Positions 1-64,000 of a stretch of DNA of 64,000 nt are shown one piece after another (positions within the stretch are counted from its first letter, which is position 1; every line of letters begins with the position of its first letter). The notes under the pieces were generated by a model. The model did not search any database. It was not told the DNA's origin and worked only from the letters and a program-made list of their open reading frames with translations. This DNA comes from Spirochaetaceae bacterium (GTDB lineage: Bacteria; Spirochaetota; Spirochaetia; Treponematales; Treponemataceae). The translations under genes were made by a program, and so were the position numbers. The DNA lies in contig JAGAAX010000010.1 in the NCBI GenBank assembly GCA_017614995.1, forward strand, positions 1-64,000, given 5' to 3'.

Positions 1-497
1 CACATATCCTTTCTTGTAAACTGTGTAAAACCGGCATGTTCAAAAATTGCATGCAGACGGTTTATTTCTCTTGTCCTCAGTGATTTGAGCGAACGGTATT
101 CGCTCAGGAGTTTCCGTCTTTCCCATTCTTCATCGCTTGGAGGAGTAACTACAGGCATTTCGTCTTCTTCATGGCTTCTGATATACTTTGCAAGCTTCAT
201 GGAATCCTCTTTGTCTGTTTTTCTCGTACTCATGAAGATTATGGCAAGTCTTCCCGGATTCAGGATGATTACCCGGCAGCCGACTTTTTCTCTCAGAATC
301 CTTTCAATTCTGAAGGCCAGATTACATGATTCCATTGCAACTACATCATCTTTGTTTAATTTTATGCACAGTTTATCAAGTCCTGAAAAATCTGTTTTTC
401 CTCCAGTTCTGATGATTTCGTTGCCTTTAGTGATAAGGCACATCTCATAAGTCCTTTTCCCCAAATCCAAGCCGACTGCGTTTCCTACCACTTCCAT
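1..497 (-). CDS. IS110-family transposase, N-terminal part (runs off the window)
   Basis: Read on the minus strand, an uninterrupted frame starts at the ATG at 497-495 and continues to the window edge (165 codons visible). It begins with a short beta strand carrying GLDLGK, followed by AMESC near residue 57 and TDKEDSMKLA near residue 95. This Asp/Glu/Asp arrangement is that of the RuvC-like DEDD domain of IS110-family transposases, which use no classical DDE chemistry. The serine-containing C-terminal domain lies outside the window. The upstream end of the element, with a structured non-coding stretch, is at about 500-730. Family assignment is firm; completeness and activity cannot be judged from half a gene. 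Confidence 0.85.
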   Translation of the reverse strand, partial: MEVVGNAVGLDLGKRTYEMCLITKGNEIIRTGGKTDFSGLDKLCIKLNKDDVVAMESCNLAFRIERILREKVGCRVIILNPGRLAIIFMSTRKTDKEDSMKLAKYIRSHEEDEMPVVTPPSDEEWERRKLLSEYRSLKSLRTREINRLHAIFEHAGFTQFTRKDM

Positions 498-519
498 AAG
501 TGTCCCCCTTTAATATAAA

Positions 520-715
520 ATGAGGACTGGAGAGCGATCCGGGTGCGTTGAACACCGTTCTCCTATTCGCGGTACTGGGGTATCGGCTCCAGGCCGCTCC
601 TTGTTATACGGTGGCCGGCTTTGACAAAAACTAAGGGTCGAGCTTTTTAATCTCACTAACTCCCGCTGCCTTCCACCGGCTCTCCAAGTCCGTCAACTTA
701 GAGTACAACTTTTCT
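520..715 (-). ncRNA. Candidate IS110 bridge RNA (seekRNA) in the transposase 5' non-coding end
   Basis: The roughly 200 bases upstream of the transposase start carry no open frame but fold well. GGAGAGC at 529-535 pairs with GCTCTCC at 679-685, and CCGG at 539-542 pairs with CCGG at 676-679, giving a closing stem of about 10 bp around a 150-nt domain. Smaller hairpins lie inside it (542-556, 553-572, 574-592). IS110-group elements are known to encode a bridge RNA of about 180 nt in the non-coding end upstream of the transposase, on the same strand, which pairs with both donor and target DNA. Position, size and strand fit. The exact ends and guide loops are inferred, not demonstrated. Confidence 0.55.
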
Positions 716-737
716 TCGGATTATTTAATCGTAACAA

Positions 738-756
738 CTAAGGGCAGAGCCCTTAG
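738..756. repeat. Perfect palindrome next to the IS110 end
   Basis: CTAAGGG, a 5-base loop and CCCTTAG form a perfect 7-bp hairpin. One arm plus loop resembles a segment inside the candidate bridge RNA (626-643), so this may be the insertion target or the element terminus. Confidence 0.5.
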
Positions 757-783
757 GCAGTGCCGGAAAAGGAAGGGGTTTAA

Positions 784-829
784 GGGGAAGGGAAAACCTC
801 GCCTCGGAAGAAGGGGTTTTCCTGTCCCC
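784..829 (-). terminator. Hairpin downstream of the acyl-CoA ligase gene
   Basis: Arms at 784-798 and 815-829 pair over 15 positions with two mismatches across a 16-base loop, starting 7 nt past the fadD stop codon. There is no clean U-run, so termination is only likely. Confidence 0.4.
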
Positions 830-836
830 TTACAGC

Positions 837-2759
837 TTACTCAAACAATGCATGTATCTCTTTTGCGTAGAGTTTCTGAATCTTGTGGCGCATTATTTCC
901 TGCTTTGCAGAAAGTTCTACGCCAACCTCAAATTGTTTTTCAAGCAGAGTAAAGCGGTTGATGCGTTCAAACAGCTTAAAGCCGCTCTTGGCGTTTACAA
1001 GATTCTTAATCTCTGAGTCAAACTTTTTGATAACTTCAGCATTAGACAAAAGTTCTTTGTAAGAGCTGTATTCAATGCTGTTTTCTTCAGCAAAAGCAAG
1101 CAGTTCCTCTTTGCTTGGCACAATCAGTGCTGCAAGATAACGCTGGTCTTGTCCGTTGCTGTCCTGACCGATAACAACGGCTTGAGAAACGTATTGCGAC
1201 TCGGCTATGCGCATTTCAATAGGAAGAGGCTCTATGTTTTCGCCGCCTCTCAAAACAATAGTGTCTTTTTTGCGGCCTTTCAGTGTGATTTCGCCGTCAA
1301 TTGTGAGCATTGCAATGTCGCCTGTGTCAAACCAGCCGTCTTTGTCGATAACTTTTGCCGTAAGGTCAGGCTTTTTGTAATAGCCTTTCATAACGGTCTG
1401 TCCTCTTACAAGCAGAGAACCTTTTTTGCCCGGTGGCAGAATATTGCCGTTATCATCAACAATGCGGGCTTCAACGCCTCTAATCGGTTTACCGACAGTT
1501 CCGAAAATCGGGCGGTCGTAAGGTCTTACCGAAATAACAGGAGCTGTTTCAGTAAGTCCGTAGCCTTCAACAATTTCTACGCCGATTGCCCAGAAGAATT
1601 CGTCTACAACCGGTGGCATTGCACCGCCGCCAGAAACGCCGTGCTTGAACGCGTTGCCGAGCTTAGCCTGAATTTTCTTGAATACAAGCTTTGTGCCGAG
1701 CAGTTTGAGCGGCCAGAGAAGAATATACGGAATTATAAGCGGAATCCACAAAAGCCAGGTCGGTGACTTTCTGAATCTTGCCGATTTATTGAAGAGAGTG
1801 CGGTCAATTCTAGCAAACAAAATTGCCGCTTTTACGAAAAATCTAAAAAGAATAAGCGTTATTCCGCCTGTCTTGCGCATTGTGCGCAGAACGCCGTCGT
1901 AGATTGCCTCAAAAACGCGTGGTACGCCCGGCATAATCTGCGGATTAAGCTTAACAAAATCTGCGAGAAGAACGCTTCCAATCGGCTTTGAATAGCAGAT
2001 TGCAGCAGCGGAAATAAGAACAACATATTCGCACAAACGCTGAAAAGCGTGCCAGATTGGCAGAACACAGAGCGCTCTTTCGCCTTTGCGGATGTTTATG
2101 CGTTCCGGCAGCTCGTCAAGCTGTGTAAGGAAGTTTCCGTGTGTAAGCACAACACCTTTTGGCTCGCCGGTTGTACCCGAAGTAAAGATGATTGTCGCAA
2201 CATCGTCCCATGCGCCTTTTTCAAGCTCTGCCTCTACAGCACCTTTGTTATTCTCGCGCCATGTTTTTCCATTTTCAATTAATTCTGAATAGCGGTGAAG
2301 TGTTAGCTTATTGTCAGCACAAAGCTGCTTAACTTTATTATCAGGTTCATCAATAATAATCAGTGCAGTTACCAAAGGAAGCTGCTGTTTTAAGTTAATA
2401 ATCTTTGTTACTTGGGCTGAATTTTCAGCAATTACGGTCTTGCATTCTGCAAATGAAAGTATGTATGCAAGGTCGTGTTCTGTGGCATCACAACCGCGCG
2501 GTACGTCTATTGCACCAATAGCCAAAAGCCCCATGTCAGAAACCGGCCATTCTTTTCTGTTGTCGCAGATAAGACCGATGTGGTCGCCTCTTTTTGCGCC
2601 TATTGATAAAAGCCCTGCGCCAAAATTCAAGGCAGCCTGGTAATAGTCTTTATACAGTGTAGGTACAAATTCTTCGTTTTCGTTTTTACTGTAGTGAGAT
2701 GCAACATCTGGATTTTCTTCTGCTATGCGTTTGAGCAGTTTTGGTAATGTCTGGTCCAT
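837..2759 (-). CDS. fadD: Long-chain fatty acid--CoA ligase (AMP-binding enzyme)
   Basis: A 640-residue member of the ANL superfamily, which activates fatty acids to acyl-CoA through an acyl-adenylate. The phosphate-binding loop TSGTTGEPKG lies near residue 193, followed by YGLTETAP near residue 400 and the D-G-W-F-D-T-G-D hinge region near 480. A hydrophobic insertion at about 295-350 is typical of the membrane-associated long-chain ligases of anaerobes and spirochaetes. The gene stands alone; its 5' region contains a strong promoter (-35 at 2854-2859, -10 at 2831-2836) and a 15-bp perfect palindrome just downstream, implying control by a dimeric regulator. The precise acyl substrate cannot be read from sequence. 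Confidence 0.9.
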   Translation of the reverse strand: MDQTLPKLLKRIAEENPDVASHYSKNENEEFVPTLYKDYYQAALNFGAGLLSIGAKRGDHIGLICDNRKEWPVSDMGLLAIGAIDVPRGCDATEHDLAYILSFAECKTVIAENSAQVTKIINLKQQLPLVTALIIIDEPDNKVKQLCADNKLTLHRYSELIENGKTWRENNKGAVEAELEKGAWDDVATIIFTSGTTGEPKGVVLTHGNFLTQLDELPERINIRKGERALCVLPIWHAFQRLCEYVVLISAAAICYSKPIGSVLLADFVKLNPQIMPGVPRVFEAIYDGVLRTMRKTGGITLILFRFFVKAAILFARIDRTLFNKSARFRKSPTWLLWIPLIIPYILLWPLKLLGTKLVFKKIQAKLGNAFKHGVSGGGAMPPVVDEFFWAIGVEIVEGYGLTETAPVISVRPYDRPIFGTVGKPIRGVEARIVDDNGNILPPGKKGSLLVRGQTVMKGYYKKPDLTAKVIDKDGWFDTGDIAMLTIDGEITLKGRKKDTIVLRGGENIEPLPIEMRIAESQYVSQAVVIGQDSNGQDQRYLAALIVPSKEELLAFAEENSIEYSSYKELLSNAEVIKKFDSEIKNLVNAKSGFKLFERINRFTLLEKQFEVGVELSAKQEIMRHKIQKLYAKEIHALFE

Positions 2760-2785
2760 AAAGTTTTCCGGTTGTGTTTGGTTTT

Positions 2786-2859
2786 AATTAAAATGACATT
2801 TTATACATCGAATGTCATTTTAATTTCCTCATTATACAGTGTGTTAAAAAAAAAAACAA
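2786..2859 (-). promoter_or_regulatory. fadD promoter with a 15-bp perfect palindromic operator candidate
   Basis: On the minus strand TTGTTT (plus 2854-2859), 17 bp, TATAAT (plus 2831-2836) forms a good sigma70-type promoter. Immediately downstream, AATTAAAATGACATT at 2786-2800 is perfectly repeated in inverse at 2811-2825 around a 10-bp spacer. A repressor bound there would sit on the start of transcription; alternatively it is an mRNA hairpin in the leader. Confidence 0.6.
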
Positions 2860-2879
2860 CACGCCAAAGACGTGCTGTT
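2845..2879 (-). terminator. Rho-independent terminator of the GlsB-like gene
   Basis: Arms at 2871-2879 and 2855-2863 form a 9-bp stem with one mismatch, read on the minus strand, followed by a run of about eleven Ts. Confidence 0.8.
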
Positions 2880-2903
2880 TTATATAGAACTGACTGCTGC
2901 GTC

Positions 2904-3149
2904 TTAGAATTTTTTACCCATAATAAGACGTGCAATTGCAATAACGATACAAGTACCGCCGATTGCGATAAGCAATTCAACTATGAAACCACCACCGATA
3001 TGGAGAGCACCGGCAAGTGCATCGCCCAAGATAGCACCGAGAATACCGAGAAGACAGTTTACCCAGAAACCATGCTTGCTTTTCATAATCATTCCTGCAA
3101 GCCAGCCGACAAGTGCACCAACCAAAATTGTGATAATAATAGAAATCAT
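2904..3149 (-). CDS. GlsB/YeaQ/YmgE-family small membrane protein
   Basis: An 81-residue protein almost entirely made of three hydrophobic helices with glycine-rich turns (GALVGWLAG, LLGILGAILGD, ELLIAIGG). This is the pattern of the transglycosylase-associated / GlsB stress-protein family, whose biochemical role is still poorly defined. The ATG at 3149 is preferred because GAGGTG ends 6 nt before it; a GTG nine bases upstream lies on top of that Shine-Dalgarno sequence. A minus-strand -10 box TATAAT lies near 3205. The gene is monocistronic, ending in a clear terminator before the fadD promoter. Confidence 0.85.
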   Translation of the reverse strand: MISIIITILVGALVGWLAGMIMKSKHGFWVNCLLGILGAILGDALAGALHIGGGFIVELLIAIGGTCIVIAIARLIMGKKF

Positions 3150-3238
3150 TGCATTCACCTCAAGATGAAAAGATAGAGCTTTATAAAAAGCCCTTTAAAA
3201 CGATTATAGCACGCTTTATTTTAAAAGTGAAAACAAAT

Positions 3239-5161
3239 TTATGTCTGATGCTCTCTTACAATGCTTATTATAAAATCGCCGTATCTTTCGGCCTTTATTT
3301 CACCTATGCCGTAAATGTCCGTTAGCTGCGAGAAAACCACCGGCTTTTTTATTGCAATATCCTCAAGCGTTCTGTCGCCAAAAATTACATAAGGCGGAAC
3401 TTCCGCTTCTTTTGCAAGCTTTCTGCGCATTTCTTTGAGCGCTTCAAGTATAGCCATTCCCTTTATATCAGAAGAATCCAGAATGCGTTTGTATGAGCCT
3501 GCTTTGCCAGACTTTTGTGTTTGTGCCGGTGCATTTGTGTGCGGAACAAACGGAAGGCGGACTTCGCCTCTGTCGCGCAATGTGTCTTTTGCGTCGCGTG
3601 TAAGGCTTAGCACCTGATAATCTGAACTTTTGCGCAAAAAGCCTGCATCAATCAAAAGATTCACAAGCTGGTACCAGTCCTGCTTTGAAAATTCTGTGCC
3701 TATGCCGAAAACCGAAAGCTTATTGTGCCCGTAGTCTAGAATGCGCTTCTGCCTTGAACCGAGAAGCACGTCAATAACATAAGACGCTCCGAATTTTTCG
3801 CCTGTGCGCAAAATTGCAGAAAGCAGCTTTTGTGCAGGAATTGTTACGTCAGTTTCAAGCTCTGCCGCATTTAAGCCGGACGAGCATATATCACAGCAAA
3901 ACTCAGGGTTAGATTCTGCCGGCGGTTCGCCGAAATGTGCCAGAAGCAGAGAGCGGCGGCATGTGCGGCTCTGTGCAAAAGCTGTCATAGCCTCAAGCTG
4001 GTTTTCTGCGGCGGCTAATTCTGTGCCGGTTTTGTCCTGCATAAAAAAGCGGATTTTGTTCGTGTCGCCGTAGCTGTAAAGCAGAAGCGCGTGTGCATTT
4101 TCGCCGTCGCGGCCAGCCCTTCCGATTTCCTGGTAATATTGTTCAAGAGACTTAGGCATGTCGTAGTGAACGACGAAACGCACGTTGGGCTTGTTTATGC
4201 CCATGCCGAAAGCAAGCGTTGCGACAATAATGGGTACTTCATCCTGAACAAAAAGCCGCTGGTTTTCAGCCCGTTCTGTATCGCTAAGCCCTGCATGATA
4301 GGCGAGTGCCTTGTAATTCTGCTCCTGCAAAAATTCTGTAAGCTCGTCAACCTGTTTTCTAGAAAAGCAGTAAATAATTCCGCTCTCGTTTTTGTGCGCC
4401 TGCAAAAATTCTAAGAGAAGCTCGTCTGCCCTTGTCAGCCTGAAATTTGTGGGCTTTTTCAGCAGGGCGGCAGCATTCTGAACAGACCCTGCCTTTGACT
4501 TGACTTCAAGAAAAATGTTCGGTCTGTTAAAGGTAGAGACAAATTCGTTAAAGCCAAAGCCGAAAGTCTTTGAGCCGAGCTTGAGACTCCGCTTAATGTC
4601 GTTTCTTACGGTCTGTGTGGCGGTTGCTGTCATTGCAAGACATACGGCTTCGGGGTGCTGTGCTCTTACAGATGCAATCATGCGGTATTCGGGGCGGAAA
4701 TCGTGCCCCCATTCTGAGATGCAGTGTGCTTCGTCTATTGTAAGAAGCGAAACCTGTACATTTGCAAGAAGCTGCTGCATACGCTCGGTAACCAGCGTTT
4801 CAGGGGCGCAGTAAACAATTTTGACTTTTCCGCCTCTTATAAGCGAAGTATTCAATGAGTATTGGTCAAGTGTCAGCGAGCTGTTCAAGAACAGAGCTTC
4901 GATGCCCGCTTCTTCAAGCTGAGAAACCTGGTCCTGCATCAGGGCAATAAGCGGAGAAACCACGATTGTAATGCCCTTTAACACAAGTGCCGGAAGCTGA
5001 CAGCAGAGCGACTTTCCGCCGCCTGTAGGCATAACCGCAAGTGTGTCGTTGCCTGAAAGCACAGATTCGATAACTTGAAGTTGCCCCGGTCTAAAGCTTT
5101 TATAGCCGAAATGCTTTTTCAGCAGCGAAATCAAGGATTTTTCTGAAAAATTACATTGCAT
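3239..5161 (-). CDS. recQ: ATP-dependent DNA helicase RecQ
   Basis: A 3'-5' DNA helicase of recombination and fork repair, 640 residues. Visible parts in order: Walker A MPTGGGKS near residue 44, DEAH box near 143, motif VI QYYQEIGRAGRDG in the second RecA lobe, a four-cysteine zinc cluster (C-x-n-CCDIC) near 400, the RQC winged helix, and an HRDC domain over the last 80 residues (PPYVIFGDRTLEDIA). Between the lobes there is an insertion of about 25 residues relative to the enterobacterial enzyme. The start is taken as ATG 5161, with a -10 element (plus 5168-5173) only 6 nt upstream, suggesting a leaderless message; a TTG codon one position upstream is the alternative. Divergent from the next gene. 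Confidence 0.95.
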   Translation of the reverse strand: MQCNFSEKSLISLLKKHFGYKSFRPGQLQVIESVLSGNDTLAVMPTGGGKSLCCQLPALVLKGITIVVSPLIALMQDQVSQLEEAGIEALFLNSSLTLDQYSLNTSLIRGGKVKIVYCAPETLVTERMQQLLANVQVSLLTIDEAHCISEWGHDFRPEYRMIASVRAQHPEAVCLAMTATATQTVRNDIKRSLKLGSKTFGFGFNEFVSTFNRPNIFLEVKSKAGSVQNAAALLKKPTNFRLTRADELLLEFLQAHKNESGIIYCFSRKQVDELTEFLQEQNYKALAYHAGLSDTERAENQRLFVQDEVPIIVATLAFGMGINKPNVRFVVHYDMPKSLEQYYQEIGRAGRDGENAHALLLYSYGDTNKIRFFMQDKTGTELAAAENQLEAMTAFAQSRTCRRSLLLAHFGEPPAESNPEFCCDICSSGLNAAELETDVTIPAQKLLSAILRTGEKFGASYVIDVLLGSRQKRILDYGHNKLSVFGIGTEFSKQDWYQLVNLLIDAGFLRKSSDYQVLSLTRDAKDTLRDRGEVRLPFVPHTNAPAQTQKSGKAGSYKRILDSSDIKGMAILEALKEMRRKLAKEAEVPPYVIFGDRTLEDIAIKKPVVFSQLTDIYGIGEIKAERYGDFIISIVREHQT

Positions 5162-5167
5162 CAATTA

Positions 5168-5196
5168 AGGTTATTCCATTTATTGCATATTGTAAA
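5168..5196 (-). promoter_or_regulatory. recQ promoter, leaderless geometry
   Basis: Minus strand TTTACA (plus 5191-5196), 17 bp, TAACCT (plus 5168-5173), then 6 nt to the ATG at 5161. No Shine-Dalgarno sequence. Confidence 0.5.
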
Positions 5197-5259
5197 GAAA
5201 ACGTTTCCTTTGTGTTTTACTGACATATCAGTGTGTAGAATGTTTTTCTTTTGAATATG

Positions 5260-5294
5260 TTGCAATTGTTGCGGTTTTTTGTCATACTTTCCCT
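5260..5294 (+). promoter_or_regulatory. Promoter of the lytic transglycosylase gene, leaderless geometry
   Basis: TTGCAA (5260-5265), 17 bp, CATACT (5283-5288), then 6 nt to the ATG at 5295. Confidence 0.6.
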
Positions 5295-6068
5295 ATGATG
5301 ACGATTTGTAAAGATTATTCAAGAAAAATGAAGAACGCTGCAATTAACCCTGCTTTTTTAAGATTTTTGATTTGTCTTTTTATTTTTGCCTTGCTCACTT
5401 TGACCGTTACAATGAAATTGCAGACTTTAGTTCAGAAAACTGTTACTGATGAAATTATTCTGGAACCAGTTGTAGAAGAAGATTCTTCTGTAAATCCTGA
5501 TGATTTTCAGAGAATAGCTGTAAATCATGCAAAAAAGACAGACACTGGTCTGCTTCTTTACAGAGATGAAGCTACAAGACCAAATGTTGTCTGGTTTTAT
5601 ACCCACATAACCGGAAGCGAAAGTGTTGCAAACGCTATTCTTGAAAATGCGGATAAAAATGATATCCCGCTGTCTTTAGCATTTGCGCTTGCCTATGTAG
5701 AAAGCCGCTATAAGACACGTGCCGTAAACCACAACAAGAATTCGACAATTGACCGCGGTCTGTTCCAGTTGAACAGCGCGTCTTTTTCAAAGCTTTCTGA
5801 TGAAGACTGCTTTAATCCTGATGTCAACGCAAAACATGGCTTAACTCACCTGCGTTTCTGCCTTGATACAGCCGGAAACGAAGTTGCCGCTCTTGCCATG
5901 TACAATGCAGGAACTGTAAAAGTTAAGTCAGGCTCAACACCGCAGATGACGCTTGATTATGTTTCAAAAATTATGAGCTACCGCGATGGGCTTGAATCAT
6001 TGTTTGCACAGGAAATTGTTGCAAAGCATGAAACAAAACAGCCTGTAAGACTCGCCGCATTAAACTGA
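5295..6068 (+). CDS. Membrane-anchored lytic transglycosylase (SLT domain)
   Basis: A 257-residue protein with one N-terminal transmembrane helix (about residues 20-42) and a compact goose-lysozyme/SLT-like domain (about 105-235). The catalytic Glu is E136 in AYVESRY, followed by the family motif S-x-I-D-R-GLFQLN and the later ALAMYNAG stretch. Such enzymes cleave peptidoglycan to 1,6-anhydro sugars in the periplasm. The anchor implies action at the outer face of the inner membrane. ATG 5295 fits the 6-nt spacing to a -10 box; an in-frame ATG at 5328 is a possible alternative. The radical SAM gene follows after 16 bp, suggesting cotranscription without obvious functional link. Confidence 0.8.
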   Translation: MMTICKDYSRKMKNAAINPAFLRFLICLFIFALLTLTVTMKLQTLVQKTVTDEIILEPVVEEDSSVNPDDFQRIAVNHAKKTDTGLLLYRDEATRPNVVWFYTHITGSESVANAILENADKNDIPLSLAFALAYVESRYKTRAVNHNKNSTIDRGLFQLNSASFSKLSDEDCFNPDVNAKHGLTHLRFCLDTAGNEVAALAMYNAGTVKVKSGSTPQMTLDYVSKIMSYRDGLESLFAQEIVAKHETKQPVRLAALN

Positions 6069-6084
6069 CGGGCCAAGCTGTTCC

Positions 6085-7098
6085 ATGAGCGATTCAACTG
6101 TATTTTATAAGTCGTGCTTTCTCTGCCCAAGACGCTGTAATGCCAACCGTAATATCGGAAAAACAGGCTTTTGTGCCGAAACTTCGGAGCTTAGGCTTGC
6201 GTGGGCAGGGCTTCATTTTGGAGAAGAACCTTTCATTACGGCAGCAGGCGGTTCAGGAACAATCTTTGTTACGGGCTGCAACCTCAAATGCGCTTTCTGC
6301 CAGAATTATCAGATTTCGCAGAACGGCATGGGCGCGCCTGTTGATTCAAATACATTTATAAAGATTTGTCTTGCCCTGCAGGACGCCGGTGCAGAGAACA
6401 TCAACATTGTAACCGGAAGCCATGCAGTTGGAACTTTAGCGCCATATCTAAGATTTGCAAAATCTGCCGGTCTACAGATTCCAATCTGCTGGAACTGCTC
6501 TGCTTATGAATCAATTGAAGCCTTAACCCTGCTGTCTGATGTAGTCGATATATGGCTGCCTGACCTGAAAACCTTGAACCCTCTTATGAGTGAGGCTGTT
6601 TTTGCCGCGAAAGATTATCCGCAGGTTGCAAAGCAGGCAATCCGCTGGATGACAGAGCACACCAAAACAGAATTTGTTCCGGTTTTTGACAAACAGGGGC
6701 AAAAGCTGAAGAAAATGCTTTCAGGTGTTATTGTCCGTCATCTTGCTCTGCCAGGCCGCATTGAAGATACAGCTCTGGTTTTGCAGTGGTTCAAGAAACA
6801 TGCAGATACAAAAGCTTTTTTATCTTTGATGAGTCAGTATACGCCTGTGCCTTTCAGTTCAGAAGAAATGAAAAAGCGGCAGAACTCATTGAATGCGTTT
6901 CAAAACCGCTTTATAGAACAGAACGAATTTGATAAATTGCAGGAAATGCTTGAGTCTTATGAAATTGAAAACGGCTTTTATCAAGAGCTGGTGCAGGATA
7001 CGGAATGGCTTCCTGATTTCAGCCTTGTTCAGCCGTTTTCTTCAGAGCTTGCGCGCCCTGTCTGGCACTGGTCAAAGCCCGAAGAAATATTGCTTTAA
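6085..7098 (+). CDS. PflX-like radical SAM protein (pyruvate formate-lyase activating enzyme homologue)
   Basis: A 337-residue radical SAM enzyme with the cluster motif CNLKCAFC at about residues 66-73, preceded by a glycine-rich FVTGC strand. A second cysteine cluster CFLCPRRC at residues 11-18 and CAE near 31 mark the PflX/COG1313 branch rather than the classic PflA activase. These proteins are predicted to use SAM and a 4Fe-4S cluster, but the natural substrate is unproven; no glycyl-radical enzyme lies nearby. The stop codon is one base from the end of the convergent hypothetical gene, so the two transcripts must overlap. Confidence 0.8.
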   Translation: MSDSTVFYKSCFLCPRRCNANRNIGKTGFCAETSELRLAWAGLHFGEEPFITAAGGSGTIFVTGCNLKCAFCQNYQISQNGMGAPVDSNTFIKICLALQDAGAENINIVTGSHAVGTLAPYLRFAKSAGLQIPICWNCSAYESIEALTLLSDVVDIWLPDLKTLNPLMSEAVFAAKDYPQVAKQAIRWMTEHTKTEFVPVFDKQGQKLKKMLSGVIVRHLALPGRIEDTALVLQWFKKHADTKAFLSLMSQYTPVPFSSEEMKKRQNSLNAFQNRFIEQNEFDKLQEMLESYEIENGFYQELVQDTEWLPDFSLVQPFSSELARPVWHWSKPEEILL

Positions 7099-7099
7099 T

Positions 7100-7504
7100 T
7101 TACAAAACCTTGCGCTCAACGATTGCACTCATTATTGAAGAAAGCACATCGAGCGGCAGGTCTTCTGCTTCCGCATTGACTATATCGTTGATTTCAGCCC
7201 AGTCTTTTTTTGAGAAATTCTGATTAGGTTCAAGCTGCCCATCAATGAGTGCAATTACATTTGCAAGCCAGTCAATGTTCGCTTTTTGCGGTTCTTCCGC
7301 AAGATTCGGGCTTTTTTGAATGTAAGTCTGCTCCCAGTATTCGGCGAGCGGCTCTGCAATGTTCTCTAATCCTCTGTTATAAGAGACAAAAAGCTTTTCG
7401 ATTGCGCGGCTTGCCCTTAATCCGTCGTAGTTTCCGTTATGATCGGCACGCTCATGTTTCAGGCAGCGCTGAACATCAGCATAAAATTTTCCTAAATCTG
7501 TCAT
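7100..7504 (-). CDS. Conserved hypothetical protein, 134 residues
   Basis: An acidic, mostly helical soluble protein with no signal peptide or membrane segment; I do not recognise a domain. ATG 7504 is chosen over the ATG at 7510 because a TAATAT box (plus 7511-7516) lies exactly 6 nt upstream, matching the leaderless layout seen at other genes here. Codon use resembles neighbouring genes. It is tail to tail with the radical SAM gene with only one base between stop codons. Confidence 0.65.
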   Translation of the reverse strand: MTDLGKFYADVQRCLKHERADHNGNYDGLRASRAIEKLFVSYNRGLENIAEPLAEYWEQTYIQKSPNLAEEPQKANIDWLANVIALIDGQLEPNQNFSKKDWAEINDIVNAEAEDLPLDVLSSIMSAIVERKVL

Positions 7505-7687
7505 GCACATATATTAACCGATTTTCAAATAAGTTTACAGACTGGAATCTTATAAATAAGGCTTCTGATAAATATTTTTTGAAAAACAATCGGGGTTTAT
7601 GCAATAAGTCTTTTTAATAAAAAGATTTATGCTGTGTTAAATTTATGCTTTTTTATTGCAAAACAGACAAAAAATGTGAATTTTTTC

Positions 7688-7722
7688 TTGACTTTAAATC
7701 TAACTAAACGTAAACTGAAACC
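7688..7722 (+). promoter_or_regulatory. Promoter of the first EIIA gene, leaderless geometry
   Basis: TTGACT (7688-7693), 17 bp, TAAACT (7711-7716), then GAAACC and the ATG at 7723. The start of transcription is expected on or next to the start codon. Confidence 0.65.
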
Positions 7723-8169
7723 ATGAACTTAAGAACCGTTTTAACTACTGACACTGTAAACTTGCATCTCAAAGGCACAACAAAAGAGCAGATTATTGAC
7801 GAGATGCTTGATATTTTGGTAAATGCCGGCAAAGTAAAAGATAAAGAGACTGCAAAAGCTTGTGTCCTTGACCGCGAGCATAAAATGTCTACCGGCATGA
7901 AGCATGGAATCGCTATTCCTCATGGAAAGACTGATACTGTTGATGATTTGGTTGCTTGTATCGGTATTTCTGACAATCCTGTAGATTTTGATTCTCTCGA
8001 TCAGGAACCATGCCGCATCTTCATTATGACATTGTCTCCAGTAAACAAGACAGGTCCGCATCTTCAGTTCCTTGCTGAAGTAAGCCTTCTTTTCAAGAGT
8101 GCTGAAAAACGTCAGGAAATCTTGAAGACTGTTGATAAAGCAGAAGTTATCAGAATTTTGACTGAATAG
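7723..8169 (+). CDS. ptsN: PTS EIIA (PtsN/fructose-type) protein, orphan
   Basis: A 148-residue EIIA domain of the mannitol-fructose/Ntr family. H67 in GIAIPHGKT is the phospho-acceptor histidine that takes phosphate from HPr. No EIIB or EIIC permease gene lies next to it, so it is more likely regulatory than a transport component. Treponemes are known to keep PtsI, HPr, HPr kinase and PtsN-like proteins without a complete sugar permease. The gene is monocistronic, with its own promoter and a strong terminator. A second copy is at 27529. The symbol follows the family; the paralogue number cannot be assigned. Confidence 0.85.
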   Translation: MNLRTVLTTDTVNLHLKGTTKEQIIDEMLDILVNAGKVKDKETAKACVLDREHKMSTGMKHGIAIPHGKTDTVDDLVACIGISDNPVDFDSLDQEPCRIFIMTLSPVNKTGPHLQFLAEVSLLFKSAEKRQEILKTVDKAEVIRILTE

Positions 8170-8194
8170 TCTGAAATTTTATCCTTCTCAAGTG

Positions 8195-8229
8195 AATAGA
8201 CCGCTATGCAGGCGGTCTATTGTTTTTTA
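8195..8229 (+). terminator. Rho-independent terminator of the first EIIA gene
   Basis: A perfect 10-bp stem (8195-8204 with 8212-8221), a 7-base loop and a following T-run. Confidence 0.9.
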
Positions 8230-8264
8230 TAGCCAATCCATAAAAAGAAAAACCGTAAACCGTT

Positions 8265-8795
8265 ATGAAATTATCAGAAAAAGATTATTTTGCACAAAAT
8301 TATAAGCTTGTAACCGCCGCCGGAAAGACTTTTGAGAGCGTATCTGTGTTAAAGCTTCCTTCAAAAGACAATCTAAAACCAATAGAAGCCGCAGAAAAAG
8401 GCGTGCTTTCTGTAATTGAATTTGATTCTGCTTTTGCAGGCACTGCCCCCGATGAATTTGACGAGTCTTTTTTGGCGGCTTTCAGAGAAAGTCTGAAAAA
8501 TCTTGAAGGCACAGATTCTGTGTTTTTGCTAAAGCCTTTGCTTGCCGGTGCTGTTACCACAGAAGAAGCTGCCGAAAACTTGAATGCGCTTTTCTACCAT
8601 ATTGCGCGCCGTCTTAAAGACTGTGCCTGTGTTGCCGGTTTTGATTTATCAGCTTTAGACGCAGACATAAAGCGCAAAGCCTCTGTTATTGATGCGCTCA
8701 AAAAGAAGCACCCCGAATATGTGTATTTGCTCAAAAACAAAGAAGAAGTCTCTGCTATTGAAGCCGAATATCCGGGGCGGCTGGTTCTTTACTGA
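8265..8795 (+). CDS. Hypothetical protein, 176 residues
   Basis: A soluble alpha/beta protein without signal peptide or membrane helix. I do not recognise the family. It alternates short hydrophobic strands (SVIEFD, DSVFLLKPLL, VYLLKN) with acidic helices, and the middle holds a cysteine pair (DCAC). There is no clear Shine-Dalgarno sequence, and the nearest -10-like box is too close to the ATG, so the start is less certain. It lies tail to tail with the SH3 lipoprotein gene, 14 bp apart. Confidence 0.65.
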   Translation: MKLSEKDYFAQNYKLVTAAGKTFESVSVLKLPSKDNLKPIEAAEKGVLSVIEFDSAFAGTAPDEFDESFLAAFRESLKNLEGTDSVFLLKPLLAGAVTTEEAAENLNALFYHIARRLKDCACVAGFDLSALDADIKRKASVIDALKKKHPEYVYLLKNKEEVSAIEAEYPGRLVLY

Positions 8796-8809
8796 TTTTG
8801 CTTTGTCTG

Positions 8810-10099
8810 TTACAAGCCGTTCTCGAAACAGACGGCTTCTTCTAAGAATTTTTTGCTGATATAAAGCGGATAGTTTAAATCAGATTCTTTTATATAAATC
8901 TGCTGACCTTTGTATATTCCCTCGTAAAAGCCTGTGTCACCGCTTAATATATAGTCAGTCAATTCAACTATGCTTTTTTCGCCTTCATCAGAGAGCGGCC
9001 CCCAGACGCCGTCTTCTGGTATTTTACGCTGGTTGCCTACAATTGTTAAATCATATTCGCTTGTGTTTTTCAGAGATGAATAGGCGTTTATGTTTGTAAT
9101 ATTGGCAAAATATGGGAAAGAGTAATCATATTTTACTTTGATTGCTGCCGGATTGTCGTTTGAAACTTTTTCAAGTATATATGTTGTGCGGGCTGTTAAA
9201 GCAAAGCTATTTGCATAGAATGTTATGCCAAGATTTTTACCGTCATAATTAACGGCATGACATTTTCCGCCACCAGATCTTTCGTTCAGATAGACAATAA
9301 ACTCTTTTTCCTTAACAGCATTTTCGCTGACTTCTGGTTTATACCACGAATCAACCGAAGTGCCGTAATGTTCGCTTACTATGATTATATCACCTTCGTT
9401 AAAAGAATAAAAATAATAGAGTTTGCTGTTTTTAATAACAATGCCGCATGTTTCTTTATCCAAATAGTAACCTAGACCTCCTGCATTTTGAGATTGTATT
9501 ATGAGCTGTGCCGGCAGATAAATGCCGTCTTCAAGATTCCACTCTGTTTCTATCCCAGAATCGCCGTCAATCATTGAAAGGATTTTTTCTGAATCAATGG
9601 CAAACGGTTCCATGTCTTCAACAGTGTATTTTATTCTGTGAAGTTGTCTAAGGTATCCGCCGAATACATAGCCTTCTAAGCCGCTTTCTATAGATTTTAT
9701 CTTGTACCAGTTAGAAGTAATTCCGTCTAATGTTATTTTTTCGTTTTCAACTGACAGACATTTAACTGTTTCCTGATATTCAAGCAGCCCGAGTTTTTTG
9801 CCTTCAAGAGATGGTGTTGAACGCACTTTTAGTCCTTCAAAACTGGTTACTGCATATAAACCTGTTTGTTCTGATGTAAATTGTAGTTTTTCTTTTGCAA
9901 GTTCTGTAAAACGCTCCAAATTTTCTGTTTTACTTTCTTGTTCTGTTTCAGTTGCGGCGGGCAAAATGTTCGATTCTGGCACTTGTTCCGCTTCTGCTAA
10001 GGTTAAAGTTTCTTCTACAGACTGAGTTTCCTCTTGAGCTTTTTTAGTGCAGCCCAAAAAGCACATACATAAAAGCAATATCAATACTATCTTTTTCAT
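8810..10099 (-). CDS. SH3-domain lipoprotein, 429 residues
   Basis: The protein starts MKKIVLILLLCMCFLGC, a lipoprotein signal with the modified cysteine near residue 17. A low-complexity acidic linker (Glu/Thr-rich, to about residue 60) follows, then an SH3b-like domain (LYAVTSFEGLKVRSTPSLEGKKLG through WYKIKS to GYVFGGYL) at about 80-160. The remaining C-terminal part is of unknown fold. The start at 10099 is supported by GAGGAA 6 nt upstream. Two other lipoproteins in this window (18113, 48652) also have bacterial-SH3-like domains, suggesting a lineage-specific envelope family. SH3b domains often bind peptidoglycan; the actual ligand is unknown. Confidence 0.8.
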   Translation of the reverse strand: MKKIVLILLLCMCFLGCTKKAQEETQSVEETLTLAEAEQVPESNILPAATETEQESKTENLERFTELAKEKLQFTSEQTGLYAVTSFEGLKVRSTPSLEGKKLGLLEYQETVKCLSVENEKITLDGITSNWYKIKSIESGLEGYVFGGYLRQLHRIKYTVEDMEPFAIDSEKILSMIDGDSGIETEWNLEDGIYLPAQLIIQSQNAGGLGYYLDKETCGIVIKNSKLYYFYSFNEGDIIIVSEHYGTSVDSWYKPEVSENAVKEKEFIVYLNERSGGGKCHAVNYDGKNLGITFYANSFALTARTTYILEKVSNDNPAAIKVKYDYSFPYFANITNINAYSSLKNTSEYDLTIVGNQRKIPEDGVWGPLSDEGEKSIVELTDYILSGDTGFYEGIYKGQQIYIKESDLNYPLYISKKFLEEAVCFENGL

Positions 10100-10182
10100 T
10101 TTTGTTCCTCTGCCTTGCAAAAGCCCGGCGCAGAGATTATATCATAAATTTTGTAAACAAACAGTTTCTGTGTAGCTTTTTC

Positions 10183-10219
10183 TGGTAATTGCTAAATTTC
10201 TGTGGTAAAATAGTCTGCA
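10183..10219 (+). promoter_or_regulatory. malQ promoter, near-leaderless geometry
   Basis: An extended -10 box TGG-TAAAAT (10206-10211) lies 8 nt from the ATG; the -35 candidate TGGTAA (10183-10188) is weak. Confidence 0.45.
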
Positions 10220-12193
10220 ATGACTAAGAAACCTAACCATAAATTACCGCATCTTACTGGTACGGCTGTGCCGGTGAGTGCTTTAAAGACTACAGAAAGC
10301 TGCGGATGCGGCGAATTCCTCGACCTTATTCCGTTTGCAGAATTTTGCGCGTCAGCCGGGCTTAAGCTTATTCAGCTTCTGCCTGTAAATGATACTGGAA
10401 CAGAAAGTTCGCCGTACAGTGCGCTTTCTGCCTTTGCATTGAACCCGGTTTATCTGCGGTTGCAGGCTTTGCCTGAAGCGAAAAACTATAAGAGCCAGAT
10501 TTCTAAAATCTGCAAGAAACACGCCGAAAAGAGCCGCTTTAACTACCGCGAAGTGCGCCGCGACAAAATAGATTTGCTCGTAAAAATTTTTGCAGAAGAA
10601 GCGGATAATCTGATTCAAGATTCTGCGCTTAACAAATGGATTAAGGCGCACGACTGGATTATTCCTTACTCTGTGTTTATGCAGAAAAAGCGCGAAAATT
10701 TTGAAGCTTCTTGGAAAACTTGGGCAGACGGCTCAACTGATGTGGCAAAATTTATTCAGTCTGAATGGAAGAAAACCTCAAAGAAGAAGAACCACTATTT
10801 CTGGGCGTGGGTTCAGATGCGCCTTGACGAGCAGTTCTCTATGGCAGCAGACGCTGTACGCAAAGCTGGGCTTATTCTCAAAGGCGACATTCCGATTATG
10901 ATGAACGAAGACTCGGTTGATGTGTGGTCTTGTCCTGAATATTTTAAGATGAATCTGCGCGCCGGTGCACCTGCCGACGGCTTTAATCCGCTCGGACAGA
11001 ACTGGGGCTTTCCTATTTATGACTGGGAAAAACTCAAAGAAGATGATTATTCATGGTGGAAAAAGCGACTTGCAAGTGCGGCAAAATATTACGGTGCATA
11101 CAGAATCGACCACGTTCTGGGCTTTTTCCGTATTTGGGCTGTGCCTGAAGGCGAGAGAACTGCCGCGCTCGGCTACACGCAGCCGCTTGTCTGTTTTACG
11201 GCAAAAGAGCTTGACGAGCTTGGCTTTACGCCGGAACGCATACGCTGGCTTTCTAAGCCGCATGTGCCTACACGCGAAATTGAAGCTGTAAACAATAACG
11301 ACTATCTTGGCACGCACGGGCTGCTTCACAAGGTAATGGACAGAATCGGCGAAGAAGAGATGTGGCTGTTCAAAAAAGAAATTGCCACAGACAGCGACAT
11401 TATGAATGCCGACTTGCCGGACGCCGTAAAAAACAAGCTTTGCGAATGTTGGCGGAACCGCGCAATTATCGAAGTTTCTAAGGGAAAATATACGCCGAAC
11501 TGGACTTACCGCGACTCAACGGCATGGAAGAGCCTTTCTTTTGAGGAACAGAAGCTGCTTGAAGAGCTGTTTGAAGAGAAACACACCAAAATGGAAAAAC
11601 TCTGGGAAAAACAGGCAAAATCTATTTTGGGCGAGCTTACATCAAGCGTGGATATGATTCCATGTGCGGAAGATTTGGGCGTAAATCCGGAATCTGTTCC
11701 GCGGGTTATGAAAGCGCTGAACATTTTGAGCCTGCGTGTTATGCGCTGGTCAAGAGAGTGGGGCGAGGCAGATCAGCCGTATATCAAGCCAGAGGACTAC
11801 CCGGAAGTAAGCGTTGCATGCAATTCTGTGCACGATTCTTCAACAATCAGGGGCTGGTGGCTTAACGAAAATGCGGGCGAGGATTTCTTAAAGAATTTTC
11901 CTGCACCAAAAGGCGCGGACATTAGTCCAAAGACTTTTGACAGGGCAACGGCGGATTTTGTGCTTAGAACTATTGCCGCCTCAAAAAGCGCGTTCTGTAT
12001 TCACCCAATTCAGGATTTGCTTCATCTTTCGCCGTCTTATTACGACGAAAACCCTGAAAACGAGCGCATAAACATTCCGGGCAGCGTGACAGAATTCAAC
12101 TGGACTTACCGGCTGCCAAAAACTATTGCACAGCTTGCCAAAGACAAGACATTGATTAGTGCCATAAAGGAAATAGCCGCCGCTCACCGCTAG
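10220..12193 (+). CDS. malQ: 4-alpha-glucanotransferase (GH77, amylomaltase)
   Basis: A 657-residue GH77 enzyme that transfers alpha-1,4-glucan segments between maltodextrins in the cytoplasm. The family landmarks are visible: SSPYSALSAFALNP in the N-terminal region, DIPIMMNEDSVDVW, the nucleophile-bearing strand YRIDHVLGFFRIW, and IPCAEDLG with the acid/base glutamate. There is no signal peptide. It precedes the large GH13 enzyme by 46 bp on the same strand, making a glucan-processing pair. A -10 box lies 8 nt before the ATG and no Shine-Dalgarno sequence is seen. Confidence 0.95.
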   Translation: MTKKPNHKLPHLTGTAVPVSALKTTESCGCGEFLDLIPFAEFCASAGLKLIQLLPVNDTGTESSPYSALSAFALNPVYLRLQALPEAKNYKSQISKICKKHAEKSRFNYREVRRDKIDLLVKIFAEEADNLIQDSALNKWIKAHDWIIPYSVFMQKKRENFEASWKTWADGSTDVAKFIQSEWKKTSKKKNHYFWAWVQMRLDEQFSMAADAVRKAGLILKGDIPIMMNEDSVDVWSCPEYFKMNLRAGAPADGFNPLGQNWGFPIYDWEKLKEDDYSWWKKRLASAAKYYGAYRIDHVLGFFRIWAVPEGERTAALGYTQPLVCFTAKELDELGFTPERIRWLSKPHVPTREIEAVNNNDYLGTHGLLHKVMDRIGEEEMWLFKKEIATDSDIMNADLPDAVKNKLCECWRNRAIIEVSKGKYTPNWTYRDSTAWKSLSFEEQKLLEELFEEKHTKMEKLWEKQAKSILGELTSSVDMIPCAEDLGVNPESVPRVMKALNILSLRVMRWSREWGEADQPYIKPEDYPEVSVACNSVHDSSTIRGWWLNENAGEDFLKNFPAPKGADISPKTFDRATADFVLRTIAASKSAFCIHPIQDLLHLSPSYYDENPENERINIPGSVTEFNWTYRLPKTIAQLAKDKTLISAIKEIAAAHR

Positions 12194-12239
12194 ACGCATA
12201 ATTTTGTAGAATTTAGAATTTGATTTTTTTGGAGCAGAT

Positions 12240-15200
12240 ATGAACATTAATAAATTTGATACAATTTTTTCTGATAAAGCCGAATTTTCACTTTCTGAAA
12301 ATCCCTGGTTTGAATTTCATGTTTCAAGAGAAATGCGCGACCGCTGCCAGTTTGACGGCACGCTTTTTGCAACAACTGGAAATGTAATTCTTGCCAATCT
12401 GAAAAATGTGCGGCTTTTCGCCAAAAAAATCAACGATACAATTGACCCTGTGCTTCACCCCGAGCAGATGATAAAAGCGGGGCAGCTTAACGCAATGGGT
12501 CTTATCGATGAGATTTTCCATTATGTGTGCTATTTGTACAGAAAACAGGTGAACCCGCAGGCTTTTTCTGCGCTGCTTCAAATTTGCGACGAAGAATTCG
12601 GCAAAGAGAACATCGACCAGCTTCTTCTCGAATTTACAGGCGAATTTCCGCCGAATGACGTGTACAACAATGTGGTTTTTGCTGAAACTTACCTTGAAAG
12701 CATCAACCCGGCTACAGGCATCAACAACAGAATAACAACGCTTGAAGAACTGATTCTTCTGCGGCTTGCAAACGAGAACCCGGCTTTTGAGCCTTTCTTT
12801 ATGCTGTTCAGCGACAAGAATTTGGCGCAGAACCCGCTTTATGCAAAGCTTTGGCAGAAAATCAAAGACTATTTTGCAGAGCAGCCTAAATTCGGCCCTA
12901 AAAACAACGACCTGATAACAATGCTTAAAGAGCCTGTCGTTTTCAGCCCGAAAAGCCTCAAAGGTCAGCTCGATTATATCCGCACTTATTGGGCAGAACT
13001 TCTCGGCGAATGGCTCAAGCGGCTTCTTGCCGGCATCGACATGATTTCAGAGGAAGAAAAGCCGGCTTGGCATGGCTTTGGCGGCGGCGACCTTCCGCCG
13101 ATGGACGCTTATAATTACGATTATCTTACAAACGAATATGAACGCTACAGCCCGGACAGAGAGTGGATGCCGCGCGTTGTGCTTATGGCAAAAACCGTTC
13201 TTGTCTGGCTCAATCAGCTAAGCGACAAGTATCAGCGCGACATAAGCCGCCTTGATCAGATTCCTGACGAAGAGCTTGACCTGCTTGCGCAGCGCGGCTT
13301 TACAGGCTTGTGGCTCATCGGTTTATGGGAACGCTCGCACGCAAGCCAGCGTATTAAGCAGATAAACGGAAACCCTGAAGCCGCGGCAAGTGCGTACAGC
13401 CTTGAAGACTATAACATTGCAGGAAATCTCGGCGGCTGGGACGCGCTTGACAACTTGCGCCGCCGTCTGTGGCAGCGCGGTATCCGTCTTGCTTCAGACA
13501 TGGTGCCGAACCACACAGGCATGGACGCAAAATGGGTAGTCGAGCGCCCGGATTTGTTCATTCAGCGGCGCGACTGCCCGTTTCCGACTTATACGTTTAA
13601 CGGCGAGAATCTTTCGCATGACGGCCGCGTCGGCATTTATCTTGAAGACCACTATTACCAGAAATCAGACTGCGCGGTTGTGTTCAAGCGCGTAGACAAT
13701 TACACAGGCGACGTACGCTACATCTATCATGGAAACGACGGCACAGGTATGCCGTGGAACGACACAGCACAAATTGACTTTTTGAACCCCGAAGCACGCG
13801 AAGCCGTAATTCAGGAAATTCTCCATGTTGCAAGAAATTTCCCGATTATACGCTTTGACGCGGCTATGGTTCTTGCCAAAAAGCACATAAAGCGCCTCTG
13901 GTACCCTGAACCGGGTGCAGGCGGCGACATTGCCACACGTTCAGAGTCTGCATTGAGCCGCGATGAATTTGAAGCCCGCATTCCGAATGAATTCTGGCGC
14001 GAGGTTGTTGACCGCTGTGCAAAAGAAATACCTGACACACTGCTGCTTGCAGAAGCTTTCTGGATGATGGAAGGCTATTTTGTGCGCACGCTCGGTATGC
14101 ACCGCGTTTACAACAGCGCGTTTATGAACATGCTCAAAAAAGAGGAAAACTACAAATACCGCCAGACAGTCAAAAATACGCTCGAATTTGACCCGCAGGT
14201 TTTGCGCCGCTTTGTCAATTTTATGAACAACCCGGACGAAGAAACTGCCGTTGCTCAATTCGGAAAAGGCGACAAATATTTTGGTGTCTGTACACTCATG
14301 GTAACAATGCCTGGTCTTCCGATGTTCGGCCATGGTCAGATTGAAGGCTTCACCGAAAAGTACGGCATGGAATATCAGAAAGCATATTGGAAAGAAACTC
14401 CAGATTATGACTTGATAGACCGCCATAACCGCGAGATTTTCCCTTTGATGAAAAAACGCTATCTTTTTGCCGAAGTAGACAATTTCTATTTTTACGACGT
14501 TTGGGATAACGGCCATGTAAATGAGAATGTCTTTGCATATTCAAATGCTTTTGGCGGTGAAAAAGCGGTTGTTTTCTATAATAACGTCTATCAGCAGGCT
14601 GTCGGCTGGATAAAAGAGTCTTGCCGCTATGCCGTTAAGACCGGCGAAGATGCTGTTGAGCAGAGAACCTGTTCGATCGGCAATGCGCTTAAGCTTTCAA
14701 CAGATGATAACGCCTATTGTATTTTCCGCGAACAGCGGAGCAATTTGTGGTACATACGCACTTGCCGCGAGATTCACGAAAAAGGCTTGTTCTTAAGCCT
14801 TAACGGATTTGAGTCTCAGGTTTTGATGGATTTCAGTCAGGTTTTTGACGACGAAACCGGAAAATACCGCATTTTGTACGAAACACTTGGCGGCAGAGGT
14901 GTTGAAGACATAGAAGTTGCCTTGCAGGAAATTTTCTTGAAAGAGCTTTACCAGACTTTGACGGCGTTTGCTTCAAAAGAGCTGTTTGAAAGCATTAAGT
15001 ATATCTGCTCTCCGTCTGTTGTGCTTCAGCAGTCAAAGATTAAGCCGCCGAAACTTGCGGACGTGCTTAAAAAGTCTAAAGATGCCGGTGTAGCTTATTT
15101 TGCAAAGCTTGCAGAATTTGTGCGCGGAAATTACGGTGCGGCTCAAGTTTTGAACAAGGCAATTATCGACAAATCTGTTGATGCGGAAAAAATCTGGAAG

Positions 15201-15998
15201 AGCTTTGCCGCTGATGTTACGCAGATTGCTGAATTCAAGGGTCTTGCTGAAAAGCCGGGCGCTTCAATTCCAAAGAAAGAAATTTCTTATGTAAGGGATT
15301 TGTACGAAACCCTGCTTTCTAAGCCACATGGAGCAGAACATGCTTTGATTTTTGCAGTGATTAACGCGACACGTCTTGCAGTCGGCAAAAAGGCAAAGGC
15401 TTTGGACGGTGCAAATCTTACACGCAAGTGGGGCTTGTCACGCAAGATGTTTACCCTTCTTAAAGACGCTGTTTCTGTAGATTCAGACGCATACGTTGCG
15501 CAGCGTCAGGTTATTGCGATGGCGGTTCTCTGCGATGTTGCAGTTCTGGCAAAAACAGACAAAGCCGGTGCTTACGAGGTCTTTGACAATCTGTTCAGCG
15601 ACAAAGAAGCATATATTCTTACAGGCTTGAACACTTACAACAATGTACGCTGGTTCAGAAAAGAAGACATGGAAGCTATGCTGCAAGAAACGGCTCTTGC
15701 ACAGGGCATTGTGCATTACAAGAAAGCCGGTTTTGAAAAGCTTGCGGCATTTAACAAGGCTTTGGAAAAGTTCGTCAAAGCAGCTGAATATAATGCGGAT
15801 ACTCTGCTTGAAATGCTTGCGCCTGCAAAGCCTAAGGCAAAAGCCAAGAAAGCAAAAGCTGCCGCATCAAAAACTTCTGCAAAGACTGAAAAAACGGCAA
15901 AAGCTAAAGCTTCAAAAGCCGGAACAAAAGCGGCCGCAAAGAAACCTGCTGCCAAAAAGCCTGTGGCTAAAAAACCGGCAGCCAAGAAAACAAAATAA
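12240..15998 (+). CDS. Large GH13 alpha-amylase-family glycosidase with Lys/Ala-rich C-terminal tail
   Basis: A 1252-residue cytoplasmic-looking protein without a signal peptide. The (beta/alpha)8 domain spans about residues 340-720: DMVPNH (region I, near 420), IRFDAAM (region II with the nucleophile Asp, near 538) and LLLAEAFW (region III with the acid/base Glu, near 602). Region IV reads FMNNPDEE near 662, so the usual His before the transition-state Asp is Pro. About 330 N-terminal residues are unassigned. The last 55 residues are almost only Lys, Ala, Pro, Ser and Thr, with AAKKPxAKKP repeats like histone H1 tails. GGAG precedes the ATG. It is convergent with mnmG, with 6 bp between stops. 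Likely acts on glycogen or maltodextrin with MalQ. Confidence 0.85.
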   Translation: MNINKFDTIFSDKAEFSLSENPWFEFHVSREMRDRCQFDGTLFATTGNVILANLKNVRLFAKKINDTIDPVLHPEQMIKAGQLNAMGLIDEIFHYVCYLYRKQVNPQAFSALLQICDEEFGKENIDQLLLEFTGEFPPNDVYNNVVFAETYLESINPATGINNRITTLEELILLRLANENPAFEPFFMLFSDKNLAQNPLYAKLWQKIKDYFAEQPKFGPKNNDLITMLKEPVVFSPKSLKGQLDYIRTYWAELLGEWLKRLLAGIDMISEEEKPAWHGFGGGDLPPMDAYNYDYLTNEYERYSPDREWMPRVVLMAKTVLVWLNQLSDKYQRDISRLDQIPDEELDLLAQRGFTGLWLIGLWERSHASQRIKQINGNPEAAASAYSLEDYNIAGNLGGWDALDNLRRRLWQRGIRLASDMVPNHTGMDAKWVVERPDLFIQRRDCPFPTYTFNGENLSHDGRVGIYLEDHYYQKSDCAVVFKRVDNYTGDVRYIYHGNDGTGMPWNDTAQIDFLNPEAREAVIQEILHVARNFPIIRFDAAMVLAKKHIKRLWYPEPGAGGDIATRSESALSRDEFEARIPNEFWREVVDRCAKEIPDTLLLAEAFWMMEGYFVRTLGMHRVYNSAFMNMLKKEENYKYRQTVKNTLEFDPQVLRRFVNFMNNPDEETAVAQFGKGDKYFGVCTLMVTMPGLPMFGHGQIEGFTEKYGMEYQKAYWKETPDYDLIDRHNREIFPLMKKRYLFAEVDNFYFYDVWDNGHVNENVFAYSNAFGGEKAVVFYNNVYQQAVGWIKESCRYAVKTGEDAVEQRTCSIGNALKLSTDDNAYCIFREQRSNLWYIRTCREIHEKGLFLSLNGFESQVLMDFSQVFDDETGKYRILYETLGGRGVEDIEVALQEIFLKELYQTLTAFASKELFESIKYICSPSVVLQQSKIKPPKLADVLKKSKDAGVAYFAKLAEFVRGNYGAAQVLNKAIIDKSVDAEKIWKSFAADVTQIAEFKGLAEKPGASIPKKEISYVRDLYETLLSKPHGAEHALIFAVINATRLAVGKKAKALDGANLTRKWGLSRKMFTLLKDAVSVDSDAYVAQRQVIAMAVLCDVAVLAKTDKAGAYEVFDNLFSDKEAYILTGLNTYNNVRWFRKEDMEAMLQETALAQGIVHYKKAGFEKLAAFNKALEKFVKAAEYNADTLLEMLAPAKPKAKAKKAKAAASKTSAKTEKTAKAKASKAGTKAAAKKPAAKKPVAKKPAAKKTK

Positions 15999-16004
15999 AG
16001 CTGT

Positions 16005-17897
16005 CTAGTGCAGATGAACCATAAGCAGCATTATGTCAGACTGGCGTATTCCAGAAATGCGCCCTGCCTGACCTAATGTCTGCGGCCTAATCTTTTCAAG
16101 CTTCTGGCGCGATTCGGCAGAAAGGCTTACAACTTTTGCGTAATCAAAATCCTGCGGAATCTTTGTTTCGTCCATGCGGCGCATTTTTTCGACGCGTCTG
16201 TTCTGCTTGTCGATGTAATGCTCGTATTTGTAGTCAACTAAAGCCGCTTCCCACAAGTCCTGCGGAAAGCCCGGATTTGGAATATCTGCGAAAAGCTGGT
16301 CGTCTTTGTTTATGGTCTTAGGCTGTTCTTCAGCGGTGTCCTGTTCGGTATCATCGTCTGTCTGGCGCGCCGCAAAAACAAGCTTTGTAATTTTCGGGTC
16401 TTTGCGTATCTGTCTTATGATTTCTTCTTTTGCGGCTTTGCGCTCATTTACAGCGTCAAGCTCTGCCTGTGTGCGTAGTCCTGCCTCGAAGCCTTTCTCA
16501 CAAAGACGCTCGTTGCATGTGTCATGGCGCAAGGCAAGCCTGTATTCGGCGCGCGCTGTAAACATTCTGTACGGCTCTTTTGTGCCGAGCGTTACAAGAT
16601 CGTCGATTAAAACGCCGATGTAAGCTTCGTTTCTCTTAAGAACGAGCGGCTCATACTCTGCAACTTCTGTCTCGCCTTTAGTTTTCTGCGCCTTGCAGTA
16701 TTTACTTGCGTTAATTCCTGCAACTAGACCCTGACCGGCGGCTTCTTCGTAGCCTGAAGTGCCGTTAATCTGCCCTGCGCAAAAAAGTCCTGCCATGTGC
16801 TTTGTTTCAAGTGACGGGAAAAGCTGTGTCGGGTCAAGGTAGTCGTATTCAACGGCATAGCCCGGGCGTGTTACAACAGCTTTTTCAAAGCCGGGCAGCG
16901 TGCGCAAAAATGCGTCCTGCACTTCTTCCGGCAGAGAAGACGAAAAGCCGTTGAGATAAACTTCCTGCGTTGCAAGTCCTTCTGGCTCTACAAAAAGCTG
17001 GTGTCTGTCTCTCTGCGGAAAGCGGCGCACTTTGTCTTCAATTGAAGGGCAGTAGCGCGGGCCTATGCCTTCGATTTTGCCGCTGAAAAGCGGCGAGCGA
17101 TGTATATTTTCTCTGATTATTCTGTGTGTTTCCGGGTTTGTGTAGACAAGCCAGCATGGAACAGAAGGGCGGTCTACGCGGTCTGTGCTGAACGAGAAGG
17201 GCTGCGGCGTATCGCCAACCTGAATATCAAGCTTTGAAAAATCTATTGAAGAGCGCAAAATTCTCGGCGGCGTGCCTGTTTTCAATCTTCCGACTGTAAA
17301 GCCGAGTCTGCGCAAATTTTTGCCAAGTCCGAGAGCTGCGGCTTCTCCAAGACGTCCGCATGGCGCATCGTATTCACCGATAAAGATTTTGCCTTCCATA
17401 AAAGTGCCGGTTGTCAAAACTACGGCTGTAGCCGGAATCTGTCTGCCGCGCTCTGTGATTACGCCTTTGCAGATTAATCTGCCGTCTGCGCTTTTGAGCG
17501 GCTCTGTAATCAAATCAACGGCTGTGTCCTGCAACAAATCTAGGTTCGGCTGGTCTTCGACCGTTTTTCTTGCAAGCGAAGAATAAAGCAGCTTGTCTGC
17601 CTGTGCGCGCGGCGCCTGAACAGCAGGTCCCCGGCTCTTGTTCAACATTCTGAACTGAATCATCGATTTATCGATTAATTTTGCCATTTCGCCGCCAAGA
17701 GCGTCTATTTCGCGGACGATGTTTCCTTTAGAAATGCCGCCGATTGACGGGTTGCACGACATGCGCCCGATTGCATCTATTGCCTGTGTTAATAATAATG
17801 TTTTAAGACCTGTTCTTGCAGTTGCCAGCGCGGCCTCAATGCCGCCATGACCGGCGCCCACAACAATTACATCATAAGCTGGAGAAATAAAACTCAT
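16005..17897 (-). CDS. mnmG: tRNA uridine-5-carboxymethylaminomethyl modification enzyme MnmG (GidA)
   Basis: A FAD-dependent subunit of the MnmEG complex, which modifies U34 of certain tRNAs. The dinucleotide-binding motif GAGHGG is near residue 12, and family blocks GRMSCNPSIGG, KSRGPAVQAPRAQ, YCPSIEDKV and GQINGTSGYEEAAGQG are all present, followed by the C-terminal MnmE-binding region. An acidic insertion of about 25 residues (DDDTEQDTAEEQ) interrupts the C-terminal half. ATG 17897 is preferred: it lies 6 nt from a CATAAT box, and family N-termini begin close to this Met. Length (630) is typical. Confidence 0.95.
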   Translation of the reverse strand: MSFISPAYDVIVVGAGHGGIEAALATARTGLKTLLLTQAIDAIGRMSCNPSIGGISKGNIVREIDALGGEMAKLIDKSMIQFRMLNKSRGPAVQAPRAQADKLLYSSLARKTVEDQPNLDLLQDTAVDLITEPLKSADGRLICKGVITERGRQIPATAVVLTTGTFMEGKIFIGEYDAPCGRLGEAAALGLGKNLRRLGFTVGRLKTGTPPRILRSSIDFSKLDIQVGDTPQPFSFSTDRVDRPSVPCWLVYTNPETHRIIRENIHRSPLFSGKIEGIGPRYCPSIEDKVRRFPQRDRHQLFVEPEGLATQEVYLNGFSSSLPEEVQDAFLRTLPGFEKAVVTRPGYAVEYDYLDPTQLFPSLETKHMAGLFCAGQINGTSGYEEAAGQGLVAGINASKYCKAQKTKGETEVAEYEPLVLKRNEAYIGVLIDDLVTLGTKEPYRMFTARAEYRLALRHDTCNERLCEKGFEAGLRTQAELDAVNERKAAKEEIIRQIRKDPKITKLVFAARQTDDDTEQDTAEEQPKTINKDDQLFADIPNPGFPQDLWEAALVDYKYEHYIDKQNRRVEKMRRMDETKIPQDFDYAKVVSLSAESRQKLEKIRPQTLGQAGRISGIRQSDIMLLMVHLH

Positions 17898-17903
17898 GAG
17901 CCT

Positions 17904-17932
17904 ATTATGCGCAAAACGCACATAAAACACAA
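17904..17932 (-). promoter_or_regulatory. mnmG promoter, leaderless geometry
   Basis: Minus strand TTGTGT (plus 17927-17932), 17 bp, CATAAT (plus 17904-17909), then 6 nt to the ATG at 17897. Confidence 0.6.
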
Positions 17933-17991
17933 GAGAAGCCACTTTTTGCCGAACAAGCTATATCCGTAGATTAAGCTATTGTGAAAAGAGT

Positions 17992-18095
17992 AAATCGTCA
18001 TGATTACGTTTGCTTACTTTGGCATTTTCTAAAAACGTCATCGTGACGTTTGTCGCTTTTGGTTTTCCAAAACGTCATCATGACGATTGTGCTTT
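17992..18095. repeat. Three degenerate 38-40-bp repeats with a palindromic CGTCA/TGACG core
   Basis: The cores are 17993-18010, 18034-18050 (AACGTCA-TCG-TGACGTT, perfect) and 18071-18088, spaced about 40 bp apart. Each is followed by a similar T-rich segment. They lie between mnmG's promoter and the end of the lipoprotein gene. They could be binding sites for one dimeric protein or decayed copies of an intergenic repeat. Confidence 0.65.
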
Positions 18096-18112
18096 TGCAG
18101 CTTATGCTGTCT

Positions 18113-19000
18113 TTATATAAGATGCCGGGTTACAAATTCCCATTGAACAGAGGTTTCTGGATCTTCAATAATAGGTCCACCTTTTCCGCGACCTAGTTTT
18201 CCGGCAGGTATCCAACCTTCATATTCATTGAACTGTATTTTAACCCACTTGTAATCTGCTGTAATTGCAATTGATTTGACGCTATCAGATACAGAACCTA
18301 GTTCACATACATTTTCTGAAGTTTCAGAGGGAAGTGCTTTAAGATTGAGATTAGGATATCCGAAGTCGCAAAAGCTGTCGTCCATTTTTAAAATTGTCAC
18401 TTGTTTATTGTCAACTGTCAGATTTTCGATTGGAGTGAAATTACCATTAGCATAAGGATTATATTTGCATTTTATGTAGCCGGTTGAATTATTAGGAAGT
18501 ATTACTTTGATATAGTTTTTTGTTCCGTATTCAATAAAACTTTTAACATTAATTTTGTCGTTGGTTTGAACTGTATAAATGACTTCATCACTTAACGGAA
18601 ATTTATAGATTTCCGGCAAGTCAGATGTAACATCTTCAAAATTTAAAACAGTATCAAGTTTATGAACGATAATTTTTGCTCTTGTTTCAATGTCGGTACT
18701 ATAAAGCTCAAGATTTTCTTCTAACTCTGCATTGTGTTCAGAAAGCTCTTGTATTTGTTTTTCGTAAGTTTCGATTTTTGCGGTTAAATTCCTATTATTA
18801 AGCGCGAGTTCTTCATTCTCTTTGACAAGCTCTGCATTCTTATTTTGCAGTTCTTCAATCTTATTTTGCAGTTCTTCAATCTGATTTTGCAGTTCTTCAA
18901 TCTGATTTTGCAGTTCTTCTGCTACATTTCCGTTATCTTTTGTGCACCCTGCCAGAATAATGAGCATACAAATAGCAGATAAAATTATACATTTTTTCAT
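18113..19000 (-). CDS. Coiled-coil lipoprotein with SH3-like region, 295 residues
   Basis: MKKCIILSAICMLIILAGC is a lipoprotein signal with the acylated Cys at residue 19. Residues about 28-110 form a long coiled coil that opens with four near-identical heptads (LQNQIEE / LQNKIEE) encoded by tandem 21-bp repeats. The C-terminal half contains two SH3-like segments (YTVQTNDKINVKSF and LKALPSETSENVCELG...WVKIQFNEYEGWIPAGKL). The start at 19000 is supported by AAAGGAG 9 nt upstream; an in-frame extension to 19114 has no such support. Probably a periplasmic-facing envelope protein; function unknown. Confidence 0.8.
   Translation of the reverse strand: MKKCIILSAICMLIILAGCTKDNGNVAEELQNQIEELQNQIEELQNKIEELQNKNAELVKENEELALNNRNLTAKIETYEKQIQELSEHNAELEENLELYSTDIETRAKIIVHKLDTVLNFEDVTSDLPEIYKFPLSDEVIYTVQTNDKINVKSFIEYGTKNYIKVILPNNSTGYIKCKYNPYANGNFTPIENLTVDNKQVTILKMDDSFCDFGYPNLNLKALPSETSENVCELGSVSDSVKSIAITADYKWVKIQFNEYEGWIPAGKLGRGKGGPIIEDPETSVQWEFVTRHLI
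18840..18923. repeat. Tandem 21-bp repeat, four units, inside the coiled-coil lipoprotein gene
   Basis: Four head-to-tail copies of a 21-bp unit begin at 18840, 18861, 18882 and 18903, differing by one or two bases. Each unit encodes one heptad, so unit gain or loss keeps the frame and only changes coil length. Confidence 0.9.
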
Positions 19001-19148
19001 TTTCTCATCTCCTTTAGACTTTTTACAATGTTCATAATAAATCATATTCTGCCACACTACAAGTAAAACTCGTAAAGTTTTTTGGAGATAAGCCTTTTTA
19101 GGCTTAAAAAACAATGACAGAACAAACCAAATAGTTATGTGCAGCAGC

Positions 19149-19245
19149 CAAGAGCCTGCGCAGGCGGAGTTTGTGACGAAAATTGCATGAACAGCGAAGC
19201 TGTGAATTAATTTTCGGAATAAAATACGCCGGGAGCAGGCTCTTG
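19149..19245. repeat. Cruciform-forming intergenic element, copy A
   Basis: The outer arms CAAGAGCCTGC (19149-19159) and GCAGGCTCTTG (19235-19245) are perfect inverses. Inside, CGAAAATT (19177-19184) pairs with AATTTTCG, and ACAGC-GAA-GCTGT (19191-19203) forms the apex. Copy B at 25835-25934 has the same plan with different inner stems. Confidence 0.75.
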
Positions 19246-19273
19246 ACCGATGTGATTTTTCTCATTGGGTTGT

Positions 19274-19308
19274 TTGACATTTTTACTTCAAAGCATTAAT
19301 CTTTGCGC
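19274..19308 (+). promoter_or_regulatory. Promoter of the DUF2156 gene, leaderless geometry
   Basis: A consensus TTGACA (19274-19279), 17 bp, TAATCT (19297-19302), then TTGCGC and the ATG at 19309. This is one of the clearest leaderless arrangements in the window. Confidence 0.75.
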
Positions 19309-20184
19309 ATGAACAGAATTCCCGAATATCCTGAATCGGCGGTATTTTCAAAGGACATAAAAGACTTAGTTGAGCCGCTTTTGCAGAACCTGCACGACGG
19401 AATTTCGGAACTGACCTTTTACAGCCTTCTCATTCATAGCAAAAAATATGATTACCGGCTTACAAAAACAAAAACCGGCGCAGTGCTTCTTTTACGCAAA
19501 AAAAACGGAAAAGACTATTTCGTTCCGCTCAACAAAATGCCTTCAAATCAAGAGATAGAAACGCTTAAAAAAGACGGATATTCTGCGGTTTTGGTCGGCG
19601 AATCAATCTTAAAAGATTTTTTGGAGCGCGAACCTGACAAGGTTTCAGCATTTGAAAAAGACCGCGACAATGCAGATTACGTCTATCTAAAAACGGAACT
19701 TGCGGAGCTTAAGGGCAAGACATTCCACAAAAAGAAGAACCACGTCAATTCATTTGTAAAGAACTATGCGCCGGCAGTAGAGCTTTTGACCGAAAAGAAT
19801 GTGCACGACGCGGCAGAAATTCTTGAAAAGTGGCAGCAGGCTCACCTTGAGATTCCGTCTGATTACGAAACAGCAAAAGCCGCATTAAGCCTGATTGGAG
19901 AAGCGCCGTTTTTCGGTATTGTGGTTTATGTGGGGGCAGAACCGGCAGGCTTTGCGCTCGGCGAAACATTGGGCGGCGGCGAAACGTTCTGCACACACTT
20001 TGAGAAAGGCATTGAAAGCTACAAAGGCATTTATCAATATCTTAATCAGATTATGGCGGCAAAATTAGACGGTCAGATTAAGTTTATAAACCGCGAACAG
20101 GATTTGGGCGACGAAGGCTTGCGTCAGTCAAAAATGACATACCGCCCTTATAAGTTTATAGAAAAATATAAAGAAAAAATATAA
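19309..20184 (+). CDS. DUF2156 (phosphatidylglycerol lysyltransferase C-terminal-like) protein
   Basis: A 291-residue soluble protein. The middle and C-terminal parts match the DUF2156/GNAT-fold pattern: ELAELKGKTFHKKKNHVN near residue 127 and the closing NREQDLGDEGLRQSKMTYRP near 263. In longer relatives this domain transfers aminoacyl groups to lipids, but membrane helices are absent here, so the acceptor is unknown. ATG 19309 is chosen because the -10 box ends 6 nt upstream; a TTG codon six bases upstream is unlikely to be used. thrC follows after 79 bp with its own Shine-Dalgarno sequence. Confidence 0.8.
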   Translation: MNRIPEYPESAVFSKDIKDLVEPLLQNLHDGISELTFYSLLIHSKKYDYRLTKTKTGAVLLLRKKNGKDYFVPLNKMPSNQEIETLKKDGYSAVLVGESILKDFLEREPDKVSAFEKDRDNADYVYLKTELAELKGKTFHKKKNHVNSFVKNYAPAVELLTEKNVHDAAEILEKWQQAHLEIPSDYETAKAALSLIGEAPFFGIVVYVGAEPAGFALGETLGGGETFCTHFEKGIESYKGIYQYLNQIMAAKLDGQIKFINREQDLGDEGLRQSKMTYRPYKFIEKYKEKI

Positions 20185-20263
20185 AGACAAAACTGAAAAA
20201 CTCTGTTAGTATTGTTGAAAACTTCGGATATGGGTTCCTGCTTGCACCTTATGGGAGGAAATT

Positions 20264-21574
20264 ATGCAATTTGTAAGTACTCGAAATCCAGATAAAAAAG
20301 TTTCATTTTCTAAGGCAGTTTTAGACTGCATTCCTTCTGACGGCGGTTTGTATACACCGGCTTACGAGGAGAATTTAAGTTCATGGATTTTGTACATGAA
20401 CGAGAACACTTCTTTTACGTCAATTGCAGGCTCGCTTACGTCTGCGCTTATAAAAGAAGAATTCAGCCCGATTATTTCAGAAGCTATAGCAACAAATGCT
20501 TTTCCGTTTGAGCCTGTTTTGAACCAGCTTGACGACCGTCTTTATCATCTTGAGCTTTATCATGGCCCGACCGGCTCGCACAAAGATTTTGGCATTTCTT
20601 ATCTGGCTTCTTGCCTTGAGCATATCTGTATAATGAAAGAGACAGAAGCTGTTGTCATAACAGACACAACCGGCGAGACCGGCGCAAGTATTGCACAGGC
20701 TTTTAAGAATAAAAAGCATTTAAAGGCAATTCTGCTCTACCCGAAAGGCGCGATGCGCGGGCTTTCGCCTGAAAGTTTCATCTGGAACGGCGGAAATATT
20801 TATCCGGTTGAGGTAAACGGCTCTATAGACGACTGCATTGAGCTTGTCCGGCAGATTTATAACGACCGCTCTTTAGTTGAAAACTACGGTCTGACGCTTG
20901 CAAATACATCGAATATCGGGCGGCTGCTTCCGCAGACTTTCTTCTATACTTTTGCGTTTACGCGCCTTAAGAACCGCGTATGCAGCGATATTTTTTACGC
21001 GCTCTCTTCAAGCAATTACGGAAACTTGATTGCAGGGCTTTATAGCTGGAAATTCTCGCTTCCGGTAAACGGCTTTATTACAGACTGTACGGCTTCGCTC
21101 CGCTTAGATCCGTCCAATATGTGCGAGCTTACTGACGCAAATATTCCGCTTTTGAAGCGCGGCCCGGCAAACCCTGCTGTGCCTTCTAACCTTGAACGGC
21201 TTGAATCTCTGTTTGAGACAAGCCCTGCTGTAATGCGCGGTCTTGTTTTTCCGGCTGAAGTTTCAAAAGAAGACCGGAAAAATGCTGCACAAAGGCTTTT
21301 TAAGAACTATAACATTATGGTATCTCCGCAAACGGCAGACGCTTATGCGGCAGCGGTAAAGCGCACAGAAATGGTAGAAGAAGACGGCGGCGTGGTTGTG
21401 CTTATTTCAAGAGACCATCCGGCTTTTTCTTCGGAGAGCATAAGGCAGATGTGCGGCGAAGAGCCTGCAATGCCAAGCCACATTGCGTCTGTGCTTAAAA
21501 AGATAGAGCCAGAAAAAACAATTGAGCCTGAAAAAGACGCAGTTGTTTCAATTCTGAAAGAGATAAAAGCTTAA
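20264..21574 (+). CDS. thrC: Threonine synthase
   Basis: A PLP enzyme converting O-phosphohomoserine to threonine, 436 residues. The N-terminus (MQFVSTRN....VSF..A.L....DGGLY.P) is that of the long-type threonine synthases, and K107 in TGSHKDFG is the Schiff-base lysine; ALSSSNYGNLIAGLYSW resembles the phosphate-binding loop. The C-terminus adds a short Glu/Lys-rich extension. GGGAGG lies 6 nt before the ATG. It is the last gene before a hairpin-rich convergent spacer. Confidence 0.9.
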   Translation: MQFVSTRNPDKKVSFSKAVLDCIPSDGGLYTPAYEENLSSWILYMNENTSFTSIAGSLTSALIKEEFSPIISEAIATNAFPFEPVLNQLDDRLYHLELYHGPTGSHKDFGISYLASCLEHICIMKETEAVVITDTTGETGASIAQAFKNKKHLKAILLYPKGAMRGLSPESFIWNGGNIYPVEVNGSIDDCIELVRQIYNDRSLVENYGLTLANTSNIGRLLPQTFFYTFAFTRLKNRVCSDIFYALSSSNYGNLIAGLYSWKFSLPVNGFITDCTASLRLDPSNMCELTDANIPLLKRGPANPAVPSNLERLESLFETSPAVMRGLVFPAEVSKEDRKNAAQRLFKNYNIMVSPQTADAYAAAVKRTEMVEEDGGVVVLISRDHPAFSSESIRQMCGEEPAMPSHIASVLKKIEPEKTIEPEKDAVVSILKEIKA

Positions 21575-21605
21575 GTCAGCAGGGGGCTGTTATTTAAATA
21601 GCCCG

Positions 21606-21750
21606 AACTTCGAGTTTTTAAGATTTCGGTGGCTGAGCGAAGTCGAAGCCACAATAAGCGGAACTGTTTTAGTTTAAAATTGAAAATCGGTTATTTCGAC
21701 TTCGCTCAATAACCGATTTTCGCTAAAAAAGTATGATTTTTTAAACTCGA
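21606..21750. repeat. Nested hairpin cluster between convergent genes
   Basis: Two hairpins lie here. GTGGCT/AGCCAC (21629-21634, 21647-21652) encloses GAGCGAAGTCGA. A perfect 13-bp stem (21683-21695 with 21708-21720) encloses TCGACTTCGCTC, the exact reverse complement of the first loop. Outer segments with CGAGTTT and AAACTCG may pair as well. The second stem probably also terminates thrC and the adenosine deaminase gene. Confidence 0.75.
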
Positions 21751-21765
21751 AATTGAACCTCTTAG

Positions 21766-22671
21766 TTATCTTTCAAAATCGTCAAGAATCTTAAAGATTT
21801 GTTCTTTTGTAAGAACACCGGCTTTTTCAAGGTCTAAACATTCTTCACTTACAGAACGGTTAAAGAAGAGCAGGTCGTCTGTGCCTATTGAAAGGCGTAC
21901 ACCGGCTTCAAACATCTTTTTAATCGGGTGTTCTTCCAGTTTTTTTACAGCAGAAAGAAGAACGTTGCTTTCTGGTGTTACATTACATCTTATTTTTTTG
22001 TCAGCTAAAAATTGAAGAACTTTATCATCTTGGGCAGCGCCAATTCCATGCTGAACTTCGTCAAGCGAGAAGAACTCTACAAATTTCTTAACAGAAGCTG
22101 CGTCAGAAAATTCGCCGACATGTGCCTTGCGTTTCATGCCGAGCTTTCCGGCAAGTTCATACAAAGGCTTGAACCGGTCTATGTCGTCAAAGGTTTCTGG
22201 TCCGTATAAGTCTACGCTCTTGAATACGCCGCTTTTCATCAGAATAGGAACCCACTTTTGGACTTTGGCATCGTCAAAAGTTTTTCCAAGCCCAAGTTCG
22301 GGGCGGAACGTAATCTTGTCTTTGTATTTTTCAACAAGACTGTTGACCATTCCGAGGAATGCGTCATAGTCTTCGTTATAATGACCGACAAACTGCAAAT
22401 CAATGCTGCCCTCAAGGACAGTAACTGAATCAGCAATTGCATCTTCAATTGAAAGGCTTATTACATCTCTTACATCTTCAGCAGTTGAACAACGCGGACG
22501 CGTAAATGTGGAAATGACTTCGTGCATTTCTGCAAGACCATTCATTGTCCGCGGAAAATTCGGAATAAGAAAGTGTGCCCACGGAACATAAGAAGCATAG
22601 CGCATTCCCAAATTAAGATGGTTGTGCGCATCAGTTTTAGGATGTTTTAAAAAATCTTCTAACTCTGACAT
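21766..22671 (-). CDS. Adenosine deaminase-family protein
   Basis: A 301-residue member of the metal-dependent adenosine/AMP deaminase family. Visible metal and catalytic motifs are DAHNHLN near residue 14, KAHVGE near 187, a later QHGIGA and SIGTDD near 264. It is slightly shorter than typical adenosine deaminase, so related nucleoside or aminohydrolase substrates are possible. The ATG lies 6 nt from a TATACT box. pepF lies upstream on the same strand, 84 bp away, but the promoter indicates separate transcription. Confidence 0.8.
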   Translation of the reverse strand: MSELEDFLKHPKTDAHNHLNLGMRYASYVPWAHFLIPNFPRTMNGLAEMHEVISTFTRPRCSTAEDVRDVISLSIEDAIADSVTVLEGSIDLQFVGHYNEDYDAFLGMVNSLVEKYKDKITFRPELGLGKTFDDAKVQKWVPILMKSGVFKSVDLYGPETFDDIDRFKPLYELAGKLGMKRKAHVGEFSDAASVKKFVEFFSLDEVQHGIGAAQDDKVLQFLADKKIRCNVTPESNVLLSAVKKLEEHPIKKMFEAGVRLSIGTDDLLFFNRSVSEECLDLEKAGVLTKEQIFKILDDFER

Positions 22672-22677
22672 AGTTTA

Positions 22678-22705
22678 AGTATACTACATTATTTCATAAA
22701 AGCAA
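22678..22705 (-). promoter_or_regulatory. Promoter of the adenosine deaminase gene, leaderless geometry
   Basis: Minus strand TTGCTT (plus 22700-22705), 16 bp, TATACT (plus 22678-22683), then 6 nt to the ATG at 22671. Confidence 0.6.
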
Positions 22706-22755
22706 CAATAACAGTAAAATTGTCGCAAGGATATGCAGTTTAATACTGCAAAGCG

Positions 22756-24555
22756 TTAAACTAGCGCTTCAAGCTCGTCAACAAGACGTGCAAATACATC
22801 TATTGCAGCCTGAACAGGGGTCTGACTTGCCATATCAACACCTGCAAGCTTCAATGATTCTATCGGGTAACGTGAACCTCCAGAACACAAAAATTTAAAG
22901 TAGTCGTCTTTTTCGCTCTTTCCGCCGGAAGAAACTTTTTCTGCAAGGGCAAGAGCCGCAGAAATTCCTGTTGCGTACTTATAGACGTAGAATGCGTTGT
23001 AAAAATGCGGAATCCTAAGACCTTCAAGATCGCTTGTTTCTTCAAAAACCATTTCTGGCTCGAAATAATCAACAAGCAGCTTACGGTATTCGCTTCTTAA
23101 GACTTCGACAGAAAGCGGAGTTCCGCTTTCGACAAGCTCGTGCGTCTTTTTTTCGTATTCTGCAAACATTGTCTGCCGGTAAAGCGTTGCAAGAATGTCC
23201 GCGGCACGCGTAGAGAGCAGATATGCTTTTATTTTCGGATCTTTTTCATTTTTTAAGTAATATCTGAAAAGCAGTTCTTCGTTAAATGTTGAGGCAACTT
23301 CGGCTTCAAAAATTGTATAGTTATACTGAAGAAACGGGTTTGACTTTGCTGAATAAAGCGAATGCATTGAATGTCCGCCCTCGTGGGCAAGCGTAAACAC
23401 ATCGCGGAGCACATCATCTTTGTAGTTTGTAAGAATGTACGGATAGCCTGTGTACGCGCCTGAAGAGAATGCGCCGGAGCGCTTGCCCTGATTTTCGTAG
23501 CGGTCAACCCAGCCGCTTTTTAAGCCTGTGCAGAGCGTGTCTGTGTATTCTGTGCCGAGAGGCGAGAGCGCCTCATGAAGAATTTCAATTGCTTCGTCAA
23601 AAGTTGTCTTCTTTTTTACGTCTGCAACGAGCGGCACATAAACATCGTAGTGGCGCAAATCAGCAGGCGCGTCTAATTTCAAGATTTTGCGCCGCAAATG
23701 ATAATAGCGGTGCAGGGGCTTGAAATTTGCGCGGACTGTCGAAACAAGGTTCTCGTAAACCGAAAGCGGAACTTTATCGGGGAAAAGTGCCATTTCAATT
23801 GAGCTTTTGAAGCCGCGTGCCCTGGCGTTACAGACATCGACATTGACGCTGCCTGCATAAAGCGCTGCAAGCGTGTTCTTGTGTCTGTCAAATGTGCCGT
23901 AAAACTGAGTGTAGGCGTCTTTGCGGATATTTCTGTCAGAGTTTTCCATAAAAGTTGACCATGTTGTCTGTGTAAGCGGCTCGCCGTTTATTGAGCCGTA
24001 ATCAAGGTCAACATTTGTAAGCATAGAAAAAGCTTTGTGGGCTGTGTCGTTAGGCTCTGTGTGCAGAACCATAAGCCGCTCTTCTTTTTCGCTTAATATA
24101 TAAGGCTTGTTGCGCAGTTCTTTTTGCAAGAAAATCTTATAGTTTTTAAAATCCTCGCGCTCAATCCACTTTTCAATTGTTTCCTGTGGAATAGACTGAA
24201 GCTCAGGGCTGAACCAGCTTGATTTAGCACCGGCTTCGGTTGCCGCCATCATGTAGCGCCCGAATTTTTCCTGACTTATGCTGTCACCGGCATCACCGGC
24301 TGTAAGAAGAAAGGCGTAATTGCCGGTAATTTCCTCGTTCTGCTGTGCTTTTTCAAAAATTTTGAGCGCGGCAAGTAGTGTTTCTGCACTTTCGCCGAGT
24401 CTGCCTTTATATGCTTCAAGCTCGTCTGCATCACTTGAAATTTGCAGAAGAGCCTTTTCCCAGTCGTCATCTGTCTTGAATAAGGTTGTTAAATCCCATT
24501 TATCAGATGCCGGTATGTCTTTTCTGAGCGGTATTGTCTTTTTTTGATTTTCCAT
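22756..24555 (-). CDS. pepF: Oligoendopeptidase F
   Basis: A 599-residue M3-family zinc metallopeptidase that degrades cytoplasmic oligopeptides. The metal motif LAHEGGHSMHS lies near residue 387, and the usual downstream FEAEVASTFNE with the third zinc ligand follows. Length and the absence of a signal peptide fit the family. A promoter with TTGACC (plus 24585-24590), 17 bp and TAAAAT (plus 24562-24567) ends 6 nt before the ATG, so the transcript is probably leaderless. Confidence 0.95.
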   Translation of the reverse strand: MENQKKTIPLRKDIPASDKWDLTTLFKTDDDWEKALLQISSDADELEAYKGRLGESAETLLAALKIFEKAQQNEEITGNYAFLLTAGDAGDSISQEKFGRYMMAATEAGAKSSWFSPELQSIPQETIEKWIEREDFKNYKIFLQKELRNKPYILSEKEERLMVLHTEPNDTAHKAFSMLTNVDLDYGSINGEPLTQTTWSTFMENSDRNIRKDAYTQFYGTFDRHKNTLAALYAGSVNVDVCNARARGFKSSIEMALFPDKVPLSVYENLVSTVRANFKPLHRYYHLRRKILKLDAPADLRHYDVYVPLVADVKKKTTFDEAIEILHEALSPLGTEYTDTLCTGLKSGWVDRYENQGKRSGAFSSGAYTGYPYILTNYKDDVLRDVFTLAHEGGHSMHSLYSAKSNPFLQYNYTIFEAEVASTFNEELLFRYYLKNEKDPKIKAYLLSTRAADILATLYRQTMFAEYEKKTHELVESGTPLSVEVLRSEYRKLLVDYFEPEMVFEETSDLEGLRIPHFYNAFYVYKYATGISAALALAEKVSSGGKSEKDDYFKFLCSGGSRYPIESLKLAGVDMASQTPVQAAIDVFARLVDELEALV

Positions 24556-24561
24556 AATGTG

Positions 24562-24590
24562 ATTTTATAAAGTAAACTAGCGTCGGTCAA
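24562..24590 (-). promoter_or_regulatory. pepF promoter, leaderless geometry
   Basis: Minus strand TTGACC, 17 bp, TAAAAT, 6 nt, ATG. Confidence 0.7.
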
Positions 24591-24606
24591 GATGTTTTGC
24601 CTTGGG

Positions 24607-24690
24607 ATAAATCTACAGACATTGGATTAACCCGCAAAACGCCGCGAATTGATTTTGTTGCACAAATCAATTCGCGGAGATGGGGTACAA
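24607..24690. repeat. Hairpin repeat, unit 1 of a 95-bp tandem duplication
   Basis: CCGCGAATTGATTT (24642-24655) pairs perfectly with 24664-24677 around TGTTGCAC. Flanks ACCCGCAAAAcGCC and GTACAA are shared with unit 2. Confidence 0.8.
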
Positions 24691-24701
24691 AGAAGAAATA
24701 G

Positions 24702-24786
24702 GATTAATCTACATTTTTAGAAAAACCCGCAAAATGCCAAGAATTGATTCCGTTTCACGAATCAATTCTTGAAGCTTGGTGTACAA
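24702..24786. repeat. Hairpin repeat, unit 2 with compensatory stem changes
   Basis: AAGAATTGATTC (24739-24750) pairs perfectly with 24759-24770 around CGTTTCAC. Compared with unit 1, stem bases differ on both arms in a way that keeps pairing (CGCG/CGCG versus CAAG/CTTG). Confidence 0.8.
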
Positions 24787-25035
24787 TGCGGCACTTTTGG
24801 GGTTATAGCAGGCAAAAAAAATAGAGAACCCAAACTTAGGTTCGCTACAAAGTCTGTATTTTTTTGTGTTATTGTCAAAATTTTCACCAATTTGCGCGAA
24901 GTGCAAATTGGCTGAGTTTGCCAAATAAGACTAATTCTTAGATGCCCAAATAATAAATCTTTGTAGTTTTCGCGAAGCGGAAACTACGACGTTTCGCTGA
25001 ACAAACTCAAAATTTGGATAAATCTAATGCGAAAC
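24787..25035. repeat. Spacer with two GCGAAG-apex hairpins
   Basis: CCAATTTGC-GCGAAGT-GCAAATTGG (24887-24911) is a perfect 9-bp stem. At 24963-24987 an 11-bp stem with one mismatch closes on the triloop GAA within CGCGAAGCG. No open frame is credible in this part of the 480-bp gap. Confidence 0.75.
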
Positions 25036-25488
25036 TCAGAATTCCTGACCAACATCGCTTTGGTCAAATTCGTAAGGATCTTCTTCTTTTTTGACTTCTA
25101 CAACCTGTTCTTCTTCGCTTAATAAGTAGACCTGAACAACATCAAAAAATGGCAAATCCATATAATCAATGCGGAAAGGAACTACTTTGTCACTTCCGGC
25201 AAACGAAACACCAAGCCATTCGCCGCGGCGTATTTTTGCAGAAACAGAATCAGTGTCGTGCTGATATTTTATATGAAAGACACCCAATGTTTCTTTTATA
25301 ACAAAAGAACCGTCCTGCTCTGTGAGGCGGTATACTTTGCCGTCAAATTCATCGTAATCTGATTCATTCATAATACGGATCTGATTATAGCTGGCTTCAG
25401 GACCGGCAACTTTGAATTTGATATTTTCTGCGTAAATAGCTACAGTACAAACAAAAAGTCCAACTAAAGTGATAAGAATTTTCTTCAT
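25036..25488 (-). CDS. Secreted hypothetical protein, 150 residues
   Basis: The N-terminus MKKILITLVGLFVCTVAIYA is a classical signal peptide with a likely cleavage after YA. The mature part is a small beta-rich domain of unknown family, ending in an acidic tail (EEEQVVEVKKEEDPYEFD). No cysteine follows the signal, so it is not an obvious lipoprotein. AAGGAG 7 nt before the ATG and a TATTAT box further upstream make this a leadered message, unlike many neighbours. Confidence 0.75.
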   Translation of the reverse strand: MKKILITLVGLFVCTVAIYAENIKFKVAGPEASYNQIRIMNESDYDEFDGKVYRLTEQDGSFVIKETLGVFHIKYQHDTDSVSAKIRRGEWLGVSFAGSDKVVPFRIDYMDLPFFDVVQVYLLSEEEQVVEVKKEEDPYEFDQSDVGQEF

Positions 25489-25670
25489 CGGTAAATCTCC
25501 TTAGGTTTTTACATAATACAATATGAACTTATATAAATCAACGTGTTTTTGGATACATTGGAGATTTGTTACAAAAATAACTGCGTCCCACAATCCAAAA
25601 AACGTAGAATCTCAGTGCTTCAGCATGAAAAGCATAAGAATGTGATTTTGCTTGGCGGAAATCCGTTACC

Positions 25671-25753
25671 CGGGTTTGCGTTTGGAATAATCTACAAATT
25701 AGCTCTATCGGTAAACCCTGCTAGTTTTTGCTATACAAAAACTAGTAAAGACT
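25671..25753. repeat. Composite hairpin element, copy 1
   Basis: CGGGTTTGCG at the start and AAACCCT...TAAAGACT around the stem are shared with 30217-30301. The variable stem here is CTAGTTTTTG / CAAAAACTAG (25721-25730, 25736-25745). Confidence 0.7.
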
Positions 25754-25834
25754 TGTTTGGCAAGCCATGAGGCAGTCCGCGTCCGCAATTCACTACTTTC
25801 CGCCAGAAAATACAATCTACACAGATGACACATA

Positions 25835-25934
25835 CAAGAACCTGCGTAGGCGGATTTTGGCGCGCAAAAAATTCTGCAGGCACGAAGTGCCGAAGCCTTT
25901 TTGCGTGACGGAATCCGACGAGAGCAGGTTCTTA
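25835..25934. repeat. Cruciform-forming intergenic element, copy B
   Basis: The outer arms AAGAACCTGC (25836-25845) and GCAGGTTCTT (25924-25933) are inverses. Inner pairs are CGGATT/AATCCG, CGCAAAAA (25863-25870)/TTTTTGCG (25898-25905) and the apex GGCAC-GAA-GTGCC (25879-25891). Inner stems differ from copy A yet remain paired. Confidence 0.75.
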
Positions 25935-25997
25935 CATGGTACAATTTCTATATTTTGGTTTTTTATGTTGAAGCTGCGCATGGAATGCAGACACGCT

Positions 25998-26033
25998 TTG
26001 CTTTTTTCTTTTTCTTCGGGTATGATTGTTTAT
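25998..26033 (+). promoter_or_regulatory. Promoter of the hypothetical-EIIA-MinD-Lgt operon, leaderless geometry
   Basis: TTGCTT (25998-26003), 17 bp, TATGAT (26021-26026), 7 nt, ATG 26034. Confidence 0.65.
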
Positions 26034-27536
26034 ATGAAACAGGGTTTAGAGGTATTGTTGAATACCTTTGTTGAAAATATAGAATTTCCCTTTGATTTTT
26101 TTCAGATTGCAGATTATTTAGGCATCAAAAAAGAATGTGATATTAATTACGCTTTAGAGTGGTTTGAAACCAATCCTGCCATATTATCTGTCGGTCATAA
26201 TGCATTCGCTTCTAGAATCGGAATGTTCACTGGAAAAACTTTTTCAATTCTTCCGACCAGATACGAAATAACGAATAAAATCCTTGTTGTCGGCCACAGG
26301 TGCATACCTTTCGGCAACCCGGATATTCTTCCATGCGATTACAAGTTTTTCTACAATAAAAAGAGTGTTCCTTATAAAATTGTGGAAATGCAGACGAATG
26401 ACCTGTTTGAGTATTATTACCTTCATGGTGAGGAATTTGTTCCGCAATATCTGGCTTTAGACCCTGCAAACAAAGACTTTGACATCGCAAGCTGTGACTA
26501 CGAATTGCCCGGAAAGATGAAGTCCACTGTTCTGGACATGACGGCAATTTATGAGAAAAATGACTTTAAAAGCGGTGACAGGCTCAAGGTTAGGCTTGAA
26601 AACTGGCGGACAGGCACTTTTTCCATTGTAGTTCAGAAAGACACCAGAGAAACGCCGTTTGAAGTTAATGAGGCAGAAGAAAGCCGCAATAAATGGTTTG
26701 AAATTTTCGAAAAAAATTTGCTTCAGTCGTTCAACGTGTTCGGCGTGTGCAGTTCAATAGATGAGCAGATTGCTTTTGCCTATGTTCTTTCCGGCAAAGA
26801 CCTGTTTATGCGCTATCCCGGCTCTGTTGAAGAATATATCAAGAAGTCAGAAATAATTGAAACTACGGAATTCGGTGTAGAAACAAGGCTGTGGCGCACT
26901 GGTGAGACAATTTCAGTTATGAATCTTCATAATGAGAGCGACCAGGATTCTGATGAAACTGAAGAATTCGACGGTGTGAGCAGACTGTTTTTATCAATCG
27001 GAGTGCCGCTCACCGAAACTTTTTTAGATTCTTTCATTTATGATTCGTTGTATAAAAAAGAGAAGAATTCTGAGCAGATTATATCGCGGCTTCTGCCTGA
27101 AGGAATGGGCGAGATTTCGTCAAAGGACATGATTTTTTGTTTCTTGCACTTAGAAAAAAGACGTGCTATACTACAGCGCGACTACCGTTGGTTTGCTGAC
27201 TATGAAAAAGGTCAGCTTCGGGCGAAGATTCTTAAATTTTATGCCAGAATGATAAACTTTGTTTATTCAATGGGGCAGAATGATGTTTCTCCCGAAGCGA
27301 TGCCGCAGCAGCCTTTAGTCGTTTTGTCTCAACTTTTTACGCATTTGGGCAGAATGTTAGAGTCAATCATGCCGAATGCCTCTATTTCTTCAAAAGATAT
27401 TACAAGCTTATACCTTTCCCTTGAAGGAATGGAATTTAGTTTTGAAGACTTGTCGAAGGAACTTGAACAATCGATAAATATACAGGAAAAGGAAAAATTT
27501 ACTATAATCAGGAAGGAAGACGGAAAACATGAGTGA
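26034..27536 (+). CDS. Conserved hypothetical protein, 500 residues, first gene of an operon
   Basis: A soluble protein without signal peptide; I recognise no domain. The N-terminal third mixes short helices and strands (FFQIADYLGIKKECDINYALEWF), the middle contains an RLENWRTGTFSIVV strand region, and the C-terminal 150 residues are helical and Met/Glu rich. ATG 26034 is chosen because a -10 box lies 7 nt upstream and because upstream sequence is repeat DNA. It overlaps the EIIA gene by 8 bp, so the two are almost certainly cotranslated; a link to PTS signalling is inference from position. Confidence 0.75.
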   Translation: MKQGLEVLLNTFVENIEFPFDFFQIADYLGIKKECDINYALEWFETNPAILSVGHNAFASRIGMFTGKTFSILPTRYEITNKILVVGHRCIPFGNPDILPCDYKFFYNKKSVPYKIVEMQTNDLFEYYYLHGEEFVPQYLALDPANKDFDIASCDYELPGKMKSTVLDMTAIYEKNDFKSGDRLKVRLENWRTGTFSIVVQKDTRETPFEVNEAEESRNKWFEIFEKNLLQSFNVFGVCSSIDEQIAFAYVLSGKDLFMRYPGSVEEYIKKSEIIETTEFGVETRLWRTGETISVMNLHNESDQDSDETEEFDGVSRLFLSIGVPLTETFLDSFIYDSLYKKEKNSEQIISRLLPEGMGEISSKDMIFCFLHLEKRRAILQRDYRWFADYEKGQLRAKILKFYARMINFVYSMGQNDVSPEAMPQQPLVVLSQLFTHLGRMLESIMPNASISSKDITSLYLSLEGMEFSFEDLSKELEQSINIQEKEKFTIIRKEDGKHE

Positions 27537-28020
27537 ATCTACAGAAATTATGTCTATTGAAACTCTCATAAAAAATGGCGGTGTCTTTTTTAATGTTAAA
27601 GGCGAACGTCCTGAAATTGTTTTTAAGAATATCCTTGAAAAGCTTTCTCTGCCGAAAACTATAAGCAGCGAAAAACTCTACGAAGAGCTGTGCCAGCGCG
27701 AGGAGCTTATGAGCACCGCTGTAGGCAACGGAATTGCAATTCCGCACCCGCGCTATCCGCTTCTGACAGATGCCGAAGACCAGCGCCTTGTTATCTGTTT
27801 CCTTGATAAACCTGTAATGATGAATCCGCCTGATATGCGTCCTGTATATGTGTTCTTTATCCTTTTAACAAGCAATACAAAAACTCATCTTAAGATTTTG
27901 TCGCAGCTTGCCTTTTTGTTTCAAAAGCCTGAATTCCGTCATCTTTTGGAGCAGAAACCGACAGAAGAGGCTTTGCTTGACGCAATAAAACAGGCGATGC
28001 CTGCTACCAAAAAAAATTAA
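27529..28020 (+). CDS. PTS EIIA (PtsN/fructose-type) protein, second orphan copy
   Basis: A 163-residue EIIA domain with the phospho-acceptor H73 in GIAIPHPR and conserved strands LVICFLDKP and HLKILSQLAFLFQ. No EIIB or EIIC gene is present. It lies between an unknown protein and a MinD-like ATPase, overlapping the former by 8 bp and 14 bp before the latter. GGAAGGA precedes the ATG. It is clearly diverged from the copy at 7723, so it is not a recent duplicate. A regulatory role is more likely than sugar transport. Confidence 0.85.
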   Translation: MSESTEIMSIETLIKNGGVFFNVKGERPEIVFKNILEKLSLPKTISSEKLYEELCQREELMSTAVGNGIAIPHPRYPLLTDAEDQRLVICFLDKPVMMNPPDMRPVYVFFILLTSNTKTHLKILSQLAFLFQKPEFRHLLEQKPTEEALLDAIKQAMPATKKN

Positions 28021-28034
28021 CTGGACGTGGAATC

Positions 28035-29171
28035 ATGCAAATCATACCTATAGCAAGTGGAAAAGGCGGCGTCGGTAAAAGTCTTGTATCTGCAAATCTG
28101 GCAATTGCGCTGGCTCAGTCTGGCAAGCGCGTCGTCTTAGTAGACCTTGACCTTGGTGCTTCTAACCTTCATCTTGTTCTCGGCAACCAGTCGCCGAAAG
28201 CAGGCTTGGGCACATTTTTAACAGGCAATTCTGAATTTGAAGAGATAATCGTTCCGACAGATTACGCAAATTTAATGTTTATTCCCGGCGATTCAGAAAT
28301 TCCTGGAATGTCTTCTATTAAAGCTGCACAGAAAAACATGCTTATTAAAAAGCTTCAGGCTTCAAACTGCGACTTTCTTTTGATAGACCTCGGTGCCGGC
28401 ACGCATTTAAGTATCCTTGACTTTTTCCTGCTTTCGCCGCAGGGAATTCTTGTTACTGCCCCGACTGTAACGGCAATTCTTGACGGCTACCTTTTCTTGA
28501 AGAATGCAGTTTTCAGACTTATGTACAATTCGTTCAAGAAAAATTCTAAGGCTTATGCATATCTTGAAAAGCTCAAGAACGATGCCGCCTCAATGCAGCG
28601 GCTTTATATTCCAAAGCTGATAGACGCAATTGCAGAGGTTGACCCCGAAAATGCAGAATTATTCCGCCGCAGGATGAAGCAGTTCAGACCGCGGCTTATA
28701 TTGAATATGCTTGAGTCGCCAAAAGACGCTGAAAAAGCTCTCAAAATCCGCCGCTCATGCAAAGAATATCTCGGTGTTGAGCTTGAGCATCTTGGCGTTA
28801 TCTACCGCGATGTCTTGCAGGACATCGCGCTTGCCTCAAGGCTTCCGATTATTGTCTACAAACCGCAGTCAGTGCTTGCACAGGCTATTTACCGCATCGC
28901 CGACAAGGTGCGCAATTCAGAGACCTTGTCTTTTGACCAGTATCTTGCCGCAAGCAGTGACAGCTTTACAAATGCAGAAGAAGATGCCGCGCAGGACTTT
29001 GAGACAAAAATGACTTATATAGAAGATTTGGTCGGCACAGGCACTCTTACAATCGAAGACGTTGCTGATGTTATAAAGGCACAGCAGTATGAGATTACAC
29101 AGCTTAAAAAAGAAAACGCTTTGTTAAAGCAGAAAATCCTTAAGGCACACTCTCAGGGTTTTTCTGTATAG
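28035..29171 (+). CDS. MinD/ParA-family ATPase (FlhG-like)
   Basis: A 378-residue deviant-Walker ATPase. GKGGVGKS at residues 8-15, LVDLDLGASNLHLVLG near 35 and DFLLIDLGAG near 115 are the three nucleotide motifs. The layout resembles FlhG/FleN and MinD, which place flagella or division sites, but the typical C-terminal membrane helix is replaced by about 45 residues of predicted coiled coil (ITQLKKENALLKQKILK). No flagellar or min genes are adjacent. The start follows GGACGTGGA. Part of the operon leading to lgt. Confidence 0.8.
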   Translation: MQIIPIASGKGGVGKSLVSANLAIALAQSGKRVVLVDLDLGASNLHLVLGNQSPKAGLGTFLTGNSEFEEIIVPTDYANLMFIPGDSEIPGMSSIKAAQKNMLIKKLQASNCDFLLIDLGAGTHLSILDFFLLSPQGILVTAPTVTAILDGYLFLKNAVFRLMYNSFKKNSKAYAYLEKLKNDAASMQRLYIPKLIDAIAEVDPENAELFRRRMKQFRPRLILNMLESPKDAEKALKIRRSCKEYLGVELEHLGVIYRDVLQDIALASRLPIIVYKPQSVLAQAIYRIADKVRNSETLSFDQYLAASSDSFTNAEEDAAQDFETKMTYIEDLVGTGTLTIEDVADVIKAQQYEITQLKKENALLKQKILKAHSQGFSV

Positions 29172-29178
29172 GAATTAT

Positions 29179-30165
29179 ATGCAGCTTATCATCAACTATC
29201 CGTCTTGGATTCATCCCGAAATATTTCCCGGCGTGCCTGTTCTGGGCTTGCTGCGCTGGTACGGGCTTATGTACATTTTTGCTTTCGGCACAGCTTATTT
29301 TGTGTTCATGCGCCAGGTAAAAGAGGGCGCACTCGATACGCCCGAATACAAATGTACAGAAGACGATGTGTTAAGCTTTTTTTTCTGCGGAATTCTGTGC
29401 CTGATTTTGGGCGCGCGCATTTTTTATACGCTTGTCTACGATGAAAGCGGCTATTACTGGCATAAGCCATGGCGCATTTTCTGGCCTTTTGATGAAAGCG
29501 GAGTTTTTACAGGCTTTGCCGGAATGTCTTATCATGGCGGCTTTATCGGCGGTCTTTTAGGAATGCTTTTGTGGTGCACATTAAAGCATAAGCCCGTCGT
29601 CAAATGGATTGACGTAATGGCTGTTTCAATTCCGCTCGGCTTTACGTTCGGCCGGCTCGGCAACTTCTTCAATGCTGAATTATACGGAAGAATTACGTCA
29701 GTTCCCTGGGGAATGATTTTTCCAGATGCAGACGTATATTCTCTTTCTTTAGACTGGGTTCAGCAGATTGTGGAAAAAACCGGTCTTGCTGTACCAGAGG
29801 GTGCATCAACAGTAATATTGCCGCGCCACCCGAGCCAGCTTTATGAGGCTCTTTTTGAGGGCGTAGGCTTATGGGCTGTGCTTTGGCTTTTAAGAAAAAA
29901 GAAGCCGTTTGACGGCTTTATGGCATGTGCCTATTCGTTTTTTTACGGTGCAGTCAGATTTGTTATCGAATACTTCCGCGAACCTGACGAAGATTTAGGC
30001 TATAGAATAGCCGCCGTTAAAGATGCTCCGATTTATTTCAATGTTTCGCTTTTAAATTTGTCTACAGGGCAGATTTTGTGTCTGCTTATGATGGCGGCCG
30101 GTCTTATAGCCGCTGTGGCGTTCACTATCATTAACAGACGGAAAAAAAGCCGGCAGTCTGTCTGA
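29179..30165 (+). CDS. lgt: Prolipoprotein diacylglyceryl transferase
   Basis: An integral membrane enzyme that adds diacylglycerol to lipobox cysteines. The 328 residues contain about seven hydrophobic helices, the signature GRLGNFFNAELYGR near residue 157, HGGFIGG near 119 and HPSQLYEA near 216, all Lgt hallmarks. AGGAA lies 6 nt before the ATG and the gap to the ATPase gene is 7 bp. The many lipoproteins in this window are its expected clients. The stop codon lies inside a GCCGGC hairpin. Confidence 0.95.
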   Translation: MQLIINYPSWIHPEIFPGVPVLGLLRWYGLMYIFAFGTAYFVFMRQVKEGALDTPEYKCTEDDVLSFFFCGILCLILGARIFYTLVYDESGYYWHKPWRIFWPFDESGVFTGFAGMSYHGGFIGGLLGMLLWCTLKHKPVVKWIDVMAVSIPLGFTFGRLGNFFNAELYGRITSVPWGMIFPDADVYSLSLDWVQQIVEKTGLAVPEGASTVILPRHPSQLYEALFEGVGLWAVLWLLRKKKPFDGFMACAYSFFYGAVRFVIEYFREPDEDLGYRIAAVKDAPIYFNVSLLNLSTGQILCLLMMAAGLIAAVAFTIINRRKKSRQSV

Positions 30166-30188
30166 CCGCCGGCAATTCAGTAAATACT

Positions 30189-30217
30189 GTCATTATCGGG
30201 CTTGACCCGATAATCTC
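30189..30217. repeat. GTCATT...AATCTC palindromic repeat, copy 1
   Basis: ATTATCGGG and CCCGATAAT flank the loop CTTGA. All 29 bases are identical to the reverse complement of 61598-61626. Confidence 0.85.
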
Positions 30218-30301
30218 GGGTTTGCGATTGTGATGATTCGACGAAATCAGATAAATCTGCAAACCCTACCAATTTGCTCTTCGCGCAAATTGGTAAAGAC
30301 T
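30217..30301. repeat. Composite hairpin element, copy 2
   Basis: It shares CGGGTTTGCG, AAACCCT and TAAAGACT with 25671-25753, but the stem is ACCAATTTGC/GCAAATTGGT (30268-30277, 30285-30294). This stem and loop are almost the reverse complement of 24887-24911. Confidence 0.7.
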
Positions 30302-30316
30302 ATTTACTTTATTAGG

Positions 30317-30341
30317 TTCCCGCGTCACGCGCGGGAATGAC
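30317..30341. repeat. GTCATT-type palindromic repeat, copy 2; possible tkt terminator
   Basis: TTCCCGCG (30317-30324) pairs with CGCGGGAA (30330-30337), followed by TGAC. It lies immediately downstream of the transketolase stop codon on the minus strand. Confidence 0.7.
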
Positions 30342-30344
30342 AAG

Positions 30345-32309
30345 TTATTTTGCGATAATCTTTGCAAGATTTTCAGCTGTAAAGCCTAAGTGCTCTGCAA
30401 CTTTTGCCGCAGGACCAGACTCGCCGAAACGGTTGATTGCAAAAATGTCTTCCGGTTTTGCGAAATATTCCCAACCCATAGAAATGCCTGCTTCGGCAGC
30501 AACTACGCGAGATTTTGGTGCAACAATTGCGGCCTGAATCTCTTTTGGCTGTTTGATAAATGCTTCGCGGTCAATAACTGAAACAACGCGCACTGTCTTG
30601 TTAGAAACAAGCTTTGCGGCTGCAAGAGCAAGATTAACTTCTGAACCAGATGCAACAACTGTAACATCAGGATTGTCAGAGCCTTTCTTGACGATATAAG
30701 CACCGCAGCGTGCTGTGTTGCGCCAGTCCGGATCGTCTTTTTCGTAAACAGCAAGACCCTGTCTTGTAAGTGCAAGACAAGAAGGAGCGTTTGTTGTCTC
30801 CATTGCAATTTCCCATGCAACGGCTGTTTCTTCTGCATCGCCCGGGCGGAGAACTTTTACATTCGGAATAGCACGCAATGCTGCGAGTGTCTCAATCGGC
30901 TGGTGTGTCGGGCCGTCTTCACCGACGTAAATTGAATCATGTGTAAGAACGAAAACAACCGGCTGCTGCATCAGTGCTGAAAGGCGGAGGGCAGGGCGGA
31001 GATAATCAGAGAATACCATGAATGTTGCGCAGAATGTGCGGAAACCGCCATGAAGCTGAATACCGTTTGAAATAGCTGCCATTGCAAATTCGCGGATACC
31101 GAAATGCAGATAACGTCCTGCGCGGTTTTCCGGTGAATATGAGCTTTCGCCTTTAAGAGCTGTTACGTTTGGTCCCTGCAAGTCAGCAGAACCGCCGACA
31201 AGGTTCTTGTAGCGCTGTGCCATTACGTTAAGAGCTGCACCAGAAGCGTTTCTTGTAGCAAGTGCTTCGCCTACAGCGTACTGCGGCAGAGCTTCGTTTG
31301 ACTGCGGCTTGTTAGAGAAATAAGCGTCCCATTCAGCTTTTTTCTCTGGGTATTTTTTAGCCCATTCAGCAAAAAGCTTGTTCCAGTCGTCATTCTGCTT
31401 TGCAAAAACAGGTGCTTTTTCTGCAAAATAGTCTTTTGCTTCTTTTGCAATGTAGAATTCTTCGTTTGCAGGAATTCCGAGGTTTGCTTTTGCGGCCGCA
31501 ATGCCTTCTGCACCGAGAGGTGCGCCATGTGCTTTTGCTGTGCCTGCAACTGTCGGAGCGCCCTGTCCGATTGTTGATTTAAGAATAATAAGAGAAGGAC
31601 GGTCATCTTTCTTTGCTTTTTCAACAAGAGAGATGATGTCTTTCATGTTGTACATTGAGCCTTTAAGAACCTGCCAGCCGTAAGCCTGGTAGCGTTTCTC
31701 AACGTCTTCGTCAAAGGCAATGTCTGTTGAACCGTCAATACTGATTTTGTTCTGGTCATAGAAAGCGATGAGCTTGCCAAGTTTCAGTTTTCCGGCAAGG
31801 CTTGATGCTTCAGAAGAAACACCTTCCATAAGACAGCCTTCGCCGACAAGTGTGTATGTGTAGTGGTCAACAATTTTGCAGTCGTTTGTGTTGAATTTTG
31901 CGGCAAGCATTGTTTCTGCAATTGCCATACCTACAGCCATTGCAAAACCCTGTCCGAGCGGGCCGCCTGTAGCTTCTACACCGTCTGTAATACCGAATTC
32001 AGGATGGCCTGCACAATGAGAGCCAATCTGACGGAAAGTTTTTACGTCGTCGAGTGTGACATTATATCCGCTTAAGTGAAGAATTGAGTACAAAAGCATT
32101 GAGCCGTGTCCTGCAGAAAGGACAAAACGGTCGCGGTCAGCCCATTTTGAGTTTTTCGGGTTGTGCTTCATGATTTCGCCGTAAAGCACTGCTGCAAGCT
32201 CTGCACAGCCGAGAGGCAGGCCAGGATGTCCTGAATTTGCTTTTTGAATTGCGTCCATTGAGAGGCTGCGCACAGAAAGTGCTGTGGCTTCAAGACCTTT
32301 TGTGTTCAT
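30345..32309 (-). CDS. tkt: Transketolase
   Basis: A 654-residue ThDP enzyme of the pentose phosphate pathway. Visible landmarks are SGHPGLPLGCAE near residue 26, LSAGHGSMLLYS near 67, GPLGQGFAMAVGMA near 116 and the ThDP-binding GEGCLMEGVSSEA near 154; the C-terminal half has GGSADLQG, REFAMAAISNG and THDSIYVGEDGPTHQP. The length is normal for bacterial transketolase. AGGAG lies 8 nt before the ATG, a leadered message. The gene stands alone. Confidence 0.95.
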   Translation of the reverse strand: MNTKGLEATALSVRSLSMDAIQKANSGHPGLPLGCAELAAVLYGEIMKHNPKNSKWADRDRFVLSAGHGSMLLYSILHLSGYNVTLDDVKTFRQIGSHCAGHPEFGITDGVEATGGPLGQGFAMAVGMAIAETMLAAKFNTNDCKIVDHYTYTLVGEGCLMEGVSSEASSLAGKLKLGKLIAFYDQNKISIDGSTDIAFDEDVEKRYQAYGWQVLKGSMYNMKDIISLVEKAKKDDRPSLIILKSTIGQGAPTVAGTAKAHGAPLGAEGIAAAKANLGIPANEEFYIAKEAKDYFAEKAPVFAKQNDDWNKLFAEWAKKYPEKKAEWDAYFSNKPQSNEALPQYAVGEALATRNASGAALNVMAQRYKNLVGGSADLQGPNVTALKGESSYSPENRAGRYLHFGIREFAMAAISNGIQLHGGFRTFCATFMVFSDYLRPALRLSALMQQPVVFVLTHDSIYVGEDGPTHQPIETLAALRAIPNVKVLRPGDAEETAVAWEIAMETTNAPSCLALTRQGLAVYEKDDPDWRNTARCGAYIVKKGSDNPDVTVVASGSEVNLALAAAKLVSNKTVRVVSVIDREAFIKQPKEIQAAIVAPKSRVVAAEAGISMGWEYFAKPEDIFAINRFGESGPAAKVAEHLGFTAENLAKIIAK

Positions 32310-32372
32310 TTGTTAGTCTCCTATGCTTTATGATTGTTTTTATAGAATAAAGCTTCATGTTTTGTGTTTAGC

Positions 32373-32466
32373 CGGAAAATAAATGCAAGCTTATGCAGAA
32401 TCCGGTTAAACGATTTAATCTACCTATATTATAAAATTTTATCCGTTAGGTAAATCGGTTTTTTTT
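32373..32466 (+). other. Unassigned hairpins with terminator-like end in the tkt-S41 protease spacer
   Basis: A CCGGA/TCCGG hairpin (about 32373-32406) is followed by CGATTTA...CCT (32411-32424) pairing with AGGTAAATCG (32448-32457) and a run of Ts. No plus-strand gene precedes it, so it may end a small RNA or be a decayed repeat. Confidence 0.3.
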
Positions 32467-32510
32467 CTTACATACAAAAATCTTTGACCTCACAAAAGCC
32501 AAGTAAATAG

Positions 32511-32545
32511 TTGACAAAAACTATTGACGCCGTAAAATAAAGACT
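32511..32545 (+). promoter_or_regulatory. Promoter of the S41 protease operon, leaderless geometry
   Basis: TTGACA (32511-32516), 16 bp, TAAAAT (32533-32538), 7 nt, ATG 32546. Confidence 0.75.
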
Positions 32546-34111
32546 ATGAATTTTCTTAAAAAACTTTCCGGCCGTTCAGACCGTTCTCGTGCTTCAGCAT
32601 TATTTGCTGTTGCAGCATTTTTGTTAGTTCTTTCGTCAAGTGCCTGTGCAAATGCACAGCAGGAAGCCACCAAAACTGAAGAAACTAAAACAACCAATAA
32701 AACACAGCTTTCTCAATCAGAAAAAGCTTTGAAAACACGCCAGTACACCGAAATGATGCGCAGCGTGTTCACGTTTGTTGAACAGAATTACGTTGATGAA
32801 GTTGACCCGACTGTTTTGTACGAGGGTGCAATGAAAGGCATAATGGACGCGCTCGGCGACCCTTATACCGTTTACCTTGATACATCGCAGATGCGCAGCA
32901 TGACCGATACGACCGTAGGCAACTTTGGCGGTGTCGGTCTTTCAATTTCAAAAGCACCTGTTTCAACACCTGAAAAGCCTGCTTATGTTGAGGTAGTTTC
33001 CCCGATTGAGAACACACCGGGCTGGAAAGCCGGCATTCAGGCTGGCGACTTGATTCTTTCTATTGACGGCACAAACACTGCCGACATAACGATGGACGAG
33101 GTTTTAGCCCTTTTGCGCGGCGAAGTCGGCAAGTCTGTAAAAGTACACATGAAGCGCGGCAAAAACATGGAATACGATGTAACGCTTGTCCGCGCAATTA
33201 TTGAAGTTCCGACTGTAAAATATGAAATGATAGGCAGTGACATCGGCTATCTGCGCATAATTGAATTTACGCCGCAGACGCCCGAAAGAGTACAGGAAGC
33301 TTTGGATTCTTTTGCAAAGTCAGGCTATAAATCGCTTATTATTGACTTGCGCAACAATCCGGGCGGACTTATTACAAGCGTTGTTTCTGTAGCTGACAAG
33401 TTCATCGATTCGGGCACAATTGTTTCAACAAAGAGCCGCCTTCAGTCTGAAAATATGTCGTTTACGGCAAAAAAAGCTAACACAACCGCGCCTAGAAACA
33501 TGCCGATTGTTGTGCTTATCAACAAAGGCTCTGCAAGTGCTTCAGAGATTTTGTCAGGCGCATTAAAAGATGACCACCTAGCTTACCTTGTCGGCGAGAA
33601 CACTTATGGCAAAGGCTCTGTTCAGCAGGTCATTCCGCTCAACCTAAACAATGACGGAATTAAGCTTACAACAGCACGCTACTATACGCCGAGTGATTCA
33701 AACATCGATAAAGTCGGTATTCCGCCGGATAGAGAAGTGCTTTTCCCTGTTTTGTCTGAAGAAGAAGAAAAGACCTATCTTAAAATTTTTCAGTCTGATG
33801 AAATCAGCAAGTATGTTGAAGCTCATCCGAACATGACACAGGCTGACATTGCCGCTTATGCAAAAACTCTCAAAAAGACATACAATCTTGAAGAGCGTGT
33901 GCTTAGAAAGCTTGTAAGCAATGAAGTTTACAGAACAAAGACACAGCCTCTTTATGATTTGGATTTTGACATTCAGCTTGTAGCAGCTATAGATATACTT
34001 AGAAAAGAGTCTTTCCCTTCGTTAATGCGCAAGACAAAGACAATAAGCGAATTGCAGCAGGAAGCTAAGCAAAAAGCTGAAAAAGAAAAGAAAGCTGAAA
34101 AGAAAAATTAA
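32546..34111 (+). CDS. S41-family C-terminal processing peptidase
   Basis: A 521-residue periplasmic protease. An N-terminal hydrophobic segment (about residues 20-37, ending SSACANA) serves as signal or anchor. A PDZ domain (about 120-200, VGLSIS...GWKAGIQAGDLILSIDG) is followed by the S41 catalytic core with DLRNNPGGL, the Ser in GSASASEILSGALKD and the Lys in TYGKGSVQ. A Lys/Glu-rich tail ends the protein. It processes or degrades envelope proteins; the substrate is unknown. The stop codon overlaps the ATG of rsmE by one base (TAATG), giving tight coupling. Confidence 0.9.
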   Translation: MNFLKKLSGRSDRSRASALFAVAAFLLVLSSSACANAQQEATKTEETKTTNKTQLSQSEKALKTRQYTEMMRSVFTFVEQNYVDEVDPTVLYEGAMKGIMDALGDPYTVYLDTSQMRSMTDTTVGNFGGVGLSISKAPVSTPEKPAYVEVVSPIENTPGWKAGIQAGDLILSIDGTNTADITMDEVLALLRGEVGKSVKVHMKRGKNMEYDVTLVRAIIEVPTVKYEMIGSDIGYLRIIEFTPQTPERVQEALDSFAKSGYKSLIIDLRNNPGGLITSVVSVADKFIDSGTIVSTKSRLQSENMSFTAKKANTTAPRNMPIVVLINKGSASASEILSGALKDDHLAYLVGENTYGKGSVQQVIPLNLNNDGIKLTTARYYTPSDSNIDKVGIPPDREVLFPVLSEEEEKTYLKIFQSDEISKYVEAHPNMTQADIAAYAKTLKKTYNLEERVLRKLVSNEVYRTKTQPLYDLDFDIQLVAAIDILRKESFPSLMRKTKTISELQQEAKQKAEKEKKAEKKN

Positions 34112-35007
34112 TGCGGCAATTTCTGCTAAACACTGAACTGGCTCCGCTGGAGAAGTTTTCTGTAAAAGGCAAAGATTTTAAATATTTGGCTCAAGTTCTG
34201 CGTTTAAGTCAGGGCAGCACTTTTGAAGGCAGACTGCCCTCTGGCGGGCTGTGCACGCTTAAAGTGCTTTTGCGTACAAAAAGCGAAATAATCTTGCAGC
34301 GTGCCGGTGATGCTTCTGGAGAAAATGCAGAACAGACTTTGCAGAGCTTTAGCGGAAGCACAGTTGAGGGCGGCATGAGCGCTGCTCTTGTGGCGCAGAA
34401 CGGAAACGCCTGTATTCTGCCGGACGGTACGTGCGCCGGCTACGGCTCGCCGATTTGGCTTGTTCAGTGTATGCCGAAAGCTTCAAAGCTTGACGACATT
34501 GTAAGGCAGTGCACCGAAATCGGTGTAGAAAAGATTTTTCTTGTTGCAAGCGACCGTTCTGCTGTGGAAGCAAAGAATAGCAGCAGTTTAAAAATAGAGC
34601 GGTGGAACCGAATAATAAAAGAGGCCCGTCAGCAGTCAGCTTCACCTGTTGGAACAAGACTATATGGCCCTGCTGGTATTAAAGAAGTTCTTGAAAGTTT
34701 AAAAGAATGCCTTGAGCAGCGCCATTCTCTCGCCGGAGAAAAGCCGGCTTTTCTTGTTATGACAGAAGCGCCACTTCACAAGAAGGGGCTGCATGAGCTT
34801 TTGCGCTCTAATCCTTCGCCGGTTGTTGTGGCTGTAGGGTCAGAGGGCGGCATAAGCCCGAACGAGCTTGAAATGCTCAAAGAGTTTGGCTTTGAGCCGC
34901 TTCATTTTTCTACGAACATTTTGCGGTCTGAAACTGCGGCTGTTTACGGAGTTTCTGCCGTTCAATCAATTATGACGGAGTTTTCGTTATGGCAGTGCAA
35001 AGAATAA
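34111..35007 (+). CDS. rsmE: 16S rRNA (uracil-1498-N3) methyltransferase RsmE
   Basis: A 298-residue SPOUT-fold methyltransferase that methylates U1498 of 16S rRNA. An N-terminal PUA-like domain is followed by PKASKLDDIVRQCTEIGVEKI, EARQQSASPVG, then the SAM-binding knot VAVGSEGGISPNELEML and LRSETAAVYGVSA. It is about 50 residues longer than the E. coli enzyme owing to an insert after residue 70. It starts on the stop codon of the protease gene and its end overlaps the next gene by 19 bp. Confidence 0.9.
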   Translation: MRQFLLNTELAPLEKFSVKGKDFKYLAQVLRLSQGSTFEGRLPSGGLCTLKVLLRTKSEIILQRAGDASGENAEQTLQSFSGSTVEGGMSAALVAQNGNACILPDGTCAGYGSPIWLVQCMPKASKLDDIVRQCTEIGVEKIFLVASDRSAVEAKNSSSLKIERWNRIIKEARQQSASPVGTRLYGPAGIKEVLESLKECLEQRHSLAGEKPAFLVMTEAPLHKKGLHELLRSNPSPVVVAVGSEGGISPNELEMLKEFGFEPLHFSTNILRSETAAVYGVSAVQSIMTEFSLWQCKE

Positions 35008-35741
35008 ATGTGTTGAATGTTCCTGTTGATATTATCCATCAGGAGGATATGGAAGCGGAAGTGCTTGCACTTCTTGAAAAGCCCGGCGCAAAGCAGATTG
35101 TTTTTCTCAGCATCTGGGATTTGCTTTTTGCGCGTGTGAACACTGAATATCTTGTCTGTCTGCAAAATGCAGACCTTGTTCTGCCTATTTCAAAGTCAAT
35201 CCTTTCAGGGGCACGTTTCTTAAAACAGGATGTGCCTGTAAGATACAACCCGTTTTCTGCGATAATTTCAATTCTGGCTATTCTGAACAAGCATTACAAA
35301 AGCCTTTACCTTTTCGGGGCGCACAAACCGAGCCTTATGCAGGCAGAAGCTAATGTCAAATCGACATTTGAGGGCATTCAGATTGTAGGGCGGTGCGTCG
35401 GCTACTACGACAAAATGGAAGAGAAGAACATTATTGCTGCAATGTTCAAGGCTTCTCCTGCTGTTGTTCTGATTGGCAGCGGAATAAAGAACCCGGAACG
35501 CTGGGTTTACCGCCGCAGAAACTGCTTTAATTCAAGCATTTTTATCGCAGACAGCGATGTCCTCGATATTTTTTCAAAACGCAAAAAGTATGTAAATCCT
35601 AAGACATTTGAAAAAGGCTTGGAAATCTGGCCTGAAATATTTAAAAATCCGCTTAAATTATTTTTGATTTTTCCTTATATCTGGTACCGATTTTCGCTTT
35701 TGTGGTTCCGAATCTTTAAAAAGAACAAGTCTGTTGAGTAA
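34989..35741 (+). CDS. WecG/TagA/CpsF-family glycosyltransferase
   Basis: A 250-residue GT26-type enzyme. Members add a sugar to undecaprenyl-linked intermediates at the inner face of the membrane. Family features are VLPISKSILSGARFL near residue 65, YLFGAHKPSLMQAEANV near 107, IQIVGRCVGYYD, and VLIGSGIKNPERWVYRRR near 157. The C-terminus carries the basic/hydrophobic segment expected for membrane contact. Its start lies inside rsmE. The acceptor and sugar cannot be predicted from sequence. Confidence 0.85.
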   Translation: MAVQRINVLNVPVDIIHQEDMEAEVLALLEKPGAKQIVFLSIWDLLFARVNTEYLVCLQNADLVLPISKSILSGARFLKQDVPVRYNPFSAIISILAILNKHYKSLYLFGAHKPSLMQAEANVKSTFEGIQIVGRCVGYYDKMEEKNIIAAMFKASPAVVLIGSGIKNPERWVYRRRNCFNSSIFIADSDVLDIFSKRKKYVNPKTFEKGLEIWPEIFKNPLKLFLIFPYIWYRFSLLWFRIFKKNKSVE

Positions 35742-35750
35742 TCTGCTGTT

Positions 35751-36929
35751 ATGAAAATGCCGGTGGTTTTATTATTCAGTAATTCCTCGCAGGTGCTTCA
35801 ATTTTTTTTAGAAGATTTAAAGATTTGCGGAATAAGCCGGCATTTTTGCATGGACAGCGTTGATGTTGACAATCTTTCAAGATATGACTGCTGTGTTTTT
35901 GATGTTTCTGATGAAACGCTTGCAGGAATGTCGTTTTTGGAAAAACTTAAGGCGTGCAAAATAGAGACGCCTGTTGTGCTTCTTGTTTCTCTGCGGATAT
36001 TTGAATCTGTAAGAAAAATGTTTTCAAGCCAGAAACTTGTTACAGTCCTTCAATTTCCGGTTTCTTCAACTGTTTTAAAAAAATGCATAAGTCAGTATGT
36101 CATAAACGATGCAGACGGCGGTTCGCATGGCGTTCCGGCTGAGTGGAAAATTGAAAGCACCAGTGTATGTGATGATGCAAAAACAACCGCAGATTTTGAT
36201 GCGCTGCTTGGAACGTCAGAAACGGTTGTTGCCTTAAAAAAGAAACTTGCATGCATAAGCCAGACAGATGAGCCTATTCTTATAGAGGGCGAATCAGGCA
36301 CAGGAAAAACGTTTATAGCCCGCCTGTTACATGAAAATTCTAAAAGAGCAAAGTTTCCCTTTATTTCGGTTAATTCTGCTGCTATACCTGACACAATTGC
36401 CGAAAGCGAGCTTATGGGCTCTGTAAACGGCGCATACACAGGTGCGGGCAACAGACCCGGCTATTTTGAGCAGGCAGACGGCGGCACGCTTTTTCTTGAC
36501 GAAATTTGCGAAATGTCAAAAGTGGTACAGGCAAAGCTTCTAAAGCTGTGTGAGAGCGACATTCTTTACCGCGTAGGTTCTGTAAAACCCGTAAAATACG
36601 ATGTGCGTCTTATATGCGCGACCAATGCGAATATTTCAGAGAATGTTCAGCAGAAACTTTTCAGGCAGGATTTATATTACCGCATTTCTGTGCTCAAGCT
36701 GAAAATACCGCCGCTGCGGGAACGCCCGGAAGATATTCCGCTGCTTATTGAGCATTTTTTGAAAGCAAAGCCTGATTATAATAAGTATTATTTCTCGCCT
36801 GATGCCGTTGAGAAAATGCTTTTACATAGCTGGCCCGGCAATATACGCGAGCTTAAAAACTGCGTATACCGCGCTGTCTCACTCTGTGACGGCGATTTGG
36901 TTCTTCCTGAACACATTTTGTTTGACTAG
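35751..36929 (+). CDS. Sigma54-interacting AAA+ activator without DNA-binding domain
   Basis: A 392-residue protein. Residues 1-120 look like a receiver domain but the acidic pocket is replaced by FSNSS and the conserved Lys is absent (QFPVSS); a possible acceptor Asp is D51. Residues about 150-385 are a sigma54 AAA+ domain: GESGTGKT Walker A, the loop GAYTGA (GAFTGA variant), GGTLFLDEI Walker B, RLICATN and the arginine-finger region RQDLYYRISV. The usual Fis-type helix-turn-helix is missing; the protein ends at LPEHILFD. Activators without this domain are known in Helicobacter (FlgR) and Chlamydia. It is the last gene of the S41 protease operon. A sigma54 promoter in this window is at 48005. 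Confidence 0.85.
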   Translation: MKMPVVLLFSNSSQVLQFFLEDLKICGISRHFCMDSVDVDNLSRYDCCVFDVSDETLAGMSFLEKLKACKIETPVVLLVSLRIFESVRKMFSSQKLVTVLQFPVSSTVLKKCISQYVINDADGGSHGVPAEWKIESTSVCDDAKTTADFDALLGTSETVVALKKKLACISQTDEPILIEGESGTGKTFIARLLHENSKRAKFPFISVNSAAIPDTIAESELMGSVNGAYTGAGNRPGYFEQADGGTLFLDEICEMSKVVQAKLLKLCESDILYRVGSVKPVKYDVRLICATNANISENVQQKLFRQDLYYRISVLKLKIPPLRERPEDIPLLIEHFLKAKPDYNKYYFSPDAVEKMLLHSWPGNIRELKNCVYRAVSLCDGDLVLPEHILFD

Positions 36930-36937
36930 ATGTGCAG

Positions 36938-37672
36938 CTAACTGTCCTGCGACTTTTTGAAAAGTCCGGCGGCTTTTGTAAAAGTCTTTTCAATGTATTT
37001 TGCCTCGCTTTCAGAAAGAGAAGCGCGCGAAAGTACCGACTTCCAGAAAAGCTCCATGTCTGGTCTGCCTGTTATAGAGAAAAAGCCCATTTTTTGCAGA
37101 TTATCGCCGATTGTAGTAATTGTCTTAGAAAGCCGCTCCTGCGTTACCGGCGTATACCCTGCTGACATGGTTTTTTCTGCGCGGAAAACCGTATAGCACA
37201 AAATCTGAACCGCATGAGAAAGATTCAGTGAACCGTCTCTGCCGTTTGCCGGAATGACTATGCCAGAGTTACATTCAGCGAGCTCTTCGTCTGTCAAACC
37301 TGTCCGCTCGTTTCCGAAAACAATTGCGACCTTTCCTTCAGGAATATTCGAGTAACGCTCTGCAAATTCTTCTGGCAATAGAAGCCAGTCTTTGCGGTTT
37401 TTGCCGCGACGTCTGGTTGTTCCGCAAACCCATGTGCAGTCGGCACAGGCTTCTGTGATTGAGCTGAAAAAGTGCGCATTCTGCCATAAGTCAAAGGCAT
37501 GAACCGAAAGAACAGAGACTTTTTCCTCGTCATAGTCTTCTTTTTTGCCGACTATGCGTAAATTATGTATGTCCATATTTTTCATTGCCCTGCATACAGA
37601 GCCGACGTTGCGGCTTTCTTCAGGCCGGCAGAGAACAATAACAGCTTCTTTTGTGTTTTCAGATTGGTTCAT
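36938..37672 (-). CDS. TrmJ-like tRNA/rRNA 2'-O-methyltransferase (SpoU/TrmH group 1)
   Basis: A 244-residue SPOUT methyltransferase. The N-terminal IVLCRPEESRNVGSVCRAMKNM is typical of TrmJ, which methylates the ribose of residue 32 in tRNA; KVAIVFGNERTGLTDEEL and IPANGRDGSLNLSHAVQI are knot motifs 2 and 3. The C-terminal 80 residues match the TrmJ helical extension. A TATATT box lies 8 nt before ATG 37672. An in-frame extension upstream would be a hydrophobic stretch unlike the family. It ends 8 bp from the convergent sigma54 activator gene. Confidence 0.85.
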   Translation of the reverse strand: MNQSENTKEAVIVLCRPEESRNVGSVCRAMKNMDIHNLRIVGKKEDYDEEKVSVLSVHAFDLWQNAHFFSSITEACADCTWVCGTTRRRGKNRKDWLLLPEEFAERYSNIPEGKVAIVFGNERTGLTDEELAECNSGIVIPANGRDGSLNLSHAVQILCYTVFRAEKTMSAGYTPVTQERLSKTITTIGDNLQKMGFFSITGRPDMELFWKSVLSRASLSESEAKYIEKTFTKAAGLFKKSQDS

Positions 37673-37765
37673 TTGCTGTAAATATAGCAAAGTTAAAATT
37701 AAAAGTGAACACCAGAAAAATTCAGAATTCAAAACGTAAAAAGATTATGAAAATCTTTTTAAGAT

Positions 37766-37795
37766 TTGACAACAGATAGAAAAAGGGTGTATATT
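37766..37795 (+). promoter_or_regulatory. Promoter of the STAS protein gene
   Basis: TTGACA (37766-37771), 18 bp, TATATT (37790-37795), leaving a leader of about 80 nt with GGTGAG before the ATG, in contrast to the leaderless genes. Confidence 0.6.
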
Positions 37796-37883
37796 TTCTG
37801 TATCGTTTAAGAAATTTTCAAATTTTTTTTGAGGTTTCTTATTTAGTAAAAGTGTTTTGAAAATATTTCATGGCGGTGAGTAT

Positions 37884-38435
37884 ATGGCTAATAATGATGA
37901 CATCGTTCCAGGTTTTAACGAGGAAAAAGACGACAGCTTGCGTATTACACTTGAGCGACCTGAAGAGAATCCTTCTTGTATTATCTTGTATTTGAACGGT
38001 TATATTGATACTTATAATTCGGCTTTCTTTTTGAAGCGTGGAGCTAAGGTTGTAGAAGCAGGCTATATCAATTTGATTTTGAATTGTGCTGCATTGAACT
38101 ATGTTTCTTCAACAGGAATTGGCTCTTTTACCGCTTTCTTGAAGATGGTTAAGCCAAAAGGCGGCGATGTTGTTCTTCTTGATATTCAGCCGAAAGTTTA
38201 TGAGGTTTTCCAGCTTTTAGGATTCTCTCAGTTCTTTAATATTAAAGACAATATCACAGATGCTATAAATTATTTCCATCAGGATTCGGCCGATGAATCT
38301 GAATTGTTCCCTAAGGTTTTTGGCTGCCCTGTTTGTTCAAAGAAACTGAAAGCAACAAAGCCAGGCCGTTTCAGATGTTCTGAATGTAAGTCAATAATAG
38401 CCATAGATTCAAGAGGCGAAGTTTCTTTAGGTTAA
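37884..38435 (+). CDS. STAS-domain protein with C-terminal zinc ribbon
   Basis: Of 183 residues, about 15-125 form a STAS domain like anti-sigma-factor antagonists, with LNGYIDTYNS and the phospho-site region NYVSSTGIGSF (S75/S76). The last 45 residues hold two CxxC pairs (GCPVC and RCSEC), a likely zinc ribbon, unusual for SpoIIAA-type proteins. ATG 37884 is preferred to an earlier ATG because GGTGAG lies just upstream. No anti-sigma kinase lies nearby; a SpoIIE phosphatase is at 61639. A perfect terminator follows, so the gene is a single transcription unit. Confidence 0.85.
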   Translation: MANNDDIVPGFNEEKDDSLRITLERPEENPSCIILYLNGYIDTYNSAFFLKRGAKVVEAGYINLILNCAALNYVSSTGIGSFTAFLKMVKPKGGDVVLLDIQPKVYEVFQLLGFSQFFNIKDNITDAINYFHQDSADESELFPKVFGCPVCSKKLKATKPGRFRCSECKSIIAIDSRGEVSLG

Positions 38436-38456
38436 GGTTAGCTTCAATTCATATAG

Positions 38457-38488
38457 AAAGAGTCTGATTTTTCAGACTCTTTTTTTTG
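38457..38488 (+). terminator. Rho-independent terminator of the STAS gene
   Basis: An 11-bp perfect stem (38457-38467 with 38472-38482) with loop TTTT is followed by eight Ts. Confidence 0.95.
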
Positions 38489-38529
38489 TTTAAAAAAAGC
38501 TTGACAAATAATGCAGATTCCCCTTTGCC

Positions 38530-38770
38530 TTTAGTGTTGATAACTTGTGGAAAACTTATAAAGGGTTTGGGGAAAACTTGGCTTTTCTGTGGAAAAAAAG
38601 ACAAAACAATGATTATCCTTTTTTAATAATTAGAATATACTTTATAAGTGTATATAACACAAGAAAATATAATTTCTTATTCTACAACGAAAAATATATG
38701 TCAATATATAAAATTGTAAAATCTTTCAGAAAAATGAAGATTTTACAAAGGATAAGTTGTGGAAAACTTG
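38530..38770. other. AT-rich spacer with DnaA-box-like sites (oriC-like)
   Basis: TGTGGAAAA occurs at 38546-38554, 38588-38596 and 38758-38766, with a TGGGGAAAA variant at 38568-38576 and TTATCC-type cores at 38613-38618 and 38748-38755. These resemble the DnaA box TTATCCACA with one or two changes. Between them lies a very AT-rich stretch of 130 bp. No gene is credible here. dnaA and dnaN are not adjacent, so an origin is only a possibility; DnaA-controlled expression is another. Confidence 0.35.
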
Positions 38771-38865
38771 TTTGCGCTTTTTCTAAACTTATTAAAGCAT
38801 ATTCTTTACAGGTGAAAATAATGATACATAAAGACTTATAGTTTTATGTTTTTGTCTTGTTTTAG

Positions 38866-38900
38866 TTGTTTTTGTTTATACTTCGTGATATTCTATAAGA
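38866..38900 (+). promoter_or_regulatory. Promoter of the LptF-like gene, leaderless GTG start
   Basis: TTGTTT (38866-38871), 17 bp, TATTCT (38889-38894), 6 nt, GTG 38901. Confidence 0.6.
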
Positions 38901-39878
38901 GTGAAAAAGGTTGTTTCTCTTATCTTGGAGTTTTTTCTTTTTTTTCTGATTTCTCTTGTTTTTCTGGCATTTGTGTACATGCTGAATGAAAGCTGTTCAT
39001 TGTTGTGTGCCGGTCAGAATACAAAGGTTTTTCTCTTGCAGCCGTTCCTGAAAGGGCTTGTAGAAATAGCGCCATTTGCCGGAATCCTGGCTCTACTGTT
39101 GAGCTTTCAGTTTCTTGTGCGCCACCACTGGCATAATGTTGTTTCTTTGCTCTGCATGGTTGGTCTTACAGCTCTTGTCTTTGCCGTAATAATTCCTGTG
39201 GACTTCGGCTTGAAAATGAATATGTACGGGCTGTCAAATGACCGCAACGCCGCTTTGCAGGATTTGCACAAAGACGTGATTCAGACACCGGGCTATTTTA
39301 GAACAACAGGAACCGGCGTTTATTATTATACGGCAATTGACCATACATATACTGCATCCGGCGTTTATCAGCCGCTTTATCAGCAGGAAATGAGGGTTTT
39401 TGAAACTTTCAAGCACAGCAGTCTTAACTTCAATCAGGAAGAAACAAAGACAGACCTGCTTATCAAAAACGAGCTTGCAATGCCGTTTTATCTTTCTTTG
39501 CCTATAAATGCATTAAAACAGATGTCTGATTATTTTTATCAGGTCTATAACCGCGGCTGGCTGCCGTATCTGTGCCTTGCTTCAATTGCGGTTGCATTGT
39601 TTGCGTTGTGGGGTATTTCGTTTGTTTCTTCGTGGCCTCTGTTGAGCGTATTTTTGATGATTCTGTCTTTTGTCGGTGTGCTTGCAGCCAATTATTTTGC
39701 GCTGTGCACACAACTGATGATGCCTGCAAAAATGTTTATGAGCGAGTGGCTTTCTGCTGATTCTGTAAATCTGATATTTCCAGTGATACTTAATTTTCTG
39801 CTGCTTCTTGTAGGTTCTGTAATTGGGCTTATTGCTCATCTTTTGAGAAAAAAACGTAATTTTGGAGCTGAGCTATGA
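38901..39878 (+). CDS. LptF-like membrane protein (divergent YjgP/YjgQ family)
   Basis: A 325-residue protein with three hydrophobic helices in the first 110 residues, a soluble stretch of about 100 residues and three helices at the C-terminus. This is the 3+3 plan of LptF/LptG permeases, which extract lipids from the inner membrane with LptB. Sequence similarity is weak (VEIAPFAGILALLLSF at the second helix), so the assignment rests largely on topology and on the neighbour, whose C-terminus is more clearly LptG-like. It starts with GTG, 6 nt from a -10 box. It overlaps the next gene by 4 bp (ATGA). Confidence 0.55.
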   Translation: MKKVVSLILEFFLFFLISLVFLAFVYMLNESCSLLCAGQNTKVFLLQPFLKGLVEIAPFAGILALLLSFQFLVRHHWHNVVSLLCMVGLTALVFAVIIPVDFGLKMNMYGLSNDRNAALQDLHKDVIQTPGYFRTTGTGVYYYTAIDHTYTASGVYQPLYQQEMRVFETFKHSSLNFNQEETKTDLLIKNELAMPFYLSLPINALKQMSDYFYQVYNRGWLPYLCLASIAVALFALWGISFVSSWPLLSVFLMILSFVGVLAANYFALCTQLMMPAKMFMSEWLSADSVNLIFPVILNFLLLLVGSVIGLIAHLLRKKRNFGAEL

Positions 39879-41692
39879 AGTCAATAACCGGACGGGTAGG
39901 ATTTTTCTTTGTTGTTTATTTTTCAATTTCCTTTTTACTTGTTTGTGCGTTTGCCTTTATAAAGGGAGTTCCTGCGGAAATTATTCCCATTTTTGAGATG
40001 CGGTACAAAATCAATACTGCCTGCTTCTATTTCTTCTCGATTTTTTCAGCGCTAGAAATTTCGGGCTTTATGGTTTCATTTTCGTGGGTTTTTGCCAAAG
40101 AGATGAAAGCTGAAAGAGTAAAAGGCAAGTCTGAAATGCTCAAGTTTTTGCGCAGCGTTTTTGTAATAATGATTTGCTGTCTTGTGCTTTCGGTTGCGGC
40201 TACAGAAGTGCTGCTTCCGCTTATGAAGTCAAATCAAACAGCAATTACAAATGCCTCGCTTGATTTCAAAGACTTTTCTAAAAGAGCAAAAAACTATCTT
40301 GCTTTGCACAATTATTCAGAAGCCGAGCTGTTTGCCCGTCAGGCTTTGCGCATTGACCCCGCTTCTAAAGAGATTAACGACATTTTGCTTCAGACCGAAA
40401 TTGAGGCCAGCCATGAAGAAGCTTCTCCAAAACGTTCAGGCTCGCTTCCGCCTCCAGCAAAAGATAACGTAATTGAAGTGAATATTCCTGTGCCGGAACT
40501 TATTGAAAGAGCAAGAAAAGCTTATAACGGCCGTTCGTTTTTTGATGCGCATTATTATGCGACACTTGTATTAGAAGCTTATGGCGGTGAGCCGAATGTT
40601 CATACTGAAGAAGCAAAGAGCATTGCCGCAAAAGCATGGGAAAATCTTCAGACAGCAGATTCAAGCCTTGGCGGTCCTTCTGCAGCGAGATATGCTCTAA
40701 AAAGGCAGGGCTATGCTGCAATTAATAATAAAGATTATCTTCAGGCTTATTACACTTTCAGAGAACTGCTTAATTCTTCAGACTCAACAATTGATCCGGA
40801 CGTAAACCGCTATCTTGCAATTGCAGAATATGAGCTTAGAAACCAGTGCTTCTTTATTGATGAAACATATGACCTTCAGCCTTTTGAGTCTGTGCGCAAT
40901 GTTCATTTTGCAGTTACAAGACCGGACGACACGCTGCTTATAGTCGGTATTAAAGGTATGACTTCTATAGAAGACAGCGGCAAATATATTCAGTATTTGC
41001 ACGGACTTCATATTATTTCTTATGACAAAGACAAAAATATTGAAGAAAACTTCTATGTGCCTTATGCAAAACTTATTGCAGAAAATGCTGAAAAAATCAG
41101 CCCTTATTATGAGCGGATTGTGAAAGACCAGAAACAGAAAACTGTTCCGTATCTTATCATAAATTGTGTTCATAGAGATGACAGGCTTGTTAAAGTTGCA
41201 CCTATTTTCTATGAGGGCAAGACTGCTGAGCGTGAAAACCGCAGTGTTTATGTTCTGCCGCTGCCTTTCAAAGATTTCCTTCAGATTATGGACGCATCGC
41301 AGGGAACAGATACAATGTCTCTGATTTCACTTGCAGGATTCTGTTCAAAAGCAAAGAAATACGGCTTTTCTTTTGAAGTATATTTCCATGCGCTTACAAC
41401 AAGACTTGCACAGCCGTTTATGTTTATCTTTATGGCGCTTATTGCCGCAATTCTTGCATGGCAGTTCAAGATTTCAAAGAAGCAGTTCGTGCATTTCTGG
41501 TGGCTTTTTTCTGTGCCGTTTTTTGCAGTAATTGCATACTTCCTGCTCGGTTTCTGCCGCTATGTTATCAGCCTTTTGCTTATGGCATTAATCGGCTCGG
41601 TCGGCTGGGTTGCTCTGCCGGTCTGCTTTGTTATCTATATTATTCTGTTTATTCTCCTGAGTCTTGGTTTTGTGTCAATGAAAGACGCATAA
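39875..41692 (+). CDS. LptG-like permease with a TPR-like periplasmic insertion
   Basis: Of 605 residues, helices occupy the first 110, and three more lie after about residue 500. The segment MSLISLAGFCSKAKKYGFSF through RLAQPFMFIFMALIAAILAW matches the conserved helix-4 region of LptF/LptG (M-S-x-x-E-L then R-x-x-x-P). Between the helix blocks lie about 380 residues, far more than the usual 150; the first part is helical-repeat-like (NYLALHNYSEAELFARQALRIDP, and YAAINNKDYLQAYYTFREL), typical of TPR units. A partner in lipid transport is inferred. It is coupled to the previous gene by a 4-bp overlap and followed by a terminator hairpin. Confidence 0.6.
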   Translation: MKSITGRVGFFFVVYFSISFLLVCAFAFIKGVPAEIIPIFEMRYKINTACFYFFSIFSALEISGFMVSFSWVFAKEMKAERVKGKSEMLKFLRSVFVIMICCLVLSVAATEVLLPLMKSNQTAITNASLDFKDFSKRAKNYLALHNYSEAELFARQALRIDPASKEINDILLQTEIEASHEEASPKRSGSLPPPAKDNVIEVNIPVPELIERARKAYNGRSFFDAHYYATLVLEAYGGEPNVHTEEAKSIAAKAWENLQTADSSLGGPSAARYALKRQGYAAINNKDYLQAYYTFRELLNSSDSTIDPDVNRYLAIAEYELRNQCFFIDETYDLQPFESVRNVHFAVTRPDDTLLIVGIKGMTSIEDSGKYIQYLHGLHIISYDKDKNIEENFYVPYAKLIAENAEKISPYYERIVKDQKQKTVPYLIINCVHRDDRLVKVAPIFYEGKTAERENRSVYVLPLPFKDFLQIMDASQGTDTMSLISLAGFCSKAKKYGFSFEVYFHALTTRLAQPFMFIFMALIAAILAWQFKISKKQFVHFWWLFSVPFFAVIAYFLLGFCRYVISLLLMALIGSVGWVALPVCFVIYIILFILLSLGFVSMKDA

Positions 41693-41708
41693 GGCAGCAT
41701 AAACTCTG

Positions 41709-41740
41709 AAAAGCCCATATTTCAGGTGGGCTTTTCAATT
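41709..41740 (+). terminator. Terminator hairpin after the LptF/LptG-like pair
   Basis: A perfect 9-bp stem AAAAGCCCA / TGGGCTTTT (41709-41717, 41727-41735). Its T-rich 3' side also serves as the -35 area for clpS. Confidence 0.75.
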
Positions 41741-41754
41741 TATTGCACTTACTA

Positions 41755-41766
41755 TATATTAAGCTC
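41755..41766 (+). promoter_or_regulatory. clpS -10 box, leaderless geometry
   Basis: TATATT (41755-41760), then AAGCTC and the ATG at 41767. The -35 candidate TTTTCA (41732-41737) is 17 bp upstream but weak. Confidence 0.5.
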
Positions 41767-42078
41767 ATGAGTTTATCTTTTGAAAATCAGTTTGATACAA
41801 CTACAATAAATGAATTAGGGCTTGAAGAGCCGCCAAGTTATAGAGTTATTCTGCTCAATGATGACTTTACAACAAAAGATTTTGTAGAACTGATTCTTGT
41901 TAAAATTTTTCATAAAACACAGACGGAAGCAGTAAAAATCACTGAGAGTGTTCATAAACAGGGCAAGGGCATCGTCGGTGTTTATCCTTTTGATATTGCA
42001 GCTACCCGTATTGAAATAGTTCATTCAAATGCACGTGCCAACGGTTTTCCTTTAAGATGCACAATGGAGAAAGTGTAG
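41767..42078 (+). CDS. clpS: ATP-dependent Clp protease adaptor ClpS
   Basis: A 103-residue N-degron adaptor that hands proteins with N-terminal Leu, Phe, Trp or Tyr to ClpAP. YRVILLNDDFTTKDFVELIL contains the NDD hairpin that binds the N-terminal residue, and VHKQGKGIVGVYPFDIAATR the second conserved block. ATG 41767 is preferred since a TATATT box lies 6 nt upstream. It is followed directly by clpA (TAG-ATG, no gap). Confidence 0.95.
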   Translation: MSLSFENQFDTTTINELGLEEPPSYRVILLNDDFTTKDFVELILVKIFHKTQTEAVKITESVHKQGKGIVGVYPFDIAATRIEIVHSNARANGFPLRCTMEKV

Positions 42079-44514
42079 ATGAAGTTTTCTTCGCAAGCAC
42101 AGCTTGCCTTGCAGAAATCAAAAGATTACGCCGAGCGCCACCGCCATGAATTTCTGACGGCAGAGCATCTTCTGCTTATTTTGTTGTCAGAGCAAAAAAT
42201 AGAGAGCCTGCTTGAGTCATGCGGTTCTGATGTTTCAACGGTCAAAAACAATCTTTACAAATATATTGATTTGAATATTCCTGTATTGATTGCAGGTGAA
42301 ACTGTTGAGAGCCTGGGTTTCCAGAATGTTATTATTGGAGCTACAGAGCACTGCCTTTCCTGCGAAAAACCCTCAATCGGGCTTGAAGACCTTTTGATAA
42401 GCATTTACGACAGCGACAAGACTTATGCTTCTTATTACCTTAAAGCTTCCGGTGTGAACCGTCTTGAGCTTATAAGCGGAATAACCTATCAGTTTCAGAA
42501 TGAGGAAAACCGCGAAAGCGAATTTGTTGACGGCGAAAATCCTGATACTCCGGAAATAAGCCAAAAAGAAGAGGCTGAAGCTGCCAACTCTTTTGAGGAA
42601 TTGATGAAGCTTGCCGAGCAGAAACTGATGAATATAAACGAAATGGAGAATGAGCTTAATCAGATTCAGCCTGAAAATGGCGGTGCAAACCCAATGGCAG
42701 ATGATATGCCGGACGCTTCTGCAAGAAAAGCCCGCCGCTCAATGATTGCGCGCTTTACTGTAGATTTGACTGAAAAAGCGCGTAACGGTGAATTGGACGA
42801 ACTTATAGGCAGAGAAGCCGAAATTGACAGAACTTTGCAGATTCTCTGCCGCCACACCAAGAACAATCCTGTGCATGTCGGTGCGCCGGGCGTGGGCAAG
42901 ACAACGCTTGCTTATGGACTTGCACAGCGTATTGCGGACGGTAAAGTGCCGGAGCTGCTCAAAGATTTTTCGCTGCTTTCGCTTGATGTCGGCGTGCTTT
43001 TAGCCGGTACAAAATTCCGCGGAGAATTCGAGGAGCGCATAAAGCGGCTTTCTGATGAGCTGCTGCGCCGCAAAAACGTAATTCTCTATATTGATGAAAT
43101 TCATACGATTGTGGGTTCAGGCAGCGGTTCAAACGGGCTTTTAGACGGCGCAAGCCTTTTCTCAAATCTGTTTTCGTCAAGAACAGTCCGCTGCATGGGC
43201 GCAACAACCTACGAGGAATATACAAAATATTTTGAGAAAAATCATGCTTTGGCGCGCCGTTTTCAGAAAATCGACATTGAAGAGCCTTCTGATGAAGAAT
43301 CTGTAAAAATTTTGCAGGGCATTTCGCCACGCCTTGAAAAATTCCATAACGTAAAATATACGGAAGAAGCTCTTAAAAAAGCTGTCAAGCTTTCAAGGCT
43401 TTACATGAAAGAGCGTTTTCTGCCGGACAAGGCTGTTGACATAATAGATGAAGCCGGTGCTTTCCTGCGCCTTCACCCGCAGACTGAACAGTCTGAAAAA
43501 ACAGAAGCCGCAATTATAGATGAGAACCTCATTGAGCGCATTACAGCAAAAATGGCTCATCTGCCGGAATTGACCGCTACAATAAACGAAAAAGACAGAC
43601 TGAAAAATCTTGAGCAGTCGCTTAAAAAGTCTGTTTTGGGGCAGGATAGTGCTGTTGCTACTGTGGCGGCTGCCGTCAAAAGAGCAAGAGCCGGCTTTAG
43701 AGATGCAAATAAGCCAATGGGCTGTTTTCTTTTTGCAGGGCCTACAGGCGTGGGAAAAACCGAATTGGCAAAAGCTTTGGCGGAAAATTTACAGCTTACA
43801 CTGCACAGGTTTGACATGAGCGAATATCAGGAAAAGCACACTGTAAGCCGCCTGATTGGCTCGCCACCCGGTTATGTCGGCTTTGAAGAAGGCGGACTTT
43901 TGACAGACGCCGTAAGGCACGAGCCTAATTCGCTTGTTCTGCTTGATGAGATAGAAAAAGCCGATGCAGATATTTTCAATGTCCTTTTGCAGGTAATGGA
44001 CTATGCAACACTGACAGACAATCAGGGCAGAAAGGCTGATTTCCGCAATGTTCTCTTGATAATGACGAGTAATGCCGGTGCTGCAAGTGTGTCAAAGTCT
44101 TTGATTGGTTTTGGAGAGCGCACAATCGGCACGTCTGCCGTAAATGAAGCTGTAGAAAAGATTTTTACGCCTGAATTCAGGAACAGGCTTGATGCGGTTA
44201 TTCCTTTTGAGCATTTGAGCAAAGAAATTATGGTTTCTATAGTTCATAAAGAAGTTGAAAAACTCTCCGCAAGACTTGCTGATAAAGGCGTTAAAATTTC
44301 ACTTACAGATAAATGTGCAGAGTATCTTGCAGAAGAAGGCTATTCAATTGAATTTGGTGCAAGAAACATCAGCCGCATAATCGATGAAAAGATTTCTTCT
44401 AAACTTGTTGATGAAGTTCTTTTTGGGCGCCTGTCTGAAGGCGGAACAGTTTCCTGTGATTTGAAAAACGGTGAAATCACGCTGAAATATGGACGCAAAT
44501 CGAAACGACAGTGA
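42079..44514 (+). CDS. clpA: ATP-dependent Clp protease ATP-binding subunit ClpA
   Basis: An 811-residue unfoldase with two AAA+ modules. The N-domain (residues 1-145) binds ClpS; Walker A GAPGVGKT near 272 and DEIH define D1, and FAGPTGVGKTE near 553, with GSPPGYVGFEEGGLLTDAVR and LLDEIEKA, defines D2. The loop LIGFGERT carries an IGF tripeptide for docking ClpP, whose gene is not in the window. There is no ClpB-type middle coiled-coil insert, which supports ClpA over ClpB or ClpC. It is contiguous with clpS and overlaps aat by 26 bp. Confidence 0.95.
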   Translation: MKFSSQAQLALQKSKDYAERHRHEFLTAEHLLLILLSEQKIESLLESCGSDVSTVKNNLYKYIDLNIPVLIAGETVESLGFQNVIIGATEHCLSCEKPSIGLEDLLISIYDSDKTYASYYLKASGVNRLELISGITYQFQNEENRESEFVDGENPDTPEISQKEEAEAANSFEELMKLAEQKLMNINEMENELNQIQPENGGANPMADDMPDASARKARRSMIARFTVDLTEKARNGELDELIGREAEIDRTLQILCRHTKNNPVHVGAPGVGKTTLAYGLAQRIADGKVPELLKDFSLLSLDVGVLLAGTKFRGEFEERIKRLSDELLRRKNVILYIDEIHTIVGSGSGSNGLLDGASLFSNLFSSRTVRCMGATTYEEYTKYFEKNHALARRFQKIDIEEPSDEESVKILQGISPRLEKFHNVKYTEEALKKAVKLSRLYMKERFLPDKAVDIIDEAGAFLRLHPQTEQSEKTEAAIIDENLIERITAKMAHLPELTATINEKDRLKNLEQSLKKSVLGQDSAVATVAAAVKRARAGFRDANKPMGCFLFAGPTGVGKTELAKALAENLQLTLHRFDMSEYQEKHTVSRLIGSPPGYVGFEEGGLLTDAVRHEPNSLVLLDEIEKADADIFNVLLQVMDYATLTDNQGRKADFRNVLLIMTSNAGAASVSKSLIGFGERTIGTSAVNEAVEKIFTPEFRNRLDAVIPFEHLSKEIMVSIVHKEVEKLSARLADKGVKISLTDKCAEYLAEEGYSIEFGARNISRIIDEKISSKLVDEVLFGRLSEGGTVSCDLKNGEITLKYGRKSKRQ

Positions 44515-45190
44515 TTTTCCTGTTTTGGGCATAGACGATTATTTTCAGTTTCCCTCACCTGAGCAGTCTGATGACGGTCTTGTTGCAGTTGGCGGCAATC
44601 TTTCTCTTGGAATGCTCCGCTCTGCCTATATGCAGGGCATTTTTCCCTGGTTCAATGAAGAAGACCCGATTTTGTGGTGGTCGCCAGACCCGCGCTTTGT
44701 GCTTTTCCCGGAAGAGCTGCATGTGCCTAAAAGCTTGAGGCGCGTGCTTAATCAGAATGTCTTTGAATTTTCCATGGATAAAGCTTTTAAAGAAGTTATT
44801 TCATTTTGTGCAGCCGCAGAACGCGCCGGTCAAAAAGGCACATGGATTCGTCCTGACATGATAGAAGCTTATACAAAACTGCATGAATTTGGGCTGGCAC
44901 ATTCTGTTGAGGCATATCTTGACGGCAAATTGGCAGGCGGTTTTTATGGTGTGTTGATTGGATCTGTGTTTTTTGGTGAATCAATGTTTACGCATGTTGA
45001 GAATGCGTCTAAAGCTGCATTTTGTACTTTTGTAGAGGCATTCAGGAAAGCAGGCGGCAAATTGATTGATTCGCAGATTTATACGGATCATATCGCCCGT
45101 TTTGGCGGACGGAATATTTCGCGCGCTGCTTTCCTTCGTTATGAAAAAGACTATCTTGGAGAACCGCTTCTTGGCGAAGTGAATTTGTAG
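44489..45190 (+). CDS. aat: Leucyl/phenylalanyl-tRNA--protein transferase
   Basis: A 233-residue enzyme that attaches Leu or Phe to proteins with N-terminal Lys or Arg, creating ClpS-readable degrons. Family motifs are FPSPEQSDDGLVAVGG, YMQGIFPWFNEEDPILWWSPDPR, THVENASKAAF and GGKLIDSQIYTDHIARFGGRNISR. The start lies within clpA. The 3' end overlaps the convergent response-regulator gene by 40 bp. Confidence 0.95.
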   Translation: MDANRNDSDFPVLGIDDYFQFPSPEQSDDGLVAVGGNLSLGMLRSAYMQGIFPWFNEEDPILWWSPDPRFVLFPEELHVPKSLRRVLNQNVFEFSMDKAFKEVISFCAAAERAGQKGTWIRPDMIEAYTKLHEFGLAHSVEAYLDGKLAGGFYGVLIGSVFFGESMFTHVENASKAAFCTFVEAFRKAGGKLIDSQIYTDHIARFGGRNISRAAFLRYEKDYLGEPLLGEVNL

Positions 45191-45864
45191 CCGATTCCGC
45201 GGACAGTTTGTATATATCTTGGAACACCTTTTGCATCGTCCATTTTCTGGCGCAGACGTGCAACGTGAACGTCGATAGTTCTTGTGCTTACTTTCTCTTC
45301 ATAGCCCCAAACTTCATCAAGAAGTGTGTCGCGCGAAATAACTTCGCCTTCATGAAGATACATATAATCAAGCAGTTTAATTTCCTGAGCCAACAATGGA
45401 ACTTCCTGACCGTGAACTTCCATATAGCCGCGGCGGAGATTAATTGTGAGGTCAGACGGTTCATCATCCTGTTGTCTTGAATGAACAGCCTTTATAGCCT
45501 CGCCTCTTCTGATTTGAACTTCAATGCGGGCAAGAAGCTCTGCCATTTCAAATGGCTTTGTTATATAATCATCTGCTCCTGTCTTAAGACCTGTAACTTT
45601 GTCTTCAAGCAGGCTTTTTGCACTTAAAATGATAATCGGAGTTAAGATGCCGTCTTCTCTGAGCTTTTTGCAAACGGTAAAGCCATCAACTTCCGGCAGC
45701 ATAATGTCAAGAATTATTAAATCAATAGTTTCATTGTGACCGTATTCAATACCTTGTGTTCCTGTCTTGGCTTCAATTACGTGGTAGCCTTCGGATGCAA
45801 GTCTGTCGCCCATTGTAATGCGCAATCCTTCTTCGTCTTCAACGATGAGAATTTTTTTGCCCAT
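45151..45864 (-). CDS. OmpR-family response regulator
   Basis: A 237-residue two-component regulator. The receiver (residues 1-120) has the acidic pair EDEE, acceptor Asp in IILDIMLPE near residue 53 and KPF near 104. The OmpR/PhoB winged helix (about 135-230) ends with YIQTVRGIGYKF. Its C-terminal nine residues extend past the usual end, in the 40-bp overlap with aat. A strong Shine-Dalgarno AGGAGG precedes the ATG and it has its own promoter downstream of the kinase gene, so regulator levels can be set independently. Confidence 0.95.
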   Translation of the reverse strand: MGKKILIVEDEEGLRITMGDRLASEGYHVIEAKTGTQGIEYGHNETIDLIILDIMLPEVDGFTVCKKLREDGILTPIIILSAKSLLEDKVTGLKTGADDYITKPFEMAELLARIEVQIRRGEAIKAVHSRQQDDEPSDLTINLRRGYMEVHGQEVPLLAQEIKLLDYMYLHEGEVISRDTLLDEVWGYEEKVSTRTIDVHVARLRQKMDDAKGVPRYIQTVRGIGYKFTSPRSGSPR

Positions 45865-45901
45865 TGTATCCTCCTAAAAAATCGAATTCCTGCCTCTTTA
45901 T

Positions 45902-45929
45902 ATTATATTCATTTTGTAAAATCGAGCAA
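45902..45929 (-). promoter_or_regulatory. Promoter of the response regulator gene
   Basis: Minus strand TTGCTC (plus 45924-45929), 16 bp, TATAAT (plus 45902-45907), giving a leader of about 30 nt with AGGAGG. Confidence 0.65.
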
Positions 45930-45953
45930 GCATTTTTACAGTTTTTCTTGTAT

Positions 45954-47681
45954 TCAATCTGAAATAACAGGAAAAACCAAAGCAAAAGTTGTTCCTGAAG
46001 GCGATGAGCTTTCAAGAAGCACAAGCCCTTCGTGCAGGTTCATAATTCTCTTAACAAGGTTTAAGCCGACCCCGCTGCCTTCAATCTGATGGTTGTGTGC
46101 CGCAGTTCCGCGCACAAAAGGCTCAAAAATAGAATTCTGTTCGTTTTTAGGAATTCCTTCGCCGTGGTCAGAGATGCGGATAACAGCAGCCTGCTTTACG
46201 TTTTGCGGAGCAAAAACATGGCGGGTAATCTTCAGCGGGCAATTTTCTATTTTAAGGCTGATGCTTGTGTATTTTCCGTCTTTTGAATGTTTATAGGCAT
46301 TTGAAATAAGGTTGTCGATTGCGCTGAGAATTGCCGTTTTGTCACAATAGACAGGCACTTTTTGGGCAGGCAAATCCGTATGTATTTCAAAATCATCATT
46401 CTTCCAGGGCAGTTCCCAGTGCGATATTTCATCTTGAAGCAGCTCGCACAAATCATGTTTTTCGTGCTTGAGATTAGTGCCGGTTGTTATTTTTGAGTAT
46501 AAAAGGAAATATTCTATAGTAGATTTTAGCCTTTTGCTCTCTTTATTAATCATATTGCCGTAATAACGAATACGTTCTTTTGATGTAATAATGCCATCGC
46601 TCATGTTCTGCGCCGCTGACGAAATAACGGCAAGCGGTGTTTTCAGTTCGTGTGTAATTGTCGAGATAAATTCCTGCTGATGTGTTGCAAGCCGTTCTGC
46701 CTTGCGCATATTTATCACAAAAAGAATCATTGTTACGCCGATTACGAGCAGAACAAGAATAGAAGAAATAAAAGTCAGCATCATATTGCGCGAGCTTGCT
46801 TTCATAAGAGAACCCTGACGGTGAATAACTTCAAGAATCAGCCTTTCCTGCTGGTATGGCGTTTCAACAATATTATAGAATTTTTCAAGAAGCTCTGCCT
46901 GATTTATGTTCGGGTTTGTGCTGTTCTTCTGATTCGGCATCATAGATATTGAATCGTCAAACTGTATAAGCGGCATTGAAAAATCCGGGTTGTTAAAAAA
47001 GTGCGGCGGACAGTCCGGGTCACTTTCATAAAGAACCTGGTCGCTTTCTATATCGCGGATTCTGAAATAAAAATCAGACGATTCTTGTACACATTGTTCC
47101 GTATTGTAGGGCAGAAGGTTATAGGCAAATTCTTCTTTGTTGATAAAGCTTAGAATATAAAGCTTGCTGTCCTGTTCCGCTAGATAAAGCGGCTCAATAA
47201 TGAGAATCTGGCCAGTTTTCAGCTCGACAATTTTCTGCGACTGAAACTCTGAGCTGTAATGAATCAGTTTTATGATTGGATCAAGAATTTCTACAGAAGA
47301 AACAGATGTTTCTTTAAATGAAGCTCCTGTCCATGTGTACATTTTTTTCAGTCTTTGTGAATAAACATAAAGCGAGTCAAAGAGATTCGGTGTGTCCTGC
47401 TGACCCTGCCACTGAAAAAACGCATATTCAAAACCGGCAAATGAAATTAAGGCATCTGCAAAATTGGTACGGTGTGTATTTGTTAAAAAAGACTGAAAAA
47501 ACAAATCTTCTTTGATTGTTTCAACAAGATAATGAACATCATCAGAGAGCCGCACCGAAAGTCTCTGCTCCTCAATTTTCTGCATTGTCAGCGATGACCT
47601 TAATTGAAGAATAACGGCAATTCCGAGCATTGTGAACAAAACAATTGATAATATAAGTGAATAACTCTTATGTTTCTTCAT
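45954..47681 (-). CDS. Membrane sensor histidine kinase
   Basis: A 575-residue kinase and probable partner of the regulator 89 bp downstream. One N-terminal transmembrane helix (about 8-28), an extracytoplasmic sensor of about 270 residues and a second helix (about 305-328) precede HisKA with FISTITHELKTPLAVISS and a HATPase domain (DNLISNAYKHSKDG, RISDHGEGIPKNEQNSIFEPF, GSGVGLNLVKRI). The sensor region shows no recognised domain, so the signal is unknown. A TATTAT box (plus 47689-47694) lies 7 nt before the ATG, and no Shine-Dalgarno sequence is seen. Confidence 0.9.
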   Translation of the reverse strand: MKKHKSYSLILSIVLFTMLGIAVILQLRSSLTMQKIEEQRLSVRLSDDVHYLVETIKEDLFFQSFLTNTHRTNFADALISFAGFEYAFFQWQGQQDTPNLFDSLYVYSQRLKKMYTWTGASFKETSVSSVEILDPIIKLIHYSSEFQSQKIVELKTGQILIIEPLYLAEQDSKLYILSFINKEEFAYNLLPYNTEQCVQESSDFYFRIRDIESDQVLYESDPDCPPHFFNNPDFSMPLIQFDDSISMMPNQKNSTNPNINQAELLEKFYNIVETPYQQERLILEVIHRQGSLMKASSRNMMLTFISSILVLLVIGVTMILFVINMRKAERLATHQQEFISTITHELKTPLAVISSAAQNMSDGIITSKERIRYYGNMINKESKRLKSTIEYFLLYSKITTGTNLKHEKHDLCELLQDEISHWELPWKNDDFEIHTDLPAQKVPVYCDKTAILSAIDNLISNAYKHSKDGKYTSISLKIENCPLKITRHVFAPQNVKQAAVIRISDHGEGIPKNEQNSIFEPFVRGTAAHNHQIEGSGVGLNLVKRIMNLHEGLVLLESSSPSGTTFALVFPVISD

Positions 47682-47694
47682 ATAAAGAATAATA

Positions 47695-48004
47695 CAATGT
47701 TTTGTTATTTTTTCCTATAAGATAAATATTTCTTTAAAATATGAGTCAATTTGATACATATTTGATGTTTCGTTATGACACAAGTGAGCAAAAAGTTACA
47801 GAAAAGCGCTGAAGCCGCATTTTAGAGGCTTTTTTGCTTCTTTATGGGCATAAATATAGCGCAAAAACCGTCTAAAAAGAATGCTTATTTAATGCTGAAA
47901 AAGCCGCAAAGTTTTCCGATTTTTCAATTTAAGAAAAGATAAGTGTTTGTTGTATAAAGATTTACACTGTCTTTGACGCTGAACGGCGCGTAACGCTAAA
48001 AAGT
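47695..48004. other. Intergenic region upstream of the sigma54 promoter
   Basis: About 310 bp between the divergent kinase and hsp20 genes. It holds an AAGCC/GGCTT hairpin followed by Ts (near 47812-47840), a repeated AAAAAG-C-rich pattern and an ACGCT...GCGT segment near 47979. No coding frame is credible. It would be the place for sigma54 activator binding sites, but none is recognised with certainty. Confidence 0.4.
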
Positions 48005-48020
48005 TGGCACGCTTTTTGCA
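48005..48020 (+). promoter_or_regulatory. Sigma54 (-24/-12) promoter of hsp20
   Basis: TGGCAC at 48005-48010, five bases, TTGCA at 48016-48020: an exact match to the -24/-12 consensus with the invariant GG and GC ten bases apart. Transcription should start near 48031, giving a leader of about 50 nt with GGAGG at 48072. Confidence 0.8.
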
Positions 48021-48083
48021 ATATAGTTAGTGTATGCAGAGCGCGTACAAATTGAAATGCAAATAAATCTTGGAGGTTTATAT

Positions 48084-48548
48084 ATGAACACACTTAGTAT
48101 TTTTAATCCACGTTTTTCAGACGGTTTGCTTGATGCATTTGACGAGATGAATCAGACAATGGGTAACTTTTTCCCGTCAGGAAAGACTTTTGCCGCCAGA
48201 ATGGCTGCCCCAAAAGTTGATGTAAAAGAAACAAAGACAGCTTATTTGATGGACATGGATTTGCCTGGTCTTACAGACAAAGACGTTGAAATCAGCTTGA
48301 AAGACAATCTGCTTACAATTGCTTCTGCAAAGAAGTCTAAGGTAGAAAAGAAAGAAGAAACCAAAGAAGAAGGCGAATGGCTCATCAGAGAACGCTCTTC
48401 AATGGAATTTGTAAGACGCTTTACATTGCCGAATGACATAGATGCAGACGCTGTAAATGCAAACTTTGCAAACGGCGTTTTGACAATCACAATTCCGCGC
48501 AAAGTAGAAAGCGCACCACGCACGATTGCAATTAACGGCAACAAATAA
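48084..48548 (+). CDS. Small heat-shock protein (Hsp20/alpha-crystallin)
   Basis: A 154-residue chaperone that holds unfolding proteins without ATP. The alpha-crystallin domain spans about 40-140 (PKVDVKETKTAYLMDMDLPGL, SFGN-like FTLPNDIDADAVNANFANGVLTITIPR) with a Lys/Glu-rich loop between strands; the tail APRTIAING includes an I-x-I-like element. GGAGG lies 7 nt before ATG 48084. Upstream is a sigma54 promoter, so induction probably depends on an activator rather than on a heat-shock sigma factor. E. coli ibpB likewise has a reported sigma54 promoter. Confidence 0.9.
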   Translation: MNTLSIFNPRFSDGLLDAFDEMNQTMGNFFPSGKTFAARMAAPKVDVKETKTAYLMDMDLPGLTDKDVEISLKDNLLTIASAKKSKVEKKEETKEEGEWLIRERSSMEFVRRFTLPNDIDADAVNANFANGVLTITIPRKVESAPRTIAINGNK

Positions 48549-48566
48549 GCCCTAAATTGCCCCGCC

Positions 48567-48597
48567 AAAAGCCCTGAATTCGTTCAGGGCTTTTTTA
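48567..48597 (+). terminator. Rho-independent terminator of hsp20
   Basis: A perfect 12-bp stem (48567-48578 with 48583-48594) with a TTCG loop ends in a T-run. Confidence 0.95.
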
Positions 48598-48639
48598 TTG
48601 TACATTTTCTGCACTCTTCCAAAAATTGGTGCACTGTGG

Positions 48640-48651
48640 TATGCTTGCTGC
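48640..48651 (+). promoter_or_regulatory. Extended -10 box, leaderless geometry
   Basis: TGG-TATGCT (-10 at 48640-48645), 6 nt, ATG 48652. Confidence 0.5.
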
Positions 48652-49956
48652 ATGAAAGTTTCTAATTGTTTTAAGACACTCATTTTAGCAGCAGTTTTGT
48701 CTTGTTCTTTATTATGCGTTTCGTGTTCAAAAAAACTTGGATACAGTGTTTTGTTATGGTCTCTTCCCGAAGCTGGGCTTCGCGACGGAGATTTGGTACA
48801 AGTCTATATCAAATCAAATATAAGCCAGGTCTATGTTATCGGCACACCCGGCTCACAGCAGAAACTTGAAGTGCCTTTCTGGCAGATTACAAACCCTACA
48901 GCAAAAAGCAAGGCTTTAAGAGCTTATGATGCTTACAGAGAATATCAGAGCGTTTATGCTTCTGTTTCTATAGACGGTCTGCCTGTGCGTTATGAGCCAG
49001 TAAATACGGCGCGCCAGGTCTACAGACTTAGAAAAGGCGAAAACCTCAAAGTCTTAAAGAAAGGCGCAGGTACACCGCCAATGTCTGGCTCTAAGCCGCT
49101 TGAAGGCGACTGGCTTTGGGTTCTGACATCAGACGGAACAACAGGCTGGTGCTTTTCTTATAACTTAAAGCTTTTTGACGAGAATGCACCGCAGCAGAAC
49201 GAAGAAGTCGAAGTTGTTTATGACGAAGCTCTTGAAACAGTTCTCGATTCAATCTGGTATCCTGAAGAATATCTTACAATGATTAACAGCAATCAGGTTG
49301 ATATTGCCAAATTTCAGCAGAACTATTACTTCAACCCTGGCAAAGAAACAGGTACAATTGAGCTTAAGCTTGCTGACGTTTTCAAAACATGGAAATATGC
49401 CGGAACAGAAAAGCTTGAAAACGGAAATTACCGCTTTAAGGGCGCAAATATTACAATAAGCTTGAAGAAAAACAATACAATCGGCTTGCAGTTTACTGAT
49501 TCTAAAGGCAGGCAGAAAACCGAAACTTTGGTTCAGCTTTCGTCTACAATAGAAGAAGTAATTTCGGCTGAAGAAGAGCGCCGTTCAGCTTTGCTTGCAA
49601 GATTCCTGATGGCTGGTTCTGTTTTCTCAAGCTCTAACTACGGCGACCTGCTTCTGCTTGAAGACGGCACATTCTCGTGGACGTCTTATCAGCGTCTTGT
49701 GCCGTCTGTAATTCCGTCACAGTCTGGCGACAGGGGCAGAATCTCATTTGATTCGTTTGTCAGCGCTTCAATTGCTTCTGTCTATGACGGCGTGGTAACT
49801 TTCACGTTTGACAGAAACAACAAGCCGGTGCGCTTCCTTTATAAGCTTGAATCTAACGGCATCCGCCTTGAAGAGACGACGGCAGCCACAATCAAAGACA
49901 ATGTTGTAACTTCGCGCGGAACAAACGCAATTGTTCTGTTTTTTGGAAATGAATAA
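48652..49956 (+). CDS. SH3-domain lipoprotein, 434 residues
   Basis: The N-terminus MKVSNCFKTLILAAVLSCSLLCVSC is a lipoprotein signal; the likely modified Cys is residue 25. An SH3b-like domain lies at about 105-180 (YASVSIDGLPVRYEPVNTARQVYRLRKGENLKVL ... WLWVLTSDGTTGWCFSYNL in pieces), followed by a C-terminal beta-rich part of unknown family. The stop overlaps the start of the ABC-F gene (TAATG). It starts 6 nt from an extended -10 box. Similar in plan to the lipoproteins at 8810 and 18113. Confidence 0.8.
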   Translation: MKVSNCFKTLILAAVLSCSLLCVSCSKKLGYSVLLWSLPEAGLRDGDLVQVYIKSNISQVYVIGTPGSQQKLEVPFWQITNPTAKSKALRAYDAYREYQSVYASVSIDGLPVRYEPVNTARQVYRLRKGENLKVLKKGAGTPPMSGSKPLEGDWLWVLTSDGTTGWCFSYNLKLFDENAPQQNEEVEVVYDEALETVLDSIWYPEEYLTMINSNQVDIAKFQQNYYFNPGKETGTIELKLADVFKTWKYAGTEKLENGNYRFKGANITISLKKNNTIGLQFTDSKGRQKTETLVQLSSTIEEVISAEEERRSALLARFLMAGSVFSSSNYGDLLLLEDGTFSWTSYQRLVPSVIPSQSGDRGRISFDSFVSASIASVYDGVVTFTFDRNNKPVRFLYKLESNGIRLEETTAATIKDNVVTSRGTNAIVLFFGNE

Positions 49957-51944
49957 TGGCGTTTGTTCAGTTTTCAAAGGTTTCGCTTGCATTTGGTGAT
50001 AGAGACATACTCAAAGACGCCACCGTTTATCTTGCAGCCGGAAGCAAGGCCGCTCTGGCAGGTGCAAACGGTTCGGGCAAATCGACTTTGATGAAGGTGC
50101 TCGCCGGAATTATTGAAGCTGATTCAGGCGAGCGCGCTGTACAAAAAAATGCGCGCATTTCGTACCTTCCGCAGTCTGGCATTGTGTTTAAAGGCTCAAC
50201 CCTAAAAGAAGAAGCTGACCGCGCTTTTGAGTACGGACACAGCCTTGCAAAAGAGCTTGACCTTTTGGGCGACGAGCTTAAAAAAGAAGAATACTCCCAA
50301 AACGATTCGCGGAATGCGCCGCTTCTCGAAAAATACCATGAAATTCAGACTGAACTTGAAGAATCGGGCTGGTACAGGCGAGAGGCTCTTGCAGAGCAGG
50401 TGCTTTTGGGGCTTGGCTTTTCTCAAAAAGATTTCTGCCGCCCTGTTTCAGAATTCTCCGGCGGCTGGCAGATGCGCATTGCGCTTGCCAAGGTGCTGCT
50501 TGAAAAGCCCGACATTCTGCTGCTTGACGAACCGACAAACTACCTCGACATTGAGGCGCGCACCTGGCTTGAGCAGTGGCTTCAGGACTTTAAGGGCGGC
50601 TTCTTAATCGTAAGCCACGACCGCTATTTTTTAGATGTTACCGTAAACGAGGTTTACGAGCTTTTTAACGGAAATCTGCACCGCTATTCGGGCAATTATT
50701 CGCATTATGAGGAAGTGCGCCGCGCCGAATTAGACCAGCTTATGGCAAATTACGAGCTTCAGCAGATTGAAATCAAAAAACTTGAAGATTTTATAAGACG
50801 TTTCGGCGCAAAGGCAACAAAAGCCGCACAGGCGCAGGAACGCATGAAAATGCTTGAGAAAATCGAGCGCATAGAGATTCCGGAAAACTTAAAGAAGATT
50901 CATTTCAGCTTTCCGCCCGCGCCTCATTCGGGCAGGCTTGTGCTTACAGTGAATAATCTTTCAAAGACATATCCGCCTTCTGCTGAAAATCTTGAGCCGA
51001 ACTGCGTAATCAAAAACCTTGATTTTGTGCTTGAAAACGGTGAACGGCTTGTTGTTGCAGGACGTAACGGCGCGGGCAAAACGACGCTTCTCCGCATTGT
51101 AGCCGGTCATGATCCAGATTATTCTGGCGAAGTAAAGCTTGGTGCCGGCGTTTCAATCGGCTATTTCTCGCAGGACAGCGCGGAGCAGCTTCAGGGCACG
51201 CAGACTGTGCTTGAGACAATTGAATCAGAAGCGCCGTTTGAGTTAATTCCAAAAGTGCGCGATATGCTCGGCGCGTTTCTCTTCCGCGGAGATGATGTCT
51301 ATAAACAAGTTTCTGTGCTTTCGGGTGGAGAAAAAAGCCGTCTCGCGCTGCTTAAACTGCTGCTCAGACCGGTGAACCTTCTTATACTTGACGAACCGAC
51401 AAACCACTTGGATTTAACGTCAAAAGACGTGCTTTTAGATGCGCTTAAAGACTTTGGTGGCACTGTGCTGTTCGTCTCGCATGACAGGGGCTTTATCGAA
51501 AATCTTGCGACACGCGTAATTGAGCTTAAACCCGGCTCTGCAAGGCTTTTTGCTGGCGATTACCGCTATTATTTGGAACGCCTCGCCGCAGAACAGGCAG
51601 GCGCGCCGACAGACACAAGCACAAATGAAGCAAAAGCTGCCGCTCAAGCCGCGCTTCAGCCTAAGAATGAGGCGCAGACTTCGCAGCTTAGCTGGGAAGA
51701 AGAAAAGCGCCGCAAAAATGAGAAGAAGCGCCTTGAGAGAGAAGAAGAGCAGCTTATGAACGAAATTTCCGAAGCAGAAGAAGAAAAAGCTGCTCTTGAA
51801 GCAGAGCTCGCGCTTCCTGCTGTTTATTCAGACGGCGCAAAAAGTTCGGCTGTGCAAAAGAAAATCGAAGAAGCAGAGCAGAAAATCGAAAAGCTCAATG
51901 CGCGCTGGGAAGAATGTGCCGCAGCCTTAGAAGCCCTGTCTTAA
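49956..51944 (+). CDS. ABC-F family ATPase (Uup/YdiF-like)
   Basis: A 662-residue soluble protein with two ABC domains and no membrane part. Domain 1 has GANGSGKST near residue 38, FSGGWQMRIALAKVLL and LLLDEPTNYLD; domain 2 has GRNGAGKTT near 370, LSGGEKSRLALLKLLL and ILDEPTNHLD. A charged linker of about 80 residues between them is the P-site interaction motif region. About 100 C-terminal residues form a Glu/Lys coiled coil as in Uup/YdiF. Such proteins act on the ribosome or on DNA structures; which one cannot be decided here. Confidence 0.9.
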   Translation: MAFVQFSKVSLAFGDRDILKDATVYLAAGSKAALAGANGSGKSTLMKVLAGIIEADSGERAVQKNARISYLPQSGIVFKGSTLKEEADRAFEYGHSLAKELDLLGDELKKEEYSQNDSRNAPLLEKYHEIQTELEESGWYRREALAEQVLLGLGFSQKDFCRPVSEFSGGWQMRIALAKVLLEKPDILLLDEPTNYLDIEARTWLEQWLQDFKGGFLIVSHDRYFLDVTVNEVYELFNGNLHRYSGNYSHYEEVRRAELDQLMANYELQQIEIKKLEDFIRRFGAKATKAAQAQERMKMLEKIERIEIPENLKKIHFSFPPAPHSGRLVLTVNNLSKTYPPSAENLEPNCVIKNLDFVLENGERLVVAGRNGAGKTTLLRIVAGHDPDYSGEVKLGAGVSIGYFSQDSAEQLQGTQTVLETIESEAPFELIPKVRDMLGAFLFRGDDVYKQVSVLSGGEKSRLALLKLLLRPVNLLILDEPTNHLDLTSKDVLLDALKDFGGTVLFVSHDRGFIENLATRVIELKPGSARLFAGDYRYYLERLAAEQAGAPTDTSTNEAKAAAQAALQPKNEAQTSQLSWEEEKRRKNEKKRLEREEEQLMNEISEAEEEKAALEAELALPAVYSDGAKSSAVQKKIEEAEQKIEKLNARWEECAAALEALS

Positions 51945-51967
51945 ACTGAAATTTCCGCCAGTTAAAG

Positions 51968-53785
51968 CTATTCCTCAGATTCTTCGTCTGCTTCAGAATT
52001 TGCAAGCGGAAGCTCGATAAAAAACTCAGAGCCTTCATTCTGCTTAGAGGTAAACCACATTTTGCCCTGAAAATGCCCGATGATTGTTGCGTGTGCCATG
52101 TAAAGGCTAATACCCGAGCTGTGCTTGCCTTTAGTTGAGACAACCTGCTTAAAGAGTTTGTCTTGAATTTCAGGCGCTATTCCGCCGGCGTAGTCACAGA
52201 CAGAAAGCGTTACATGCCCTTTCTTTGGCGAAAGCGTAAAATAAATCAAGCCTTCTGCGCCGTTGTAGGCGTAAATGCTGTTCATTATCAAAGCCTGGAT
52301 TATCTGAACAAGACTGTTCATGTCGCCTTTTATGCAGGAAGCTGTCGAACAGTTGTTTGACGTTTTAAGCGTGCACTGTGCCTCGTTGAGTTTGTCTTTT
52401 AAAAGCATCTCAACGCGTGTTACAAGTTCTGCCAAAGAAAAGATTTTGTCATTTTCAACAATAAGACGCTCGGTTTGTGTCGTAATCGCCGACAAAATGC
52501 TTTCAAAAGATTCAAGTCCGGCGCGCTGGCTTTGCAGGTTCTGCTTTATTTCTCTGACAATTTCTATGAAGTCATCTGTAGAGATAGACTTGCTGTCAAC
52601 CTGATTCTGACATTCTTCTATAATGCCGGAAATATTTTCCATTGAATTTGAAAGGCGCAGAACAGGGGCGCGCAAATTCTGTACAACGCTTCCAATCATC
52701 TGCGCAATAGACGAAAGACGTTCCTGCTCAACAAAGCTTGCATAGGCTTTTTTAGACTGTGTTATGTCCTGTCCCATAAGAATGCACGCGCGGTACTTGC
52801 CTTTCTGAAAAATCGGGGTAAATTCACATTGAAAGAAGCGGTCTGTGTCGTTGTGCTCGGTCGGGTGATAGACTATTTCAGTTTTTACAGGCTTTTCTGT
52901 TCTTTTTGCTTCGGCAATAATGCTTAAGATTTTGTCATAGTCAAATATTGCCTTGTAGGCGTCTATAATTTCGCGGAAATTATTTCCTTTTTTCAGCCTG
53001 TGAGAAGGAAACGCAGAAAAAGCCGGTTCGTTAAAATCAACGATTGTAAGGTCGTCGTCAAGAACAATATAAACGTAAGAAATGCGGTCAACAATTGAAC
53101 GCAGAACAAGCGGTGTGTTTTCAAGAAAATTATATTTTGAAATAGCCTTGTAATATGCGTAAGCGCTTATTGCAAAAAAGAAAGGTGTGGCATAAGGCGT
53201 AATTTCAGATTTTGCTATAAAGGCTATATTTACAACAGCAGGCAGTGCTGTAAAAATTATAAGAATTATAGCCTGCGGGTGCATTTCTTTTTCGCTTTTC
53301 TTTAAGAAAAAGCAGAGATAAAAAATTGAAACCGAAATAATCGTAAAAAATATTATGATGTGCGTTGCCGAGAGCAGACCGATAGACCAGTTCATCACAG
53401 AAAAAGAAGAATAATACAAATGAAATTTGTTATTCGTCCAAAGACCGAATTGTGTAACAACCGGGTCGATTAACAAAAAATATGAAAGTTTGCCGGGATT
53501 TTTTCCGTCTTTTGCGAGTGAATGGGCTATAAAAAGAATCCATATAGGTACAAGGGTAATAAAGAAATATTTGCCGCGTTCAAGAACCCATGCTGTCCTA
53601 TAATAGCCAAGCCTTTGCGAGGCATCCTCAAAAAACAAAAATAAAATCCAGCCAAGCACCGAAATTATATAAAATACCAGCAGATTCTGATGTGATTTCC
53701 TGCCTTTTTTGCGGATTACAAGAATTAATAGTGCAGAAAGAAAAACAAAAGCAAAGAGAGTTGCAAAATAAATGAAAATTTTCAT
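51968..53785 (-). CDS. 7TM/PAS sensor kinase-like protein lacking the phospho-acceptor His
   Basis: A 605-residue protein. Residues about 1-235 form seven or eight hydrophobic helices (7TM kinase input type), 245-360 a PAS-like domain (YIVLDDDLTIVDFNEPAFSAF), then a dimerisation helix and a HATPase domain (NSIYAYNGAEG, CDYAGGIAPEIQDKLF, SSGISLYMAHATI). In the helix, where kinases read AxxAHEIxNPL, this protein reads GSVVQNLRAPV, so the acceptor His is Q369. It may be a pseudokinase, or phosphorylate another protein. GGAGG precedes ATG 53785; a promoter lies at plus 53832-53860. Confidence 0.8.
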   Translation of the reverse strand: MKIFIYFATLFAFVFLSALLILVIRKKGRKSHQNLLVFYIISVLGWILFLFFEDASQRLGYYRTAWVLERGKYFFITLVPIWILFIAHSLAKDGKNPGKLSYFLLIDPVVTQFGLWTNNKFHLYYSSFSVMNWSIGLLSATHIIIFFTIISVSIFYLCFFLKKSEKEMHPQAIILIIFTALPAVVNIAFIAKSEITPYATPFFFAISAYAYYKAISKYNFLENTPLVLRSIVDRISYVYIVLDDDLTIVDFNEPAFSAFPSHRLKKGNNFREIIDAYKAIFDYDKILSIIAEAKRTEKPVKTEIVYHPTEHNDTDRFFQCEFTPIFQKGKYRACILMGQDITQSKKAYASFVEQERLSSIAQMIGSVVQNLRAPVLRLSNSMENISGIIEECQNQVDSKSISTDDFIEIVREIKQNLQSQRAGLESFESILSAITTQTERLIVENDKIFSLAELVTRVEMLLKDKLNEAQCTLKTSNNCSTASCIKGDMNSLVQIIQALIMNSIYAYNGAEGLIYFTLSPKKGHVTLSVCDYAGGIAPEIQDKLFKQVVSTKGKHSSGISLYMAHATIIGHFQGKMWFTSKQNEGSEFFIELPLANSEADEESEE

Positions 53786-53831
53786 AAGAATTCCTCCGTT
53801 TGTTTTGTTTCTTTTTTTTGACGGCTTAATC

Positions 53832-53860
53832 ATTCTAACATGAAAATATCGTTTTGACAA
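53832..53860 (-). promoter_or_regulatory. Promoter of the 7TM kinase-like gene
   Basis: Minus strand TTGTCA (plus 53855-53860), 17 bp, TAGAAT (plus 53832-53837); a leader of about 40 nt with GGAGG follows. Confidence 0.6.
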
Positions 53861-53923
53861 AAAAAAGGACTGTCTAAAAGCTGTCATTGCCGTACTTGAT
53901 AATGACGCTTAAGCAGTCCTTTT
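53859..53923 (-). terminator. ackA terminator containing a GTCATT-type repeat
   Basis: AAAAGGACTG/CAGTCCTTTT arms (53863-53872, 53914-53923) end in eight Ts on the minus strand. The loop holds GTCATT...CTTGA...AATGAC (53883-53906), a degenerate member of the palindrome family. Confidence 0.8.
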
Positions 53924-53946
53924 TGTTTATAAGCTAAAAAATCGGC

Positions 53947-55278
53947 TTATTTTGCAAGAATAGTTGCAAGTGCCGGATTTTCAGCGAGTTCTTTCTTAAG
54001 TCCTTCGGCGCGGGCTTTGTTTACATAATCCGGGCTCTGGAAAGAATATGTAAAGTTTGTATGAACATCATAAGTGCCTTTCATCAAAGCATAAGCATCT
54101 TCTGTCATTACAAGCTCTTCGTCAGTCGGAATTACAAAAATCTTGACTTTTGAATCGTCTGCGCTGATGCATGTTTCGGCATTGCTTGAGTTTGCAAGCT
54201 GGTTCTTTTTCTTGTCGAGCTTAATGCCGAGGAATTCAAGACCTTCAAGGCATTTTTCGCGGATAAGTGGTGCGTGCTCGCCGACACCTGCTGTAAATAC
54301 GATTGCTTCTGCGCCTCCGAGAGCAGCCATGTAAGCGCCGAAATATTTCTTGAGGCGGTAGCATTCCATTTCAACAGCAAGCTGTGCTTTTTCGTCGCCT
54401 TCTTCTGCTGCTTTCTGAACGTCGCGGCGGTCTGTGTATTTGCCTGTAATACCGAGGAGACCAGACTTTTTGTTCATTGCTGTGTCCATTTCAGCCGGTG
54501 TCATGCCTGTTTTGCGCATAATGTAGAATGCAAGAGCCGGATCCATGTCGCCGGTACGTGTGCCCATTACAAGACCTTCGAGCGGTGTAATACCCATTGA
54601 TGTGTCGAAACATTTACCGTTTTTAACAGCACACATAGATGCGCCGTTTCCGATGTGGGCAATAATTACATTTGTGTCTTTAGGCTGTTTGTGAAGCAGA
54701 ACAGAAGCGCGTTTTGCTGTATAAAGGAAAGATGTGCCGTGGAAACCGTAGCGGCGGGCGGCGTACTTTTCGTACCATTCATGCGGAATGGCGTACATAA
54801 AGCTTGTGGCAGGCATTGTCTGATGCCATGCTGTATCCATAACTGCGCAGTGCGGCACGTTTGGCAGAACTTTCTGAGCTGCTTCAATACCCATAATGTT
54901 TGCAGGGTTATGAAGAGGGCCTAAGTCCTGAACTGAACGGAATGTCTCGATGATTTCCGGTGTACAGATAACAGATTTTGTGAATTTGTCGCCGCCATGA
55001 AGTACGCGGTGGCCAACGGCTTTAATAACGCTCATGTCGCTGATAACACCGACTTTTGGGTCTGTAATAGCCTGGATAATTAATTCAATTGCTTCTTTGT
55101 GTGTAGGGCATGGGCTTTCTTTTACAAACTTGTCTTTGCCCTTTGCCTTGTGGGTGATAACAGAACCTTCTTGTGTAACGCGCTCAACTACGCCCGATGC
55201 AAGAACGTCTTTGTTGTCCCAGTCGTAAACCTGATATTTGGCGGAAGAACTTCCGCAGTTCAATGTAAGAATAACCAT
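53947..55278 (-). CDS. ackA: Acetate kinase
   Basis: A 443-residue ASKHA-fold enzyme making ATP and acetate from acetyl phosphate. It begins [19 protein letters not shown], with [44 protein letters not shown] and [14 protein letters not shown] all present. It is longer than the common 400 residues because of a C-terminal extension ([18 protein letters not shown]). The phosphotransacetylase gene is not adjacent. GAGGAA lies 5 nt before the ATG. Confidence 0.95.
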
Positions 55279-55460
55279 AATGATTCCTCTATCATGAAAA
55301 ATGTGAATGATATTTCAGTATAAAGGAAATGAACGAAAAAAACAATGAGCGTTTTGCCGGATAAAATACAATCTGCCTCGATATGTACATGAAGAGACTG
55401 CACAGGCGTATTGCGTTTCGGTTCATTCATTTGGTAAAATCAGCATAAGAGGCAGCAGTT

Positions 55461-56687
55461 ATGGATAATTTTGAAAAAATATGCGGATATATCGAGAAAA
55501 ATATAGAAATTGCGGTTGAGCTTGAAAAGCTTTTGACAGCGGTTCCAGCTCTTGCGCCGGAAAGCGGCGGCGATGGAGAAAGCGCAAAATGCAAGGCTTT
55601 AGAAGAATTCCTTGCCGCGCATGGCATAAAAGACTTAAAGCACTATGACGCGCCGGACAGCCGCGTTTCAAGCGGTGTAAGACCGAACCTTGTCGCGACA
55701 ATAAAAGGAAAAACAGCCAAAAATCTTTGGATAATGTCGCACCTTGATGTTGTGCCTGCCGGAGAGGAGAAGCTGTGGAACACGTCGCCGTTTGAGGTTG
55801 TGCAGAAGGACGGCAAGCTTTTCGGGCGCGGTGTCGAGGACGACCAGCAGGGCGCAGTCTGTTCTATAATGGCGGCGCTTGCTTTGAACGCGCTGCAAAT
55901 TCAGCCTGAATATACTGTAAAGCTTCTGTTTGTCGCGGACGAGGAAGTCGGCTCAAAATACGGAATAGAGTATCTTGTAAAGAACCATAATCTCTTTAAT
56001 AAAGACGATTTAATCATAACACCTGACGGCGGCGACCCGAAAGGTGAGACCATCGAGATTGCAGAGAAGAATCTTTTGTGGCTCAAATTGCAGACGCATG
56101 GCAAGCAGGCTCATGGCTCAACACCAGACGAAGGCATAAACGCCCATCTTGCGTCGTGCGCGCTGGCTTTAAAGATAAACGCGCTTGAAAAAGAGCTTGC
56201 CGAGCGCAATCCGCTTTTTACGCCGGAACGCTCTACGTTTCAGCCGACAAAGAAAGAAGCAAATGTTCCGAATGTAAACACCATTCCGGGCGACGATATA
56301 ATCTATTTTGACTGCAGAATCTTGCCATGTTATACGCTTGATGACGTAAGAAAGCGCGTCAAGAAATGCTGCGACGAAGTTTCTGCTGAATACGGCGTGA
56401 CCTTTACTTTAAGTGAAGAACAGGCTGTTGAGTCGCCCGCAACGCCCGAATCTTGCGAGGTTGTGCAGGTGCTTGAAGGTGCAGTGCGCCGCGTCTTGAA
56501 GCTTGAGCCGCGCATTGTGGGCATTGGCGGCGGAACAGTGGCGGCTTGTCTTAGAACCGCGGGCTATAACGCCGTTGTGTGGAGCAAGCACGATGAAACG
56601 ATGCACCAGCCCAACGAGTATTGTCTTGTTCAGAATTTGATAGACGAATCAAAAGTGCTCGCTTCTGTAATGATGAAGAACGCGTAG
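55461..56687 (+). CDS. M20-family metallopeptidase
   Basis: A 408-residue di-zinc peptidase of the ArgE/DapE/PepV type. Metal ligands are in MSHLDVVPAG near residue 94, GRGVEDDQQG near 120, VADEEVGSKYG near 153 and the terminal KHDETMHQPNE near 376; the dimerisation lid domain lies between about 200 and 310. No signal peptide is present. The exact peptide substrate cannot be assigned. GAGG lies 8 nt before the ATG. A glycosyltransferase pseudogene follows 11 bp later. Confidence 0.85.
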   Translation: MDNFEKICGYIEKNIEIAVELEKLLTAVPALAPESGGDGESAKCKALEEFLAAHGIKDLKHYDAPDSRVSSGVRPNLVATIKGKTAKNLWIMSHLDVVPAGEEKLWNTSPFEVVQKDGKLFGRGVEDDQQGAVCSIMAALALNALQIQPEYTVKLLFVADEEVGSKYGIEYLVKNHNLFNKDDLIITPDGGDPKGETIEIAEKNLLWLKLQTHGKQAHGSTPDEGINAHLASCALALKINALEKELAERNPLFTPERSTFQPTKKEANVPNVNTIPGDDIIYFDCRILPCYTLDDVRKRVKKCCDEVSAEYGVTFTLSEEQAVESPATPESCEVVQVLEGAVRRVLKLEPRIVGIGGGTVAACLRTAGYNAVVWSKHDETMHQPNEYCLVQNLIDESKVLASVMMKNA

Positions 56688-56698
56688 GGAATGAGACT

Positions 56699-57844
56699 GT
56701 GTCAAGATTTTTTGCAAGGGCATTTTTCAAGTTGTTTCCATTTTTGAGAACAGTTATCAAGCCTGTTTCAATAAACGAAGTTGGTGGATTGACGAAAATT
56801 AAGGTTGCAGACTCTGAAATCTTTTCGTTGAATAAAAAAGAAGATGTCTACGGAAAATTTTACGATGACTTCAATCAAGATGCATACACTGCCGTTATTC
56901 CAGATTTATATGTGTATAGCCTTTCAAAAGGTATTGTAAAAAATGGCCGGGAGGAAATTTTTACGCACCAGAAAAAAGTCATACAGGAAATAACGGCTCA
57001 AAATGAAAATCCGCAGATCGGTCAAATATTCCCATGCAATCCTATAAAAAGAATACATGGTTCTGTAGCGTATTTTAATTTATCATCGTTAGAAGATTGT
57101 TATGGGCATTATTGGTGCGAATATATCGGGTTGATTTATCTTTTGTGGAAATCAAAAATTAAGCCTGATTATTATATTTTTACTCAGAAGTTGCCGTTTC
57201 AAAAGCAATTTATTCCTATAATATGCAATATATTTGATATTCCGAAAGATAAAATTCTAGATTTTCCTACAGGAACAATTATAAAACCCGACATGCTCAT
57301 CTTTACATCTTTGTTGAATTCTGGAAAATTGATTACATGCGGAAAAAAGACAGGCTTTAATAAAATCTATATGACTCATTTTATAAAAGATGTTTATAAA
57401 ATGTTGTCTGATTCAGTTCCTGCAGATAATGAATATGGCGAGCGGCTTTATATTTCAAGAGAAAATTGGTCTTTTAGAAAAACAGCAAACGAAAAAGAAG
57501 TTCAAGAACTGGTCAGCAAGTACGGCTTTGTTACAATTCATCCGGAAAATTTTGATGTATAAAAAGCTATTTCTGTTTATAAAAATGCGAAATATGTGAT
57601 AGCTGCAAATGGTTCCGGCATTTCGCCTTTTTTTGTTACGCAAAAGGAAAATCCAAAACTGCTTGTGCTTTATCCAGAGTTCTTTCCTGATACTCATTTT
57701 AAGATTTTGTCTTCTATCTGCGGAGTTGATTTCAATTATATACGATGTACAAGTTCTGTTTCTGATGAGAAAAAACATCCTAATGAAGACGATTTGACTG
57801 TGGATTTGGAAGGATTGAAAATTTTCTTGGAAAACCTTTCTTAA
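56699..57844 (+). pseudogene. GT61-family (DUF563) glycosyltransferase interrupted by a TAA codon
   Basis: The frame from GTG 56699 encodes a DUF563-like glycosyltransferase (YGHYWCEYIGLIYLLW, DIPKDKILDFP, ERLYISRENWSFRKTANEKEV, YGFVTIHPENFDV). It stops at TAA 57560-57562 in the middle of the conserved C-terminal block. The same frame continues directly after the stop with KAISVYKNAKYVIAANGSGIS and on to 57844, so a single base substitution explains the break; no frameshift is involved. GGGA precedes the GTG. The stretch is visibly more AT-rich than the flanking genes, suggesting transfer. It is a nonsense pseudogene, or less likely read through. Confidence 0.75.
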
Positions 57845-57960
57845 AAGCTGCTGCCCGAAACACGTCAAGCTGTTTGTACGGCTTTTTCAGTTTGTACGCA
57901 GCAGCCATGGTTGTCCTTGCCTGTGCTGAAGACCGCCGCCTACAAGGCAGCTTGAAGCGT

Positions 57961-59028
57961 TTATCTGACTTTGAAGATGATGCCCACTACGGCGATTGTA
58001 ATCAGAATCTGCATTGTCATGAATTTCAGCATAACCTGAGTTGGCGACCAGTTGTGGTTTTTTCTCATGTGGTCGTGCAGCGGAAATCTGATATTTGTGA
58101 AAATCTTTATCTTGAAGAACCTTAAAAGCGCAACTTTCAGCAGCCCCATGCCGCCGTTCACCATGATAATCGATGACGTGGCAAGAATCAGAAACGGGTT
58201 GCCGCTTATCATGACTGCGCAGCCGATGAAAAAGCCGAGCGCGCGGCTTCCGGCATCGCCCATGAGGACTTTGCTCGGATAGGCGTTGTGCCACAAATAG
58301 CCCATGAGTACGCCGCAGAGCGAGAATGTGATGATTGCCCAAGAAGCACCGCCCGGCATCGTTGGAACGAGCAGATATTCAGCTATATCTTTATGTCCCA
58401 GAATAAAATAGAAGATTACGCCCATCGTGCCAAGCCCGATCAGTACGAGCGTGCTTGAAAGGCCGTCAACGCCGTCTGTGCAGTTCGTTGTGTTTATTGA
58501 AGCCCAGAGAAGCACCGTAGAAACAACCGCAAAAACAGCCGGATGCACTGCAATCTGCTTTGATGTGAACGGCAGCCAGAAAAGAATTTCCTGATTTATT
58601 CCGCCTTTGCGAAGAAAAATCATTGCCGCAGTTGCTGCAACGCAGAGCAGCAGGTCGAGCGCGGCCTTGCGGTATTCACCCCAGCTTTTGATGCTTCTGT
58701 CATCAAGGTAGCCCGTAAGCATTGTAAGCCACGTCAAAATTATGATAGCAACTTGCAAAGCGCTGAGCGGCGCAAACACAAGCGCGATTGTCACAAAAAA
58801 GCTTATGAACACAACGCCTGCGCCGGTCGGCTTGCCTTTTGCGGCTTCAGCATGAATCGTGAATTCTCTGCCGCGGTCGCACGGCAGCCATTTATAGAAT
58901 TTTGGCAAAAGCAAGCTTGTAAGGAAAAATCCTGCATACAATGCAAGGCATATAAGCACGGCGTTTGACTGCAAAAGCCGCGCAGGCCCGAAAATCGGAA
59001 CAAGATATTGTGCAAGATTATAAAGCAT
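57961..59028 (-). CDS. mraY: Phospho-N-acetylmuramoyl-pentapeptide-transferase MraY
   Basis: A 355-residue polytopic enzyme forming lipid I of peptidoglycan. About ten hydrophobic helices are visible. Catalytic motifs: GYLDDRSIK near residue 108, NTTNCTDGVDGLSS near 182, MGDAGSRALGFFIG near 260 and PLHDHMRKNHNWSPTQV near 318, the last differing from the usual HHHFE form. It is therefore a divergent MraY, though WecA-like enzymes lack this C-terminal pattern. Unlike in most bacteria it is not in an mur/fts cluster. GGAGG lies 4 nt before the ATG, and purH lies upstream on the same strand. Confidence 0.85.
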   Translation of the reverse strand: MLYNLAQYLVPIFGPARLLQSNAVLICLALYAGFFLTSLLLPKFYKWLPCDRGREFTIHAEAAKGKPTGAGVVFISFFVTIALVFAPLSALQVAIIILTWLTMLTGYLDDRSIKSWGEYRKAALDLLLCVAATAAMIFLRKGGINQEILFWLPFTSKQIAVHPAVFAVVSTVLLWASINTTNCTDGVDGLSSTLVLIGLGTMGVIFYFILGHKDIAEYLLVPTMPGGASWAIITFSLCGVLMGYLWHNAYPSKVLMGDAGSRALGFFIGCAVMISGNPFLILATSSIIMVNGGMGLLKVALLRFFKIKIFTNIRFPLHDHMRKNHNWSPTQVMLKFMTMQILITIAVVGIIFKVR

Positions 59029-59070
59029 TATGCCTCCATAGCGGCTTTTGCCGTTTTGTCAAAATATCAG

Positions 59071-59100
59071 CAGCCCGAAATTTCAGGTTATTTCAGGCTG
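59071..59100 (-). terminator. Hairpin between purH and mraY
   Basis: CAGCC-x-GAAAT pairs with ATTTC-x-GGCTG over about 10 positions around TTCAGGTT. It probably attenuates or ends the purH transcript. Confidence 0.5.
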
Positions 59101-59111
59101 CCTTTGCATTA

Positions 59112-60791
59112 TTAATGTTTGAAGTGGCGTGTTCCGGTGAATACCATCGCGATGCCGTACTTGTTGCAGGCGTCGATACATTCCTGGTCGCGGATTGAGC
59201 CGCCCGGCGTTACGATTGCCTTAATGCCGAATTCGTTTGCTTTTTCAACATTGTCTGCAAACGGGAAGAACGCGTCGCTGATAAGAACTTCTGCATTGCC
59301 GATTCCGAGCGCCTGTGTCTTTTCTTTGGCGCGCGTCAAAGCCTGCTCCGCTGCCCAGATGCGGTTTGTCTGGCCGCAGCCGATGCCGTAAGCTGTTCTG
59401 TTCTTTACGACGAGAATCGCGTTTGATTTTGCGAACATGGCGACTGTCATGCCGAAAGCCATTTCGTCAATCTGTGCCTGTGTCGGTTTTGCTTTTGTAA
59501 CGATGTCCCATTTTTCAAAAAGAACATTGTCGCGGTTCTGAACAAGAAGACCGCCTGCAACGCTCATGCATTCATAATCATCATCGGCTGAAATTGAAGC
59601 TGTTATAAGGCGGAGATTCTTTTTGGCAGCAAAAACTTCAAGAGCATCATCTGTAAATCCAGGTGCAACAATAACTTCAAGGAAGCATTTTACCATTTCT
59701 TCGGCACATGCTTTGTCGATTATTGTGCTGCAGCCTACGATTCCGCCAAAAATAGAGACAGGGTCGCAGTCATAAGTCTGTTTGTAGCTCTCAAGTGGTG
59801 TTGCGCCAAGAGAAGCGCCGCATGGTGTGTTGTGCTTTAATGCAATTGTAAATACGCTGTTTGAAGCACCTGAAAAACTTGCTGTTATAGGCTTGCCTGA
59901 AGGCGATGCCTTGTTTCCGTCTTTGTCTTTGCCGCAGATAATTCCATTGTATTCTGAATAATCTGTGCCGCTTACCGGCTCTGCATTCTTTACAAAGCGG
60001 TTGAAAGCGCATACAGCCTTCCATGCAACGTCAAGGTCTCTGATATTGTTGTAAGAAAGCTCTTTGCCCTGAAGCTGTTTCATGCCGGCAAATGCGCCTT
60101 TCTGGTCTGCTGTAACATAAAGTGCTGCCTTCTGGTGGCTGTTCTCGCCGTAGCGGAGAGACTGGCTTTTAACAAGCGGCATATCGTAGTATTGAGGCAG
60201 TTCTTCTTCAAGCATGAATCTTGAAACAGCTGCGTCATAAGCTGATGTAAGGTTGAAAACTTTTCCGGCAAGGCGGCGCTTGAAAGCGGATTCAATTTTG
60301 CCTACGTCCTGATTTGTCTTGTCGAGATTTGCCTTAACTTCGGCGTAGTCAGCCGGGTCGGTAAGAACCAGAACATCGTTGTGGTTCTTTGCGGCAGCTC
60401 TAAGCATTGTAGGGCCGCCGATGTCTATAAATTCTACAGTTTCTTCAAAGGTAAGTCCTGCCTGTACTTTTTCAAAGAACGGGTACAAGTTTACACAAAC
60501 TAAATCGATAGGACTTACGCCCAAATCGCTTATTGTTTTCATGTGCTGTTCGTTTGCGCGGATAGCAAGAAGTCCGGCATGAATCATCGGGTGCAAAGTC
60601 TTTACACGGCCGTCCAGACATTCTGGGAAACCTGTAACTGAAGAAACGTCTGTTACGGCAATGCCGTTGTCTGTAAGATGTTTCTTAGTTCCTCCTGTTG
60701 AGAGAATCTCCCAACCGTTTTTTGCAAGGTATTGTGCCAAATCGAGCACACCGTCTTTGTAGAAAACACTGATTAGAGCGCGTTTTTTCAT
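59112..60791 (-). CDS. purH: Bifunctional AICAR formyltransferase/IMP cyclohydrolase
   Basis: A 559-residue enzyme performing the last two steps of IMP synthesis. The N-terminal MGS-fold cyclohydrolase shows KRALISVFYKDG, LSTGGTKKHL and GRVKTLHPMIHAGLL; the formyltransferase half shows SLRYGENSHQKAALY, KHNTPCGAS, DPVSIFGGIVG and FFPFADNVEKANEFGIKAIV. The C-terminus ends in TGTRHFKH. Other purine genes are not adjacent. AGGAA lies 8 nt before the ATG. Confidence 0.95.
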   Translation of the reverse strand: MKKRALISVFYKDGVLDLAQYLAKNGWEILSTGGTKKHLTDNGIAVTDVSSVTGFPECLDGRVKTLHPMIHAGLLAIRANEQHMKTISDLGVSPIDLVCVNLYPFFEKVQAGLTFEETVEFIDIGGPTMLRAAAKNHNDVLVLTDPADYAEVKANLDKTNQDVGKIESAFKRRLAGKVFNLTSAYDAAVSRFMLEEELPQYYDMPLVKSQSLRYGENSHQKAALYVTADQKGAFAGMKQLQGKELSYNNIRDLDVAWKAVCAFNRFVKNAEPVSGTDYSEYNGIICGKDKDGNKASPSGKPITASFSGASNSVFTIALKHNTPCGASLGATPLESYKQTYDCDPVSIFGGIVGCSTIIDKACAEEMVKCFLEVIVAPGFTDDALEVFAAKKNLRLITASISADDDYECMSVAGGLLVQNRDNVLFEKWDIVTKAKPTQAQIDEMAFGMTVAMFAKSNAILVVKNRTAYGIGCGQTNRIWAAEQALTRAKEKTQALGIGNAEVLISDAFFPFADNVEKANEFGIKAIVTPGGSIRDQECIDACNKYGIAMVFTGTRHFKH

Positions 60792-60847
60792 TTGATTTGT
60801 TCCTGTTTAGTGTAGTTTCGTGCAAATGTTACCATATATTGCATTAT

Positions 60848-60876
60848 GACACAATAACCCAAAACTGTGTTATAAT
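60848..60876 (+). promoter_or_regulatory. Promoter of the DJ-1 gene
   Basis: A consensus -10 TATAAT (60871-60876) with a -35 candidate TGACAC/GACACA near 60848. A leader of about 35 nt with GGAGA follows. Confidence 0.6.
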
Positions 60877-60915
60877 TTCAGCAGAAACTTAGACTGAACA
60901 TATTTGGAGATAAAG

Positions 60916-61503
60916 ATGAAAAAAGCAGTAGTTTTTTTGGCAGACGGCTTTGAAGAAGTTGAAGCTTTGACACCTGTTGATTATCTTAGGCGCGCAGGAG
61001 TTGAAGTAACTGTTGCAGGCGTTTCAAAAAAAGAAATAACCGGCTCGCATGGCATTAGCGTTAATGCAGATGTAGCCGCTTCAGACGCGCTAGTAGGCGA
61101 AAAATTTGACGCGCTTATTGTGCCGGGCGGAATGCCTGGCTCAACCAACCTTGCGGCTTCTGCTGTTGTAGAAAAGCTTTTGAAAGACGGTGAGAGCCGC
61201 GGTGCTGTAATTGCCGCAATTTGTGCCGCGCCGGTTGTTGTGCTTGCAAAAGCAGGGCTTCTCAAAAACCGCCGCTACACATGCTACCCGACAATGGAAA
61301 ACGATCTGGCAAAATTTGCGGGCAGCGGCTATAAAGTGCTGACAGAAGGTGCTGTGCATTTAGAGGAGCGTGTTGTCGTAGACGGCAATTTAGTTACGGC
61401 GCGCGGTCCTGGTGTAGCAGAAGAATTTGCGCTCACGCTGGTCGAAAAGCTTGCCGGCAAAGCAACAAGAGACAGCCTGCATAACGGCATTGTAGCAAGA
61501 TAA
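60916..61503 (+). CDS. DJ-1/PfpI-family protein (YajL-like)
   Basis: A 195-residue flavodoxin-like-fold protein. ADGFEEVEALTPVDYLRRAG contains the conserved Glu (about E15), LIVPGGMPGSTNLA the backbone loop and VIAAICAAPVVL the reactive Cys near residue 100. DJ-1 relatives are linked to glyoxalase III, deglycase or chaperone activity, and the choice is debated. ATG 60916 is used because GGAGA lies 6 nt upstream; an earlier in-frame ATG at 60904 overlaps that site. Confidence 0.85.
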   Translation: MKKAVVFLADGFEEVEALTPVDYLRRAGVEVTVAGVSKKEITGSHGISVNADVAASDALVGEKFDALIVPGGMPGSTNLAASAVVEKLLKDGESRGAVIAAICAAPVVVLAKAGLLKNRRYTCYPTMENDLAKFAGSGYKVLTEGAVHLEERVVVDGNLVTARGPGVAEEFALTLVEKLAGKATRDSLHNGIVAR

Positions 61504-61540
61504 GCGGCAGACTGGGGCAGGCGTCAGTCGAAAAGCGAAT

Positions 61541-61590
61541 GTCATTGCCGCGCTCGCTCGAAGCTTCGCTGCGAATGACGCGGCAATCTC
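61541..61590. repeat. GTCATT...AATCTC palindromic repeat with inserted CGAAGCTTCG core
   Basis: ATTGCCGCG (61544-61552) pairs with CGCGGCAAT (61579-61587). The enclosed 26 bases contain the palindrome CGAAGCTTCG (61559-61568). Confidence 0.75.
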
Positions 61591-61597
61591 TGGCAGC

Positions 61598-61626
61598 GAG
61601 ATTATCGGGTCAAGCCCGATAATGAC
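61598..61626. repeat. GTCATT...AATCTC palindromic repeat, inverted copy
   Basis: Identical over 29 bases to the reverse complement of 30189-30217, more than 31 kb away. It may also terminate the convergent genes. Confidence 0.85.
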
Positions 61627-61638
61627 GAAATACGGCTG

Positions 61639-63804
61639 TTATTCGTCGAGCTCCTCGAGTTCTTCAAGCTCTTCAAGTTCCTCGGGTTCGTCTGCTGCTT
61701 CAAGGCCGGCGGCATCTGAGGTTGAAGCGGCGCTCTGCTGCGGAAGGCTCTTGTAGACTTTTTCAGATTTTGCGCTGCGTTTAAGCACAATTATCGTAAC
61801 ATCGTCTTTAAGCGGCGCGTCGTCTACAAAAATCATAAAGTCTCTCAAGACAGAAGCAAGCTTTTTTTCGGCACTGCCTGATTCGGCGTGTGCAAAGCTG
61901 TATTTCAAGCGGTTAAGACCGTAGTCCTGGCCTGAAAGATTCTGCGCTTCGGTAATTCCGTCTGTATAAAAGAGCAGGCTGTCATTTTCGTTCATGCCGA
62001 ATTCGAGAGCCTGAAAGTGAACGTCAAGCCCTGCAATGCCAATCATTCCGCACTGAAGCTTAGAGCGCTCAGGTGTAAGCGGAATTGCTGAGTCTGTGCC
62101 GGTTCTGTGCAGAAGTGCCGGCGGATTGCCCGCATTTACAAGCTCAACCATTCCTGCCTGACCTGCGATGTCGCTCATGCGGATAATTGCGCCTGTAAGG
62201 TAGTTCTCAATGTTGCCTTTTGCGCGGATAATATTGTCGTTTATCTTTGACATTGTTTCGGTCAGATTTCCGTTGATATTGTCTCTGTATGTGTTGAAAA
62301 TAATGTTCTTGGCAAGCATTGTTACAAGACCTGCCGCAATACCATGCCCCGAAACATCAAAAAGCCCGAGACCTGACAGCTTGTCGTCAAAAATGTAGAA
62401 GTCGTACAAGTCGCCCGAAACACCGGAAAGCGGCTTAAAATAAACAGCGATTTCCCAGCCGTTTTTAACAGATACTTCCTGCGGATAAAAGCTTCTCTGA
62501 ACATGCGTTGCAAGATCCATGTCTCTGATTGTCTGATTATGCTCAAATTCAAGTTTTTTGTTTGCTTCGGCAAGCTCTTTTGTGCGCTGAGTTACTTCAA
62601 TTTCAAGTTTTTCCGAAAGGAATTCAGCCTGACGGCGTGCCTGTGTATAACGCTCTGCAAGAATAAGCAGAAATGCGGTGATTGAAGCCTGCCAGCCGTA
62701 AATTGTGAAAAACGGCATTGTAGTCATTACAAAAACGACATGAACAAAGAAGTCGATAAAAACGCAAATGATAACTGGTGCAAAACCAATCAGAAGCAGA
62801 ATAACTTCCTTGCGCTTTTCGAGAAGAGCCTTTATTACAGCCCATATTGCAAAGCAAAGCTGAAAAAACGCAAAGCCGAAAATTACCGGCAGCAGCAGTG
62901 AGAAAGTTCTTAAATCCTGCAAAGCGACTGTGTTAATCAGTGCCGCCACAAGCAGTGCAATTCTTACAACCTTTACATAAATTGAATCTTCAAATTTTAA
63001 GAAAACTCTTATGAACGATGTAGCAAGGTAAACATCAATAAAGGCGGCAATACCCATAGTCAGTTTTCTGAATGATAAGAGAGTTCCTACTCCAATTAGC
63101 CACGGCATTTCGCTGATGCAGAACGGAAAGAGATAAACCGAAGAAACAAAACACATGAGCGAATAGTACAGATATTCTTTTTCTGTGGTGCGGCGTATAA
63201 ACAGGAAAAGATAGAAAAAGCCTATAAGAATAATTGCGTCTGAAAAAATCAGATTCATGGTTGAGTGCGTATAAGAGAACTTGCGGGCGGTTATGTACAC
63301 GTCGTCATAAGTGCCGATAAATGGCATACCGCGGATGTTGCCGCCGCCGTCGCACCAAACCTTGATGATAAGCTCATTTGTGCCTGTCATGTGCAGGCAT
63401 GACTGCGGAATGAGAAAATATGAAGCGCCTGTGCCCTGTGAAAATTCATTAGGCGGAAAACGTCCGCAGTTACCGATTTCAATGCCGTTTATCTGAATTG
63501 AACAGGCAATTTCAACATTTCCGATATACAAGCCGAGTTCTTTATCCTGCAAACCGGCAGGAATAGTAAAGAAGTTTTGAAGCCAGACATAGCCTTTTCT
63601 TTCTGGAACAAGCTTTGCGATATTATGCAATGTAGTTATTGATACGGGAATAAATTCTATATTCTGGAAATAAGGTGCTGCCCAAGCCCATCCGTCATCA
63701 AAGGTTATGCGTTCAGGAGCCTTTTTAGAACAGCCTAAGAAAAGAACAGAGCATAAAAAGAGTAGAATTGTTATTTTTTGTGCAGTATTCCGCCGGTTGA
63801 ACAT
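61639..63804 (-). CDS. 7TM-DISM / SpoIIE-type PP2C phosphatase lipoprotein
   Basis: A 721-residue protein. The N-terminal signal ends in VLFLGC, so the protein may be acylated. An extracytoplasmic jelly-roll region (about 30-190, 7TM-DISM extracellular type) precedes seven hydrophobic helices (about 195-400), a coiled coil (KLEIEVTQRTKELAEANKKLEFE) and a SpoIIE phosphatase domain (about 455-680) with SGVSGDLYDF and GLGLFDVSGHGIAAGLV, the metal-binding Asp motifs. The tail is an acidic EELEELEEL repeat. Such phosphatases usually dephosphorylate STAS proteins; the only STAS gene here is at 37884. AAGGAAA lies 4 nt before ATG 63804. Confidence 0.9.
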   Translation of the reverse strand: MFNRRNTAQKITILLFLCSVLFLGCSKKAPERITFDDGWAWAAPYFQNIEFIPVSITTLHNIAKLVPERKGYVWLQNFFTIPAGLQDKELGLYIGNVEIACSIQINGIEIGNCGRFPPNEFSQGTGASYFLIPQSCLHMTGTNELIIKVWCDGGGNIRGMPFIGTYDDVYITARKFSYTHSTMNLIFSDAIILIGFFYLFLFIRRTTEKEYLYYSLMCFVSSVYLFPFCISEMPWLIGVGTLLSFRKLTMGIAAFIDVYLATSFIRVFLKFEDSIYVKVVRIALLVAALINTVALQDLRTFSLLLPVIFGFAFFQLCFAIWAVIKALLEKRKEVILLLIGFAPVIICVFIDFFVHVVFVMTTMPFFTIYGWQASITAFLLILAERYTQARRQAEFLSEKLEIEVTQRTKELAEANKKLEFEHNQTIRDMDLATHVQRSFYPQEVSVKNGWEIAVYFKPLSGVSGDLYDFYIFDDKLSGLGLFDVSGHGIAAGLVTMLAKNIIFNTYRDNINGNLTETMSKINDNIIRAKGNIENYLTGAIIRMSDIAGQAGMVELVNAGNPPALLHRTGTDSAIPLTPERSKLQCGMIGIAGLDVHFQALEFGMNENDSLLFYTDGITEAQNLSGQDYGLNRLKYSFAHAESGSAEKKLASVLRDFMIFVDDAPLKDDVTIIVLKRSAKSEKVYKSLPQQSAASTSDAAGLEAADEPEELEELEELEELDE

Positions 63805-63893
63805 ATATTTCCTTTTGGATAGAGCCAAAGAGAATTATACACGATGTTTTAGAAATTTTCGAGATTTTTCTAAAAAAACGTCAAAATCTCAAT

Positions 63894-63922
63894 TTGTTTT
63901 TACTTTATTTCTGTGTTAAAAT
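63894..63922 (+). promoter_or_regulatory. Promoter of the last gene
   Basis: TTGTTT (63894-63899), 17 bp, TAAAAT (63917-63922), a leader of about 20 nt with AAAGGTGG. Confidence 0.6.
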
Positions 63923-63948
63923 TATTTTTGTGTGAAAAGGTGGAAAAA

Positions 63949-64000
63949 ATGGCAGAAGAATGGTTTGAAAAAGAGAATTTCTGGCTTGAATACGGGCCTA
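63949..64000 (+). CDS. Start of an unidentified gene (17 codons visible)
   Basis: MAEEWFEKENFWLEYGP runs off the window. The opening resembles N-termini of some spirochaetal SAM-dependent methyltransferases, but the fragment is too short to assign. AAAGGTGG lies 5 nt upstream. Confidence 0.5.
   Translation, partial: MAEEWFEKENFWLEYGP

What the first reader, a model, noticed from the sequence alone, without database searches (positions are those of the whole stretch)
520..715. Candidate bridge RNA of a treponemal IS110 element
Seen: a gene-free, foldable stretch of about 160-200 nt on the transposase strand, closed by a long-range stem (529-542 with 676-685), directly upstream of an IS110-type transposase. 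Known: IS110-group elements encode a bridge RNA there that pairs with donor and target DNA and makes them programmable recombinases. Inferred: this element has one. A spirochaetal example could have unusual guide loops.
Basis: partly seen in the sequence, partly recalled or inferred. Interest (0 to 1): 0.72.

Follow-up and report, generated by a model that had tools for sequence, protein, structure and literature searches.

The report
Spirochaete IS110 bridge RNA, reversed guides
The stretch just upstream of this jumping gene encodes a guide RNA that matches both the place the element jumps to and the element's own ends, and its guide segments run in the opposite order to the best-studied example, which shows that this family of programmable recombinases is built in more ways than the two described.

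Summary
Window 524-721 (minus strand) is the bridge RNA of an IS110-family element. The contig starts inside the transposase gene; copies place the left end at 738/739. A covariance model built without this element or its close relatives finds one hit in the 64 kb, here (546-705 minus, E 1.6e-29). In 24 related RNAs, 27 of 31 consensus pairs show compensatory change.

The target guides match insertion sites: the 3' guide equals the left flank (0 of 20,000 permutations as good) and the 5' guide is the reverse complement of the right flank (0 of 20,000). Donor guides match the element's own ends; joined ends form a TTGACA-17-TACGAT promoter.

It is not a copy of IS621. The guides run in the reverse (IS1111-type) order and most relatives have IS1111-like subterminal repeats, yet the RNA lies upstream of the transposase, as in IS110. 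The transposase clade, which includes Leptospira ISLin1, lies outside both groups.

Expression and activity are untested. In passing: a sister IS110 clade inserted between Shine-Dalgarno and start codon.

The parts
1..497 (-). IS110-family transposase, first 165 residues (RuvC-like DEDD domain); gene cut by the contig start
   Evidence: translation; Pfam PF01548 E 2.4e-13; D11, E56, D95, D98 invariant with IS621, IS4321 and ISLin1
524..721 (-). bridge RNA (5' end inferred from the junction promoter, 3' end from the closing stem)
   Evidence: held-out covariance model hits 546-705 minus, 115.9 bits, E 1.6e-29, only hit in 64 kb; 27 of 31 pairs with compensatory change
738..739 (-). AG at the left junction: likely core; A constant at both junctions, the G fixed only on the left side
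   Evidence: all 11 left ends share AG-TTGTTACG; right ends share CATAGGA followed by G, A or T
728..733 (-). -10 half (TACGAT) of the circle-junction promoter; the -35 TTGACA lies in the right end, spacing 17
   Evidence: 17-bp spacing in most relatives with both ends
682..703 (-). 5' stem-loop, CTCTAAGT (703-696) / GACTTGGAG (690-682), loop with conserved GACG
   Evidence: helix 1: 97.2% of cells paired, 8 of 9 pairs with double-sided change; 0/20,000 permutations
679..691 (-). 5' strand of the closing stem (GGACTTGGAGAGC); overlaps the 3' strand of the 5' stem-loop
524..535 (-). 3' strand of the closing stem (GCTCTCCAGTCC), just upstream of the transposase ribosome-binding site
657..666 (-). 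target loop, 5' guide GCGGGAGTTA; reverse complement of right target AACTCCC
   Evidence: own right flank C36 AAACTCCC; family test 0/20,000
631..638 (-). target loop, 3' guide ACCCTTAG; same sense as left target GCCCTTAG
   Evidence: left flank of this copy, 7-nt identity; family test 0/20,000
601..606 (-). donor loop, 5' guide TAACAA; reverse complement of left-end start TTGTTA
   Evidence: covaries with left ends, 0/20,000
560..568 (-). donor loop, 3' guide GAATAGGAG; matches right-end terminus CATAGGAG
   Evidence: invariant ATAGGAG in all 24 RNAs; right ends
504..510 (-). transposase ribosome-binding site AAGGGGG
738..832 (-). left half of the dispersed REP-like repeat in which this copy sits
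   Evidence: same repeat uninterrupted (GCCCTTAGGAATCCCG) at other loci of the genome

Best explanation
Window 524-721 (minus) encodes the bridge RNA of an active or recently active IS110-family element. The element excises as a circle (inferred). The joined right and left ends form a TTGACA-17-TACGAT promoter (shown in sequence), which transcribes first the RNA, then the transposase gene (inferred). The RNA folds into a 5' stem-loop, a target loop and a donor loop (shown by covariation). [quoted passage not shown] in the donor loop the 3' guide matches the right end and the 5' guide the left end (matches shown; pairing inferred). The DEDD recombinase then joins the circle to a REP-like repeat at an AG core (inferred from IS621). 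Read on the other strand this is the IS621 geometry with a CT core: the transcription unit is flipped relative to the core. RNA upstream, IS1111-type guide order and subterminal repeats together make an architecture between IS110 and IS1111.
For: Held-out model E 1.6e-29, sole hit in 64 kb. Consensus of 24 RNAs: 93.5% of cells paired vs 74.1% shuffled, 0/500. Guide-target tests: 6.25 vs 3.74 nt mean longest run (left, n=24) and 6.21 vs 3.20 (right, n=19), 0/20,000 each; IS621-type order gives no signal (3.77 vs 3.77; 2.56 vs 2.63). Donor 5' guide covaries with left end, 0/20,000. Controls: IS621 5' guide = left flank, same sense; ISPa62 (RNA downstream) 5' guide = reverse complement of right flank, 3' guide = left flank. 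Subterminal repeats of 7-15 bp in most relatives, covarying between ends, 0/20,000. Transposase family and catalytic residues. Clade separate from IS621 and IS4321.
Against: No RNA-seq, binding or transposition data. The window's transposase is cut by the contig end and no complete copy is assembled in this genome. Folding energy is not unusual (z -0.94). Some relatives match weakly on one side (L028, L072 and L108 right; L029, L073, L107, L113 and L124 left). Permutations ignore relatedness between elements. This element's own subterminal repeat is degenerate (5 bp).
Confidence: 0.93

Rival explanations
1. The stretch is only a structured leader of the transposase mRNA: the 3' segment folds onto the ribosome-binding site or onto the 5' hairpin and controls translation, with no guide role.
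For: Closing stem and 5' stem-loop are mutually exclusive and both covary; best folds of the two states differ by 0.3 kcal/mol on average and by at most 5 in 20 of 24 RNAs; the 3' strand of the closing stem is adjacent to the RBS.
Against: Target and donor matches covary with flanks and ends, which a mere leader would not do. RBS pairing does not covary (matched -8.4, mismatched -8.7 kcal/mol).
Confidence: 0.03
2. Bridge RNA of ordinary IS621 design, with the 5' guide reading the left target.
For: RNA upstream of the transposase, 5' stem-loop then target loop then donor loop, as in IS621 (PMC11208160, PMC11208158).
Against: No signal for that order in 26 and 18 elements, strong signal for the reverse; IS621 handled the same way gives its published order.
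Confidence: 0.02
3. A real bridge RNA, but the copies in this genome are relics that no longer move.
For: Contigs break in every copy, so no intact copy is seen; guide and target differ by one base in some copies.
Against: Right ends are 97-100% identical among copies and left ends nearly so over the element; two guide variants match variants of the repeat; intact 362-aa genes in close relatives.
Confidence: 0.1

Closest known systems
ISLin1 (Leptospira interrogans), IS110 family
   Same: Transposase 38.5% identical and in the same clade; homologous RNA upstream; same guide order; right end CATAGGAG
   Different: Different target guides; no RNA found described for it in the library searched; junction spacing is not 17
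IS621 bridge RNA (IS110 group), PMC11208160 and PMC11208158
   Same: DEDD recombinase; RNA upstream; 5' stem-loop, target loop, donor loop in that order; bipartite guides; junction promoter; AG core is CT on the other strand
   Different: Guide order reversed relative to the transposase; covarying closing stem that competes with the 5' stem-loop; subterminal repeats in relatives; transposase in another clade; the IS621 RNA is not hit by the family model
IS1111-type elements and their seekRNA (ISEc11, ISKpn4, ISPa11; ISPa62 checked here), PMC11187229
   Same: Guide order (top-strand complement 5' of bottom-strand match); subterminal inverted repeats in relatives; REP-like target as for ISPa11
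   Different: RNA upstream rather than downstream; transposase outside the IS4321/ISPa62 branch

Membership tests
IS110-family bridge RNA (broad sense) | Encoded in a non-coding end next to a DEDD recombinase with a C-terminal Tnp domain | tested here: met
   C-terminal part found on contig C36 and in relatives
IS110-family bridge RNA (broad sense) | Two structured loops, each with two guides matching target or donor | tested here: met
   the 3' donor guide is invariant, so it matches but cannot covary
IS110-family bridge RNA (broad sense) | Promoter formed at the joined right and left ends | tested here: met
   TTGACA-17-TACGAT in sequence; activity not tested
IS110-family bridge RNA (broad sense) | RNA is transcribed, binds the recombinase and directs recombination | not testable with these tools
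   Needs experiment
IS110 group (IS621 type) | RNA upstream of the transposase | tested here: met
IS110 group (IS621 type) | 5' guide pairs with the bottom strand on the left side | tested here: not met
   No signal; the reverse order is supported
IS110 group (IS621 type) | Transposase in the IS621 clade | tested here: not met
   Separated by a 100/98 branch
IS1111 group | Guide order: top-strand complement before bottom-strand match | tested here: met
IS1111 group | Subterminal inverted repeats of 7-17 bp | tested here: inconclusive
   7-15 bp in 13 of 19 relatives, covarying; degenerate in this element, 5 bp
IS1111 group | RNA downstream of the transposase | tested here: not met
   Upstream; PMC11187229 notes a few upstream exceptions
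IS1111 group | Transposase in the IS1111 clade | tested here: not met
   IS4321/ISPa62 form their own 100/100 branch

The most novel reading that the evidence does not exclude
A third layout of IS110-family systems (RNA upstream, IS1111-type guide polarity and subterminal repeats) whose RNA is bistable: the 3' strand of the 5' hairpin is captured either by the 5' strand (guide state) or by a 3' segment beside the transposase ribosome-binding site (closed state), so that guide-RNA formation and transposase translation are linked.
Probability: 0.3. Interest if true: 0.65.

Novelty: new variant of a known kind. Interest (0 to 1): 0.52.

Why it matters
Two published surveys describe IS110-type (RNA upstream, bottom-strand guide first) and IS1111-type (RNA downstream, top-strand guide first) elements and link RNA position to phylogeny. 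Here position and polarity come apart in a clade found from Treponema to Leptospira, which bears on how one layout turned into the other. It also adds a set of natural guide-target pairs, among them two guide variants within one genome, and an RNA model for annotating programmable recombinases that Rfam does not cover.

Tried and rejected
Rfam on the window: no hit, uninformative because IS621 gives no bridge RNA hit either. IS621-type guide order: no signal. Folding energy as evidence: z -0.94. RBS-sequestering hairpin as a conserved element: no covariation beyond the generic anti-Shine-Dalgarno match. A first hard-constraint folding script removed all pairs of the shared strand and was discarded, redone with soft constraints. 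Viral contigs: no relative; phage records gave only distant IS110 hits. Pairing left and right junctions of single copies in this genome: not possible, contigs break inside every copy. Two literature searches, for IS110 plus Shine-Dalgarno and for bridge RNA plus IS1111, showed no paper describing these layouts, but the library lacks most subscription journals and all preprints.

Full report
Where it is. The window is the first 64 kb of contig C48 of a 3.05-Mb draft Treponema-like genome (nearest named relatives of the element are in Treponema records); the contig starts inside the transposase gene. The first 165 residues are present and belong to DEDD_Tnp_IS110, with the D, E, D, D residues shared with IS621, IS4321 and ISLin1. 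Full-length relatives (362 aa; relatives are 73-90% identical over this N-terminal part) carry the C-terminal Tnp domain as well and match the solved ISCro4 and IS621 recombinases.

Element ends. Eleven contig-end copies in this genome share one left end, starting AG-TTGTTACG at window 739-738. Nine right ends end in TTGACAAAAAACATAGGA. This copy and several others sit in a dispersed REP-like repeat, found uninterrupted elsewhere as GCCCTTAGGAATCCCG. The left junction always reads A-G-TTG; the right junction reads CATAGGA followed by G, A or T. The fixed A and free next base fit the IS621 core CT read on the other strand, where T is nearly invariant and C is looser (PMC11208158).

The RNA. About two dozen homologous leaders were found in Spirochaetota. 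Their consensus has a 5' stem-loop, a target loop with outer and inner stems, and a donor loop. Of 31 pairs, 27 have at least one double-sided change; 93.5% of cells pair against 74.1% after shuffling, and sliding the partner by one column drops this to about 50%. A model built without this element and its close relatives finds exactly one place in the window, 546-705 minus, E 1.6e-29, and hits 31 of 393 Spirochaetota genomes. It does not hit IS621 or IS4321.

Guides. For each element the 3' side of the target loop was compared with its left flank and the 5' side with the reverse complement of its right flank, against all wrong pairings. Left: mean longest identical run 6.25 nt matched, 3.74 mismatched, n=24. 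Right: 6.21 and 3.20, n=19. No permutation of 20,000 reached either value. The opposite, IS621-like assignment gave no difference. Examples: L055 GCGTTAG and CATTGCCT (right flank AGGCAATG); L104 GCGCGAG; L116 AGTCAAG and TAGCGTGCC; ISLin1 TTCATAG and CGCTCTC. In this genome two 5' guides (GCGGGAGTTAG, GCGGGGTTTCG) and two 3' guides (ACCCTTAG, ACCCTAAG) occur, and both kinds of repeat flank are seen. The donor loop's 3' guide ATAGGAG equals the right-end terminus in all; its 5' guide covaries with the left end (3.92 vs 3.15, 0 of 20,000; two left ends were mis-set by the script, which works against the result).

Order of guides. IS621, run as a control, has left flank ATCAGGC-CT and 5' guide ATCGGGCCT in the same sense, as published (PMC11208160). 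ISPa62, with a 16-bp subterminal repeat and the RNA downstream, has 5' TAACAAT (reverse complement of the right flank) and 3' GGCTTGAA (left flank), the IS1111 order of PMC11187229. The window's family has that IS1111 order with the RNA upstream. Most relatives also have subterminal inverted repeats of 7-15 bp at near-constant depth that covary between the ends, although this element's own copy is degenerate. The transposase tree puts the clade, with ISLin1, outside both the IS621 branch and the IS4321/ISPa62 branch. PMC11187229 reports exceptions in RNA position, and the passages read do not give the guide order in them. So this is a variant layout, not a full member of either group.

Closing stem. 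It uses the 3' strand of the 5' stem-loop, which also covaries. The best folds with one or the other differ by 0.3 kcal/mol on average, and by at most 5 in 20 of 24 RNAs. A switch is therefore plausible but not shown. The idea that the 3' segment instead masks the ribosome-binding site has no covariation support.

Transcription. Joining right and left ends gives TTGACA-17-TACGAT here, and 17-bp spacing to TATGAT, CATGAT or TACGAT in most relatives; ISLin1 and L072 depart from it. The RNA 5' end near 721 is inferred from this.

Limits. Nothing here shows expression, binding or movement. Permutation tests do not correct for shared ancestry, though the guides differ among close relatives and follow their flanks. 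The literature search covers open papers only, so prior description of this layout elsewhere cannot be excluded.

Noticed in passing
L135-L152, L175-L177, L179, L181-L183 (genomes G067, G417, G434, G281, G046, G358): A different spirochaete IS110 clade (about 340-375 aa, MTVYIGVDLHKTQF type in most) sits, in all 25 copies read, between a Shine-Dalgarno GGAG and an ATG 5-9 nt downstream; in L177 and L144 the reading frame after the ATG is short. Its upstream RNA carries a 3' target guide matching the local Shine-Dalgarno flavour (TTAGGAG, AAAGGAG, ATGGGAG, CAAGGAG) and, in most, a 5' guide starting CAT (anti-start codon). The right end rebuilds GGAG before the gene. A bridge RNA apparently programmed to translation start sites.
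   Followed up: partly
L058:1490-2875: A member of that Shine-Dalgarno-targeting clade is inserted inside the bridge RNA region of a member of the window's family, cutting off its target loop.
   Followed up: partly
window 738-832; L012-L021: Dispersed REP-like repeat with a hairpin (CCTAAGGGCTCTGCCCTTAGG), about 10 uninterrupted copies found in this genome; target of several IS copies.
   Followed up: partly
G047:C1:1643681, G059:C1:663413, G067:C1:2318106: Full-length matches to the RNA model (about 70 bits) at places where no transposase of this clade was listed; possibly orphan or degenerate bridge RNAs.
   Followed up: no
L101 (ISEc45, E. coli plasmid): ISEc45 has a long downstream non-coding region with GAATAAGAG matching its right end CATAAGAG, like the 3' donor guide here; perhaps a relative of this layout with the RNA at the other end.
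   Followed up: no
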